From NCBI GenBank assembly GCA_951812925.1, contig OX638370.1, positions 30,061,964 to 30,125,963 of the forward strand: 64,000 nucleotides of DNA, read 5' to 3'. The position numbers and the translations under genes are program-made. The stretch comes from Calliopum simillimum. Taxonomy: Eukaryota > Arthropoda > Insecta > Diptera > Lauxaniidae. How positions within the stretch are numbered: the stretch's first letter is position 1; the number at the start of each line of letters is the position of its first letter. The notes under the pieces were generated by a model, which did no database searches, was not told where the DNA came from, and worked only from the letters and a program-made list of their open reading frames with translations. Below are positions 1-64,000 of this stretch, in pieces.

Positions 1-2550
1 AGTTTAGAAAAAATGGTTTGCAAAATGTTACAAATATTTTTAATTTTGTGTTGTATTAACTTTTTATAGTTATTGCTTAAGGCTCCTTATTTCAAAAAGG
101 GCCCATTCGATTTTTTTAATTTTGGGATCATTTGATTCGTGAAGTTATTACGTAACATAATTCAGTCAAAAAACTCACATGCAAGAAACTTTTATTTAAA
201 CTTGGTTCAAGCACGCCGTGTAGACCCAGTTTTATTTTTTTTTTTTTTTTTTGTTTGAAAAATCGAAAATTTCGGGACTGAACACCAAAAAAGCGAATTT
301 TGGCTATAAAAACCAAACTAATTAAAATAGAAAAATTTTATTAGCGGCACATAATAGCACAACAATTTTTTTTAAAAATCAAAAAATGGCGGGGCTAACT
401 TGACGGATATTGACAGAACCCTATTATTTTTTTTTTTTTTTTTGTGTAGTGCAGTGTTGTTGAAAAACTTGAATTTGATTTTTAAAAGTTTAATTTGATT
501 TGGAAAAAGATAAATATGGTGTGGAAAGAGCCTACCTAACTTGGACAGTGGAAAACCTGTATCAAAAAGCGAAAAGAGCTTTTGATAGCACCAAAATCCA
601 CAAAGATGAATGAAAAGCAGTACTTTAGATTAAATAAACTTTTAGTAAAGTGATATAACCGGAGAAGTCTAGATCAGGTGGTTATTATATATTTGTGACG
701 ATTGGATAGTCCTCGGCAAAGAAGTTCCTTACCATAAACAAACAATATATTACCATTAACTTCATTCATACCACAGTCATCAAATTAAAGTAATGGCGAA
801 ATGTTTATCCAACTACTTATGACTAAACAACCCAACTGTTCTTTTGTTCTTACAATAACTGTTTAACATATCCTACTTTTGATCCTTGACACATTTTTGC
901 ACAAACAACATTGACTACTTCTTACATTCGTATCGGCTTAAGAGAATGTCGGCTGCTTTGGTGAATCACTATGAAAGGATCAAAGTGAAGGTGCGCACTT
1001 GATCGGATTTCAAAAATTTTTGACATATTTGTGTTGAAGTTTATAAATGCATATACTTGTATGCATTCAAGATTGTGCAAAAGTGTTTTTTGTTATTGTT
1101 TAAATACAAATTGCCAAAAATTTTGCGTCATATCACAAAGCGATCATTTTCAAAACTACAAATTACAGTTTACACGATCTCTACTGTCTTCTTTTATCCG
1201 ATCTCCGCCGCTGTTCAGATATATTCAACGCTTTTGCACACAAAAATTTAAACCGCTTACTAGATCAATAACATATAGCTCCATTAACAAAAGCTTACAA
1301 ACAATAATACAATTTTAATTGTTGATCAGCATTGATTGAACATCGATCGATCGATCCGATCGGTTGCGGCATTTTTACTTTCAACATTTTTTGGTGAAAA
1401 TCTACAACAAAATAAAACAAAAATGAAAAATCATATCAAAAGAAGCTAATAATAAATGTACGAATACAATAAATGTAGAAAAACGAGCGTTCAAACTAAC
1501 GATCGATCGAATCATCATCGATCTTGGCCAACTAACCAACAACAAATGGTCTTTTCTTTTAAGCCATCAACTCAAACATTTGTACAACTATTTTTTGTGT
1601 CATGTCATCTGACAGCGCCTCCCAGACCGCCCACCTCTTCCCTCAGCTAGAGTTTGCTACTACTACTACTCATAGTTAGATAGACTGGTCACCTTATTAG
1701 GTGGCCAGACAATATCATATTCATTTTCTTTAGTTTATTATTAGCCAGTTTCGTAAGGCACAGACAAGCAGTAGCCTGTTTCGTTCGTTACTCGCGCCGT
1801 ACTTACTTGGTCTTCATCACCTTCAATGGTTAGATTTTTGGTTGGACCATGATCACTTTTTCTTTGTTTTTGTTTTTGTTCTCCATTTGTTGTTTTTGTA
1901 ATGATTTTTTTTTTTTTTTTTTTTTTGGACACCACGTACAACAACAAACAAATGCGCGCTCAAAGTTCAAAGCGCGATACCGCCGCGTAGTGGAAAAATT
2001 AAATCAAAGTACAAATCAAATGAAATTATATGAGAGAAATGAATAAAAATGAAATAAAAGAAATGAAAGAAAGAAAGAAACAAAGACGAAACGATCATGA
2101 TCATCATCATCATCGAGGGGAGCTATAGATACATTTAATATGCAATAGGCTTTTATTGTTTTTGGTTATTGCCGCTGATGACGCTTATTATGCGCCTTGA
2201 ATGATCGCCAGCGTGGACTTTGTTTGAAATACATACTTAAAAAAAAACCTCAAATATCTCATAATGATATCTCAAATAAATTGCAATCAGAACAAAAAGT
2301 TGCCGAGCGAAGAAGGAGGAAGACTGAAACTGGAATGCAAAATATTAGACAATTCAGTTAATATGCCATGTAATGGAGCAAACGTGATAAAATTTGGCAT
2401 CAAAATATTTTGCAAAAATTCAGAACCTTTAGTTCTTTATTGTGAATAATCAAAATAACGTGATGTTGCTGCATCTGCATAACTGAAGCTTGAAGATTCG
2501 ACACCTTAGAAAATAAGTGAACATGATCTTAATTGTATTATTTACTGTAA
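1..2550. other. AT-rich DNA without a recognisable gene
   Basis: No open frame here resembles a known protein. The stretch holds several long poly-T runs (around 234-252, 427-442 and 1905-1926), GATC-rich patches near 1343-1362 and 1500-1512, and a CATCATCAT run near 2100. If gsb-n starts upstream of the window, this is intron; otherwise it is intergenic. Confidence 0.5.
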
Positions 2551-2555
2551 GTGTG

Positions 2556-2735
2556 ATACAACTTCATATATGCCTCAAAATAGCTATTTTTCCAACTTTG
2601 AGCAAGGATATCTGGAGAAGAAGAGTCAATTCAGGGAAACAATTCATACTCTAAGTACTTAATAACATCAGAGAATCTGGTTTAACTTAAAAAACAAAGG
2701 TCGCAGAAATTTTTTTTTTTTTGCTGCCCTGTGTT
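2556..2735 (+). repeat. Repeat family F, partial copy
   Basis: This stretch shares a long, recognisable text with 21960-22140 on the same strand and with 19600-19788 and 21670-21830 on the opposite strand. Shared landmarks are ATGCCTCAAAA, AAGGATATCTGGAGAA, AGAGTCAATTC and a terminal GCCCTGTGT. Four copies in both orientations point to an interspersed non-coding element, probably one terminal arm of a foldback or MITE. Its class cannot be named from the sequence. Confidence 0.6.
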
Positions 2736-2837
2736 TGTTTTAAAAGTTACATAGGTTTTAGTGAAACAAATTTTGTTATATCAAAACAATGAAAAAAAAA
2801 GAATTTCTTCACAGAGCGAAGAAAAAAAGCATAACTT

Positions 2838-3215
2838 GCGTTGCTAAATGAGTTTCTACCACGTTCATGAGTGTTTTAACTACGTTTCGTTGCTGATTTG
2901 GATTTCACAACGCTCCAAGATTATATTTGTATGATGCGTTGCTAAATCACTCACGAACGTGGTTGAAACTAATTTATCAAAGCTGGTTGGCAAGCGTTGT
3001 TAAATACAAATCAGCAACAAAACGTGGTCAAAATACCACGAAACGTAGTAAAATCCAAATCAGCTACGAAACGTAGTCAAAAAACTGACGAACGTGGTAG
3101 AAGCTAATTTCAAAACAAATAGACTTTCAGTCAACCTCACAATAATGATGGCAGTGGCTGAGTTCGTTAACGTCTGCATCTATCACAAGACAGGTTCCAG
3201 GTTCAAATCTCCCAT
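2838..3215 (+). repeat. Repeat family E, copy 1, with tRNA-like 3' end
   Basis: About 380 bp that recur, inverted and diverged, at 27206-27543, with fragments at 10680-10760 and 27040-27080. The body is a shuffled set of motifs such as ACTCACGAACGT, GTTGCTAAAT and CAAATCAGCAAC in both orientations, so it is rich in small palindromes. The last ~70 bp look like a degenerate tRNA. Similarity between the two large copies stops right after the CTCCC that follows the tRNA-like B box, which marks the 3' border. A tRNA-derived SINE is possible, but here the tRNA-like part is at the 3' end rather than the 5' end. Confidence 0.6.
3155..3210 (+). promoter_or_regulatory. tRNA-like pol III A and B boxes
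   Basis: TGGCTGAGTTCG at 3155-3166, followed by TTAACG, fits an A box. GGTTCAAATCT at 3200-3210 fits a B box. The spacing is that of a tRNA gene. Both boxes are kept in the second copy (- strand, near 27225-27285), as TGGCTAAAGTCG and GGTTCAAATCT. The acceptor and T stems pair poorly, so this is a tRNA relic or SINE promoter and not a working tRNA gene. Confidence 0.5.
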
Positions 3216-3221
3216 ATAGGG

Positions 3222-3628
3222 GCCTGGCCAAAAACTAAATACCCTACACTGCATTTAAAGTATATTATTAGAGAGTATAAGAACAAATTGCTGATATGGG
3301 AAGTGCCACGCCCTCGCCTCCGAGCTTACCTTAACTTTGCGTAGAGCTTGCATTTCTGAGTGTTTGAGTAAAATTCGGTTAGGTTTTCTTAAAAAAATCT
3401 TTCAGTATAGTATTTTGAAACTTTCACTTATATGGGAGGTGCCACGCCCTCTTGTCCGAGTTTACCTACATCTTGCGCATAGCTTGCATTTATAGATCCG
3501 AGTGTTTGAGTGTAATTTGGTTGTGTTTTCTCAAAAACTAGTTTTTGCTCAGAGCTTATACTTACTTTCCCTAGTACTTATGTGTATTTTGCTTCTGTTA
3601 TTGCAAATAACGCTCTTATTATTGCATT
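3222..3628 (-). repeat. Repeat family A, copy 1, left part
   Basis: This is one half of a family A element that continues at 5245-5580 after an RTE insertion. It contains ACCCTACACTGCA near its outer edge and two diverged copies of a ~140 bp module marked by GGGAGGTGCCACGCCCTC (around 3300 and 3438). The other copies are at 31131-31952 and 55500-56412, in the opposite orientation. Confidence 0.7.
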
Positions 3629-5244
3629 CTGAGTATTTTTGTGACATACTGAATCCCATGTCTACCACATCCCCGCAACAAGAATCACCAACTACAACTG
3701 CTGCAGTGACTCGCAGTAGTAGCCGAATACAAACACCGCCGCCTACGATCTATGAAATAGTGGAAGCTATCCAAAGCATGAAAAACAACAAGGCCGCCGG
3801 TATAGATCAAATAACAGCTGAACTGCTAAAAGCATGCCCCACAGCATCAGCTAAAATTCTGCATCCTCTGCTCACCAAAATCTGGAGTGAAGAGCGTTTG
3901 CCAGAAGATTGGCTACATGGATTGTTAGTCAAATTCCCGAAAAAAGGTGACCTAAGCGAGTGCCGAAACTATAGAAGCATTACCTTGCTCTCAGTACCAT
4001 CAAATGTATTGACGAAAGTGCTTCTGAACAGGGTACACGAAAAACTTGATTCGGCCATTCGAAAACAGCAAGCAAGATTCCGGCGAAACCGTTCATGCGT
4101 GGATCAAATCAACACCCTCAGAATAATTGTCTAACAATCATGCGAATGGCGTGCTGCACTTCAACTTGTCTTCGTAGACTATAGCACTGCCTTCGACAAT
4201 GTCTCCCGAGAAAACATTTGGGTCTCACTGCAACGAAGAGGTATTGCCGCAAAGGCCATAAACTTAGAACGTGCACAATATGAAGGCTTTAAATGCAATG
4301 TGTTACACAATGGGTTGTTGTCACCGACATTCATCACTAATTCAGGCAAACGGCAGGGGTGTTTACTATCACCATCACTCTTCCTTATCGTTCTTGATGA
4401 TATCCTAGATAAAGCTCTTAATAAGGCCAAAAGGGGTATTCAATGGAACTTTACCGAACATCTGAAATATCTCGACTACGCTGACGACATCTGCCTCTTA
4501 TCGTCCAAACATTCAGATATGCAAAGCAAAATTGAAGACCTTGTCTTGGAATCACAAAAGGCCGGCCTAAAAATCAACGTATCCAACGCAAGCAATGACA
4601 TCACGTTTAGAGCTGGCAGTGATGACATCGGAAACGTCGATAGCTTCACGTATTTAGGCAGCATTATCTCCATGGATGGTGGAGCAAAAGAGGATATCAA
4701 CTCAATAATAGCAAAAGCAAAAGGCGCGTTTGCTCAACTGAACAAAATATGGTCTTCATCCGTTGTATCCACCAAAACGAGAGTGCGCATTTTTGATTCG
4801 AATGTGAAATCGGTTTTGTTATATGGGTGCGAAACGTGGCTTGTTACTGAACAACTAACGAACAAGTTGGAAGTATTCGTCAACAAATGCTTAAGGCGAA
4901 TACTAAAGTTTTGGTGGCCTCGCACTATATCAAATGCCGAGCTACATCAAAAATGCAATCAGAGGGCTATAACAATCGAGGTCAAGCTGCGCAAATGGAG
5001 ATGGATTGGTCACACTCTCCAGAAACCACACAGCGAAGTTTGTCGCCAGGCCCTTGAGTGGAATCCACAAGGTAGTAGAGGACGTGGTAGACCCAAAACC
5101 AACTGGAAGAGGTCGCTGGAAAATGAAATTCATGAATCGGGAAAGTTGTGGCAAGAGATTAAAGGCATCGCAAGGGATCGTGACAAATGGAGAGATTTCA
5201 TATTGGCCCTATGCTCCTCCTAGAAGTTAAAGGAGAATACATAC
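3629..5244 (+). mobile_element. RTE-like non-LTR retrotransposon, 5'-truncated
   Basis: A 1616 bp LINE copy is inserted in repeat family A. The octamer ATTGCATT lies on both sides, at 3621-3628 and 5245-5252, and is the target duplication. The family A text continues across the gap when compared with the copy at 31131-31952. The 3' end reads GGAGTTAAAGGAGAATACAT plus an ATACAT tail, as in the shorter copies at 49519-49947 and 62762-63288. The 5' end is missing, the usual result of incomplete reverse transcription. The RTE clade is my best guess from the RT and C-terminal motifs. Confidence 0.8.
3658..5223 (+). pseudogene. Reverse transcriptase of RTE-like LINE, one stop codon
   Basis: The frame encodes the RT part of a LINE ORF2 protein, the enzyme that copies element RNA at a nicked chromosomal target. 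The early RT motif NNKAAGIDQITAELLK is present. The catalytic YADD is at 4477-4488. After the RT comes the C-terminal region typical of this group: LLYGCETW, LRKWRWIGHTL, GRGRPKTNWKRSLE and the end ALCSS. The frame is broken by a single in-frame TAA at 4132-4134; reading continues in the same frame on both sides with no indel. The N-terminal endonuclease is missing because the copy is 5'-truncated. It therefore cannot make a working protein, but the damage is light, so the insertion is fairly young. Confidence 0.85.
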
Positions 5245-5580
5245 ATTGCATTTTAAATATATTTTTTGTATGGGTGGTATCGTGTCCGTTGACCGATTTC
5301 GCTTATTTTCAATCTCCCGAGCTAACTTTTACGACGGAGGCAGAATACCAAATTTCATTGAATTATGTTGCTCAGTTTTCCCATAAAATGTATTTCCACA
5401 CACAATGTATTTCCAGCCAGCCAGCCAGCCAGCCAGACAGACGGACATGGCTATATCGACTCAGGAGGTGACGCTGATCAAGAATATATATGTTTTTCCA
5501 TACCTGCCACGCTTTCTTCTCTGCGTTACAAACGGATGGACAAAGTGAATACACCCTATGTGTAGGGTATACAGATATTT
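5245..5580 (-). repeat. Repeat family A, copy 1, right part
   Basis: Continuation of the family A copy interrupted by the RTE element. It includes a (CCAG)n microsatellite near 5413-5436, the marker GACATGGCTATATCGACTCA, and the outer edge ACAAAGTGAATA followed by GTGTAGGGTAT. These match the edges of the copies at 31131 and 55500 in reverse orientation. Confidence 0.75.
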
Positions 5581-6004
5581 ATTTAATGCGAAAATTGAAA
5601 ATTAAAAAAGAAAATACTTAATACCAGTTTCCATTGTTGTTGACAGGAAAAAATTTTATTTTATCAATATTAATATCTTTTATTTTTATATCTTTCCATG
5701 TACGAATAACAATATTTGTATTTGTATTTGTATTTATTTATTGCAATATATTAGTACAATAAGAAAAATTCTTTTGCTGTACAACGTATAAAAGTGGCCA
5801 GTTACATATTATTGAATAAAGTTAATCAAATTAAATTATTGAAATTATTATTGAATTTGAGAAAACAAATTAAAAAGAAATATGTATTAACTAAAAAATT
5901 TAAAATAGCTTTACATTAAAATATAATAAAAAACACTAACGATATGACGATAGATGCTTGGATATCTTAAAATTAGATAAATCTATAATCTTATAAGTCT
6001 GTAG

Positions 6005-8826
6005 CTAATTAGAAGAAAAATATTCAATGACCAAATGCTTAAAACTGTTGAGTACCCTAATGTTCTTCAGATTATTAGGCAGAGAGTTCCAAATTCTTAT
6101 AGCGTGGATGAAAAAAAGTCTAGTAGAGTTGTAGTAATTAAATTGCGGAATGATTAAGTTATGAGATCTATTGGATAAGCTAAATTGTAATTTTTCAAAA
6201 AGATAATGCGGTGTCTTAGAGTTCATCAGTTTATAAAGGAAAACACAGTTTCTTGCCAAGAGATAATTTTCAAGTGAGCACCCAAGGATCTTTTCTTTCC
6301 ATGAAGAGATATGATCATATCTATGTATTGAGTAAACATATCGGGTGGCATTATTGAACGCTACTTTTAATTTGTGAAATGATTTCGAGTCCAATTTACT
6401 GTAAACCACATCAAAGTATGTTATCAAAGGAATTAAGAGACACAAAACAAGTCTGCGCTTAGTTTCAACTGGAGTAAAATCAGCAGACAAACGAAGGCAT
6501 CGTAGAGTCGAGTAGACCAACCAACAGAATTGATATGATCACAGCATGTAAGAGACGAATTGAGAACATATCCAAGGCATGTAGTTTTATTGACCAGTTT
6601 AAGTTGGGAGTTACCAATAAAAAGAGGAGGAATATCGTTGAGGTAAGGAATTTTACGGGAAATTGGTAAAACGTGTGATTTGATAGGATTTAAACAAAGT
6701 TTATTTTCTATGGCCCATCTGTTAACATCAGCTAAATCCTCATTAACTCGATAACACAAGTCATCAATAAGTCCGATTTGGCGGGAAAAATATATTTGTA
6801 TATCATCAGCATAGGCGTGAATTTTAACATTATTACATACTGAAAAAATGTCGTTGATAAATAGGCTAAACAAAAGTGGGCCTAGAACAGAGCCTTGAGG
6901 GACCCCAGAATGACACACTTTAGAGTCAGAGAAGACTTCACCCACTCTGACTTTTTGCAGCCTATCCTCTAGATAGCTTTTCATCAATCTCAAGGAATTA
7001 TCGCAGAATCCATAATAGTATTTTAATTTGGTACACAATATATCATGATTTACGCAGTCAAATGCCTTTGAAAAATCTAAGAGGCAAAGTAGGGTTAATT
7101 GCTCAAGATCATAATTAATACCAATATCATCTAATATTTTCAGCATTGCAGTATAGTAACTGTGACTTGCACGAAAACCTGATTGCATAGAAGATAAGAG
7201 TTCATTACTCGAGACAAAAGTATTAATTTGGTCAGCCAAAAGTGCCTCAAATGCTTTGGAAAGGGAAGACAGTATGCTTGTAGGTCTGAAATCATTCGGA
7301 GCAGAACAAGACGATTTTTTAGCAACAGGGACAACAACAGCAACTTTCCATACTTTAGGAAAATAAGATGTTGCAATGCTATGGTTAATAATGTGTGTTA
7401 TAGGCCTGAGTATGTATGGCAATATTAATTTGATGAATTTAATTGAAATAGCATCCTCTCCAATAGCATTAGACTTAATTTTCATTATTGCCTTATACAC
7501 ATCAAATTCCTCAACAACATGAAATTCAAACGAATTCATAGAAGAACAAAAATTATTTCGATTAGGCTCAAACACCCTGTTATTACTCGCCAGGCTTTTC
7601 AATATAAAAAAATCATTCAGTATATTTGGATCAGCATTGCATTCAGCAATTACTTTTTTTCGGACACCGAGATCTTTTAAGTTCGTCCACAACTGCTTTG
7701 TCGGCAGTGCAGTGTTTAATTTGAGTGCATAATAATCTTTTTTGGCTTGGCGTACCGCACAGATAGCTGCATTACGAGCCAACCTATATGCCTCCCAACA
7801 GTCAGCAGTTAATTTTTTCTTCCATATTGAATGCAATTTATTACGTTCCTTAATTTTAACCTTGACAATGGCTGTGATCCACGCACAGGAATTCCTTCGT
7901 ATTTGTATACTACGAACAGGGACATGAGCATTAAAAATATTGATGATTTTAGAATTAAAGGAATCTAATTTGCAATCAACAGAAGAGTGCATCCAGCACT
8001 CATTCCAGTCTATTTGGACTAACTCAGCATAAAGAGCATCATATTGAATTGATTTAAAATCACGATAAGTTATAATCGTAGGTTCACATTTCCGAGAAAG
8101 ATTTATATTAAGAGTGCAGAATAGCATATCATGATCAGAAATAAAGAATATTTGGTCAAAAATAAGCACCGCTGAGGTATCAGACACAATAAACAAGTCC
8201 AGTAAACTTGGACAAGCATTATTTGCGAACCGTGTGGGCATAACTGAAATTACCACTGATAGCCCAACCTCACTAACCTGATCATAAAATCTCTCCGTTA
8301 TGGTATCATTTATTAACAAATTAATGTTTAAGTCACCACAAACCACGTAATATTGATAGTCAATAAGTCTTAAGCTAAATTCAGTAAAAAAAGTTTCTAG
8401 GTTGAAGGACCGTTTGGGGTTGTAGACGCAGGAGACCATTACCTTCGTATTTTTATCATATACTTCTAAGTTTAAGTATTCAATAGTCTCACTGGAGGAC
8501 TTACTGATGACTTTAGCATTAAGATAGGATTTACAGTAGATTGCAACTCCACCTCCTTTTCTATTATTCCTGTCATTTCTAAATAAACGATAGCTTGGCA
8601 AGTTGAAAAAAGAATCATTCACATCTTTACTAAACCATGTTTCGGTTATGCAAATGATGTCAACTGATGAACTTTCAAAAACATACTTAATGTAGTCCAT
8701 TTTTGTTGAATTCACACTTCTGGCATTAAAATGCACAATTTTTAAGCCATCATATTGATTGCACATTACATTCAACAACACTTTATGACACCCAACACTA
8801 TTGTTACCATCAGAATCTAAAGACAT
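6005..8826 (-). pseudogene. LINE ORF2: endonuclease and reverse transcriptase, one frameshift
   Basis: The product nicks the chromosomal target and reverse-transcribes the element RNA. The first third is an AP-like endonuclease, with HFNARSVN, CITETWF, GGGVAIY, VCGDLNIN and the catalytic SDHDM. The RT follows, with LLDFSKAFDCVNH, SGVPQGSVLGP and YADD at 6802-6813. The C-terminus carries IWNSLPNNL, common in this group. The frame runs open from ATG at 8826 to about 6520, then the same protein continues in another - frame to the stop at 6005, with an 88-base overlap of frames at 6433-6520. One small indel near 6510-6530 is therefore the only lesion seen. The total is about 940 residues. An upstream TTG at 8847 also opens the frame, but the ATG at 8826 is the more natural start. 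Confidence 0.85.
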
Positions 8827-9023
8827 GCATAAATGTCTTAACAGCAATAAGCATTTTTAATTTAGGCCAAAAAAAGGAAATTGTACCGAAATTAAACCAA
8901 ATATAATGATAAAAGTATCCAAACATCTTTACAAAAACAAAAATCGAAAAAAAGATCAAGATTAAAAACAAAAAACAAGGTACGAGGTTAGCAGTCGACT
9001 GGAGTGGATTGTTCAGTACTATT

Positions 9024-10010
9024 TTATGGATTTTTTTCAGGAGTATTTTGAGGACTATTGCCAGGACTATTATTAGGACTTTTTTCATGATTATTAATGT
9101 TTTCATTTTCAAACGCATGAAGTTCAGCCATACTAGCCACAGAAACAGCACCGTCGTTCCTGTTTCGTCTAATGTAGACAACACCACGAAGTGAAAAGAC
9201 ACTAAAGTACCTTTTTTGTCGCTTAATCTTAACTGCCTCTTGCAAAATTTTTCTACTATCACCACTTAAACTTTCGTGTATAAAAATACTGTCGCCGCAG
9301 TCAAAGCCAGCTTCGATTAAAGTAACAGTCTTTGTAGTGCGTCGTCTATAATTTCCAAAAGCTCCCAGGACACGATTTCTGTCATAAGGAGTGAAGAATT
9401 TAATGATAATCGCTGATTTTTTAGTATTATCTCTTGCTTTGGTGCGAAAAATGTCGCGTACTCGTGGTGGTGTGAAGTCAATTCCAAAGCAAATCCGATT
9501 GAAAATATTTTTCAGGTTCTCGTCATCAAAATAAGGAATTCCGAACATTACTGCATCACACGAAATATCATTCCTATTGTTGTATTTAATTCCTTCACAC
9601 ACCGTTCTAACTTCACTGAACTCGGTCCTTATTTGTTTCAAGTCAGATAAATCCGCTTCAATTTTTTGCACTTTATCCCCTATTTCATCAAATCTGATCT
9701 TCACAATATTTATTTCGGATTCAATTTTTTGCAGTTCATCCCCAATTTCATCAAATCTACTCTCTACTTTATTTATTTCTTTATCAATTTTAGCCGTGAG
9801 TTTATCCTCTAAAGATGTTAGCTCAGCTGATATTTTATTAAAAAGCTTAGTAACATGAGCTTGTATTTTCGACTCGATCGATTTAATTACTGCCAGAATC
9901 TCATTTGAAGACTCTCCCTTTCCTGGAGTGAATGCTTTCCCAACTGGAGATTGGTACTTGTTGTTCCGCCGCGATTCAAGATTTCGAAGGATAGTTGCAG
10001 GTGTTGTCAT
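9024..10010 (-). CDS. LINE ORF1 RNA-binding protein
   Basis: About 328 residues from the ATG at 10010. The N-terminal half after residue ~40 is a heptad-rich coiled coil with repeated segments such as RFDEIGDELQKIE and RFDEIGDKVQKIE. The second half (from about VMFGIPYFDD) looks like an RRM-type fold followed by a segment resembling the C-terminal domain of baculovirus FP-like proteins (IFIHESLSGDSRKIL, then VYIRRNRND), which is common in insect LINE ORF1s. The tail is Asn/Pro-rich. There are no CCHC knuckles. By family analogy it trimerises and coats the element RNA. It ends 197 bp before the ORF2 ATG. The frame is intact, which agrees with a recent insertion. Confidence 0.75.
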   Translation of the reverse strand: MTTPATILRNLESRRNNKYQSPVGKAFTPGKGESSNEILAVIKSIESKIQAHVTKLFNKISAELTSLEDKLTAKIDKEINKVESRFDEIGDELQKIESEINIVKIRFDEIGDKVQKIEADLSDLKQIRTEFSEVRTVCEGIKYNNRNDISCDAVMFGIPYFDDENLKNIFNRICFGIDFTPPRVRDIFRTKARDNTKKSAIIIKFFTPYDRNRVLGAFGNYRRRTTKTVTLIEAGFDCGDSIFIHESLSGDSRKILQEAVKIKRQKRYFSVFSLRGVVYIRRNRNDGAVSVASMAELHAFENENINNHEKSPNNSPGNSPQNTPEKNP

Positions 10011-10300
10011 TAGGCAATATTGCAAAGCAGATAAATGAGTTGTAAGGACTTAAAAATGTGGAGCAAAATTAAACACAGCTACTTATTATTTATTTATGTT
10101 TTAGTCAGGCTGCCCAAAACTAAAAGGCGCAAGTGCTTTTAGCTTATTTATGTTTCGAATAAATCAACAATTATTAGGCGATAGTTTGACGAATGTGCAT
10201 ACACCTTTAAGAAACAGTGCAACTGAACACTACTTTTCATTATAAGATAGTTGGCAATTCTTCTGTTGTTGTAAACAGGTGGTTTTGACAGTTGTGTTTT

Positions 10301-10849
10301 CCACTTGTATTTGTCAGTATTTGTTAAAAAAAAAAAAACTTTGTTATTTGTGGAAGGAACTCTCTTAAATTTTGTTTTAATTATTTTTTAAAATGGATGT
10401 TGTTCCAATTACAACAGTGTTCCACTTGCTTAAATGCAATTTTATTAAATGGAAAATTTCCTTTTTTTTATTGGAGTTCACACTATATGTAAGTTTTTCC
10501 CACACAAATAGAACGGCCATCCTTTTTTGCAATATTAACACTTTTTTACAGATTTTAGTGATTTGTTTTAATGTCAATTCGAGAAAACTTTCGTCACGAT
10601 TTCTTAACGCGTGTGTTCGCTTCGCTGTTTCGCAGTTATATATATATATATATATTTTTTTTTTTTGTATTTCATTTAGCAACGCGCGTTGTTAAATCAC
10701 TCACGAACGTAGTCGAAACTCATTTAGCAACGAACGTTGATAAAACTGCTATGAACCACGTTTCTGTTACTTTTAACAATGGTGTTTTCTTTGTGTTGTG
10801 TTGATCAAACATTGCTTTCTGATGGGAAAAAACACCTTTGAAACAAAAG
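10301..10849. other. Non-coding gap with family E fragment
   Basis: No gene is seen. A fragment of family E lies at about 10680-10760, with CACTCACGAACGTAGTCG and TTTAGCAACGAACGTTG. A (TA)n run followed by poly-T is at 10636-10664. Confidence 0.5.
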
Positions 10850-11240
10850 CTTGGGTTGCACTAGGAAAATCGACTATTGTTGACTGGTATGCTTAATTTA
10901 AATGCGGTCATGCAAACTCTGATAATGCTAAACACTCTGTTCGCCCCAAATCGGCATTTGTTCCGGAATGCATAAAAATAGTCTAAGAAAACCTCAAAGC
11001 TATCAAAAGTTGGTGTCTTTATAATTTTACATGAAAATTTGAGCAAGCGAAAGTTACTTTTAAAGTGCCGGCTGCGTTAAAGGTTTTTCCAAGACAATGC
11101 ACCATGTCACAAGTCGATGAAAACGACGATTAAAATGAGATGATTCTGTTTGGAATTGCTTCCCCACCCACCCTGTTCTTAAGATTTTTATCTATTCGCA
11201 GACCTAAAAAATGCTCACTGGAAGAAGATTTGGTCTTAAG
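10850..11240 (+). pseudogene. Decayed mariner transposase fragment
   Basis: Translation of the + strand shows two mariner signatures in degenerate form. Near 10880-10970 is an N-terminal piece (TIVDWYA, then VRPKSAFVPECIK). From 11087 comes the block around the second catalytic aspartate (FQDNAPCHKSMKT), followed in the same frame by LELLPHPPCS and DFYLFADLKN. Several stop codons interrupt it, the middle is deleted, and the third catalytic Asp segment is lost. By family, mariner transposase is a DD34D cut-and-paste enzyme acting at TA sites. This copy is dead and old. I could not place the terminal repeats. Confidence 0.75.
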
Positions 11241-12915
11241 ATTTTTCCAGATTTTCGAATAAGTAATTTGAGGTTTGTCAAAAATTGATAGTAACTAATT
11301 AAACATACTAGAATCGCCCATTGGTTGAAATTTTACCACAAATGTATTAAATCATTTCGGTACTTTTTGGACAGTTTTAGTACTTTTTTTGCTATTTAGT
11401 ACAAAACAGAATATGCAGGTATCATTTCTAAGAATCTTTCTAACTTTTCGGGATGATTTTTTTTGCTTCATACAAAATCGAACCGGTCTAACCTACATAT
11501 TTTCAAACTGAAAGTTAGCGAAATACCATCAGTATTAGAATGTTTGAGCGGCCTTTTAAAAGTTCACTGTAGTGTTCACGTTGAAAATTAAATTTCAACT
11601 GCAGTTTCACAGTTTCAAAAGCATCCACATTACGCTTAAGAGGTTAAAATTCAAACTGCGTCACATCAAGATTTTCGGTAGCTCCAGCTAAAACTGACAC
11701 ATGCCAGATACTGTTTGTTGTTATTGTTGTTGTTGTTGTTGTCGTTGTTACAAAACACATGTTTCTAAGAGAATTCCAAAAAACCACAACAACAATAACA
11801 ACATGATATTAAATTCAATATAAAAAAGTTGACTGCACCAGTTTAAATTTGATATTGAAAACATAATGGAGGGGGGTACGAAAAGAAGAAACGACCAAAA
11901 AAGATTACATTGATTGATGACAATTTCTATTGCCCCCACAATTTTGTAGTAAAGAAAATATAAAAATAAATTGTAACCACAAAAAAATTGAAAAAAATAG
12001 AATTATAATATACGATTGATGGATACTTTTTTTTACCAATGGTCATATTTTTTTCTCCTTAATTTCAATTCTAGACAGTCCAATTTCATGGCACAAAAGT
12101 TATGTTACGCTGTCTGTCAATATTGTTATTGTTATTAATGTTACGTTTACTACTTTTCTTCTTCTTCTCGGTAAAGGTCAAACACATACAAATGCACATA
12201 TTTGTTGATGTTGGTCAATAGAACATGAGTCCCCCAAATTATGTCGAAATTAAATGTCATTGACTACCAAAAGCAAATCTATAGAACATACAGGATAATA
12301 ATAATTATTATTTGACCAAAAATGTGGGTTGAAAAAGTGAACTGTTGTTACACCCTCAAGGATAGCTTTTACGGTTCACAGGACGGTACGTATGGTATAT
12401 GAATTACCTGTGCCTTGGAATGAAGATAACGATTTTGTGCTGCTGCTTTTAAGATTGCTAAATGAAGCAATAGAACATGTCGAGCATGACTTGACTTATA
12501 AAACGTAAATTTCGTTGACGCAGTTGATATCTGCTTGCTTTCACCTTCAAATGTTTAGCAGTTTCGCCTCTTTTATTAAGTAAAATGGCAGTACAAATAT
12601 TAAAAATGGTTGCCAACCGATCTTTCATTATAACCAGCGATAAAATTAGAATTTTCTAAATAAAGCTCCATTTTGAACACATCGCTAATTGTTAAATATG
12701 AGCTTGATAATTGAATAAATTTTATATAACAGTCAGGCCATGAAAAATTAACACAAATATGTAAACAATTTGGTTAGAAACATACGTGATAATTACTAAA
12801 GATCATGTGTATAATGGCGTCAAGAATTAAATTCAAGGTGCACAAATTAACATATGCACTCGTATGTATCTGCAAAATTTTTAAACATTAAAAGCACTAA
12901 ATTGTAATACATATA
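11241..12915. other. AT-rich gap without recognisable gene
   Basis: No coding frame resembles a protein. A (GTT)n microsatellite sits at about 11717-11748, and short AACAAC runs follow near 11786-11800. Nothing else was identified. Confidence 0.5.
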
Positions 12916-15314
12916 GGGCATTACATACGTAACCGGATAGCTTTTGGCTTTTGCATCTCCGATTTTTTCTTATAGGTAGTGCCAATTTTTTGAAAAAAAA
13001 ATTTAAAAAAAAATTCCAAAAACTTTTTTAAATGATTTATTTTATCAAATATTCAAATTTAAAAACTAAATTGCCATTAGAGGGTAAAAATGTTCACCGA
13101 CCCCCATGAATTTTTTCTCTCCAACGTTTCCCTTAAACATATGTATTACCCCATTTTTTCCACCCCTTAAGGGGCTGCCCTTTGATAAAAATATCAAAAA
13201 AAATCCCTCATTGCCAGGAAAGGAAAAATATGTTCGCAGACACCCGTTAATTTTTTTCCCCCAACATTTTTTTCAAACATAGTATCCCCTTTTATCCACC
13301 CCTTAAGGAGCCTCCCATACAAAATTTCGATAGAAATATTATTCCTTAAGGGGTGGGAAAAAAAATAGTTTTTTAGAGAAAAATGTTGAGGAAGAAAAAT
13401 TAACGGGAGCCCGTGAACATTTTTTTCGCCTCCCTGTCGTGAGGAATTTTTTAAATATTTTTATCAAAATTTTGTATGGGAAGACCTTTAAGGGGTTGAT
13501 AAAAGGCGCCCCCTTATTAGTGGAAAAAATGGGCTAATATGTTATAGAAAACTATTGGAAAGGAAAAGTTAATGGGGGTCGGTGAACATTTTTTCCCTCT
13601 CCCAGTATTGGGGATTTTTTTTTATATATTCATAAAAATTTTATTTAGGAGCTCTTTTAAGGGATGGATAAAAGGGATTAGTATATTCGACTAAAAAAGG
13701 GTTTACTCTTTCCCGTCAATGAGAAATTTTTTGATATTTTTATCAACATTTTGTATGGGACCCCCCTTAACACATTGGCTGCCATGGCTATTGATTTCAA
13801 TAGCCAGTACAGTTTCATTCATGCTTGTGGCTATGGATTTCCATAGCCAGTAGTTTTTTGTTATTTTGCCTCGTCATGAAAAATGCACAGCCTCTAGAAA
13901 CAAAATTCAATACAAAACGAAAAGCTTATTACCACTCTTAGTGCTAAGTGAACTTGGTTTGAGGAGTTTTTGGTTTGTTTAGATTTTATAGCCATTTATT
14001 TTGAAAAATAATAAAAACTTTTTCAGTGTGGTAAAATTCTAATAGCTAAAAGTCAAGAAAATAACGGTAGGCTTCTCAAACTATGCAGGCATGATACCTT
14101 AATAAGTATTTCCAAGCTATATGTGTAAGTTTGGATGAATTTGAACAACTCTAGCTTTATTTTTTCGACTTGCTCAAAATTAGGATTTTCCCACAATGTG
14201 TGCATTTGCCATCTTGGATTTAAGAATTCTCAAATTTTGGCTTCAGATTCGTGATCAGCGACCCCCAAAACCCCCGGGTGATGCAATTTACGCCAAAATA
14301 TTAAAAAAAAAATTTATTTTACGACCCCTTTCGGCGCGTTTTACAACGTTTTCATATTGAAATTTTTAAAAGCGCTACTGGACTTTCAAAAGCTTTGAAA
14401 AAAACGAAAATTTTGGGATCCAAAACTTTATTTTCCGTCTGCACAAATTCTCGCGACGGAGGTGGTCGGTTGACGTGAAACGTCCCATATATATTTATAT
14501 ACAGTACTGCTAACTTTATAACACTTCTTTCTTCTTCCTGGCACTTGGCAAACAGATAGACGTTTATCTTTACATAGGGTGCCGTGGCTATGATATTCAA
14601 TAGCCAGGACTAGATCTTTTCTAGCACTTCCAAAAGTTGTAGAAACGCAACTCAACACCTAACAATGACCGTTATTTCATATAAAACATGAAAATAGAAA
14701 AAAAAAATTTTGGCACCCTGGGAAACAGTACAAAATTTGGTCTGGCAGTCAATGTGTTAAAGGGTAGAAAAAAGGCGTAAGTATTTTTAAGAGAAATATT
14801 GGAGAGGAAAAGTAAGTGCGGGTAGATTAACATTTTAACCTTCTTCTAGCAACGAAGGATATTTTAGAGCTCGTTCACTAACTTTTTTGTTAATTAAAAA
14901 ATTAAAAAAAAAAATAGATCTCATCGTTTGCCCATTCTAAAAATAGTTTAAAAATTTATCAAATACATTAACATTTATTTTAAATTTTTTTTTGAAAAAT
15001 CGGATAAAAATAGCATTTTAGTTTTGAAAGTAGGAAATTTTATAAAAAAATCATTTAAATAAGTGTTTGTGAATTTTTTATAAAAAATTTATTAGAAAAA
15101 TAAAACGGCCGACTATTGGTGCATTTTTGAGCATTTAAAAAAACTAATTAATGTCGTTTTTGCATCTTTTTCAGTTTTTTTATAATTAATATCACTGAAA
15201 TAACTTGATAAAAAAATTAAAAAAATCATGGATGCTAGTCTTAACTAGTACTATCAGAAAAAAAAAATCGGAGATGCAAAAGCTAAATGCAATCCGGTTA
15301 CTTATGTGATGCCC
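12916..15314. mobile_element. Non-autonomous TIR element with internal CCCCTTAAGGGG modules
   Basis: The two ends are inverted repeats of about 55 bp. Left is GGGCATTACATACGTAACCG; the right end reads GGGCATCACATAAGTAACCG when reversed; both continue into GCTTTTGCATCTCCGATTTT. CATAT-like bases lie on both sides. Inside are about six diverged modules in both orientations, marked by TTCACCGACCCCCAT and CCACCCCTTAAGGGG, so the interior is itself palindromic. There is no transposase frame. One module was hit by the piggyBac-type insertion at 13771-14756, so the original length is about 1.4 kb. The superfamily is unknown. Confidence 0.65.
13771..14756. mobile_element. piggyBac-type non-autonomous element in TTAA
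   Basis: The 986 bp insert is flanked by TTAA on both sides (13767-13770 and 14757-14760). Its ends are inverted repeats: CACATTGGCTGCCA on the left and the reverse of TGGCAGTCAATGTG on the right. TTAA target choice and this TIR type are known for piggyBac-like transposons. Near the ends are small hairpins built on GGCTAT...ATAGCC (13785-13805, 13828-13850 and 14584-14605). There is no transposase frame, so it would need a helper in trans. The host sequence reads CCCCCC-TTAA-AGGG when the insert is removed, matching the module consensus of the element it landed in. Confidence 0.8.
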
Positions 15315-16357
15315 CATATGTTCTTTAGAATTAAAATTTAAAAAAAGTTGGGATCCAGCCGCCAAAAGTCACCTCAGCATACGTATAAGGCTATTGTGCT
15401 ATCCCTGATAAGACTTCATTAGAATTCAGTCCAAAGGCGCATTGCATTATGCCAGTATGTTCCTTGGTTGTAAGGCGCTTACCTCAGAAGTAGGGGTAGT
15501 ACGTGATGGAAAAGTAACGAAGTCTTGTATCTTGCTAGACTGTTCCAGTGACTAGTGATGAGCAGAATCAGTCTTGGTCTTGTTTCTTGGTAATTTTGCA
15601 AAACCAATACCAAAACGCTGATATCATTGCAGAACCAAGACCAAAACTGCTTTTTAGTCTAACGAATTTATAGTTAATAGGTGTGTCACGCCCTTTTCAA
15701 GCACAAAATCATATCTCAATTCGAAATTTGGCATCTTAAAACCACAATTGTTTTGTAAAAATAAGGTTTTGGAAATTTTGAATACTCAACAATCTTTAGA
15801 AATTTTTTCAAGACCAATACTAAGACCAAAAGACCGTACAAAATCCTGTTAAATTCCGTATACCTTTCCGGTTCAGCATAAGTAACTTTTTGTTCAATGT
15901 TTGGAAACTCTTGTCATGAATGCTTTTGATTTTCTACAAACCTACAAATTGTGTTGATAACCCTGTCCTAGCGAGCTAATCTGCGGTTTTTGCCTAAGAG
16001 GCTTCTACATACTGGTCCACAATGCTGCACTTGCCTTCTGGATTGTGTTTTATAGATGTGGGTTCCAATTGAGCTTTTTATTTAGAACTACACCAAAATA
16101 GTTGATTTGGCTACAAAATGGTATAACTATTTTATTGAGAACGGGTTCCCAGAAGAGTCATTTTTTTTTTTTTTTTTGTGATTATTGGTCTTTGGGACAC
16201 ATACATATATGCGGTCATATATTTATCTTCCCAAAAATTGTTGGCTAGGCACGTAGCGTCAGTCCTTCAAGCATCAACGAACTCTTTTGTTTTTTTTTTA
16301 TCATGATAGTTTTTTATGGAATCTTCGTTAAATTTCCTTTAATTCGGTAGTACATTT
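15315..16357. other. Non-coding gap
   Basis: No gene is seen. A short segment near 15660-15700 (GTGTCACGCCC) recalls the families that carry CACGCCC modules, but it is too short to assign. Confidence 0.4.
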
Positions 16358-17735
16358 CGACGCATGATACGAAAAGTAGGATGATTCATTTCTTCTATGA
16401 AAAGCAGGATGTTTTATATTCTCGAAAGAAAAGTAGGACGTTTCAGAATTTTTAACAAAAAGTATGATGTTTCATATTTTTTTATGAAAAATAGGATGTT
16501 TTACATTCTTGGACGAAAAGTAGGACGTTTCAAACTTTTTTACGAAAAGTAGGAAGTTTCATAATTTGTTACGAAAATTAGGTTGTGTTAAACTTTTAGA
16601 CGAAATATAGGTTGTTTCATATTGAACGACAAAAAAAAGGGTGAATCATATCATAAGCGCATATAAAAATTTGTTAACTTATTTAATGTATTTAAATGAA
16701 CCCTAGCCTTCCCTGTGAGCTTCTTTTAGTTTATGCATAACGCTTGTGTCATTAACAAATCTGCTTAAATATTTATGGTTTTGATGCTCGAACTGAACAT
16801 ACAGCAGCGGAGATGGCTAAAATAAAACGTGGATTAGCCTAAACAAAACTACAGCAAACTAACAATCATATAACAGATGAATATGATTAAATTCAGAATA
16901 TTTTCAGAAATGATTATCCGTAAAGTAAAACCCTACTGTTATCTTTGAATACTTGAAAATCTCTTGCACTTGCGCTTGTGTTGCGCTTTTAAAAAGTGGT
17001 TTGCAGTTGTGTTTATGCCAAACCGTCTAAAAGAGCCAAAAATTAGTGTTGAACATGAAAACGTGTATTCTATGAAGGGGCGTGGCACCGCCTGTCTAAA
17101 ACATTATGATCATGTTATCGTTGCTAAGTGCTAACCCTATCTCCATACCAAATTTCATAAAAATCAATGCGGTGGTTTAGCCTTGAGAGGGTTTTTTCTA
17201 TTTAGGGACGTGGTACCGCCCACTTTAAAAAAAAAATATCCTATGCACTGCTACTGTTCACAACCTTTCCAGCAAAAAAAATCAATTGAATATATTGAAA
17301 TTTAGGCAAAGAAAGGGACTGAACCGATTTCGTTTACCTCTTTATATATAGATATGTTATGTTTTCTCATCGTTCTTTCGTTTAACATAAATATTTCATT
17401 AACATTAGGAAAGTGATGCAACAAAATAAGAAACACCCTAGTTTTCGCCAAAAATATGCTGCAAGAATCAACGTCAACCTAGTTTTCTTGCAAAGCATCG
17501 AAACGTCCTAGTTTTCGTTCAAAATGTTCAGACATCCTATTTTTCGACATAAAAACTTTAACGTCCTACTTTTATACACAAAACTTCGAAGAAACCTAGT
17601 TTTCGTCATATATAATGAAACAACCTAGTTTTCGTCCAAATAAGTTTGAAACGTCCTACTTTTCGTCTAAGAATTTTTGAAAACCTACTTTTCATAGGAG
17701 AATTGAATCATCATACTTTTCGTATCATGCGTCGA
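16358..17735. mobile_element. Foldback-type element with arrays of ~29 bp repeats at both ends
   Basis: The outer inverted repeat is CGACGCATGATACGAAAAGT; the right end reads the same on the other strand except for flanking bases. Behind it, each end is a tandem array: on the left about ten units of ~29 bp containing ACGAAAAGTAGGACGTTTCA (16370-16640), and on the right about ten units of the inverted form, CCTAGTTTTCGTC (17430-17725). Long terminal inverted repeats made of short direct repeats are the hallmark of foldback (FB) elements in flies. The centre has no transposase frame and contains a family B fragment at 17055-17345. Confidence 0.75.
17055..17345 (-). repeat. Repeat family B fragment
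   Basis: Read on the - strand, this segment aligns over nearly its whole length with 45205-45560. Shared landmarks are AAACGAAATCGGTTCAGTCCC, GGAAAGGTTRTGA, GTGGGCGGTACCACG and GGCTAAACCACYGCAT. It carries two of the GGCGTGGCACCGCC-type modules. The family is non-coding and of unknown class. Confidence 0.65.
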
Positions 17736-19599
17736 TTTGTCAAACCAATTTTTTAATTGAGATCAGAAAAACAATACTTTTCAAGAACAATCCGTTTGAA
17801 GGCTCAAGTAGATAATAGTCTATTGATTAGGTAATTTTAAAAGGAAGTAAGACGTTGACGGGTTTTTGTTATAGAAATAAGTCAATTGGTCATTAAAGAT
17901 GAAAAAACCGCGGAGTGCTGGAAATCGGAGAGGAGGGGTGTGAGGGAAATGCATCCTTTACAGTTATTTCAAAATATCTAGCGAACGAAACAAAATTTCG
18001 ATATTTTTTTAGTAAACTTTTTGTAGAGAATTAAATCTGCCATCGACATAGCTTATTCAAAAAATTAAGAAAAAAGTTTTTATTCAAAAATTTTGAGACA
18101 GAAAAGAAAAAAAAAAGCAAAATAAAAACGAATTCTTGTGTTTTTTTAATCTTTTGCCTAGAACTTTATTTGAGTAAGAGAGAGGTATAGGCATTGCCTT
18201 ATATAGAAAAAAAAAATGTATGTAAAGTAGATCAAATTTTTTTTTAAATGGTTTATTTAAAACTTTCTTATGTCAAAACTTGACCGATTCAATTGGGGGA
18301 GCTACAACTGGAAACTTTTCAAAAAGTTTGTTTTAAGAGTTGGCGCATATATCATATTACAAAAACTAAGAACAATTCATCCCAATTTTGTTTTTCCGAT
18401 GCACAAACAAATTTAAAAAAGAAAACATTTGCACTTGACCTTGCTGTTGAAATTCACTTTGCCATCATGATTATTTCCGTATTTGCAGGCATAAAACAAA
18501 AAGATTTCAAAGTTTGAATTTCACCATCTAAATAATGAAGCACACAATTTTAACACCAACATCATCAATATATTCTCATATCTCATGTGTATATCTCTAC
18601 TTTAGTTCTCATCGCGTTGGCTATGTACCACCTGTATAAGCGAAACGATGATATTAACTTATTTTACGGTCAACCTATTAACTTGGCTAATTAGACAGTT
18701 ATTAAGAGGAGGAGCCTCAAACTGTGGTGTTGCCCTTTTCTCAGCGTTCATGCTGAAACAAATCACTAAAGTAGCACTAAAACTCTGTACTGTCTGCAGA
18801 GTTTTGAGTTGGAAAATACAAAATGATAAGTATGATCGATGATTTTGACAGGGTTAATTTATCAAAAACACTGCTTGCCATCAGAAATTAATAAATTCGA
18901 AAGAAAAAAACACAAGAAACCTCAATTTTACTCTCCATCATTAGGAAAACAAAAAACAAAAAAATCTACACAACACAACAAAGCAAAGCAACACAACAAT
19001 GCAGAAAAAAAGGGTTTCACTCAACAGTAGCCGCGTTGTTATGCCACTGATTTTCAAAATGTTTTTTTTTTTTTAAATTTTTAATAACAAACTAATAACA
19101 AATTAATATATTGTTTAATTTTAAACGATTAATTGATTTTTTTTTTCTGATTTCGCTTTTGAGTTCCATCTTCTTCTACGTTTTCGTACGCATATCTTTT
19201 AAATTTGATTTTGTTTTTTTTCTTTTTTGTGCTTCGTTTTTTCTTTTTTCATCTTCATTTGATGTCAATTTTTAATTAAGTTTTATTGTAAAAGAAGATT
19301 AATCGTATTCGGGCTTAAAGTTTTGACATTAAAATTGGCGGTAGTGTTAAAAAGAGGTGTGTGTGTGTGTCTTCTTTCGTGGGCTTTTCGTGTATAATTC
19401 CTCTTAAATCTAATTAAAATTTAAATAACATATTTAAAAAGACACTGGCAACTTTAATGCGACAGAATTGATGACCAGGCGTGATGTTTATTTTTACTCG
19501 AAATTAAGAAACTTAAACTAAAATAATGTTTCTTAGTCAAAATTAAAAAAAATAAAAAATAGCACTTATTTTTAAACACGAAAATATGAAAATCTAAAG
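17736..19599. other. AT-rich gap without recognisable gene
   Basis: The open frames here (for example 18293-18517 and 18648-18842) have no protein resemblance that I can see and show the composition of the surrounding AT-rich DNA. A (GT)n run lies near 19360-19370. Confidence 0.45.
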
Positions 19600-19788
19600 T
19601 ATAGATTACACAGGGCAACACTGATTCTATGGCATAAGGTTTCGCAGTCGATTTCGAGTAATCACGACCTACAGAATGCGAAAATAAAACCAAATTTGCC
19701 GAATTGTCTCTAGTTTTCCAGATATCCTTGTTTAAAAGTGCGAAAATAGCTGTTTTGAGGCATATTTGACGTAGTATAACACTTATAG
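19600..19788 (-). repeat. Repeat family F, inverted copy
   Basis: The reverse complement matches 21960-22140 (ATGCCTCAAAACAGCTATTTT, AAGGATATCTGGAAAACTAGAG), and its outer edge reads CAGGGCAACA. The copy at 21960 is in the other orientation, so the two bracket the element 19791-21544 like arms of a larger foldback. Confidence 0.65.
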
Positions 19789-19790
19789 TA

Positions 19791-21544
19791 GGGGGCTGTC
19801 CATAAACTCCGTGACGCTTCTAGGGAGGGAGGGGGTTCGAGCAAGCGTCACGGGATGACGTTTAAAATAACCTATTTTTCAAAAGAAAAAAATTAAAAAT
19901 TAAACTTAAATTATTCAAAGGTATAAGAACATCTAATTTTCTTAATTTTTTACGAATTAGTTGTCAGAGAAGTTTCGTTATTTGATTTAAAAGGCCGTAG
20001 GGTCAGAACTTCGAATTAACAATCGCAATCTTTTTAATTCAATAATAGTATAGAATCAACAGTGTATTCAGTGTTAGGATTGATTATTGAAATAAATGTA
20101 CAAAATGGACAAATGAGAATGTTAGTGTATATAAAGAGAAATTTGAAAATATTTAGCTTCATTGGATCAGGTTTACCTTTATCTTTTGCTTCATTGGATC
20201 AGGTTTTACCTTTATCCTTTGCCCGAACATTTAAATTTTTTTAATTGAAAATTTCATTAAAAAAATATAGGGGTAAGTGGGGTAAAGTGGGAAGTGGGGT
20301 AAAGTGGGAAATGCCCCTTTTCGGGCAAACTAGCAAAGTATAGCTGTCATGTGCTTCTGACATGTACTTGCAATGACCGTAAGCAAATCTTTGTGGTATA
20401 GAGATGCGTGCATACGTATTTTTGTGATCTCAGGAATCATGTAAAGTTTTTAAGTGATTTTGAAATTTCATTTTGAAATGCGTTAATCTCATTACAAGCT
20501 TCTTTTATTACTAACACTGTGAAAAAAAAGTTCAATTTAATGCAACTCTATTAATTTGATCGAAATAGGGGCTTCAAGGATTTTTTCTTAAATTACGGCC
20601 GTTTTCTTAAATTACGGTACCAGTGAAAGGTATTTTCTAGATTTGATTTTTAACTGCTTCGTCTACATTCCACGTACTCTTCCACAGTATAGAATTAAAG
20701 AACGGAAATAAAAACTAACTTTAATGAATAATTACCCACTATCTTTAGATTACAATATTTAAAATATTAGTTTTGTAATTTTTGCATACAAAAATAATGA
20801 TTAACAATTTATAACACGCTTTCAGTGTGAACTGAGGAGTATTTTGAAAACATAAATTGTTATTCTTTAAAATCATTAAACGTCAGCGATATACTGAAAA
20901 ACCGTCAGTTTAATGATTGTAGTTTATGAAGAAAAGTTTACCAGAAAAGCGGTCATTATCATAACTCAAAGTTCAAAATTCAAAAGCCGTCTACAAAAAA
21001 TTATAAAACTAGTGCAACTATATCGAGCCTTAACCGACAAAAAGACTTAACCGACAAAAAACAAATTATACAGTAAAACTTTTTTTTAAATTTTCTTTGC
21101 ATCCATTGTAGTGCTAGAGTCAAAATTGCTTTCGCTATAACTTTGTAATGGTGCTTTTTACAGTCATGAAATTTGAATGACGCAAGTTATCGATTTCTTT
21201 CAAAAAACAGAAATCTGAAATCGTGTCGGTTAAGCCTTTTTGGTGGTTAGGGCTCGATACATTAATTTAAACAAGTACTTACAAATAGAAACTTATAATG
21301 AGAATTTATTTTTTTCTGCTATTTAGCATTGTACGTGAAAATACGTGGATATCAGTGTGCTTAAAAGGCAACTTAAACAATTTTTGCACTGGTATATACA
21401 TAAAAAAAAAAATATGGATAGGGGGGGGTTTCGGTTATCGTCACATGACGCTAGAGGGGGTCTGGTCCAGCTTTTTGTCACAAAGGGGGGAGGAGGGGGT
21501 TCATTTTAGCGAATTTTAGCGTCACGGATTTTATGGACAGCCCC
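19791..21544. mobile_element. TIR element, TA target, no transposase
   Basis: Ends GGGGGCTGTCCATAAACTCC on the left and GGACAGCCCC on the right form a ~27 bp inverted repeat continuing into CCGTGACGCT. TA lies directly outside both ends (19789-19790 and 21545-21546). The 1754 bp body has no coding frame of note. It contains a GGGGTAAAGTGGGAA direct repeat near 20270-20312, probably another element's end, and the nested MITE at 21023-21257. A TA duplication suits a Tc1/mariner-like mobiliser, but the superfamily is not proven. Confidence 0.7.
21023..21257. mobile_element. Nested 235 bp MITE, TA target
   Basis: The left end TCGAGCCTTAACCGAC and the reversed right end TCGAGCCCTAACCACC extend to about 34 bp of inverted repeat, with TTAACCGACA at the inner edge of both. 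TA flanks both sides (21021-21022 and 21258-21259). It sits inside the element at 19791-21544 and is therefore younger than it. Non-coding. Confidence 0.7.
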
Positions 21545-21548
21545 TAGA

Positions 21549-21945
21549 CAGTGTAATAAATTTTTGTTAATGAAATCAAATAGGTGTGACCTCTTTCATG
21601 AAACCCTACCATCAAACTTTTTCGATTAGATCCTTACTTTTCGAGTTATCAACCATTGAAGCAAAGGACTAATTTTTATTTTTTGCGGCCTTAGTTTTTT
21701 GAGTTGATCCAGATTCCTTGAGATTATTAAATACTTAGAGTATTGTTTTTTTTGTCTGAATTGACTCTAGTTCTTCAGAAATCCTTCCCCAAAAGACCAA
21801 AAATAGCTGTTTTTTTTTTTTTGTATGGAATTGAATAGGTGATAATTCGAAAAGTAAGGATCGAATTGGAAAAGTTAAAAGATAACGTTTGATAAGGAAA
21901 GTTATGACTTTTTGATGCCATTAACAAAAATTAATTACACCGTTT
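21549..21945. repeat. Imperfect ~400 bp inverted repeat
   Basis: GTGTAATAAATTTTTGTTAATG at the left (first 20 bases matched) pairs with CATTAACAAAAATTAATTAC at the right, and TAGATCCTTACTTTTCGA pairs with TCGAAAAGTAAGGATC further in. The middle (21670-21830) is an inverted family F copy. With the + copy that follows at 21950-22140, this makes a compound of foldback arms. Confidence 0.6.
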
Positions 21946-21949
21946 GTTG

Positions 21950-22140
21950 TGACTATTTTACTTTTCCAAATATGCCTCAAAACAGCTATTTTTGCACTTT
22001 AAGCAAGGATATCTGGAGAACTAGAGTCAATCCTGACAAATAAATTATATCCTAGGTATCGCATGACCTTGGGAAATCTGAATTTACTCACAAAATTAAG
22101 GCCACAGATATAAAAAAATTTTTTGTCGCCCTATGTTATC
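21950..22140 (+). repeat. Repeat family F, direct copy
   Basis: Same family as 2556-2735 and the same strand, ending in GTCGCCCTATGTTA. Landmarks are ATGCCTCAAAACAGCTATTT and AAGGATATCTGGAGAACTAG. Confidence 0.65.
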
Positions 22141-25100
22141 GTTAAAAAGAAAAATTCAAGTGAGCATCAATTGAAAAATTGAGGCGTTGCGTGCAATAAC
22201 GCCCTTAGTCGAAGAATGGCATTTCGAGATAATTCAGTTTAAAGTTTCTTAATGCTGTTAAAAGAACAAACCATAATTTAAATCTTGGAAAACAAATTTA
22301 TTCAATTAACACTAAAAAAATGAGTAAGTAAATTGGTTAGAAAAAAAAAAGCCCAAGTACTCTTTGGACAATTCTAAGCATTTTTTGCCATATAAACTTT
22401 TTTCGTTAGGCACCTTGGTTTTGCGTAAAACCATTTTTCCTACCGCGAACTGATTTATGCAATAACGCCCCAAGTCGCACTACGCTCTTCTTGCACGCAA
22501 CTCTTCAAACAGTACATATATGCATATTGCTCTGCCACATATTGTGATCGGAATTGGAAGTTGAAATTAAGTACACATATATTTGACAACCCAAGAAGCT
22601 TCTCAAAACAAGCGATGGGCGCAAAAACGCCCTAAGCGCCTTAATTGAGGAGTGGCCGTATCAAAGGGCATATGTAACGTAACGAGGAAAAAGTAATGTC
22701 ATACATATTATATGCCATAATAATCGGTTTTCAATATAATGCCATACATTTTTCGTGAATGCAGAAAGCAATTTAATCATTTCTAACAAAATGAGACCCG
22801 ATATATATTATCACACTACGTAAGTATAGTTTGCCTTGTACTGGATACCGTAAACGGTTGACGTCTCTTTAAGATTGGTTTAAACTGATTTTTTACAGTT
22901 TCAATTAAAAATTTGTGTTTTTTTTTCCACTTCCTACCCCCCATTCTGCGGACCTAAAAATTTCCCCTCGTTCTTGAAGCATGACAATTTGAAGCGTCAC
23001 ATAAAATTATTATGATTAAAAATCGTTGACTTAATGATTGTCGAATGAGCAGGGATCGTTCTCCAGGTACTGATATAATTATTTCAATTATGTTCATGCC
23101 GAGGTGCCACTTCTGCTTTCCGCCTATTTTTTAGCCAGATAATTTCTGTAACTCTTGTTTTATTATCTATATTATGTGTAAATGTGCACAAAGTTAAAAT
23201 TATGTCAATATTTTGACTTTAAGCCAGGTAAAATTACATACAAATTTTTCAATATTAACAACAACAAAATACACGGTCATATAGAGCTGAAAATAGGATG
23301 AAGCACAAAGAGAAAGACAAAAAGAATAGCGCTGACTTCATGTTTTTTGTTTTGCTTATATTTCGCTCGAATCATGCCAGGGATGATATATGAGCTTTTC
23401 TATTTCGTACCAAATAGCAAAAAAAAAGTACTAAAAGTGAATTATTTAATACATTTTGACCACTGGACAATTCTAGTAATACTAAACTTGCCAATTAATG
23501 ATATTCTCAAAAGCAAAATTGAGATAGAATCATTTTTGTTTGATTTAGAAAGAATATATTTTCGATCATATGTGTATAAAGGCTTAAGTAATTGATTTTC
23601 TTGTAATCCACAATAACGACCTTTTAACATTTTCATTAAAAATAATTTGTATTTATTTTAATAAAAAAAATATTAGCATGATTATTATTAATGCTTTCAC
23701 CACCACCATCAGTCTTATCTACAGCACGATCAGTTACACTAAAAGGTTTCCCAAACAAACAACACTATCAAGCGCATAACTTTCAAAACCGAATACCAAA
23801 TGAATACTTTTTGTTAATCATATGCATTAATTCTACAACAAAAAAAGAGACCAAATTTAAATAACAATAAAAACAAACTGCAGCAAGACACTTGATCAAA
23901 ACACCGCTCAAATGAACTGCAACTCCCCTTGCTGAAAAAAAAAACCGAAGAAAAAAAGACCAAAGAATAGATGGACCGACCTTTAAAGTGTGATAATACA
24001 TTAATAAAATATTTTGTAACTCATCAACAGCAGCACAACACACAGAGTACAAAAGATAAAAACACCGCGCCGACCAGGACACCCTGGTGTGAATTAAAGA
24101 TGCCGAACACGATCGGGATGTTTGATCTTGAAGCGGCTCTTTTGTTTGGGTTGACACTTTTTTCGGGCATGAACGATTTTAATGTCAGATCATTTGAGAG
24201 AAACAACTTTGGGCAATGAACAATAACGACTGTGTGTACCACACATGACACACATTATGGGAGTGTATACAGCGAAGAATCGAACTGGAGAAAGAACACA
24301 CACACACACAATGGAATGATGATCATCATGGTGTAAGGATCCTATTTGGTACAAAAATTTTGCGCAATCACGGCTTTTGTGCGTAAAGTCATTTGTCTTG
24401 TGACTTGAGCAAAGAAGAACAGCCTGGGTGTTAAGAAATTAATGATCCCTTTTACGAAGCGATTACGCTCTCTTTCTCTCTCTCTCTGGTATTTTTCCAC
24501 ATCATTACTTGTGATATGAGGGAGGGGTGTGAATGCATTTTAGGTAGCGTTAATGAAATAATGAAGGAGATCGAGCACAATAGACCATTTGTGGAATATT
24601 TAAGTAAAAAAAAGTCAAAAGGCGTCAGTCGGTCTTTTAAGGGAAAAATATTAAAATTGAACCTGTTTGATTTGACCGCATTGCAATTGTGAAAATTAGT
24701 AAAAAAAAAAAATAAGGAAAAAAATATTGCGACATTTAGCAGCGCAAATGTTCAACATGCCACAGGATAACAAACTGTTTGGTATCATTGCAATTTTCTT
24801 TATCTTCATTCCATTTGATCTTTCTTTCAAAAAGCCGTGCCACTTTGTCTGCCTATGAGAGATTGTTTTGTAAATAGCACCCCTCAATCATTTCAATTCC
24901 CATGAGATTTTTTCAAGATTTTTCTGAGGTTCTTAATATTTTTCGCTTGAGATTTTTGTTACAATTATTAATTGGCTCAAGTGATTTTCCTTTGATACGG
25001 CTATTTTCTCGACGTTTGTGTAGCCCAACTGTTTTGTACGCAGTTGCAGTTTAAATGAAACAAATTACTTGAGTATTTATCAGCATTTAGACGCATTATC

Positions 25101-25882
25101 TTTTGTTTAATTTAGGGCGGTTTTTGAACGGTACGTTCAAAACCGAAAACGTTTAATGTTATAAAAAACATTCGTATCCTTTAAGGCCTTTAAATAAATA
25201 ATTGGTTTTTCAAATGTTAATTTCGTTATTTTCTAAATCTTAAAACTCCTCCTCAATTTACAGCAAAATGGCAGCACAAAGTTTATAAATCGATCATTCC
25301 ATATAATCAGCGTTTAAAATATGTCTAGACATGTGTATACTTTTGACATCTTGCTAATTATGTGAATATAAATAAACTTGAAAACTATAGCACTAAAGTT
25401 TATAGTAGTCAGGCCTTAAAAATTAACATACTCTCATGTTGTGAAAACAAATTGGTTAGAAACATGGATGCTAATTGAACGCGCGTCATAAGAATAATGG
25501 CGTTTTAGTTTTCATAGAGCGTGCTTCCTTATACTTGCATTATGTTTCAAATAATAAATGTTGTGTTTTTTAAGTGTTTTCAAAAAGCGAGCTTTGATTT
25601 AAGTTTTAACTAATTTTGCATGTCGGATATTTCGTTTGAACGATTTCTTTAAAAATCGTTTCAACAGTCTAGTAAACTATTTGGAAAACTTGTATTTTGT
25701 CGAAAAACTATATTATTAGTTTTATGTGAAGCAGACATTGAAATAAATTGCAGAAATGCCCTATTTCTGCAGCAATGACTTGAAATAATGATTTCAGTAT
25801 AACTATTGTAAAAAATCGTACACAGAGAAAACAACATTGTCAAAAGTCGCAGAAACGTGGTTTTTTCACAACGTTGCGCATA
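22141..25882. other. Long non-coding gap
   Basis: No recognisable gene. Three occurrences of an AACGCCC-centred phrase (GCAATAACGCCCTTAGTCG near 22190, GCAATAACGCCCCAAGTCG near 22458, GCAAAAACGCCCTAAGCGCC near 22620) and a family C phrase (TTGGACAATTCTAAGCATTT, near 22366) show old repeats at 22.1-22.7 kb. A CT-rich microsatellite lies at 24470-24487 and a CA microsatellite near 24298-24310. Open frames at 23783-24251 overlap on both strands and resemble nothing I know. Confidence 0.45.
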
Positions 25883-27037
25883 AGGAGTGAGATCGAAAAA
25901 ATCTTAACATATATAAAACTCAATAAATTTTAAACGGTTGATCTTAGAGTTTTGGTTTTTTTTATTTATTTGATAATATTTTACAAATTACAGAAAAATA
26001 TAACTTTTATAGTTCTAACCACTATTTACGAACTCGTGGACCTTTTTTGGTAGGCCTTCCATTAGAGGTTTGATAGCTGTTTCAGACAACTTTTTGGAAC
26101 AGTTTGCCCATCTCCTTTTAAAATCTTCGATATTTTGGGTTATCTTTTTTGTGCTCTTTAAGTTTCTTTTCATAAGAGCCCAATATCTCTCCACTGGTCT
26201 TAGCTCCTGACAATTTGGAGGTCTCCCATGGTACAAAAACTTTGTTATTACTTTGGTACCACCCCAGAGCTTTCTTGCCGTAGTGACTTGATGCCAAATC
26301 GGGCCAAAAATATGTGGACACATAAAGCACAATTATGAAAGGAAGAAGTCTTTTTTTCAAACATTCTTTGATGTATATTTCGGTATTTATAGAGCCCACT
26401 GCAACAAATGACAGCATTAAAATTTTGACCCGGAAGCTGCTTAAAATCTGCCAGTTCATACGTTTCGTCGTTAATTATACAACATGAATATTTTTGTATG
26501 AAATTCAATTTTAATTTTCGAGCCCTACTTTTGGCGTAAACATTTTTTGCAGCATTCCTGTTTGGAACTTTTTGAACTTTGTATGTTTTCAAACCTGCAT
26601 TGGCTTTAACTTTTCGCACCAAATTGTCAGAGCACTGGGCTAACCGGGCAGCTTTTCTAGCAGATGTGTTTGGAGATCTTTTCAATATGCTTTAAATTTT
26701 GTTGGCTTTCCCAATATCATGTGGTCCTAATTTTCTTCCCGAAGCAGGTTTTCTATAGATGGTCAAATTCTCCTGAAACTGTCTAATAACATTGGAAACC
26801 GTTTGACTGGAGACCTTCAATCCTTTGACCAATTTTTTGTAGGAATATATTGGATTTTTTTGAAAATTTTTAATAATTTTAAGACGTAATTCTTTTTCTT
26901 CACTCATGTTGATCAAATCCAGAACAAATCAACATGTTTGTCATTAAAAATACTCGTAATAACTGACATATTTTTCAAAGATAACTAGATGGAAGAAATT
27001 TTTAAATTTTATACGCAAAAAATCCAATCTCACTCCT
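25883..27037 (-). mobile_element. Tc1/mariner-superfamily element, degenerate
   Basis: The 1155 bp element has 12 bp perfect terminal inverted repeats, AGGAGTGAGATC at the left and ATCTCACTCCT at the right (read inward), each flanked by TA (25881-25882 and 27038-27039). The - strand encodes a frameshifted transposase at 26015-26916. The flanks are family E-like sequence (ACGTTGCGCA on the left, GCGCGTTGCTAAAT on the right), so it landed in an older repeat. Confidence 0.85.
26015..26916 (-). pseudogene. Tc1-like transposase with several frameshifts
   Basis: The protein would bind the inverted repeats and cut and paste the element at TA. Starting at the ATG at 26916, the N-terminal helix-turn-helix segment is open to 26692 (KGLKVSSQTVSNVIRQF). 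The next - frame, to 26248, holds the second DNA-binding helix region (NTSARKAARLAQC) and the first catalytic aspartate in INDETYE. A third frame (26118-26459) carries the second aspartate in FWPDLASSHYGKK. The end, in yet another frame (26015-26332), has the third acidic residue in ELRPVERYWALMK. At least three indels therefore break a frame that would be about 330 residues. All catalytic blocks remain recognisable, so decay is moderate. Confidence 0.85.
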
Positions 27038-27205
27038 TAGCTTGTTCGTAGCAGATTTAATAACGCGCGTTGCTAAATAAAATAAAAAAAAAACATGTAT
27101 TTTTTTAATTCTAATTTTTACCTGTCAACAACAATGAAACTGATATTATTTTCTTTTTTAATTTTCAATTTTTGCTTTAAGTAAATAAAAAAAAAAAAAA
27201 TATTT

Positions 27206-27543
27206 TCTTGTTTGGTATTCGGGAGATTTGAACCTGGAACATGTCGTGTGATAGATGCGGACGTTAACGACTTTAGCCACTGCCATCGTTATTATGAGGT
27301 TGACTGAAAGTCTATTTGTTTTCAAATTAGCTTCTACCGTGTTCGTTAGTGTTTTGACAACGCTGATTTGGATTTTACTACGTTTCGTGGTGTTTTGACC
27401 ACAATTCGTTGCTGATTTGGATTTAACAACGATTGGCAACCAGCATTGTTTGAACCACATACAAATATGATCTTGGAGCGTTGTTAATTCCAAATCAGCA
27501 ACTAAACGTAGTTTAAACACTCACGAACGTAGTAGAAACTCAT
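27206..27543 (-). repeat. Repeat family E, copy 2, with tRNA-like end
   Basis: The reverse complement aligns with 2838-3215. It has the body phrases CACTCACGAACGTAGTAG and CAAATCAGCAAC, and ends with the tRNA-like part: A box TGGCTAAAGTCG, then GTTAACG, then B box GGTTCAAATCT, and finally CTCCC. The similarity stops there, as in copy 1. The boxes lie at about 27225-27285. Confidence 0.6.
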
Positions 27544-29336
27544 TCAAATTCATAGTACTTTGTTGAAAGTTAATCTTTGAAGCGATATACACATTATATT
27601 TCGTATATCACCGTTGTTTAAGTTGCCTAACCACACCACTCTAGGCTGAAATGTAGCAATCATAAAAAGTACTCGGGAACTCTTTTGACACACCTGTGGG
27701 AATACTTGAACCACCCTATGGGGATTCTTCAACCACCGAATACGAATATATCAAGAGATGATTATTTATTCATGTGTGCAAGTTATTTCTTGTAAAACAA
27801 TACATTACATTTATGAAGAATGAAACCTAACACGACGAATCTTTTATTTATTCGAAGTTTTCATTTGTTTTCTTTCTCTTCTGGAAGTTATTGTCAAGTT
27901 TTTCTTATCATGATTTTTTTGATCAATTTTCTTTGAGGTGAGTCTGCAGCAATGACACTTCTGCCTCGTTTTCTTCCCTGTGTTGTAGACTTTAGTGGTT
28001 AAGCCTTCAGGAATTCTCGCAAGTTTTCTGGTGATCTTCCTGACAGAAACCAACGCATTCTGTGTATCAACGGAAGAGCATCAAGGTCGATATGAGGAGA
28101 TGTCTCAGACTGAATTGAATCGTTGTTTTCAGCGGTTGTGTTCTGAAGAGTAATTTCATTTTCTGTGTCTTTCTTTCTGTTGGTAAATTCACTTCCAAGA
28201 ATGTCTGATGTTGAGAATGTATGCGGATTGAAATTAAAAAGTGATTCATGTATCCTAGCAAGGCATCAGAAAATTGGAAACAATTTTAAGGTGACATGAG
28301 ATATTTCAATGTAGCAGAATCATTTGTGAAAATGACAGAATTTGCATATAAGTAAATACTTACTATAGCAAGAAATTGTATCGAGTTCAGTGTCACAAGT
28401 GGAACACAAGAAACTTTTTTCGGAATAATGCCACAACTGAGGCACTTTCGGGCGGGTAAAGACTTTGTTTATTGATATATGCGACAACAAACGTTTGACG
28501 CAACCACAAATACGTGTGAGGTTAGGTTACCGACAGAGTTAACAACACACATGATAATCGCACGAAAAGTCCTAGACAGTAAACAGTTATCCCTAGTGGT
28601 TCATGTAACCCCATGAGCCACCTATCCCCACTCTCCCCTATCGTAGGTGCATTTTTATTTTATTATTTTCTCCAGTTATGAAATAAATTTTGCCTGCATC
28701 AAATGAACAATTAAAGAAAAATTAAAATACTGAATTGTTGTCACCTGACAAAAGGATAGAAATAAATTGGTCCACATTTTACATCCTTTCTGCCGGTGAT
28801 TATCAAACCGCAGCGCGCACTTTTTCAGACAACATACACCACAACAAGCCGGAAAGATTTGCGCTAAAAAGTGACCTTTTTCACAATTTCCTTCTTTTTT
28901 TTTTTCTTTTGAGATTTCGTTGTATGTACAAAACAATTTGAAAACAAATTTAATCAAAGCAAGTGCGAAACCCATTCGACCAGGAAATACAAAAAAAGGA
29001 CAATACGAGAAAAAACATTTATATGAGTATAACGCTCAATGGTTAAAAACAGAAGTCAAGGCCAATATTATTTCCGGATCAATGAACAAAACAGATTTTT
29101 TTTTTTTGTGGTATCATTAAAAAGGATTACATGGCAACAGGGGAGAACAACGTGACTTTCTGGCGTCTAAGTCGATTATGGGTTCTGATTTAGCTACCTA
29201 CATATTTGACATTATGGCTTGTTAAAGAAAAACCATCACAGTAATATTAATATCTTTTAGTTCATTGATAAAATGCTTGAATAATTTTGATTAATAGACT
29301 TATTGCTTGAGTTGTGAGGATTTTGAAGACCACACA
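27544..29336. other. Non-coding gap
   Basis: No recognisable gene. Small open frames on the - strand (27844-28261, basic and Lys-rich) have no family resemblance and overlap each other only partly. I do not call them. Confidence 0.4.
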
Positions 29337-30107
29337 AACTTCCTGAAAGTATACCGGACATTTAACGTTATTATCATATTAATTATCATTAGTACGTAGG
29401 GTACTATTTATATTTTTCGGGAACTGGCAACACTAATTTCAGTAGCTAAAATCTGGCAACACCATAATAAAGTTTGACATTTTTTAGCATAAACGTACTC
29501 ACAACGTTTTCATGTATATGTGCTATTTGTTATGTTTACAGTGAGTTAAGAAAATCAATTTGGAGAGCCTTTTTTGAGCGATTGATAAATTATGGGGTAT
29601 CCAACGAGAACAAATTTTTTTCGCAACTAAGTGTTCATGCAAAATCTAATGTAATGAAGTGCAACAAATGTGCAAGGATGCTTCTATCTCACAATATGTC
29701 ACATGACGATTCAAGGAATTCGCCAGTGACCGAACTACGACTATAATTGGTTTTTGATAGTGCTTTATCGGCATACAAAGAACTGAATACACCGACACAT
29801 TTTTGTTGAGATAATCCACGCCGAAAGTTGTGAAAAATAATCCAACGAAAACCTTCTTGTGTCATTTCCATTTTTTGGCCAACTTGATTTTCTTAACTCA
29901 CTGGAAACAAAACAAGTAGCACTTGTACATCAGAACGTTGTGAGTACGTTTATGCTAAAAAATGTCAAACTTTATTATAGTGTTGCCAGATTTTAGCTAT
30001 TTACATTAGTGTTGTCAGTTCCAGAAATATAATAAGTACCCTACGTACTAATGATAATTAATATGAAAATAACGTTAAATGTCCGGTGCTCTTTCAGGAA
30101 GATTCTA
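29337..30107 (-). mobile_element. Mariner relative with long (~220 bp) inverted repeats
   Basis: The left arm (29337-29560) and right arm (29882-30107) are inverted copies. Outer phrases are CTTCCTGAAAG and ACCGGACATTTAACGTTA; inner phrases are TTTTTTAGCATAAACGTACTC and GTGAGTTAAGAAAATCAA. Between the arms, on the - strand, is an N-terminal mariner transposase remnant. Usual mariner ITRs are about 30 bp, so arms this long are atypical. The exact termini and target duplication are not clear. Confidence 0.65.
29689..29871 (-). pseudogene. Mariner transposase N-terminus remnant
   Basis: From the ATG at 29871 the frame reads a typical mariner helix-turn-helix start, FRWIIFHNFRRGLSQQKCV, then ADKALSKTNYSRSSVTGEF. 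It stops after 60 residues at 29689. In complete mariners this segment is followed by linker and DDD catalytic domains, which are absent here. The codons begin just inside the right long TIR, so the geometry fits a transposase gene reading away from its 5' end. It cannot be catalytic. It may be a solo DNA-binding relic. Confidence 0.65.
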
Positions 30108-31130
30108 AACCAACATTTTGTATCATTTGAAAAACATAATTCATTCAGAAATCCATTTTCGTTAAGCACCACAGTTCTTGAATCCAGAATTCTATAAAGG
30201 ACTAATTTTCATTTAAAGATCGAAATTGACATTTCTGTTACAGTTTCCAAAAAAACTATCAATTCCCATAAGTGCTATAACACTCTCGTCTGTCCTTGTA
30301 ACCTCCGGCATGACATTTGATGGAAATTTATGAAAAATGATCTTGTTAGTGTGTTGAAAAATCGTAATATCGGCGGCATTTTCGCTTTCTTCTTTTGTGC
30401 TCATTACCTCTTTACATCTGTTTTCTTCGGTTCTTATGGTTTTTCTGCCTAATGTGCGTGTGGTTTTTTGACAGTATTTTGTAATGAGCTCTCCAAATAT
30501 TGTAATTTAGCACGACATTATGAGCATGACAAAATTGACAGTCACACCTTCCTCTCTCTATTGCTCTTTTAAAGCAGCAGCAGCAGCGAGAGCATTGCAG
30601 CATTAGGGTGTTACAATATTGGTAGTGATTTGAAGTTAAATTTTGTTTTTATGTTTCATCTCAAGACAAGAGATGCCATTTTTCGGGTCTATTGTTGATA
30701 CGAGAATTTTGGAATTTGTTCTGGGCATGTAGAATTTTTAAAAATACACGAAATCTTCCAAAATCAAAATGAAAATAAGACTAAGACTATTTTATTTGCA
30801 TATCGTCATTTCCGTCAAAAGGTCCGCCATGACCAAGATATTAAAAGTTATTGAAAACTCATTTTATGATATGTGACCTGATCTATGAAAAAGGGCTTAC
30901 GTGTGAAAAAAGTTTTGGCTGGAAAACAACTATTAGAGGTCAATTCTATGCGAATCGGCAAAAAGCACCCTTTTCATAGACCAAGTCACATATGATCTTA
31001 GAAAAACATTTAAATTTTACCAATTTAAGCAATTCACACATAAATTCATTAATTGTGGTGATCAAACCGACTGCAAAGTTGCACAAATGTAGTTTTTCTT
31101 TTTTAGTAATTTTTAAGTGGATTTGTTTTT
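30108..31130. other. Non-coding gap
   Basis: No recognisable gene. A GCAGCAGCAGCAGC run lies near 30573-30590. The frame on the - strand at 30412-30603 has several cysteines, but it looks like chance translation of this run. Confidence 0.4.
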
Positions 31131-31952
31131 TATACCCTAGACCCAGGGTATATTCACTTTGTCCTTCTGCTTGCAAAGCCGAGAAGGAGGCGTGGCAGGT
31201 GTGGAAAAGCATATATATTCTTGATCAGCGTCACCTCCTGAGTCGATATAGCCATGTCCGTCTGTCTGGCTGGGTGTGCGTGGAAATACATTTTTTGGGA
31301 AAACTGAGCAACATAATTCAATGAAATTTGGCACTCTGCCTTCGTCGGGGGATTGAAAATGAGCACAATTGGTCAACGGACACGCCTACCGCTCATACAA
31401 AAAATATATTCAAAATTAAATAATAAAAGCATTATTTGCAATAATAGAAGCAAAATACGCTTAAATACTAGAGATAGTAAGTACAAGCTCTGAGCAAAAA
31501 CTAAGCGAATTCGGACTAGAAGGCGTGGCACCTCGCATATAAACAAAAGTTTCATAATGTTATACTGAAAGTGTTTTTTGAAGAACATTAATTGCAAACT
31601 CTGAGCAAAAAGTAGGCAAAGTAGAAGTAGAGGGTGTGGCGCCTCCCATATAAGCGAAAGTTTCCAATTGCTATACTGAAAGATTTTTTTAAGAAAACCT
31701 AACCAAATTTCACTCAAAATGGTAAATGCAAGCTCTGTGCAAAATCTAGGTGAATTCGGAGAAGTGGGCGTGGCACTTCCCATATAAGCAATTTGTTCTT
31801 ATACTCCCCTAGGAGTTATGGAAGAATAAAACAATTTATTTTCACACGAGTATTGCATAGTAAATATTTATCAACTAAATGTTTAATGATGTACTTGAAA
31901 TGCAGTGTAGGGTATTTAATTTTGCCCAGGCCAAAGATACCACCCTTACTAG
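31131..31952. repeat. Repeat family A, copy 2
   Basis: A full-looking copy. One edge is ACCCAGGGTATATTCACTTTG (first 20 bases shared), followed by CCTCCTGAGTCGATATAGCC; the other edge is GCAGTGTAGGGTATTTAATT, then CCAGGCCAAAG and ACCCTTACTAG. Inside are three diverged ~110-135 bp modules marked by GGCGTGGCACCTC (about 31524, 31635 and 31769), each followed by CATATAAGC and TACTGAAAG. There is no protein. The copies at 3222-5580 and 55500-56412 share edges and modules. Class unknown. Confidence 0.7.
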
Positions 31953-32195
31953 TTTCTATTGTATAATCTTCATTAAGATAACATGACATGATAACAGTTG
32001 CTAAACAAAATCTCTCGTACAACATCAATGATATAAAAAAATTAAAAGAGAACAATTCATTCCCGATTAACTGTAAAATTTGTATTTTCTTTAGTCCAAT
32101 TTATACTGTCCGGTTCGTCACTGAAAAAGATTATATATCATCATTGCTTCACAAATCAAGTACAAACCAGGCAGTAATTGTTTCAAAAATTAATA

Positions 32196-34029
32196 GGGCT
32201 ATTCTGGCGACAGTATTAGAGCTGTCAAACAGCTCACCACAATATTCACTGCTACGAAAGTAGCAACGAAGATGTTTTGGTATTCTGGCAGCATTTCGAA
32301 AGCTCTTTTCCGTCTTTATGAATACGACTTTTAATACCTGCTACGTAGGAGATCTTAGAGCGATCTTAAAACTATTAGTTGCTTGCTGTCAGGTTTTTAT
32401 TATGTGAAAAAAGCAGAATTATGAAAAATTTTATTTTATTGCTTGTTTATAATTTTTTATCATAAAACAGCTGGGCTTAATGTTAGATTATCGACTGTTA
32501 ATATTTTCTTTTTAAACCTAATTTGGCTTATTATACTTTTAATTTTAAGAAAGAAAATATAATCAAAAATGTCTGGTCGGATCTACTTTCGGAGATATAG
32601 CCATCGAAAGATCGGGATATAGCTTTAATAAAAACCGATATAAGTTCGGAACCCCTGGCTGGATTTTGGTAATATTGGTGGCATATGAAAGGTATTTTAA
32701 CACACTACAAAACTGATTTACAAAAAATTTTAAATCCGAGTCAACAGTTTCGAGATATGGCGTATTTTCAAAAATTTTGACCAGTTTTTTATTTTTAAAG
32801 CACTATTTTTCCAAAAAATGTCTTATTAACCTATAGTTTTTGTAACAAATTATGAAATCCTAATGAATTTCATTCGATTTGGTATGCAATTTATACCTCA
32901 TTTCCTTCATTAGCACATTTTTTTATAGGAAAACAAAAAAGTAAGCCAAAGAAATTTTCATGAACAACAACAACGGAAATTTGGAATTTTGCTAGCAAAC
33001 TATTTGATGGATATATGTATTATAAACTGATCCGCGGCCGAAGACCGCCGTGAAGCCGGTATTGGATTTTTGGGAGTTTTAAATCCGGAGCTGGGGCCGA
33101 AGCCGCCCACTTACTCCTACTATTATGCCAAATTACTGTGGGAAAAAAAATCGGCCCAAATTTCAGAAAAATCGTAATATCTCGAAAACTACGAGCAAGA
33201 TTTAGAAAATTTTTTGTTCAGTATTGTAGCTTATTAAATTACCTTTCATATGCCGTTTTTGTTAATAAGACATTTTTGGAAAAATAGTGCATTAAAAACA
33301 AAAAAACTGGTGAAAATTTTCGAAAATTCGCCATATCTCCAAAACCATGACTCGGATTTAAAACTTTTGCACATCGTTTTTATAGCCAGTTAAAATACCT
33401 TTCATATGACACCAATATTATTAAAATCCATTAAGGGACTCTGAACTTTTACTGATTTTCATAAAAGCTACATCCCGATCTTCCGATGGCTATATCTCCG
33501 AAAGTAGATTTGACCAGAACTTTCTGTTGCTGTTGTAATTAATTTTGAGGCAAAAAAAATATAAAAAAAACAACAACAGTTTTTAAAGTAAAATTGTTGC
33601 CTAAGATTTGGCAGTTGTTAAATTTTTGTTTGTATGAGTGATAATGATAAAGGGAAAAACAAAATTATAACTATTTTGGATAAATATTTGTTCTAATAGT
33701 TACAAAAGAAAAGAAAAGTTTGTGTAAAAACATGTAGCAACAATTTCTGCACAATATTATATTGCGGCGCGCAAGAATAACTTATTTTGCATGTCAAAAT
33801 AAAGAAATGGAACCCGGCATCTTGCCTTGCTATCTGTCAAAAGTCTATAATCAAAACCATGTTAGATTGCACAATTTGACAAGTTCACCTCGAAAGCTTT
33901 TATGTGGTGAATTTATGAACTTTTTCCAAAAGATTTCTGCGCCAGAATACCGAATGTCTTCGGGAATCTTAGAAAGTAATTCTGACATGTATTCAGAAAG
34001 ACTTTCTGCTGTCTTAGCCAGAATAGCCC
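32196..34029. mobile_element. TIR element with TA target and internal foldback
   Basis: GGGCTATTCTGGC at 32196 and its reverse complement GCCAGAATAGCCC ending at 34029 are the termini, with TA immediately outside on both sides. The 1834 bp body has no transposase. Inside, 32556-32860 and 33230-33530 are imperfect inverted arms (for example TCGGAGATATAGCCATCG on the left against CGATGGCTATATCTCCGA on the right), leaving a ~370 bp centre with a GC-rich patch near 33030-33110 that is unusual for this DNA. Class unknown. Confidence 0.6.
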
Positions 34030-34089
34030 TATAAGTGCAATTATAGTTTAATACACATAATTAAAAAAAAAGCTTTTACAAAAAATTCA

Positions 34090-34660
34090 ATTTAAATTCA
34101 TTTAAAGTTGGTCACGTTCGCCACTTTTAGCTCAAAAGTATTCCCAAAAATTGCATACGTATTTCTTGGACGATTCTAAGCATTTTATGCCTAGTACACT
34201 TTTCGCGTAAGATGCCTTCCTCTTGAGTAAACAAAGAGTTTTGCCTGCCGCGGGCGTTCAAATGCCAAAAACTCTCATCTAGCAACCGAATCCCATCTTG
34301 AGTCATACATCATTTTAAAGCCTATAAATTATGTTTTAATTTAAAGTACTTTTAAAAAAAAATTCAAGGGGGGTTTTTTTAAAAAAAAATTCAAAAGTAT
34401 TTTAAGTTTCAAAAGTTTTTCACCAAGTACTATTTTTTATAAAAAGAACACTTAAAAATGAATTGGACCAGTTACTTATAGCTATAATTTTTTTAATAAA
34501 ACAACTTTTTCATGAAAATAACTGAAAACGACAACTTCAACACCCTATATTTTAACAACAAATGGTACTAGAACCAAATTCTCCTGGATTCTTGCACACC
34601 GGATCTACCATATTGCTAAATTTAAGCAAAATCGGGGACAAAAGAGTTTTCAGCTGGTAC
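34090..34660 (-). repeat. Repeat family C, copy 1, cut by the LTR element
   Basis: The reverse complement aligns with 53440-54110 over its whole length: GTACCAGCT, AATATGGTAGATCCG, TTAAAATATAGGGTGTTGAAG, CTCAAGATGGGATTCGG and TTAGAATCGTCCAAG. The LTR retrotransposon at 34665 lies in it, and the flank resumes at 45190 (GGCGTG, matching CACGCC at 53436-53441). Confidence 0.75.
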
Positions 34661-34664
34661 GCTT

Positions 34665-36927
34665 TGTAATGTACGATTTTGAATTTTCATTTTTTTGGAT
34701 TTTTTATGCAGGAATATAAGCTTTTTTCTTTTTTGTTGCGATTTCTTAATTTATATTTGGTCAACAATTCTGAATTTCATATATTGATCATTTTATTGCG
34801 TTAACAAAAATTCCTATAATATGGACGTAATTAGGTTGTTGTCTATGACACAAAAGATTAATATCCGGTTGAGCACAATTAAACAAACCTTTCAATATGA
34901 TTCGGACCATATCCGCTCTCATGTTGAATGTGATCTTTCTTTTTGGATCTAGACAGCACATGGAACAGGTCAAAGTGATAAATTAATCTATCAAAGTATA
35001 AGTTCTATATATAGTCATCATCAAAAAGATTACATCGGCAATTTTTCATCATAAAATTGTGATCATAAAATATCACAATATTTTGATAGTAAAATTTTGT
35101 CTATTTTACACGAAGTAAGGTATGTTAAATCATAGTAAATTTTTTTCTACATTCAATTTTCATACCTAGGATTTTGCTTTTAAAGTACGGTGATAAAGTA
35201 AAACTTTTTCCTTTAATAGGCTGAATTATTCACAAATTTTCGTGCAAAAATTCAATTTAAGCTGCATAATAGCAGCCAAGAAATTAATTGATAAAATTGA
35301 TTAAAATCAGTGTCCGCCTGAAGAAAAAATAACTTTGCTGATCGTAGGTGATCTGCGGTGCCGATATATAAAGCTGTTATGTCCAAAAAGAAAGAGGAAA
35401 AAATATAAAAAATTGTCTGAACGCAGTTATACGGAGTTTTCGCTACGCAGAGTGCATGATTTCTCAAATTTAAGCTAGCTATACGCAACTTTAACAGAAG
35501 TATAAAAATAAGAAGTAAAATCCGTAATTTTTCCATTAAAAAACATAGAAAGAATTAAAAAAACATAAACGTATGTAAATTATATCTGATCATAAAATTT
35601 CTTTAAAATAATAAGTGATCAAAATACTAAATTCAATTAGTTCTAAGTACGTATACACCAGAATCATCGTATGTAAACGACAAAATCACCATGAAGGGCC
35701 TTTCTGCGTTGGATATGTCGGTGAGTTCTTATTAAATTAATTAAAACTATTTTGTATTTATCACTTGGTGCTAGGCTGTGTAATTTCCATATATAAAATC
35801 ATTTACATACATTAAAAAACATATAAGTACATATAGAGTTTAGTTGAATCAAAATTGATAGAAAAGTGTCATGCGAGAAAAATGTTCATGCTTTGCATGC
35901 ATAGCGATAGCGGCAGCGCAGTAAGAGAGTAACTCTCGACGATCTTGCTAACGCAATGCTTTGCTGTTTGCTCTGCTTGCATTGAATGCATTTTTCTTCT
36001 GTTATTGCACATTCCATCATTCAATTGTCAAATGCAAGTTTTCGTATTTTGTTTACCTTTGTGTCGAATTAGAAGCTTTAGGGTATATAGCATTTTAAGT
36101 GCCTGCATTTCTAGTTTTAGTTTGATTTCTTCATAATTTTGTTATGATTTTCATATTCCTTCAATAAGTTTTTGAGTGATATGTGAATAGTAAAATTAAG
36201 TTAATTTCTTTAAAGATACACAGATTTGAAAATCTTTCGGTTTGCGTCGTGTAAGAGACCAATATAAAGATAGAAATTAAAAAAAGAAAGAAGAATTTGA
36301 ATTAATAGTACCGAAATGGTAATACTTATGTTTAAGTGAAAATTGTGCCAAATAAAAAATTTTGTCATTTTCTAAATTAAATTATGCAGTGGTTTAAAAC
36401 TTTTTTTTTGAGTGAAACGAATACCATTATGGCTTGCTAAGTAAGTTCATTTTCCTTGATGTAATATGTAGGGTTAGGGGTAGTTAAGTTCGTTCAGGGG
36501 TCTTATAAAGTGTCGTACCGTAAAATAAGACCAATGGTAGGGTGGGTAGTGAGTGCGTATCTTCGGTCCATCATGAAGGTACATCGCAACTGTGTTGTAG
36601 TTTGATACCTTAGTTGAAATAGTTTCATTTTTTTTGTTGATTTTCTCATACATGGTCATATTGGGGTTTTTTAATTTTGTTGATCGTGCTGGTTCATTTT
36701 GATTTATATCGTTTATTAAAGGAGTCTATAATAATTTAAGTATGTAGAAATTGGTTAGTAGAATTGGTCACGTACCCCCCCACCCGACTGAAGCTAGCAG
36801 CTTTAATGGCTCCTGCCCGGCTTTTTCTATTACCACAAAAATGGTGTTGGCTTGTTCAAGCTTCTAATTTTGAGGTTTGACATCCAGTACAGATGGTTTC
36901 ATACCAAAACGAATTATCTACATTACA
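34665..36927 (+). repeat. 5' LTR
   Basis: The 2263 bp repeat is essentially identical to 42924-45185. TGTAATG and CATTACA are its terminal 7 bp inverted repeats. Two TATA-like boxes are present, TATATAAA at 35365-35372 and TATATA at 36084-36089, and AATAAA lies at 36351-36356 as a likely poly(A) signal, so R could lie between the second box and this signal. At 36040-36900 the LTR is less AT-rich, with a C-run at 36774-36780. Confidence 0.92.
35365..35372 (+). promoter_or_regulatory. TATA box in LTR (also at 43623-43630)
   Basis: TATATAAAG is a strong TATA consensus. About 320 bp downstream lies an ATG in good context (CACCATGA, ATG at 35691) opening ten codons that end exactly at GTGAGT (35721), a consensus splice donor. 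This suggests a spliced transcript starting in the LTR, separate from the one expected from the second TATA-like box at 36084. Confidence 0.4.
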
Positions 36928-36932
36928 AAATT

Positions 36933-36950
36933 TGGCGCCCAACGTGGGGC
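36933..36950 (+). promoter_or_regulatory. Primer binding site, tRNA-Lys(CUU)
   Basis: TGGCGCCCAACGTGGGGC begins five bases after the 5' LTR. It is an 18-base perfect complement to the 3' end of the Drosophila tRNA-Lys(CUU) as I know it (ending in CCCCACGTTGGGCG plus CCA). Minus-strand cDNA would be primed here. Confidence 0.88.
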
Positions 36951-37838
36951 AACAACAGCATATCTTTTAGTTACTTGTGTAAATGCTGAAAGCAGCACGA
37001 GAATCTGTCTTCACATGATGTTTAAATGACATTTTGATAAAGTTGTCCACACATCCTAAAGCGAACTTTACCTTCAGCGAAGTTTGTTTTCTGTTTATTT
37101 TTTTTTTTGTTTGAGTGACTATTTTGGTTTGAATAATTTGAGTTGAGACGATAGACGACCATTTCTGGAAATTCGAATATTTGGCGATTGCTGTCCAAAT
37201 AGTATCGACCGAAATGTAATCCGATATTTAGTTTGATTCAATATATGACACCTATAATCATCTCATAATTCAATTCTATTGAAAGATTTTTGAATTTTGC
37301 TTTTGAGCTTAAACATCTTTTTGGTTGTTTGCTTTTGGTTTCTGAAAGCACAACACATTTTCTGATTAAAAAAATGCAGATTTTAAAGGAAATAATTTAA
37401 AACCACCACGAATAAATATTTCATTTTCTGGAATTATGGAATATTTTGATGTAAGAGAATTTTCTATCCGAAAGTGAATATTTTTCGAGAATTTATTTTA
37501 CAAGCCTGGCTTATGTTTGATATGTACAAATGTTTGTCCAAGGTCATAATAAATACGATGGTTTAGCAACAGGTTCAATTTTTTTTGAAGCAATTAAGTT
37601 TAATTTTTCAATAGTCCGGTTTTGTGTTTCTATATCAATTTGCACAGTTTTAATTACCCCTTTCCATGAAGCATATTACGATACTTAAGGAAAATATTTA
37701 AAGATATACCAGTAAAGAAAAATTATAATTGTTGTAATTGTAATTATTGTTAGTGAATTATTGCTTGTATAAGGTTTTGTAAAACAAATCAATTTTTTTT
37801 TTGTTTGAATTTTTTATAATTTTTATTTTTTTTTAATA
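36951..37838 (+). other. Untranslated leader of the LTR element
   Basis: About 890 bp lie between the primer site and the gag ATG, with no long open frame. This is where packaging and dimerisation signals would be expected, but no specific structure was identified. It ends in a long T-rich tract directly before the ATG. Confidence 0.6.
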
Positions 37839-39497
37839 ATGGCTGTACGGCACAGTGCAGAAGATTTGCCAGGGTTAGTACCTCATGCAGAATCCTCATG
37901 CACAATCTGCTTACAGGCTCTTACAAATGGTGCAGAGTGTATGATTACACGATGTAACCATGTATTCCACAAGAATTGCATCGAGCAATGGCTTACAGAC
38001 GTTCAAGAGTGTCCAAACTGTAGACGGACATCACTAGCAAATGAGTTAGTTTCAATAAGCGTTGAAACACAACCTCAGGCTAACAATTCTAGTCGCAGTA
38101 ATGCAAATTCAATTCAAAATTCGGCGCGCAGTAACAGTAATAATCGTGGTCGCGGCACTGTCCCCAAAAGACATAATACACGCGGATTTAGGCGAAGAGT
38201 AGATGAGGCTGCAAATCAATCCCCTCACTCACACCGAAACAATTCAAATTTGAATCAAAACAATTCAGATTCGAATCGAAATATTTCAAACTTGAATCGA
38301 CATAATTCTGAAAATTTACCATTACCATTACTTGACTTTGACCTTCCATCAGCAAGTGTAAGAAATAATGTTACTCATACGCAACCAAGAGCAATAAATA
38401 ATACCAATGTGCCAGCAATTGATTATAATCAAATCTCAGTCATGATCGAAAATAGTTTACAACGAATGTTGTCAAATTTAAACTTGCAGTCGAATCAAAG
38501 ACAAAGTAATCCAGTCATTAATCCGGTAGTTCACAATATTAGTCCAAATTTAAACCCATTGCGTGCAGCTAATGACGCTTATATACAAAATCCTATAGAG
38601 TCAGTGAACAGTTTGAATTTTAATCTCAGAGTTGACAAAATCGCTTCTATAATACAGAAATGGAACGTTAGATTTGACGGTTCTTCGAATGGCTTAAGTG
38701 TCGAGGAGTTTCTTTATAGAATTTGTTCGTTGACTTCGGCAAGTCTTAATAATGATTTTCAATCACTTTGCAGCAATTTACATATTCTTTTGTTTGGTAA
38801 AGCCAGAGAGTGGTACTGGCGTTATCACAAGCAGGTACACCACGAAGGAATTCGTTGGGAAACTTTTTGCGAGGCTATTAAAGAGCAATATAAAGAATAT
38901 AAGACAGATTTTGATATTCTTGAAGAAATTCGTGGCAGAAAACAAAAGCCAAGTGAATCATTCGAAACATTTTATGAAGCAATTATGACAATTACGGATC
39001 GATTATCCACAAGACCTTCAGATCATGATCTTATAGAAATCATATCCCGTAACCTTAAACCAGATGTTAGGCATGAGCTTTTATACGTGAAAATAAATTC
39101 CATAGCACACTTGCGAAGTTTATGTCAAATGAGAGAGAATTTGTTGTCCGAAGAAGCATTCAAGCGGATGCAACAACCTCGCCAATCTCAAAATATTAAT
39201 AATATGCAGCGACGAAATATTTCAGGAATTGATTCTAATATATTGTCAAATGATGAAGATGTCCTTTCGACAGAAAACACTAACTGTATTGACGCCCTGC
39301 AACAACACATTTCAATTTGTTGGAATTGTGATCAGGATGGTCACCATTGGCAGGATTGTTTAGATGATAAACAGATTTTTTGCTACGGCTGTGGTGAAAA
39401 AAATACATACAAGCCACAATGTCGTAAATGTATTAGTAAGCGTTCGGAAAACGTGAAAGGGGGTCCCTTCAACAACACCCGATCGGCAGCCCGTTAA
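37839..39497 (+). CDS. Gag with N-terminal RING-H2 finger
   Basis: A 552-residue structural protein. Residues 21-61 form a complete C3H2C3 RING-H2 finger: C21-x2-C24-x14-C39-x-H41-x2-H44-x2-C47-x10-C58-x2-C61. It has Ile23 between the first cysteines, Trp51 and Pro59, which in known RING ligases contact the E2 enzyme, and Arg62 at the linchpin position. Residues ~75-190 are Asn/Ser-rich low complexity. A retroviral-type Gag core follows at about 265-450 (KWNVRFDGSSNGLSVEEFL, KAREWYWRYH, FETFYEAIM). Residues 494-507 are a CCHC knuckle (C-x2-C-x4-H-x4-C). The second, 515-528, has Thr in place of the zinc-binding His. The ATG at 37839 is the first in frame and is needed for the RING. From the family: Gag assembles the particle and packages RNA. 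The inference is that this one also ubiquitinates something. Confidence 0.9.
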   Translation: MAVRHSAEDLPGLVPHAESSCTICLQALTNGAECMITRCNHVFHKNCIEQWLTDVQECPNCRRTSLANELVSISVETQPQANNSSRSNANSIQNSARSNSNNRGRGTVPKRHNTRGFRRRVDEAANQSPHSHRNNSNLNQNNSDSNRNISNLNRHNSENLPLPLLDFDLPSASVRNNVTHTQPRAINNTNVPAIDYNQISVMIENSLQRMLSNLNLQSNQRQSNPVINPVVHNISPNLNPLRAANDAYIQNPIESVNSLNFNLRVDKIASIIQKWNVRFDGSSNGLSVEEFLYRICSLTSASLNNDFQSLCSNLHILLFGKAREWYWRYHKQVHHEGIRWETFCEAIKEQYKEYKTDFDILEEIRGRKQKPSESFETFYEAIMTITDRLSTRPSDHDLIEIISRNLKPDVRHELLYVKINSIAHLRSLCQMRENLLSEEAFKRMQQPRQSQNINNMQRRNISGIDSNILSNDEDVLSTENTNCIDALQQHISICWNCDQDGHHWQDCLDDKQIFCYGCGEKNTYKPQCRKCISKRSENVKGGPFNNTRSAAR

Positions 39498-42400
39498 GTT
39501 TAGAAACGCAAATATTTTCAAATTTATTACCGGCTAGCTCAAGTGATTTAGCCACAGATAGTTTTAGTAAAAATACTTCAAATATAAAAATTTTAAAACG
39601 AGAGAGGTGTCCCGAAAATGTTCATAAGCCAGTGCTATATCCTATTCGCACTTACCATGAACGATGGAACCAATATAATACGGTAAAACGTAGAATTTTT
39701 AGCGACTTTCCTAATTTAGATTCAAATGAATATAAAGTGAAAAGATCTACCTTAAGATTACGCAGATTTTGGAGAGCTTTGAAAAATACTAAAAAATTAT
39801 TAGTCTCAGCTGTCTTCAACAATAATGACGACATGCGCTTTTATGCTAAAGTGTCATTTTTAAATCGTACTGAAAATGGTCTGTTAGATACCGGGGCCAA
39901 TATAAGCTGTATAGGGTCTGAGCTTGCGCTAGAAAATTTTTCAAAATTAAAAACTTTTCGTAATTCTAATTCTTCAGTTAAAACTGCGGATGGCACAATT
40001 CAAAAAGTTTTAGGATGGATTGAAGTCGATATACAATATAAAGGTATTTCCAAAAAAATTAAATTATTTATCATACCTTCAATTTCACAAAGATTGATTC
40101 TTGGTATAGATTTCTGGAAGGCATTCAAGTTAGCTCCAAATCTTATCTCCTCTATTGAGTTACCAGAAAATAGTTTCGTAGAGAACACTAATTTAGATGA
40201 CGAAAAATTATATCCTCTTACTGCAACTGAACGTCAACAGCTTGAAACAGTTCAATCACTTTTTCCAAATTTTGAACAGCAAGGACTAGGAAGAACGAAT
40301 TTATGTCAACATCATATTGATGTTGGTGAAGCGAAACCAGTGAAGCAACGCTTCTACCCTGTGTCGCCAGCTGTAGAGAAGTTGATGTTCAATGAAATAG
40401 ATAGGATGTTGCAACTAGGTGTAATTGAGCCGTCGACGAGCGCTTGGAGTTCTCCAATGAGGATGGTTATAAAACCGAATAAAATAAGACTTTGTTTAGA
40501 TGCTAGAAAAATTAATGAAGTGACAAAAAAGGATGCATATCCGTTGCCTAGTCTAGAAGGTATTTTCGCAAGATTGCCTAAAGCAAATCTCATTACAAAG
40601 ATAGATCTTAAAGATGCCTTCTGGCAGATCGAGCTTTCACCAGAGTCAAAACCATTAACCGCTTTCACTGTCCCAGGACGTCCTTTATACCAATTTGTTG
40701 TTATGCCATTCGGTCTCTGCAACGCGGCCCAGACAATGTCTAGACTCATGGACGAAATAATTCCGGCTGACTTACGTCACTGTGTATTTGGGTATTTGGA
40801 CGACTTGTGCGTTGTGTCAGAGGACTTTGAAACTCATCGTGCTATTTTGGTTAGGATTGCAGAAAAATTTAGACAAGCGAATTTGACTATAAATATAAGT
40901 AAGAGTAAATTTTGCGTTACTCAAGTTAAATATCTTGGTTTTTTAATAGGTAATGGTGGAATAGCGACTGATCCCGAAAAGATCAATTCAATTTTATCTT
41001 GGCCTGTGCCAAAGAGCCTCAGACAAGTTCGAGGGTTTTTAGGGCTTGCTAGTTGGTATAGAAGATTCATAGCCAATTTTTCAGACATAACTTTCCCCAT
41101 TACAGAAACGCTTTCTACAAAAAAGAAATTTTCTTGGACTGACGATGCTCAAAAAGCATTTGAAAAATTAAAAGTTTTGCTTACTTCAGCTCCTGTTCTT
41201 ATTAATCCAGATTTTGGTAAAAAATTTTTTGTTCACTGCGACGCCAGTAATTACGGTATAGGTGCTGTACTTATACAAATCTCAGACGATGGGACTGAAA
41301 AGCCCGTCGCATTCATGTCTAAAAAACTAAATTCAGCCCAACGTAATTATAGCGTCACAGAACGTGAATGCTTGGCAGCAATCGAAGCCATAAAACGATT
41401 CAGATGCTATTTAGAGATGCAAGAATTTGAAGTGGTCACAGATCACTCAAGCCTTGTATGGCTAATGCGGCAGCAGGATTTGCAGGGACGACTTGCTAGG
41501 TGGGCGCTCAAGCTCCAAGCTTACAAATTCAAAATTAGTCATCGCAAGGGCAAAGATAATGTGATTCCAGATGCTCTATCGAGGATTCATTGTGAAGAAA
41601 TAGGTGCTTTAGAAGATGTTGGCCCAGAAATTGATCTGAGTTCAAGTCATTTTGAAGACCCTGATTATGAGACATTGAAAGAAAAAATCCGAAAAAATCA
41701 AGAAAAATACCCTGACATTAAGATTGTTGATAAATTCATATACTATAGAACAGATCACTATACTGGCAATTGTGAAGAAGAAAATTATGCCTGGAAACTG
41801 TGGATACCAGAAAAGCTTAGGATGCAAGTGCTTGAAAGAGCACATGAATCGGTAATTGCCGCACATGGGGGAATGATTAAAACACTTGACTTAATTAGGA
41901 GACATTTTTACTGGCCAGGTATGGTGCGAGATATACGTGATTTTGTAAGAAAATGTGACATTTGCAAAGAAACTAAAGCCACAAATATTAGTCTTAAACC
42001 ACCCATGGGAGCTCAAGCCATATCGTGCAGGCCATTTCAGCGTATCTATATAGATATTCTCGGTCCATACCCTAGAACTAAACTCGGTTTCATAGGTTTA
42101 CTTATTGTTGTTGATCATACAACTAAATTTCATTGGTTGTGCCCTTTGAAGAAGTTTACAGCTGACGCAATTCAGAAGTTTTTATTAGAAAGTATTTTCC
42201 ATATGTATGGTGTACCAGAAATTATTGTAAGCGATAACGGCTCGCAATTTAAGTCGAATGAGCTTAACGCTTTTTTCACGAAATTAGGAATAACACATAC
42301 ATATACAGCTTTGTATTCCCCACAATCGAATGCATCAGAGCGGGTTAATCGAACTCTGATAGCAGCAATTCGAGCGTACCTGAAAGGTGATCATCGTCAG

Positions 42401-42868
42401 TGGGATCAAAATCTTACCGCAATCAGTTGTTCTCTAAGAAATTCTATACATCAATCTCTGAAATGCTCTCCTTATCATGCACTTTTCGGTTACGATATGA
42501 TTACACACGGATCTACATATTCACTTTTAAAAAACCTTGATCTTTTGGAAGAATCAACATATAAACTAAGTCGTGATGACAAACTAGATTTACTACGTAA
42601 AGATTTACAAAAAAATATAAAAGATGCGTATGATAGAAATGCGCAGCAATATAATTTACGGACTCGTTTAGTTTCTTATAAAATAGGACAAGAGGTGTTT
42701 AGGCGAAATTTTGCCCAAAGCAGTTTCGAGAAAAATTTTAATTCAAAGCTTAGTCCAGTTTTTATAAAAGCGCGTGTTCGGGAAAAGATTGGGAACCACT
42801 ACTACGTTTTAGAAGATTTGCAAGGAAAAATTATGGGAACCTACCACGCCAAAGATATTAGGCAGTAG
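39440..42868 (+). CDS. Pol: protease, reverse transcriptase, RNase H, integrase
   Basis: The frame is open from 39440, in the -1 frame relative to gag with a 58 bp overlap, so it is probably made as Gag-Pol by -1 frameshifting. Numbering residues from the GTG codon at 39632 (not a proposed start): protease DTGA at 86-89 with ILGIDFW downstream; RT with Asp325 in KIDLKDAFWQ and YLDD at 388-391; RNase H with Asp537, Glu579 and Asp604; integrase HHCC zinc finger H738, H745, C775, C778; and catalytic Asp808, Asp868 and Glu903 (34 residues between the last two). The C-terminus ends 55 bp before the 3' LTR. All catalytic residues are present and there is no stop or frameshift, so it looks functional. 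No chromodomain and no env follow. Confidence 0.93.
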   Translation, partial: AFGKRERGSLQQHPIGSPLSLETQIFSNLLPASSSDLATDSFSKNTSNIKILKRERCPENVHKPVLYPIRTYHERWNQYNTVKRRIFSDFPNLDSNEYKVKRSTLRLRRFWRALKNTKKLLVSAVFNNNDDMRFYAKVSFLNRTENGLLDTGANISCIGSELALENFSKLKTFRNSNSSVKTADGTIQKVLGWIEVDIQYKGISKKIKLFIIPSISQRLILGIDFWKAFKLAPNLISSIELPENSFVENTNLDDEKLYPLTATERQQLETVQSLFPNFEQQGLGRTNLCQHHIDVGEAKPVKQRFYPVSPAVEKLMFNEIDRMLQLGVIEPSTSAWSSPMRMVIKPNKIRLCLDARKINEVTKKDAYPLPSLEGIFARLPKANLITKIDLKDAFWQIELSPESKPLTAFTVPGRPLYQFVVMPFGLCNAAQTMSRLMDEIIPADLRHCVFGYLDDLCVVSEDFETHRAILVRIAEKFRQANLTINISKSKFCVTQVKYLGFLIGNGGIATDPEKINSILSWPVPKSLRQVRGFLGLASWYRRFIANFSDITFPITETLSTKKKFSWTDDAQKAFEKLKVLLTSAPVLINPDFGKKFFVHCDASNYGIGAVLIQISDDGTEKPVAFMSKKLNSAQRNYSVTERECLAAIEAIKRFRCYLEMQEFEVVTDHSSLVWLMRQQDLQGRLARWALKLQAYKFKISHRKGKDNVIPDALSRIHCEEIGALEDVGPEIDLSSSHFEDPDYETLKEKIRKNQEKYPDIKIVDKFIYYRTDHYTGNCEEENYAWKLWIPEKLRMQVLERAHESVIAAHGGMIKTLDLIRRHFYWPGMVRDIRDFVRKCDICKETKATNISLKPPMGAQAISCRPFQRIYIDILGPYPRTKLGFIGLLIVVDHTTKFHWLCPLKKFTADAIQKFLLESIFHMYGVPEIIVSDNGSQFKSNELNAFFTKLGITHTYTALYSPQSNASERVNRTLIAAIRAYLKGDHRQWDQNLTAISCSLRNSIHQSLKCSPYHALFGYDMITHGSTYSLLKNLDLLEESTYKLSRDDKLDLLRKDLQKNIKDAYDRNAQQYNLRTRLVSYKIGQEVFRRNFAQSSFEKNFNSKLSPVFIKARVREKIGNHYYVLEDLQGKIMGTYHAKDIRQ

Positions 42869-42923
42869 TCGTACTTCTTCTTTCAAATGTTCCATTTTGG
42901 TAAAATTTTCACATTTTCAAGTT

Positions 42924-45185
42924 TGTAATGTACGATTTTGAATTTTCATTTTTTGGATTTTTTATGCAGGAATATAAGCTTTTTTCTTTTTTGTTGCGAT
43001 TTCTTAATTTATATTTGGTCAACAATTCTGAATTTCATATATTGATCATTTTATTGCGTTAACAAAAATTCCTATAATATGGACGTAATTAGGTTGTTGT
43101 CTATGACACAAAAGATTAATATCCGGTTGAGCACAATTAAACAAACCTTTCAATATGATTCGGACCATATCCGCTCTCATGTTGAATGTGATCTTTCTTT
43201 TTGGATCTAGACAGCACATGGAACAGGTCAAAGTGATAAATTAATCTATCAAAGTATAAGTTCTATATATAGTCATCATCAAAAAGATTACATCGGCAAT
43301 TTTTCATCATAAAATTGTGATCATAAAATATCACAATATTTTGATAGTAAAATTTTGTCTATTTTACACGAAGTAAGGTATGTTAAATCATAGTAAATTT
43401 TTTTCTACATTCAATTTTCATACCTAGGATTTTGCTTTTAAAGTACGGTGATAAAGTAAAACTTTTTCCTTTAATAGGCTGAATTATTCACAAATTTTCG
43501 TGCAAAAATTCAATTTAAGCTGCATAATAGCAGCCAAGAAATTAATTGATAAAATTGATTAAAATCAGTGTCCGCCTGAAGAAAAAATAACTTTGCTGAT
43601 CGTAGGTGATCTGCGGTGCCGATATATAAAGCTGTTATGTCCAAAAAGAAAGAGGAAAAAATATAAAAAATTGTCTGAACGCAGTTATACGGAGTTTTCG
43701 CTACGCAGAGTGCATGATTTCTCAAATTTAAGCTAGCTATACGCAACTTTAACAGAAGTATAAAAATAAGAAGTAAAATCCGTAATTTTTCCATTAAAAA
43801 ACATAGAAAGAATTAAAAAAACATAAACGTATGTAAATTATATCTGATCATAAAATTTCTTTAAAATAATAAGTGATCAAAATACTAAATTCAATTAGTT
43901 CTAAGTACGTATACACCAGAATCATCGTATGTAAACGACAAAATCACCATGAAGGGCCTTTCTGCGTTGGATATGTCGGTGAGTTCTTATTAAATTAATT
44001 AAAACTATTTTGTATTTATCACTTGGTGCTAGGCTGTGTAATTTCCATATATAAAATCATTTACATACATTAAAAAACATATAAGTACATATAGAGTTTA
44101 GTTGAATCAAAATTGATAGAAAAGTGTCATGCGAGAAAAATGTTCATGCTTTGCATGCATAGCGATAGCGGCAGCGCAGTAAGAGAGTAACTCTCGACGA
44201 TCTTGCTAACGCAATGCTTTGCTGTTTGCTCTGCTTGCATTGAATGCATTTTTCTTCTGTTATTGCACATTCCATCATTCAATTGTCAAATGCAAGTTTT
44301 CGTATTTTGTTTACCTTTGTGTCGAATTAGAAGCTTTAGGGTATATAGCATTTTAAGTGCCTGCATTTCTAGTTTTAGTTTGATTTCTTCATAATTTTGT
44401 TATGATTTTCATATTCCTTCAATAAGTTTTTGAGTGATATGTGAATAGTAAAATTAAGTTAATTTCTTTAAAGATACACAGATTTGAAAATCTTTCGGTT
44501 TGCGTCGTGTAAGAGACCAATATAAAGATAGAAATTAAAAAAAGAAAGAAGAATTTGAATTAATAGTACCGAAATGGTAATACTTATGTTTAAGTGAAAA
44601 TTGTGCCAAATAAAAAATTTTGTCATTTTCTAAATTAAATTATGCAGTGGTTTAAAACTTTTTTTTTGAGTGAAACGAATACCATTATGGCTTGCTAAGT
44701 AAGTTCATTTTCCTTGATGTAATATGTAGGGTTAGGGGTAGTTAAGTTCGTTCAGGGGTCTTATAAAGTGTCGTACCGTAAAATAAGACCAATGGTAGGG
44801 TGGGTAGTGAGTGCGTATCTTCGGTCCATCATGAAGGTACATCGCAACTGTGTTGTAGTTTGATACCTTAGTTGAAATAGTTTCATTTTTTTTGTTGATT
44901 TTCTCATACATGGTCATATTGGGGTTTTTTAATTTTGTTGATCGTGCTGGTTCATTTTGATTTATATCGTTTATTAAAGGAGTCTATAATAATTTAAGTA
45001 TGTAGAAATTGGTTAGTAGAATTGGTCACGTACCCCCCCACCCGACTGAAGCTAGCAGCTTTAATGGCTCCTGCCCGGCTTTTTCTATTACCACAAAAAT
45101 GGTGTTGGCTTGTTCAAGCTTCTAATTTTGAGGTTTGACATCCAGTACAGATGGTTTCATACCAAAACGAATTATCTACATTACA
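42924..45185 (+). repeat. 3' LTR
   Basis: The 2262 bp repeat is one T shorter than the 5' LTR in the run near 42950 and otherwise the same wherever compared. AATAAA is at 44609-44614. The 25 bp before it (CACATTTTCAAGTT at the end) are not purine-rich, so the expected polypurine tract is not visible. Confidence 0.92.
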
Positions 45186-45189
45186 GCTT

Positions 45190-45700
45190 GGCGTGTTTTG
45201 CTTCGAATATTCATAAATAGGCAAACGAAATCGATTCAGTCCCTGTTTCTATACCTAAGTCTAAACCGATTTGCATGATTTTTTTTTGTTGGAAAGGTTA
45301 TGAGAAGGGGCAGTGCATAAGGCTATACTTTTTTTAAAAGTGGGCAGTGCCACGCCCCTAAATGAAAAAAAACACTGACGGCTAAACCACTGCATCGATT
45401 TTTACGAAATTTAATATGATTATAGGGTTAACACTAAGAGACGACTACATGCTTTTCAGTGGGCGGTGCCACGCCCCTGAATAGGAAAAAAGCTCTCATC
45501 GATTTTTACGAATTTGGAGATAATGTTAACGCTAAGGAACGATAAAATGATCAATATGTTTTTCAATAGGCGGTGTCATGCCCCTAAATACTATAATACG
45601 CAATCAGTGCTAAACTGCTGCTGATAGTCATAGCACAAAGAAAGGCTTATTAAAAATTTCAGGGGTGCCACGCCCTTACATAACGGTAAGCTTATTTGTA
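45190..45700 (+). repeat. Repeat family B, copy 2
   Basis: From about 45205 it matches 17345-17055 read backwards: CAAACGAAATCGATTCAGTCC (first 20 bases), GGAAAGGTTATGAGA and GGCTAAACCACTGCAT. Four modules with GTGCCACGCCCC or a variant lie at about 45347, 45467, 45572 and 45664. It is contiguous with family C across the LTR insertion site, so B and C may be parts of one older element or neighbours. Non-coding. Confidence 0.65.
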
Positions 45701-46853
45701 AGGGTAGAAATTAAAAAGGGTATTAAAAGTATTTGTTTCATATTGAGCAGTTCCAAGCTTCTAAAAAAAAATTTACTGATTGTAGTGGTACAATTTCGGT
45801 CACAAGGCGAACTCTAGTAATCTTAAAATTCACCACAAATTTTTATTGATTTTTATTTTGTTTGTGTACACAATTAAATTTTGAAATTTTTTAAAAATTT
45901 TTAAAACACCCTAGAAGCCACACTTCATGCACGATTAGTGCGGCATCTTTTCAGCACAAAAAACCAATAGGCGTTGAGAGTTTAGGAAAAATGACACTCA
46001 ATTAAATTGCGTGCGGTAAATTGTCAAGTCTTTGCACACACACACACACAGTTGACAAAGCGCGCTCTCGCACACATAACCCACATTATTGACATTCACA
46101 TGTAATTTGAGCTTGTGTGAACTGTCAGCTGTCAAATGTTAACTACTGTAGCGGCATATTTTATAACGCAAATCTTTCAAAAAGAATGTGAATGTGCTCC
46201 AAAGATCAATTGCTTGATCGTACTAATCACATTTAAATATTCACTACCGCCTTTGCTCTCTTTCTCGAATTGAAAAAAATGTCGGCACTCTTTTGACAGA
46301 TTTGTTGCGGTCCTTATCGTTTGAATTAACTTGCAATCATGCATTATGGTGCGCTCCCCTTTATCTGGAGAGAAAGAAAAAAGTAAAGTGTTGCCACCCT
46401 CTAATCTTGAAATAGCTAAGTCATTTTAGCTTTTCATCTATAGTTTTTTTTTTTTTCTTTTTTAATGGGGCCCCCCAAAATACTCAATACATTATGCTCA
46501 TAATAATGAAGTTATTATTACTTTATATCTTGGATGTCATACGCCTTTTAACGTTTCACGCTTACGCTATAATCGCGCGCATTTTTGGTGGTCATTTGAT
46601 TTTTAAGGAAGTCGTTTAGTTTTTGTAATTTTTTTTTTTTTTTTAGTTTGGTTTTTTCTTTTGCTGGCTCTATCTTTTGGTATGTAAATCATGTGATATC
46701 TATAAAAGTAAAAAATTTATTGATTTTTATAGAACGTAACTAATTTTTAGTGTATATCGTTATGCTATTGATTCGTTTTGGCTTCAATTTTCCCATATAC
46801 TGGATGTTTCCCACGGGAAGTTGATAGTTTGTACCTTTTGGAGACATGCATAC
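45701..46853. other. Non-coding gap
   Basis: No gene is seen. A CA microsatellite lies at about 46034-46049 and poly-T runs at 46444 and 46628. GGGGCCCCCC lies near 46467. Confidence 0.45.
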
Positions 46854-48971
46854 CACGGCGCTGTCCTGAGAATTTAAATAACGATAACAACACCCCTCTG
46901 GGGTTATTTCATATTATGAAAGCCTATTAAATTCTGCATATTTTGGTGAATTTTTAAAAAAATCGTTAGAGCGCTTTTTGGAAAAAAGCCAAAAAACCGT
47001 TAAAATTGAAATGAAAAAAAAGTTTTGAGTTGACACACAAAAATTAAATTTTTATCAATATTTTAATAAATAATGATTAAAATGTGTATATATTATAAAA
47101 GTATATTATATTCTAAAAAATATAAGACTAAGTAGAAAAAAATCGATGGACCGATTTTCGAAAAACTGGCAAAACACCGTTAAAATTTCAATGAAAATCA
47201 ATATTTTTAGTCGACATATGAAAATTAGTTTCGCTGATTATTGTAACATATAATGAAAATTATAAATATACACACATATTTAATATATATCATGTATGTT
47301 TTCTATAGAATAAAATGTTTACGTTCCTTAACAAAAAAACACTGAAAAAAATGATTACAAAAATTATTTAGTTAAAAAAATATCGTTAAAATTGGAGTTA
47401 GCCCGACAAAATTCGGATTTTGCTGCAAAATAGTTCGAAGTGAAATTTTGTCACAAGAATACTCTTTATTTATGCATGAAAGATAAAGTGTGAAAAAATC
47501 ATAGTGAAATCTTCTACGCATAAAAAGTTATTCAAGGTCAAAGGTCGAAAAAATCAGTTTTTTGCAAATATCACACTAACGGTTACTTTTTCAGAAAAAT
47601 AGGTCTAAACAATTTTGTAGTCCTTAAAATTTTCTATGGAAAAGACCTGAGAGTGGTTTTCGTACGACTTACAGTTTAGGAGATATTCTAATTAAAAAAG
47701 TGTCAAAGCTTAGAAATGCATGCATGCGGTATATAAGTGTGCATAGCCACATGTTGATTTTTAATGTGCCATAACTTATGAACGATGAGTTGCACGAAAA
47801 AAACAAAACCATCAGGTTATAGGGAATTGTATGCTCTATAAATGATAAGCAATGTATGTACACATACAATTTACCGTTTAGGAGTTATTCAATGAAAACC
47901 ATAAAAATTAAGGACAACATTAAAAAAATCTGTTTTTATTGAATTACTCCTAAACGGTAAATTGTATGTGTACATGCATTGCTTATCATTTATAGAGCAT
48001 ACAATTCCCTATAACCTGATGGTTTTGTTTTTTTCGTGCAACTCATCGTTCATTGGCACATTAAAAATCAACATGTGGCTATGCACACTTATATACCGCA
48101 TGCATGCATTTCTAAGCTTTGACACTTTTTTAATTAGAATATCTCCTAAACTGTAAGTCGTACGAAAACCACTCTCAGGTCTTTTCCATAGAAAATTTTA
48201 AGGACTACAAAATTGTTTAGACCTATTTTTCTGAAAAAGTAACCGTTAGTGTGATATTTGCAAAAAACTGATTTTTTCGACCTTTGACCTTGAATAACTT
48301 TTTATGCGTAGAAGATTTCACTATGATTTTTTCACACTTTATCTTTCATGCATAAATAAAGAGTATTCTTGTGACAAAATTTCACTTCGAACTATTTTGC
48401 AGCAAAATCCGAATTTTGTCGGGCTAACTCCAATTTTAACGATATTTTTTTAACTAAATAATTTTTGTAATCATTTTTTTCAGTGTTTTTTTGTTAAGGA
48501 ACGTAAACATTTTATTCTATAGAAAACATACATGATATATATAAAATATGTGTGTATATTTATAATTTTCATTATATGTTACAATAATCAGCAAAACTAA
48601 TTTTCATATGTCGACTAAAAATATTGATTTTCATTGAAATTTTAACGGTGTTTTGCCAGTTTTTCGAAAATCGGTCCATCGATTTTTTTCTACTTAGTCT
48701 TATATTTTTTAGAATATAATATACTTTTATAATATATACACATTTTAATCATTATTTATTAAAATATTGATAAAAATTTAATTTTTGTGTGTCAACTCAA
48801 AACTTTTTTTTCATTTCAATTTTAACGGTTTTTTGGCTTTTTTTCAAAAAGCGCTCTAACGATTTTTTTAAAAATTCACCAAAATATGCAGAATTTAATA
48901 GGCTTTCATAATATGAAATAACCCCAGAGGGGTGTTGTTATCGTTATTTAAATTCTCAGGACAGCGCCGTG
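46854..48971. mobile_element. Near-perfect 2.1 kb palindromic element
   Basis: The arms are 46854-47899 and 47932-48971, separated by a 32 bp spacer. The ends read CACGGCGCTGTCCTGAG inward from both sides, and ATAC flanks the element on both sides (46850-46853 and 48972-48975). Arm identity looks about 99%: a few substitutions and one ~6 bp gap (near 47772 against 48053). There is no protein; the short frames at 47669-47869 and 47962-48156 are mirror images of each other. A CAC start with a 4 bp duplication would suit CACTA/Chapaev-type transposases, but this is only a guess. Confidence 0.85.
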
Positions 48972-48975
48972 ATAC

Positions 48976-49518
48976 GTACGTATTTATAATTAAATTTGAT
49001 AAAAAATCCAAACAAACAGAATTTTACTCTCAGAATTAAACCATGAAGTTTTGTAGATCCTGAATGAAATTGTGTCTCTGAAATGGTTCAGCTCGTAAGG
49101 TTTTAATTCTTGTTAATTTTGAAATTCTTTACACTTGATCGAATACATTTACATTTCTTGTACGTAGATTTGTCCATTTTTGTGCTTCTCAGTTGGACGC
49201 AGTTTTTGCAGGAGTCATTTAAGAAAGTTCCATACGTACCGTGTCACTTACTCATGTTCACTTTGCTAACTTCGGGCATTTATTCCTTATAGTTAACGTA
49301 TATTATTAACTTTTGCTTCTCACCCGACTGTAAAATCTTTGCACTTTTATCTGAAAAGACAGTTTCCGAAGCCATTATTTTTTATGTTTTTATAACCTTA
49401 AAGAAAATGTCATCTGATTCGCGCTTGTTGGTAATATTTTTAACTCTTTTTGGGACTTTTATTTAAAAAAGTCATAAAACTTTAAAAAATCGTTAAAAAT
49501 AATTTTAGTTATAGCCTA
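48976..49518. other. Non-coding gap
   Basis: AT-rich with no recognisable frame or repeat. Confidence 0.4.
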
Positions 49519-49947
49519 TGTTATATGGGCTTGTTGCTGAACAACTAACGGACAAGCTGCAAGTATTCGTCAACAAATGCTTAAGGCGAATACTAAAGGT
49601 TTGGTGGCCTCGCACTATATCAAATGCCGAGCTACATCAAAAGTGCAATCAGAGGGCTATAGCAATCGAGGTCAAGCTGCGCAAATGGAGATGGATTGGT
49701 CACACTCTCCGGAAACCACACAGCGAAGTTTGTCGCCAGGCTCTTGAGTGGAATCCACAAGGTAGTAGAGCACGTGGTAGACCCAAAACCAACTGGAAAA
49801 GGTCGCTGGAAAAGGAAATCCAAGAATCGGGAAAGTCGTGACAAGAGATTAAAGTCATCGCAAGGGATCGTGACAAATGGAGAGATTTTATACTGGCCCT
49901 ATGCTCCTCCTAGGAGTTAATGGAGAATACATACATAAGTACATACA
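49519..49947 (+). pseudogene. RTE-like LINE 3' end, truncated
   Basis: This is a 5'-truncated copy of the element at 3629-5244, starting within the LLYGCETW coding block; relative to that copy, about 12 bases around CGAAACGTGG are missing. The frame encodes NKCLRRILKVWWPR, LRKWRWIGHTLRKP and RPKTNWKRSLEKE, then meets a TGA at 49839-49841 where the other copies have TGG. It ends with GGAGTTAATGGAGAATACAT and a short ATACAT tail. Confidence 0.85.
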
Positions 49948-50149
49948 TCTGTTTTAATGTTTATAGTACCTGGAGATCGATCCCTGCTCGGTCAACAATC
50001 TGGTCTTATTATTTTAGTCGATACATACATACATACCCTACACTTGGTTCTTCCGTTTCTAACGTAGAGAAAAAGCAGTGACAGGTATGGAAAAGTATAT
50101 GGGACGTTTCACGTTAATAGGATCTCCTGAATACCGAAAATTTGGGTTG

Positions 50150-50840
50150 ATGGACCGTGACGTTTGAGATATCAAAATGTTCGTCCGGAAAAGAGCTGGC
50201 GGAATTCAAAATTCAAAATGCCGGCTTCAATATGGCGATCGAAATGTGGAAATAAATCAAGTGTAAGGCTTCCAGAAAAAAAATACCCAACCTATTGGGT
50301 CATTTTTTGGCTCAAATTATTAGATTACAAAATCCAAAATGGCCGTTCCAATAAGGCGGTCGAAAATTCAATATGGTGGACTTTTTTTAAAAATAAACTT
50401 GTTTCTACCAGATTTCCTATATGGGGGTTTTTGGTCGCTGATCACGAATTCGAGGTCGGACTTACAAAATTCAAGATGGCGGAGAAAATTATCAAAAATC
50501 AACCGAATTTCTTGAAAATGGATATGTGAAGGAGTTGGATCTACAAAATTCAAGATGGCGGATCCCAGATAGCGGAAAAAAATTTGCAAAAATTAACCGA
50601 TTTTCCTTCAATTTGGTATAAGGGGGTTTTTTAGGTCGTTAATTATGAATTCGGGATCGGATTTAAAAAATCTAGATTGGCCAAAAATTCAAAAATTAAC
50701 CGATTTTCCTGAAACTTGGTATATGAGGGTTTTTGGTCGTTGATTATACATTTGGGGTTGGATTAACAAAATTCAACATGGCAGATCTAAGATGGCAAAC
50801 GAAATTTTCAAAAATCAACCGATCAACCATATTGGATCTG
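50150..50840. repeat. Diverged tandem modules with AAGATGGCGGA
   Basis: Four to five degenerate units follow each other, each with some of: AAAATTCAAGATGGCGGA, AAAATCAACCGATTTTC, TATATGGGGGTTTTTGGTCG and TTGATTATGAATTCGGG. Period roughly 125-170 bp. A fragment of the same family in the other orientation lies at about 14205-14330. No coding potential. The array ends about 200 bp before the gsb-n homeobox exon. Confidence 0.6.
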
Positions 50841-51044
50841 CCATACTTCATTTCAACAAGCAGCTCCAAAGACTCTCATATACCAAATTTCCGGTGTAAT
50901 CAGTTTTAGTTAATTCTTGTCAGAAGCTACACTCGAACACTTTATTCCGGTTTTCTAATGAAAAAAACGCTGTTTTAAGATTGCGAACTGTTTTTGTACT
51001 TAATCAAATAACTTAATTCTAAAGTTTTCTTTAAATTTTTTCAG

Positions 51045-52021
51045 GACGCGATTCAGATATCAGCGATACAGAATCAGAACCCGGTATACCGCTAAAACGC
51101 AAACAACGACGTTCACGCACCACCTTTACCGCCGAACAATTGGAGGCATTAGAAAGAGCTTTCAGTCGCACACAATACCCGGATGTGTATACACGCGAAG
51201 AATTGGCACAAACTACCAGCTTAACAGAGGCACGCATACAAGTGTGGTTCAGCAATAGACGTGCACGCTTGCGCAAACATTCAGGCGGTTCAAGTTCTGG
51301 CCTATCTCCTATGAATAGTTCAGGGCTAATGGGCCCTGGAGGTGGTGCTGCAGGAGCCGCTGCACCATTAGGCTTTGGCAGCCTCGCAGTAGGTTCCATG
51401 GCCGGCTATAGTCCTGCAGCTGGCACTACAGCCAGCGGTGGACTTAATGAAAATGCACATGCGCATGCTGCTGCAGCAGCGGCCGCAGCACATCATCCGC
51501 ATCATCAGATGAGTAGCTATGATTTGATGGCAGCACAATCGGCGCAACATGGTTTTCCAAGTAGTTTTCAACATGGACATTTCGGTGGACAAACTTACTA
51601 TCATCAAGGTAAGTTCTTCGTGAGAATACATCTTTCGCGCTGTGCATATTTGAAATACAATCCCTTCGTTCACTTTTCAGACTATTCCAAGCTTAGCATC
51701 GATGACTTTTCCAAGTTGACCGCTGAGGGCGTTTCAAAGATCTCACCATCGCTGCATCTTAGCGAGAACTATTCAAAACTCGATCATCACTCGGCAAATT
51801 GGTCTCAAGCGGCCTATCACCTCAATCAGTCTGCGGCCGCTGCTGCTAATTATAATGTTGCGGCGGCGCATCACGTACATGCCGCTGCGGCTGCGCAACA
51901 TTCGCTTAACGATTATTCAAATGCAGCGGCACATAGTAATCAATTGAATTCAGCAGCAGTGGCGGCAGCAGCTTACAATCATCCGCTACCGACACAGGGT
52001 CAAGCGAAATATTGGACGTGA
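51045..52021 (+). CDS. gsb-n: gooseberry-neuro-like Pax3/7 homeodomain protein, last two exons
   Basis: A nuclear transcription factor of the paired class; in Drosophila gsb-n acts in segment and nervous-system patterning. Exon 1 is 51045-51608 (acceptor TTTTTCAG before it, phase 1) and exon 2 is 51681-52021, together 300 residues plus TGA. The homeodomain is 51104-51283 (60 codons, [10 protein letters not shown] to RARLRKHS), with Ser at position 50 (WFSNRR), typical of Pax homeodomains. The tail has Ala and His runs, then [20 protein letters not shown] and ends GQGQAKYW-like (TQGQAKYWT). The [14 protein letters not shown] core and this tail agree with gsb-n rather than gsb or prd as I remember them. 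The paired domain and start codon lie upstream and were not found in the window. Confidence 0.85.
51609..51680 (+). other. gsb-n: 72 bp last intron of gsb-n, frame-preserving
   Basis: The donor GTAAGT follows TCATCAAG and the acceptor is CACTTTTCAG. Splicing joins a phase-1 codon to make YYHQ-DYSKL, which matches the Drosophila protein as remembered. The intron length is a multiple of three and it has no in-frame stop, so an unspliced mRNA would encode 24 extra residues and stay in frame. Confidence 0.85.
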
Positions 52022-53050
52022 GTGCGGAAATTTGATGGTTTTCTTGCAAGTTGATGCACACGCTGAAGGTTAGCTTTATCAGTGATCTAGAAAAATTTTA
52101 AAGATCGACACTGGTGATTCGATTTTATAAAAATTAATTTTACAATGTTTGCCTCTGGATAGAAATATTAAATTTCCATTTCCGGCTCATTCAAAAAGTT
52201 ATAGCTTATCGAATATATACAAACATTTCGCTGAAACACCCGCTATACTAAGCAACAACATTGCTGCCTAGTTACTTAATTCAATTTTAGTTAATGATTC
52301 TCACGGCGTAGATCATAGTGTTAATTATAATTATGTGTGGACAAATTGTAATTAAACTTGTATGTTAAGTACTATGTAATTATTTTATAAATAGCTTGAA
52401 ATTTTTCAGATATGTTTATTAATTTTAAGGTGGCTTATAAAAAATTCTATACTTCAGTTGTCAATGCCGTAGAAGATAGTCCCTAGGTATCTGAAAAAGA
52501 AAGTTGATTCCCTAAAAACGGTTCCGTTTCATTTTTTGTTTTAAGAACTCAGACAACTGAAGACATATTGTAGCCAACACTTCAAAAAACTATGTATTTA
52601 TACTATTTGAAAGATAAGTAAGTTAGTTAACAAAATTAAGTTATATATAGTAAGCAAATTAATTTATCTTTTAGAAATGCAAAAAAGTATAAAATGTATA
52701 CCCGAAAACCTTCCCTTGTTTCATTTATTTATGTAGTCATTATTATTGCGATTTAAGAAAAGGTAAGTCAAATAAGATCGAAAGACAGATATCACCTATT
52801 ATATTCGAAAAACTAGCTTGATTCCATATTTGAAAGATCGGACAGATTTTTATAATTTTTTTTTTTTTTCAGTATCACTTTTGTTTAGTAAGCAAAATCT
52901 TAAAAACAAAAGCCTGAAAGAAAACTGAAAAACACAATTTCTATTATTTGACGCCAAAAAAAAAAAAAAAAAAGTAAAATTAATCAACAATAATAATAAT
53001 ACATTTTTTTATTTAAAAGATCAATACAGGGCATTAATATTTGAAAATGA
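52022..53050 (+). other. gsb-n 3' untranslated region and downstream DNA
   Basis: Contains no further coding frame. No clear AATAAA was noted, so the poly(A) site is not placed. A poly-A run at 52955-52974 and a poly-T run at 52858-52869 are present. Confidence 0.4.
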
Positions 53051-53260
53051 TTACCGGCGTATGGGCACCGCGCTGTTCTTGACGAAGCGCATTCCGGTTG
53101 TCCAATTTTGAGCCACTTTTTCGAGCACTGCTAGCCGTATGTCACGAGTAACACGAACAATGCTGGCTTCCAGAGCGTCAATTGTTGCTGACTTATCAGC
53201 AGACGCTTTCCAGTTAAAATTTTTCAAAATTTGCAGTTGGGTTCTCAGATTTTTATAAAA
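53046..53260 (-). pseudogene. Tc1/mariner-type transposase C-terminus, frameshifted
   Basis: The - strand reads NWKASADKSATIDALEASI, then AVLEKVAQNWTTGMRFVKN, a C-terminal pattern common in insect Tc1/mariner-type transposases (x-DKPATIDALEANI, LEKVxxNWxxR). After a one-frame shift the end reads RGAHTPVIIFKY and stops, which is the expected C-terminus. The catalytic part is absent. The fragment is followed, towards higher coordinates, by family C sequence. Confidence 0.7.
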
Positions 53261-53409
53261 GTATGGAGACCTCTCATTATTAGTTTTGCGTAAAATTTTT
53301 TTTTTTTGCAAGTTATGGGCACTTCACAGGGTCAAAGTAGTGTTTTTGCGAAAAATTAATTTTTTAATTTTTTTTTCGGATTCTTGTAGCATTTTACTTA
53401 AAACCAATC

Positions 53410-54110
53410 TACGTCCATACGGATATATGAAGCAATCCACGCCAAGTGTACCAGCTCAAAATTTTTTCTCCGATTTCGCTCAAATTTGGCAGTATGGTAG
53501 ATCCGTTGTGCAAGAAAAACAATCCGGGTGGATTTGGTCCTAGTACCATTTATTGTTAAAATACAGGGTGTTGAAGTTGGCGTTTTTAGTCATTTTCATG
53601 AAAAGGGTTTTTTTTTTAAATTTTATAGCTTACTAATAGCTTACTTATAGCTTACTAAAGTTTGTAAATTGATAAATCTAAAAAAATATTTTTTAGTGAA
53701 AACAAATTTTTTACACTTAAAAATACTTTTGAATTTTTTTGAAAAAAAACCCCCTTAGATTTTTTTAAAAGTACTTTAAATTAAAGCATAATTTATAAGC
53801 TTTAAAATGATGCATGACTCAAGATGGGATTCGGACGCTACATGGGAGTCTTTGGCTTTTGAACGCCAGCGGCAAGCAAAAATCTTTTTTTACTCAAGAG
53901 GAAAGCATCTTACGAAAAAAGGAAATAGGTTGCAATTTTTTGGGAATTTTTTGGAAAGTTAAAAAAAAATTTTTTTTTCTTTGAGTAATTTTTGAAAAAA
54001 TTTAAAAAAAATTTTTAGAAAAAAAAAAGTTTCAAAAATTCTAAAAAAAATCATTCGTATTGCTTGGACGATTCTAAGCATTTTTTGCCTAGTACTTTGC
54101 CGTTAAATTT
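53410..54110 (+). repeat. Repeat family C, copy 2
   Basis: Matches the reverse complement of 34090-34660 and shows the unoccupied version of the LTR element's target (CACGCCAAGTGTACCAGC at 53436-53453). It ends with TTGGACGATTCTAAGCATTT near 54064, a phrase also found near 22366 and 63727. Confidence 0.75.
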
Positions 54111-54210
54111 CGTAGAAAATTTTTATTTATCTGGAAGTTAAATTTTAACTGAACATTGTGAAAACGGCACTTAATCAGAAAATAAACTGAGTTTCAGAGA
54201 TATAACAAAT

Positions 54211-55110
54211 TTGTTTTTTTTAAATGAGGGGGCGTGGCCCCGCTCCTTTTTTTTGAACATTTTTTTTCCAGTTCCAATTAAATATGCACCAAACTTCATT
54301 TACCTGAGTCAAATATTTTCAGAGATACGACAAATTTCGGGTGCCCCCCTGCCCATGTTTTTATTGGATACTATTAACTCAAGTTTTTTCATATATGTAC
54401 TAAGTTGCATCCTCCCATGCCAAATAGTTTCAAAGATAGGATTGATTGCTTCCTTATTTTTATTTAAATAGCGTTTTTCCGACCTTTAATGGCCTGCGGG
54501 TACGGTCAAATATGTTCCGATCTGGACCAAATTTTTTTTTGCTTAGTGTCTATACCTTGGAAACCAAAATAAGAACAGAAAAAGATACTGTTTCTATATC
54601 AACTAAGTACCTTAAATTGGTTTCACATTTTTACAGTGCCATATCCTGTTTGCTTCACTTTACCTGAAATCAAATCTTATTCAAATGTGTCGAATAGTTT
54701 CAGAGGTATGATAAATTTTTTTTTTTTTTGTAGAAAAAAAAAATGGACGGGGTCACGTCCCCTCCCATTTTTTTTTTTCTTAAATTTTTTTTTCCAGTAC
54801 CAATTAAATGTGTACCGAATCTCATTCCCCTGAGTCCACTATTTCTAGGGATACAAGAATTTTGGTTCGAGGGGGCGTGGCATCGCCCATTTTTTTTATT
54901 GGATGCAATTTACTTAAGCATTGTTTATACACATACTAAATTTCATTCACTTATGTCAAATAGTTTCAAAGATAGGACTGATTCATGCGATTAAAGCTCC
55001 ATTTTTCCATATAAATAGCGTTTTTCCGACCTTCAACGGCCTTGAGGCACGGTCAAATATTTTCCGATAAGAATCAAAATTTTTATGCTTGATACTTACA
55101 CCAATAGAAA
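54211..55110. repeat. Tandem duplication with ~550 bp period
   Basis: 54211-54560 and 54740-55110 share a run of landmarks in the same order: a GGGGCGTGGC-type box, CCAATTAAATRTGYACC, CTGAGTC, TAGTTTCAAAGATAGGA, and AATAGCGTTTTTCCGACCTT (54468 and 55015, 547 bp apart). A related box also lies at 54872. Non-coding. Confidence 0.65.
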
Positions 55111-55499
55111 AATTTTTAGCTTCTGGGAGCAAGGTTTTTTGCATTTTTGATTTTAACGATAGGTCTAATATATACTATAATCCAAACTCTTCGTGTATCC
55201 GAGCAGTGAATCAATTTTGGGTGTTTGGATTATCGGGACTCTACGGAGTTTTTTCTGGACCATGACATACATTTTCAATAGTATCCGCACCCCACTTAAA
55301 ACTACTTGCCGACTTCTGCTCTAGACAGCAAAGATGGACACCGTCCATACTAAAATCATCGCACAACCTACGAGAAATGGCATAACAACGTTTGCCGGGT
55401 CAGCTAGTATTTACCATGCAAATCATAAGAATATAGACGAAATTAGGGCTATTTTTTGAAAATCTTAATAAATAATTTTCCTAAAAAATTTTTTGTTTG

Positions 55500-56412
55500 C
55501 CCTACACCCAGGGTATATTCACTTTGTCCTTCCGTCTGTAACGCTGAGAAGGAGGCGTGGCAAATATAGAAAAGTATGTATATTCTTGATCAGCATCACC
55601 TCCTGAGTCGATATAGCCATGTCCGTCTGTCTGGCTGGGTGGCTGGCTGGGTGGCTGTGTGTTGAAATACACTTTTTGGGAAAATTAAGCAACATATTTC
55701 AATGAAATTTAGTACACTGCCTCCGTCGTCAAAGATAGCTCGGGGGATTGAAAATGAGCGAAATCGGTTAACGGACACGCCTACCGCCCATACAAAAAAT
55801 ATGTTTAAAATGCAATTTTAGGAGTATTTTTCACGACAATGCAACCAAAACACTCATAAATACTAAAAATTGTATGCGCAAGCTCTGAGAAAAAACTGAA
55901 CGAATTCGAACAAGAGGGCGTGGCACCTCCCATACAAGCAAAAGCTTTAAAACGCTATACAGAAAGCTTTTTTTGAGATATTCGAACCAAATTCGACTCA
56001 GACACTAAGAATCATAAATGAAAGCTCTCAACAAAAATTGGGTGAAATCCGACAAGGGGGCGTGGCACTTTCCATATAAGCAAAAGTTTCAAAATGCTAT
56101 ACTGAAAGAGTTTTTTGAGATAATCCAACCAAACTTCACTCAAATACTAAAGACTATAAATGCACACTTTAAACTTAATCTAGACGAACTCGGACAAGAG
56201 AGCGTGGCACCTCCTATATAAGCAAAAGCGTCAAAACGCTATACTGAAAACGTTTTTCACTCAGACACTAAAAACTATAAATCCAAACTCTGGAGAAAAA
56301 CTGGGTGAACTCGGACAAGAAAGCGTAGCACCTCCCATATGTGCAAATTTTAAAAATACTGCAGTGTAGGGTATTTGATGTTTCGCCAGGCCAAATTTTA
56401 CACCCTTACTAG
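55500..56412. repeat. Repeat family A, copy 3, with four tandem modules
   Basis: The edges match copy 2: ACACCCAGGGTATATTCACT on the left, and CAGTGTAGGGTATTTGATG plus ACCCTTACTAG on the right. CGTGGCAC (or CGTAGCAC) marks the four modules at 55919, 56061, 56203 and 56323, with spacings 142, 142 and 120 bp. Each module has CATATAAGC-like and TACTGAAAG phrases. The open frame at 56018-56221 is simply module sequence. Confidence 0.75.
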
Positions 56413-57959
56413 TTTTTTCTTAAAATCAAAAAAATTTATTTTTGACAAAATGGCGGAACTTAGATTTCTTGATGATACCCACAAACAACCACAATCATCT
56501 TACTTAATCTTTTGCAATTTAAAAACTTAAATCTAAGTCCCTTGACAACCCCAAACGACCGCATAGTTGCTGTTACTGTAAATAAAACACGATTTTTGAG
56601 AAGTGTAAGGATAAACCTTTTTTTAGAGTTTTATTTAAACGTATTTATTTAATACTCATTCACTGCGTACATAGCGTGTTTAAAGTTTTAATAATAAGTT
56701 TTTCTTTAAAGATTAAAACATTAAAAATTCTTATTAAAAAGGATAATTAGCATTATGCTATAATTTGTATTGTAATAAAAGTTTTACGAAAAAATTAAAT
56801 GTTTACAAAAAATAGTTAAAATATAATTATTACAAGTAGTTTATTAAAAAACAAACTGTTATTTTTTTATTATTGACAACATCAGACTTATAATTACGAA
56901 ATATATAGAAACGTTTAGCTAATATCTGATATTTGTATAACTTGATATATACTTGAAAGTTTTGTTGTTTTTGATATATTTTTTTTTTTTTTTTGTTTTT
57001 TTTTTTTTTTTTTTGTAGCAATATAATGTTCAATACACATAAAAACTAATAGTTATATACCTTTTTAAGAAATTTTATTGTATAATAAATGTATAAGAAA
57101 AAACATAAAATAAAAAAATACTGAATTTTAATTTTAAATGCAACATTATTTCTAAGTTGCACAATTATTGTCAATAATTGCTAAGTATTATTATTTTATA
57201 CTCAAGTCATGTGATTATTGTCTTCATTACATCATTTTCGTTTATAGTTTTGTTTTATTTTTTAGTACCACTTTTACGATCTCTTATTTTCTTTTTATTA
57301 TATATTTATATATATATATATATATTTGTATATATTGTAGTGTGTGTTTTTTTTTTTTTTTTTTCTCTTTCAACAATTATTGTCCTTTACGCAGTGTACT
57401 TTTATTATATATTTTTATTTAAATATATGATCTTGTTTAAATCTCAAATATATTAAAATACGTTATAGAAAAAATTCTAAAATAGTCAATATAATATTAA
57501 ACTGAAAATCGGGGCTTATAACAAATTAATATTTTTACAATTAATACAAGGGTGTGTGTGAATTATTTTTGTTTTTTGATATATATGTTTTTATATACAT
57601 ATATATTTTTTATTTATATTTATTGTTTGTCACATTGATATATAGTTTTGCATTTTTTTGTAAGGATTTTTTCTTCAGTTTTATATATTATTGTCATGTA
57701 TCAATAGAATGCATCATTTTCTTAAGTTTTCAACATTCAATACTTAAAATATTTTTATTTTTGTTACAAAGTTTGAATAAATTTTCTATTTATATCATGT
57801 TTTGCTGTGAAATTTGGTTTATGTAGTTTAGACTTTTTATTTAACAGTTGTATAGATTTAGGTCTGTGTTATAACTTTCACTAACAATTCATATATATTT
57901 AGTTGCGTTCTACAATTGGTTATAATATTTGAGTTCAGCTAAAGTAAAATTTTCCGTAA
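56413..57959. other. Very AT-rich gap
   Basis: Long poly-T and (TA)n runs (56979-57015, 57301-57330 and 57350-57364). No gene or repeat family was recognised. It could be part of the 3' region of the - strand gene ending at 60610 or plain intergenic DNA. Confidence 0.45.
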
Positions 57960-60170
57960 TTGCGGAAAAAGTTTTTTCCGAAATTATTTTCTCTCATGAG
58001 AGTTTTCTCGCATGACATTTTTTTTATCTCCGGAAATGTTTTATCTCAGGGCCCTCTTTAAACTAAATTATGCTTACTTTCTCGCATGATGTTATTATTT
58101 CAAAAAATATTTTACTCTTGGGTCTTTTATATACTGAAAATAAAGGCTTTTTAAAAGTATTTTAGTATGTTATGCTCTCTCAAGACACTTTTCTCGCATG
58201 ACACTAGCTTTCAAGATGTTTTGATCTCATGGGTCATTCCTATTCAAAATTTTAATATTTTAGAAGTTAAAAGTCTCTGTAACAAAAGAAAACTAAATTG
58301 ATATGATATTTCTATCACTTCAGATTTTGTATCAGTTTATTTTTCGCATGATACTTTTAATTCAAAAGATTTTTATTACACAACATTTTGACAAAAAAAA
58401 AAAATAAAAAAAAAAAAATTTTCTAGTTCTATCATGATATTTTTGTCTCTGAATTTTTACTGCAACACATTTCTGTGTGAACATATTTTTCCTCATGTTA
58501 TTTCTATCAGATCAAATCTTCATATTAAAAAAATTTTAGTAACATACCAAATGTTTCTTCTAAATTTCTATCTGATAAAATTTTCCTCATATGCAATTTT
58601 CATCTCATGAAATTTTTTCCCAGTACATGATATTTTCTGTCAAAAAATCTATCTCATGAGACTTATCTAAAATTATTTATATCACAAAAAATACGCCTGT
58701 TGTGTTTTCTAATACGATGAGATTTATGTCACACAATATATTTTTCTGAAATGAAATATCTCAGATGATTTCTACACCTTTAATTTCATCAGAATCTTAA
58801 TGCATGCGACTTTTTTTTTTAAGAAACTTTCGGTACATGTTAGATGAAAAAAGATCATCTTTAGAAGCCCAATTTCCAAAGTTCTAACGAATGTCTTGTT
58901 TTTAAAAATTTAACCTGCTGCGAATATAGGCTCTGCCTTGGCTCTAAAATATATTTAATAGTTTTGTCAATTGCAAACGAGTTGTTCTATCTGATATTTT
59001 TGTGATACGAAAAATAAGCTTTTTTCCTATTCTTTTTAGCTATGTTAGTTTATCCAAAGTGCCTTAATATTTTCAAAACCTACGATTTTTTCATGAGATT
59101 TAAAATTAAAACTTTCAATTCCACTATCAGAAATTTATTTCATGTAATTTTTATGACACAAAATTACATATTTTCAGAATTTAACGTATAATACGTGTAT
59201 TTGTTCATCATTAAACACACATTTCTGTGTCAGAAAAATTTTATATCATAATATATTTTATGTCATGGAATTATTATACCATAATACTTTTTTTAAATAA
59301 AATCTTAAATACTTAATATTTGTATCAATATAATTTTATGTGATAACATTTTTGTGCCATGATATTGTTTAAATTTTAAGAGCCTGTGATATTTTTATGT
59401 CATGACATTTTTTTTTGTATCATTATATTTTTAACTTCATGACATTTTTATATCATGATACTTTTTAGTTGAAATTTTTAAAGCATGAGATTTCTATCAT
59501 TTTATTTTTTATTTCATGACATTTTTATGTCGTTATATTTTTCATGAAACTAACTTTTTGAAAGCATGAGATTTGTATCATTATAATTTTGACATCATGT
59601 CATTTTTATATAATGATATTTTTTATGAAATTAAATTTTGAAAAGCATGAGATACGATATTTTGTATTTAGCTCCACATTATATGTTTATATCAAACCAT
59701 TCTTCTGTCACAAAAATTTTATATCATAACATTTTTGTGTCACGGGATTCTCATATCATGGTACTTTTTAGTTGAAATTTTTAAAGCTTGAGATTTTAGT
59801 GGAAATTTTAAAAGCATGAGATTTCTATCATCATAAGTTTTATGTCATGATATTTTATATCATGATATTTTTTATGAAATTTAATTTTGAAAAGCATGAA
59901 ATACGAGATTTTGTATTTAGCTCCTTATTATATGTTTGTATCAAACCATTGTTCAGTCACAAAATTTTTATATCATAACATTATTATATCATGGTGTTTT
60001 TTAGTTGAACTTTTTATAGCATAAGATTTTTCTATTTATATTTTTTGTAGCATGACACTTTTTAGTGAAAATTTTAAAAGCATGAGATTTCTATCACTAT
60101 AAGTTTTATGTCATGACATTTTTATATCATGATATTTTTTTTATAAAATGCAGTTTTGAGAGCATGATTT
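57960..60170. repeat. Tract of TCATGA palindromes with ~250-266 bp tandem units
   Basis: TCATGA, GCATGA and TATCATGATA recur every few tens of bases over 2.2 kb, separated by T-rich spacers. In the right part a longer unit repeats three times, starting at GCATGAGATTTSTATCA near 59564, 59814 and 60080 (spacings 250 and 266 bp) and including TTTGTATTTAGCTCC and TATATCATAACATT. The left part (57960-58800) has CTCGCATGACA phrases and is more diverged. Non-coding. It starts about 440 bp beyond the stop codon of the - strand gene at 60610, so it may be transcribed in its 3' untranslated region. Confidence 0.7.
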
Positions 60171-60609
60171 GCGGTCACAAGATTTTGCTTAAAATATATT
60201 TTGTCGTGCATGAGAATACTTTAGCTGTTCAAATATTATTTCCCTTACAATTCGCAACATATTTTTCGATTTCAACATTTCTATAGATATGCAATTTAGT
60301 TAAACTTTCATATGATATGGTTTGTTTCAAGCTGATATATTTTCTTGGTAACTTCTTTAGTGTTGGGTTGACTATGCTATGTAATATATGTAAGTTACCG
60401 ATAAACAAATGTAAAATCAAAAATCTAATTGGAATTTAAAAATTAGAAATCATTCATGTAACATCTATAATGTTCAACATTTTAGTTCTTATTACATTAA
60501 GTACTTGGGTTTTTTTTTTTTTTTTTTTTGTTTCAGTTTGTTTGTTTCTTTGTTACTATTGTCACTACTAAGTACTTAGTTTTAATTTACTACAAATATT
60601 TTAAGCATT
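60171..60609. other. Downstream of the - strand exon; probable 3' UTR
   Basis: AT-rich, with a poly-T run at 60510-60529. The frame at 60229-60420 is not convincing. No clear poly(A) signal on the - strand was placed. Confidence 0.35.
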
Positions 60610-60921
60610 TTAATATTGATAACTTTCTATAGCATTGGGTCGACGAAAACTTCTTCGATGCAATGCGGTTATACGTGGTGGTGTACCCCAGGATGTTGTT
60701 GACGTTAGTGCTGCGGGACGTCTTTCATAGGCAGGTAATGAATTACTTAAAAGATTTTCATCATATGCTGCTGTACGCGTTAGTCGTCCTCTATAGTCGC
60801 CGCTTCGTGAACCTACCATGCCGGCGCCACCACCCCAAAAAACCGCTGGGCGTAGGAAACAGCGTTTACAAACGGCCGCGATGGGTTGTCGCAGTCGCTC
60901 TAGTTGGGGGTAGTACTCGAC
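60610..60921 (-). CDS. C-terminal exon of an unidentified host gene
   Basis: 103 codons plus TAA, read from a splice acceptor (CCCCCCTTCTTCCTCAAG on the - strand, then GTCGAG) in phase 0. The protein starts VEYYPQLERLRQPIAAVCKR, continues CFLRPAVFWGGGAGMVG, and ends RSFRRPNAIESYQY. The exon is clearly GC-richer than its surroundings and the frame closes at the composition border, which supports a real exon. It is basic and rich in Arg, Ser and Thr, with a CKRC motif and no domain I recognise. It faces gsb-n tail to tail. In Drosophila, goliath lies near the gooseberry pair, but nothing here lets me assign it. Earlier exons should lie further right, beyond the window or in short pieces I did not see. 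Confidence 0.55.
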   Translation of the reverse strand, partial: VEYYPQLERLRQPIAAVCKRCFLRPAVFWGGGAGMVGSRSGDYRGRLTRTAAYDENLLSNSLPAYERRPAALTSTTSWGTPPRITALHRRSFRRPNAIESYQY

Positions 60922-62761
60922 CTTGAGGAAGAAGGGGGGTGCAAAAAAGAAATAAAATTTTATGAAAAGTATATTTGCAAGAAAAGTAAAATACAAGAAA
61001 ACATTTACAGACACACTTGCAGCACACATACATACATATGTATGTACGTATGTTGGCAAGTATGAGTGTAGACACAAATGCACACGTACATCAAACTAAT
61101 TAAGCAAACAAGACTTTTTTCCACAAAGACACATGATAACTAATTAGAATTCCACTTGAAAGAGGAAATTGTTCTTTTCATTCTACAGAAACATGCAGCA
61201 TTTTTTATGAAGGCGTATGTAGATATTGAGTAACATATGACAACTAAGGAAGCAAACAACACAACTGCCACAGCAAACTAATTGTTTGAATTTAAGTTTC
61301 TTACATAATCTCTGAACCATCAATACTTTCTAAATTACGCTTAAAGGAACTAAGGCTGTAAGGAATACTTTATTACTTTGAGATATTAGATAGGATTTTA
61401 ACATATGTATGTTAGATACTCGTACATATACAAACTCTCATTACCAACAAAAAAACGCCCACATTCAATGGAAATTCAGAGGAACTTAATGTATTGCTAT
61501 TGAAGCAATTCTTAGAATTAAAATTTGAGAAGCAACTACATACAGATATTTTTTGATGCACATTAGTAAAAACATTTATATAAAGAAATTGCAATAAGCC
61601 AAATTTATCATTATATAATGTAAAAATATAGGCCGCTGCAACGGCGCACCAATTTGAAGATCATTAATTTGAAGCATGCGATTTTTATCATACATGATTT
61701 GATATTTTATAACATAAACGTGAACGTGAATACCATTGATTGGTAGTTTTCTGAGAAAACCGAAGGTCACCCGAAGGGTTCATAGTAAAATGTAGAAAAT
61801 CTGGGTACACGTACACCAGAGGAAAACCATCTATGGAAGACTATCTATTAGCCTTAACTGATAGCTGTCTGGGACATCCGAAGTCTTTTTTCCATACAGT
61901 TTAGCCAATCAGTTTTATCATAAAGACATTTTAGTACTATATTTTATTCAGCTGCTTTAAGTACAACTTAGATCTGGTTCTTGTACAAAACATAAAAGAT
62001 GCTAAAAAAGATCTCAACTGTTCATGGTTTGTGCTTGAGCTGTCACAAGTAGGTATTTCTTATTGTAATCACTGGCTTAGAAGAATCGTCTTCGCTATGA
62101 TAGAATTGGTCTGATTATTTTTCTTCATCCTAAAAGTATGCACGTAAATTCAAAAGTGTAGCTTGCGTATGCAATGAAATTTTTATCAATGTATGTATGA
62201 AAAATTAAATTTTTAGCTGACAATAAATTAATTGATTTGTATGTATTTGTTGCATTGGAGCAATTTATATATTGAGTACGAGTAAATCGTAAAATGATTT
62301 ATTGTTTTTGCAAGTTTATCGCTACAATTCATCAAATTCAATATTCCATATGATGAAGTTGAAACTTTTTATTAACTTTTTGATATAAACACCCACACAT
62401 AAGTTTTCGGAAAATTATTGCAAAAGTTCACTAAACAATTTATAACTTTATAATACTTCTCAATAAATGACTATCTTGCATAAAGTATTATTGTATAATA
62501 GACCGGGTCAAAATTTAAATTCATCTCGAAACCGACTCAAAAGTTAGAGGGATCTTAAAAACTATGTCTGCTTTACTTTTTTTTCATTCTGAGCAAAACC
62601 AATGGAACACTTTTGACTCTACTGAAGGCCTATTTTGGCTAAAAGACTATATTTTTTGGTTTTAACTTTTTTATTCAATCGAAAATAGATGACTAAGAGT
62701 TCTTTAAAAATAAAGATTAGTATAATAAAAAAAAAAAAAAAACAAAAGCGAAAGCGAAAGC
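60922..62761. other. Probable intron of the - strand gene
   Basis: No coding frame was recognised. ATACATACATATGTATGT-type palindromes lie at 61027-61048. The remainder is ordinary AT-rich DNA. Confidence 0.4.
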
Positions 62762-63288
62762 AGAGCAAAAGCAAAAGGCGCGTTTGCTCAACTGAACAAA
62801 ATATGGTCTTCACCCGTTATATCCACTAAAACGAGAGTGCGCACTTTTGATTCGAATGTGAAATCGGTTTTGTTATATGGGTGCGAAACATGGCTTGTTA
62901 CTGAACAACTAACGAACAAGCTGCAAGTATTCGTCAACAAATGCTTAAGGCGTATAGTAAAGGTTTGGTGGCCTCGCAGTATATCAAATGCCGAGCTACA
63001 TCAAAATGCAATCAGAAGGCTATAGCAAACGAGGTCAAGCTGCGCAAATGGGGATGGATTGGTCACACTCTCCGGAAACCACACAGCGAAGTTTGTCGCC
63101 AGGCTCTTGAGTGGAATCCACAAGGCAGTAGACCCAAATCCAACTGGAAAAGGTCGCTGGAAAAGGAAATCCAAGAATCGGGAAAGTCGTGGCAAGAGAT
63201 CAAAGTCATCGCAAGGGATCGCGACGAATGGAGATATTTCATATTGGCCCTATGCTCCTCCTAGGAGTTAAAGGAGAATACATACATA
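62762..63288 (+). pseudogene. RTE-like LINE 3' end, truncated and frameshifted
   Basis: 5'-truncated copy of the element at 3629-5244, joining at AGCAAAAGGCGCGTTTGCTC. It encodes LLYGCETWLVTEQLTNKLQ in one frame to about 63020 and then, after a lost base near 63005, continues in another frame (LRKWGWIGHTLRKP to ALCSS). Twelve bases are also missing at the GRGRPK segment (63124). It ends with GGAGTTAAAGGAGAATACAT plus ACATAA. Confidence 0.85.
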
Positions 63289-63339
63289 ATAAAGATGTAT
63301 GGATAATATTTGGTTCCAAAAATCTATTTTTTTAAGTTT

Positions 63340-63830
63340 TTCAATAATGAGGTCGGAAAAACGGTTTTTTACTTAAAAGCAAGGCATCTAAGGAAAAAAG
63401 TGTCTAGGCCAAAAATGCTTAGAATTGTCCAATAAATACGTGTGAATTTTTTCAAAATTTTCTGAAATATTTTATAATTTTTCAAAACTTGTGGTCAAAA
63501 AATAACTTAAAAAAAAATTCAAAAATTATGAAAAAATTCACACAAATCCTTTGAGGGATTCTAAACATTTAAAAGCACAAGAAAGTTTTTCGTAGATGCC
63601 TTGGTTTTAAGTAAACCTAGCATTTCGCTGACAAACGTGAGCTAAACAGCTCAAAACTCAATTTGATAAATAAAAATATATAAAAAAAAATTCTAAAACT
63701 TCTGAAAAAATTCACACGTATCCTTTGGACAATTCTAAGCATTTTTTGCCCTCTAAACTTTATTCCTTAGATGCCTTGCTTATAAGTAAAAAATGTTTTT
63801 TTTTTTCAACCGCATAATTGAAACTCGTAA
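63340..63830. repeat. Inverted repeat built from family C ends
   Basis: AAGGCATCTAAGGAAAAAAG...AAATGCTTAGAATTGTCCAA at 63381-63433 is inverted at about 63722-63782 (TTGGACAATTCTAAGCATTT, then CTTAGATGCCTTGC). A further partial copy lies between (63545-63605). The same phrases occur in family C at 34180 and 54064 and near 22366. It looks like a foldback or a pair of facing MITE ends. Confidence 0.6.
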
Positions 63831-64000
63831 AAAAATCGATTTTGGGATGCAAATATTATCTATATCCCCAAAAAATGTTTACAATTTTTAAATGCCAAAA
63901 TTTATGTAAAATAGTGCTTATTTTTGAAGCACCCCCTTGTGTATCTATTTTGTAATGAAATAAAAGTAATGACCAAAAATACATGTTTTATTTTTAGCCA

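What the first reader, a model, noticed from the sequence alone, without database searches (positions are those of the whole stretch)
37839..38024. Retrotransposon Gag that begins with a complete RING-H2 (E3 ligase) finger
Seen: the first 63 codons of gag spell a canonical C3H2C3 RING-H2 with all eight zinc ligands at regular spacing, plus Ile23, Trp51, Pro59 and Arg62, the residues that in known RING E3s grip the E2~ubiquitin. The finger is in one unbroken frame with a normal Gag core and zinc knuckle, in an element with near-identical LTRs, so it is not an assembly join and is evolving under recent activity. Known: retroviral Gags recruit host ligases through short PPxY-type motifs; I know of no described Gag carrying its own RING. 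Inference: the capsid protein may ubiquitinate itself for budding or trafficking, or host factors such as silencing proteins. The RING may have been captured from a host E3 gene.
Basis: partly seen in the sequence, partly recalled or inferred. Interest (0 to 1): 0.88.

Follow-up and report, generated by a model that had tools for sequence, protein, structure and literature searches.

The report
RING-finger capsid protein in fly retrotransposon
A young retrotransposon, apparently of a fly, makes a capsid protein that starts with an intact RING finger, the ubiquitin-attaching module of many cell enzymes; such a capsid was noted in print in 2013, and here the module proves to be an old, selected and sometimes discarded part of a large family, its activity still untested.

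Summary
Gag (37839-39497) begins with a complete RING-H2 (Pfam zf-RING_2 1.7e-12), modelled at pLDDT 94-97 and superposing on RNF165 bound to UbcH5b~Ub (0.6 A, 45 columns). The element is young (LTRs 99.96% identical). In its own genome 103 of 108 long Gag frames, in 31 families, keep all eight zinc ligands; over 12 families RING omega is 0.055, capsid 0.051, linker 0.225. Of the 150 best RING-H2 matches in the genome, 108 lie just upstream of a Gag capsid domain.

The novelty claim fails: PMC3630058 (2013) reported a RING in a blowfly Osvaldo-lineage Gag and in Osvaldo. Trp51 and Arg62 are not general: 20 and 16 of 123 wider Gags, but 28 and 27 of 31 own families. A natural sister group lacks the RING yet keeps both flanks. 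Best reading: an old accessory module of Osvaldo-type Gags, in the W+R class probably a working E3 clustered by Gag assembly, elsewhere weakened or deleted. Activity and substrates are untested.

The parts
34665..36927 (+). 5' LTR, 2263 bp (TGTAATG...CATTACA), preceded by target-site duplication GCTT at 34661-34664
   Evidence: boundaries, 99.96% identity to the 3' LTR
36933..36949 (+). primer-binding site TGGCGCCCAACGTGGGG, read as tRNA-Lys type
   Evidence: sequence; tRNA-Lys assignment recalled, no tRNA compared; Osvaldo-lineage use of Lys from PMC3286476 (passages)
37839..39497 (+). gag, 552 codons plus stop
37887..38036 (+). RING-H2 module, residues 17-66 (ligand span C21-C61 = 37899-38021)
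   Evidence: selection
38037..38624 (+). linker, residues 67-262, lysine-poor, mostly low-confidence in the model apart from a helix at 196-213
38625..39188 (+). two-lobed capsid domain, residues 263-450 (Ty3/Arc type)
39318..39359 (+). CCHC zinc knuckle, residues 494-507
39381..39431 (+). second zinc box C515-x2-C518-x9-C528-x2-C531, invariant or nearly invariant in 85 Gags
39440..42868 (+). pol open frame, -1 relative to gag, overlapping gag by 58 nt; protease, RT, RNase H, integrase
42924..45185 (+). 3' LTR, 2262 bp, followed by target-site duplication GCTT at 45186-45189

Best explanation
The feature is a long-standing accessory module of Osvaldo-lineage Ty3/gypsy Gag proteins: a RING-H2 of the Arkadia/RNF165 type set between a short N-terminal peptide and an arginine-rich linker in front of the capsid domain. 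Most likely mechanism: in elements that keep Trp and Arg at the two E2~ubiquitin positions, as this one does, the RING recruits a UbcH5-type E2~ubiquitin and holds it closed; Gag assembly brings many RINGs together, so ubiquitin transfer is strongest on or beside the particle, onto Gag itself or host proteins that touch it. The likely gain is control of particle fate (trafficking, uncoating) or removal of a host factor. In other lineages the E2~ubiquitin residues are lost while zinc binding is kept, and in one sister group the whole module is gone. Shown: module, conservation, selection, predicted fold, existence of RING-less relatives. Inferred: E2 binding, ligase activity, clustering, target, direction of loss.
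For: RING profile and solved relatives. Model RING pLDDT 94-97; RNF165-UbcH5b~Ub 0.6 A over 45 columns. Own genome: 103 of 108 Gag frames of 480 aa or more have all eight ligands, in 31 families; W51 in 28, P59 in 31, R62 in 27. Both synonymous codons are used at every Cys and His ligand among 20 family representatives, with no amino-acid change there. Omega, 12 families: codons 1-16 0.047, RING 0.055, capsid 0.051, linker 0.225. W51 and R62 align with the Arkadia W and R; PMC9954413 reports that Arkadia Trp972 lies in the helix contacting E2 and that changing Arg983 to Ala or Lys impairs ubiquitylation (passages). W and R occur together: 40 of 55 W rows have R, 9 of 144 others do.
Against: No biochemical data. 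W51 in only 20 and R62 in 16 of 123 wider rows, Lys being commonest at 62 with 79. The link of W and R is not significant after phylogeny (about 5 independent pairs, median p 0.25). RING-less relatives exist in numbers, one of them in this genome (L140). In the one family pair with unsaturated synonymous sites the RING is less constrained than the capsid (dN/dS 0.158 against 0.043; linker 0.292), and RING positions other than ligands and E2 residues vary almost as much as the linker over 20 families (pN 0.37 against 0.45). An expected trace of self-ubiquitination, a lysine-poor linker only in RING carriers, failed: RING-less Gags are poorer in lysine still (0.87% against 2.93%). Foldseek E-values of the RING matches are 1e-3 to 1e-2; only capsid chains pass 1e-3.
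Confidence: 0.6

Rival explanations
1. The RING is a non-catalytic zinc-bound interaction module (dimer contact, host-protein binding or packaging) in most or all members; E2~ubiquitin residues are a fading inheritance.
For: Each ligand is kept in 121 to 123 of 123 rows while W51 is in 20 and R62 in 16; three own-genome families keep all ligands without W or R. PMC9954413: Arg to Lys at this place impairs Arkadia (passages).
Against: 28 of 31 own-genome families keep W51 and 27 keep R62; P59 is in 118 of 123. Without catalytic use there is no clear reason for W and R to persist while synonymous sites saturate.
Confidence: 0.25
2. Self-control: Gag ubiquitinates itself and is degraded as concentration rises, limiting copy number or host damage.
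For: Many RING E3s modify themselves (established knowledge, recalled); families here show 1 to 9 long copies each (lower bounds, as only the best candidates were scored).
Against: A purely self-limiting module should be lost by selection among copies, yet ligands and E2 residues are kept. No lysine pattern supports it.
Confidence: 0.1
3. Built-in substitute for late domains: the RING ubiquitinates Gag so that ESCRT exports particles in vesicles.
For: This Gag has no PPxY, P[ST]AP or YPxL motif; its capsid matches dArc1/dArc2 and PEG10, whose particles are released in vesicles (recalled).
Against: No env-sized frame. Natural RING-less Gags also lack these motifs, 0 of 42, while a few RING Gags have one (PPxY 8, P[ST]AP 4, YPxL 8 of 188), so losing the RING was not offset by gaining a motif.
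Confidence: 0.1
4. Assembly chimaera or a fortuitous reading frame upstream of the true gag start.
For: The nearest copy (L002, 96%) matches only from residue 72.
Against: L002 breaks off at residue 73 and has unrelated sequence beyond, so it is a truncated fragment, not a RING-specific loss. 103 of 108 long own-genome frames carry the RING; codons 1-16 are constrained (omega 0.047).
Confidence: 0.01

Closest known systems
Cv_Isis-like of Calliphora vicina (Osvaldo lineage; Negre and Simpson 2013, PMC3630058)
   Same: Two ORFs, LTRs of about 2.6 kb, 4-bp target duplication, 531-aa Gag with a RING finger (passages). Protein P0021, C. vicina, 531 aa and named 'E3 ubiquitin-protein ligase' in UniRef, is probably that Gag: 39% identity to this one over 94%.
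   Different: P0021's RING has Ala at the Trp position and Lys at the linchpin position (sequence); this one has W51 and R62.
Osvaldo and Isis of Drosophila buzzatii
   Same: Same lineage by LTR length, primer site and 4-bp duplication; Osvaldo is said to carry the RING.
   Different: Isis is said to lack the RING, and by implication to have env. Neither sequence was compared here.
Arkadia / ARK2C (RNF165) RING-H2 E3 ligases
   Same: Best sequence matches and close fold matches; same W-to-R spacing of 11.
   Different: Host E3s, no capsid domain; similarity is about 40% over 45-52 residues, no proof of descent.
TRIM5alpha
   Same: Works-like only: RINGs clustered on a capsid lattice, where proximity of three RINGs raises chain synthesis (PMC9675739, abstract opening in the listing).
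   Different: Host restriction factor acting on a foreign capsid; here the RING is part of the capsid protein itself.
Orchid Ty3/gypsy elements with an AlkB m6A demethylase (PMC9289625)
   Same: LTR element with an added enzyme-like domain (abstract).
   Different: Separate ORF, different chemistry, in vitro activity shown; here activity is untested.

Membership tests
RING-H2 (C3H2C3) domain | eight zinc ligands at canonical spacing, profile match over cut-off | tested here: met
   zf-RING_2 47.8 bits against cut-off 27.3; sequence
RING-H2 (C3H2C3) domain | RING fold | tested here: met
   predicted model only: (RING chains at probability 1.00, E 1e-3 to 1e-2)
RING E3 ubiquitin ligase | E2-contact hydrophobics, Trp, Pro and linchpin Arg | tested here: met
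   I23, W51, P59, R62 present in this element; W and R not general in the wider family
RING E3 ubiquitin ligase | ubiquitin transfer with an E2 | not testable with these tools
   needs a biochemical assay
Osvaldo lineage of Ty3/gypsy (Metaviridae) | long LTRs of about 1 kb or more | tested here: met
   2263/2262 bp; stated range 997-2055 bp for Culex members in PMC3286476, 2574-2577 bp in PMC3630058
Osvaldo lineage of Ty3/gypsy (Metaviridae) | primer site complementary to tRNA-Lys | tested here: inconclusive
   TGGCGCCCAACGTGGGG after the LTR; match to tRNA-Lys recalled, no tRNA compared
Osvaldo lineage of Ty3/gypsy (Metaviridae) | 4-bp target duplication and gag plus pol ORFs | tested here: met
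   GCTT in flanks
Osvaldo lineage of Ty3/gypsy (Metaviridae) | pol phylogeny with Osvaldo, Ulysses, Isis | not tested
   no named reference pol was fetched
Ty3-type Gag | two-lobed capsid fold and CCHC knuckle | tested here: met

The most novel reading that the evidence does not exclude
A self-assembling capsid protein that is its own ubiquitin ligase: each Gag carries an Arkadia-like RING, so building the particle builds a dense ligase array, switched on by assembly, whose zinc ligands and E2~ubiquitin residues a mobile element has kept across dozens of families, so that retrotransposon capsids carry most of the best RING-H2 matches of the host genome.
Probability: 0.4. Interest if true: 0.82.

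Novelty: new member of a known kind. Interest (0 to 1): 0.58.

Why it matters
If the W+R class is active, a class of retroelements carries its own ubiquitin ligase in the capsid instead of borrowing host ones. The family gives a natural experiment: related Gags with a catalytic-type RING, with a RING lacking the E2~ubiquitin residues, and with no RING. It also warns annotators: in this genome at least 108 of the 150 best RING-H2 matches lie just upstream of a Gag capsid domain, and public records already name such Gags E3 ligases (P0021; P0193, 'RNF126-A' of Lucilia cuprina).

Tried and rejected
Lysine-desert idea: this Gag's linker has one lysine in about 200 residues, which could mean avoidance of self-ubiquitination; natural RING-less Gags are poorer still (0.87% against 2.93% lysine over 42 and 188 rows), so the idea is not supported.

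Nearest sibling lacking the RING: L002 (96%) stops matching at residue 73 with unrelated sequence beyond; a truncated fragment, not RING loss.

Unbiased sampling: a core-only search of the protein database from this element still found mostly RING Gags (102 of the 120 listed carry a precomputed RING domain); only a second hop from the divergent P0083 showed the RING-less group.

W/R coupling: strong in raw counts (Fisher 6e-21) but not significant over independent pairs. Pairwise dN/dS is mostly undefined because synonymous sites are saturated. Omega comes from a simple codon model (kappa 1.0 in the RING run shown); one search printed no omega, the values were read from its log files.

Viral and prokaryotic contig collections gave no relatives. 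Donor gene: not resolved; no host RING tree was made. No slippery heptamer of the pattern searched was found in the gag-pol overlap.

Literature: (held open-access library; in several only the top 12-20 of the matching papers are listed, for example 12 of 1,241) showed me no study of Gag-RING function. Papers opened: PMC3630058, PMC12910113, PMC3175473, PMC12992720, PMC3286476, PMC12326332, PMC9954413 (passages); PMC3098803 (term search without match); PMC9289625 (abstract and outline).

Full report
Observation. The open frame beginning at the ATG at 37839 gives a 552-aa Gag. Residues 20-62 match Pfam zf-RING_2 with 47.8 bits against a cut-off of 27.3, and the closest solved chains are Arkadia, ARK2C/RNF165 and ZNRF3 RINGs at about 1e-10. 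Behind it come a linker, a Ty3-type capsid domain, a CCHC knuckle and a second four-Cys box. The element is bounded by LTRs of 2263 and 2262 bp that differ by one gap, flanked by GCTT on both sides, with a primer site TGGCGCCCAACGTGGGG just inside the 5' LTR. pol is in the -1 frame, overlapping gag. No env-sized frame follows.

Structure. An AlphaFold2 model from an 85-row alignment (mean pLDDT 71.8, pTM 0.41) has the RING at pLDDT 94-97 and residues 261-440 of the capsid at 84-97 by blocks of ten, with most of the region between at low confidence. Foldseek superposes the RING on RNF165 in complex with UbcH5b~Ub (5ulk, 0.6 A, 45 columns, E 6.7e-3) and on TRAF6 and TRIM21 RINGs; the five matches at E 0.001 or better are all capsids, dArc1 and HTLV-1. 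VIA-align 2 adds PEG10, copia and Ty3 capsids for the capsid part. W51 and R62 align with the W and R of Arkadia. In PMC9954413 (passages) Arkadia Trp972 lies in the helix that contacts UbcH5B, and Arg983 changed to Ala or Lys impairs ubiquitylation, with Lys leaving E2 binding intact. PMC12326332 (abstract and passages) says the linchpin residue varies among E3s and tunes transfer.

Siblings in the same genome. The window lies in a 690-Mb genome. I fetched gag-sized stretches for 77 places of the first search (L009-L085) and, after a capsid-only search that cannot favour RING carriers (150 places scored), 54 more (L086-L139); with the window that makes 132 places. 108 have a frame of 480 aa or more, in 31 families at 85% nucleotide identity. 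103 of 108 keep the whole ligand set; four have lost one ligand and one starts within the RING, each a single copy in a family with an intact member. By family, W51 is kept in 28 of 31, P59 in 31 and R62 in 27; the three families without W also lack R. The other 24 places have shorter frames; in some the RING lies in that frame or in another, in others none is seen in the stretch. Of four further places fetched later, three carry a RING (two of them without Trp) and one, L140, is a RING-less Gag with the conserved start. Thirteen places were not fetched.

Selection. Among the first 20 family representatives both synonymous codons occur at every Cys and His ligand, with no amino-acid change there. 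A codon model gives omega 0.047 (codons 1-16), 0.055 (RING), 0.051 (capsid), 0.225 (linker) and 0.168 (nucleocapsid part) for 12 close families, and 0.047, 0.074, 0.050, 0.230 and 0.179 for 20. Synonymous sites are saturated in most comparisons, so these rank regions rather than measure them. In the one pair of families with unsaturated sites (L056, L066) dN/dS is 0.158 for the RING, 0.043 for the capsid and 0.292 for the linker, so the RING stands between the two; and over 20 families RING positions other than the ligands and the four E2~ubiquitin positions change freely (pN 0.37, linker 0.45), while ligands show 0.0 and the four positions 0.044. Constraint is thus focused on zinc binding and E2~ubiquitin contact. 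Constraint on codons 1-16 argues that translation starts at codon 1.

Relatives elsewhere. A whole-Gag search found 88 relatives, 75 with a precomputed RING domain; a search with the Gag core alone found 140, of which 120 are listed and 102 of those carry one. Over 123 of 139 rows (138 proteins and this Gag) with an aligned N-terminus, the ligands in order are kept in 121, 122, 123, 122, 123, 123, 123 and 123 rows, P59 in 118, I/V/L at 23 in 112, but W51 in 20 and R62 in 16, with Lys in 79. The other 16 rows start inside the RING, after it, or are unclear. On a tree of the capsid and nucleocapsid part (142 rows), W is strongly clustered: 38 of 41 rows in a starred set around this element have it. 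Names include Ceratitis, Lucilia, Calliphora, Haematobia, Stomoxys and Musca.

Natural RING-less Gags. A second hop from the divergent P0083, using its core only, returned 117 proteins, many of about 400 aa without RING, plus RING Gags of Drosophila gunungcola, elegans and miranda. With all rows together (271: 251 proteins and 20 own families), a pattern scan puts 188 as RING, 42 as RING-less with an intact start, and 41 as truncated or unclear, a few of which have an off-pattern RING (these 41 were dropped from the next count). On the tree of the remaining 230 rows, which is only partly resolved, five changes suffice, the midpoint root is RING-bearing, and one clade of 44 has 40 RING-less and four RING rows. 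A start of the form M-x-[VLI]-x-[HR]-S is found in 34 of 42 RING-less and 43 of 169 RING rows, and in a hand-picked alignment of 21 rows the RING sits as a cassette between this start and an arginine-rich linker that both kinds share. Loss is the simplest reading; no outgroup secures the root.

Genome-wide weight. Of the 150 best zf-RING_2 matches scored in this genome, 60 lie within 2.6 kb upstream, on the same strand, of a capsid match and 48 more upstream of one from the P0083 capsid search: 108 of 150. The other 42 were not examined.

Known or new. [quoted passage not shown] The kind is therefore in print, in one sentence. A 2026 Drosophila virilis survey lists RING among domains in a figure legend (PMC12910113, passages). 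(open-access library, capped lists) showed me no functional study. Not found there, and added here, are the breadth, the selection, the split into W+R and W-less classes, the RING-less sister group and the genome-wide share.

Mechanism. I favour an E3 whose activity is concentrated by Gag assembly, by analogy with TRIM5alpha, where proximity of RINGs on a capsid lattice raises chain synthesis (PMC9675739, abstract opening). Activity, E2, substrate and benefit are inference. The budding idea is weakened by the lack of env and by RING-less relatives that also lack late motifs (0 of 42). A lysine-avoidance signature was tested and failed. The non-catalytic rival is serious for W-less lineages, and less so for this one.

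Noticed in passing
window 51035-51400 (+): Homeodomain exon (Pfam 6.7e-23); by eye Pax6/eyeless-like (recalled). The element ends about 6 kb from it.
   Followed up: partly
window 46844-48981: Large inverted repeat, arms 928 nt at 99% complementarity plus an inner pair of 122 nt: a foldback-like element just downstream of the retrotransposon.
   Followed up: no
window 4135-5220 (+), 6436-8856 (-): Two LINE-type reverse-transcriptase frames, one with an endonuclease domain.
   Followed up: partly
window 39381-39431 (+): Second zinc box after the CCHC knuckle (C-x2-C-x9-C-x2-C), invariant or nearly so in 85 Gags; role unexplained.
   Followed up: no
window 38037-38624 (+): Linker depleted of lysine but rich in arginine; stronger still in RING-less relatives, so not explained by the RING.
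   Followed up: partly
window 39440-39497 (+): gag-pol overlap needs a -1 shift, but the slippery-heptamer pattern searched was not found.
   Followed up: partly
L140 (G000:C2:73386758-73388229): Natural RING-less Gag in the same genome, starting MPIIRSEENIP (open frame 425 aa), beside the RING-bearing families.
   Followed up: partly
protein P0250: A RING-bearing Gag is filed under the wheat rust Puccinia striiformis; insect DNA in that assembly is the likely cause (inference).
   Followed up: no
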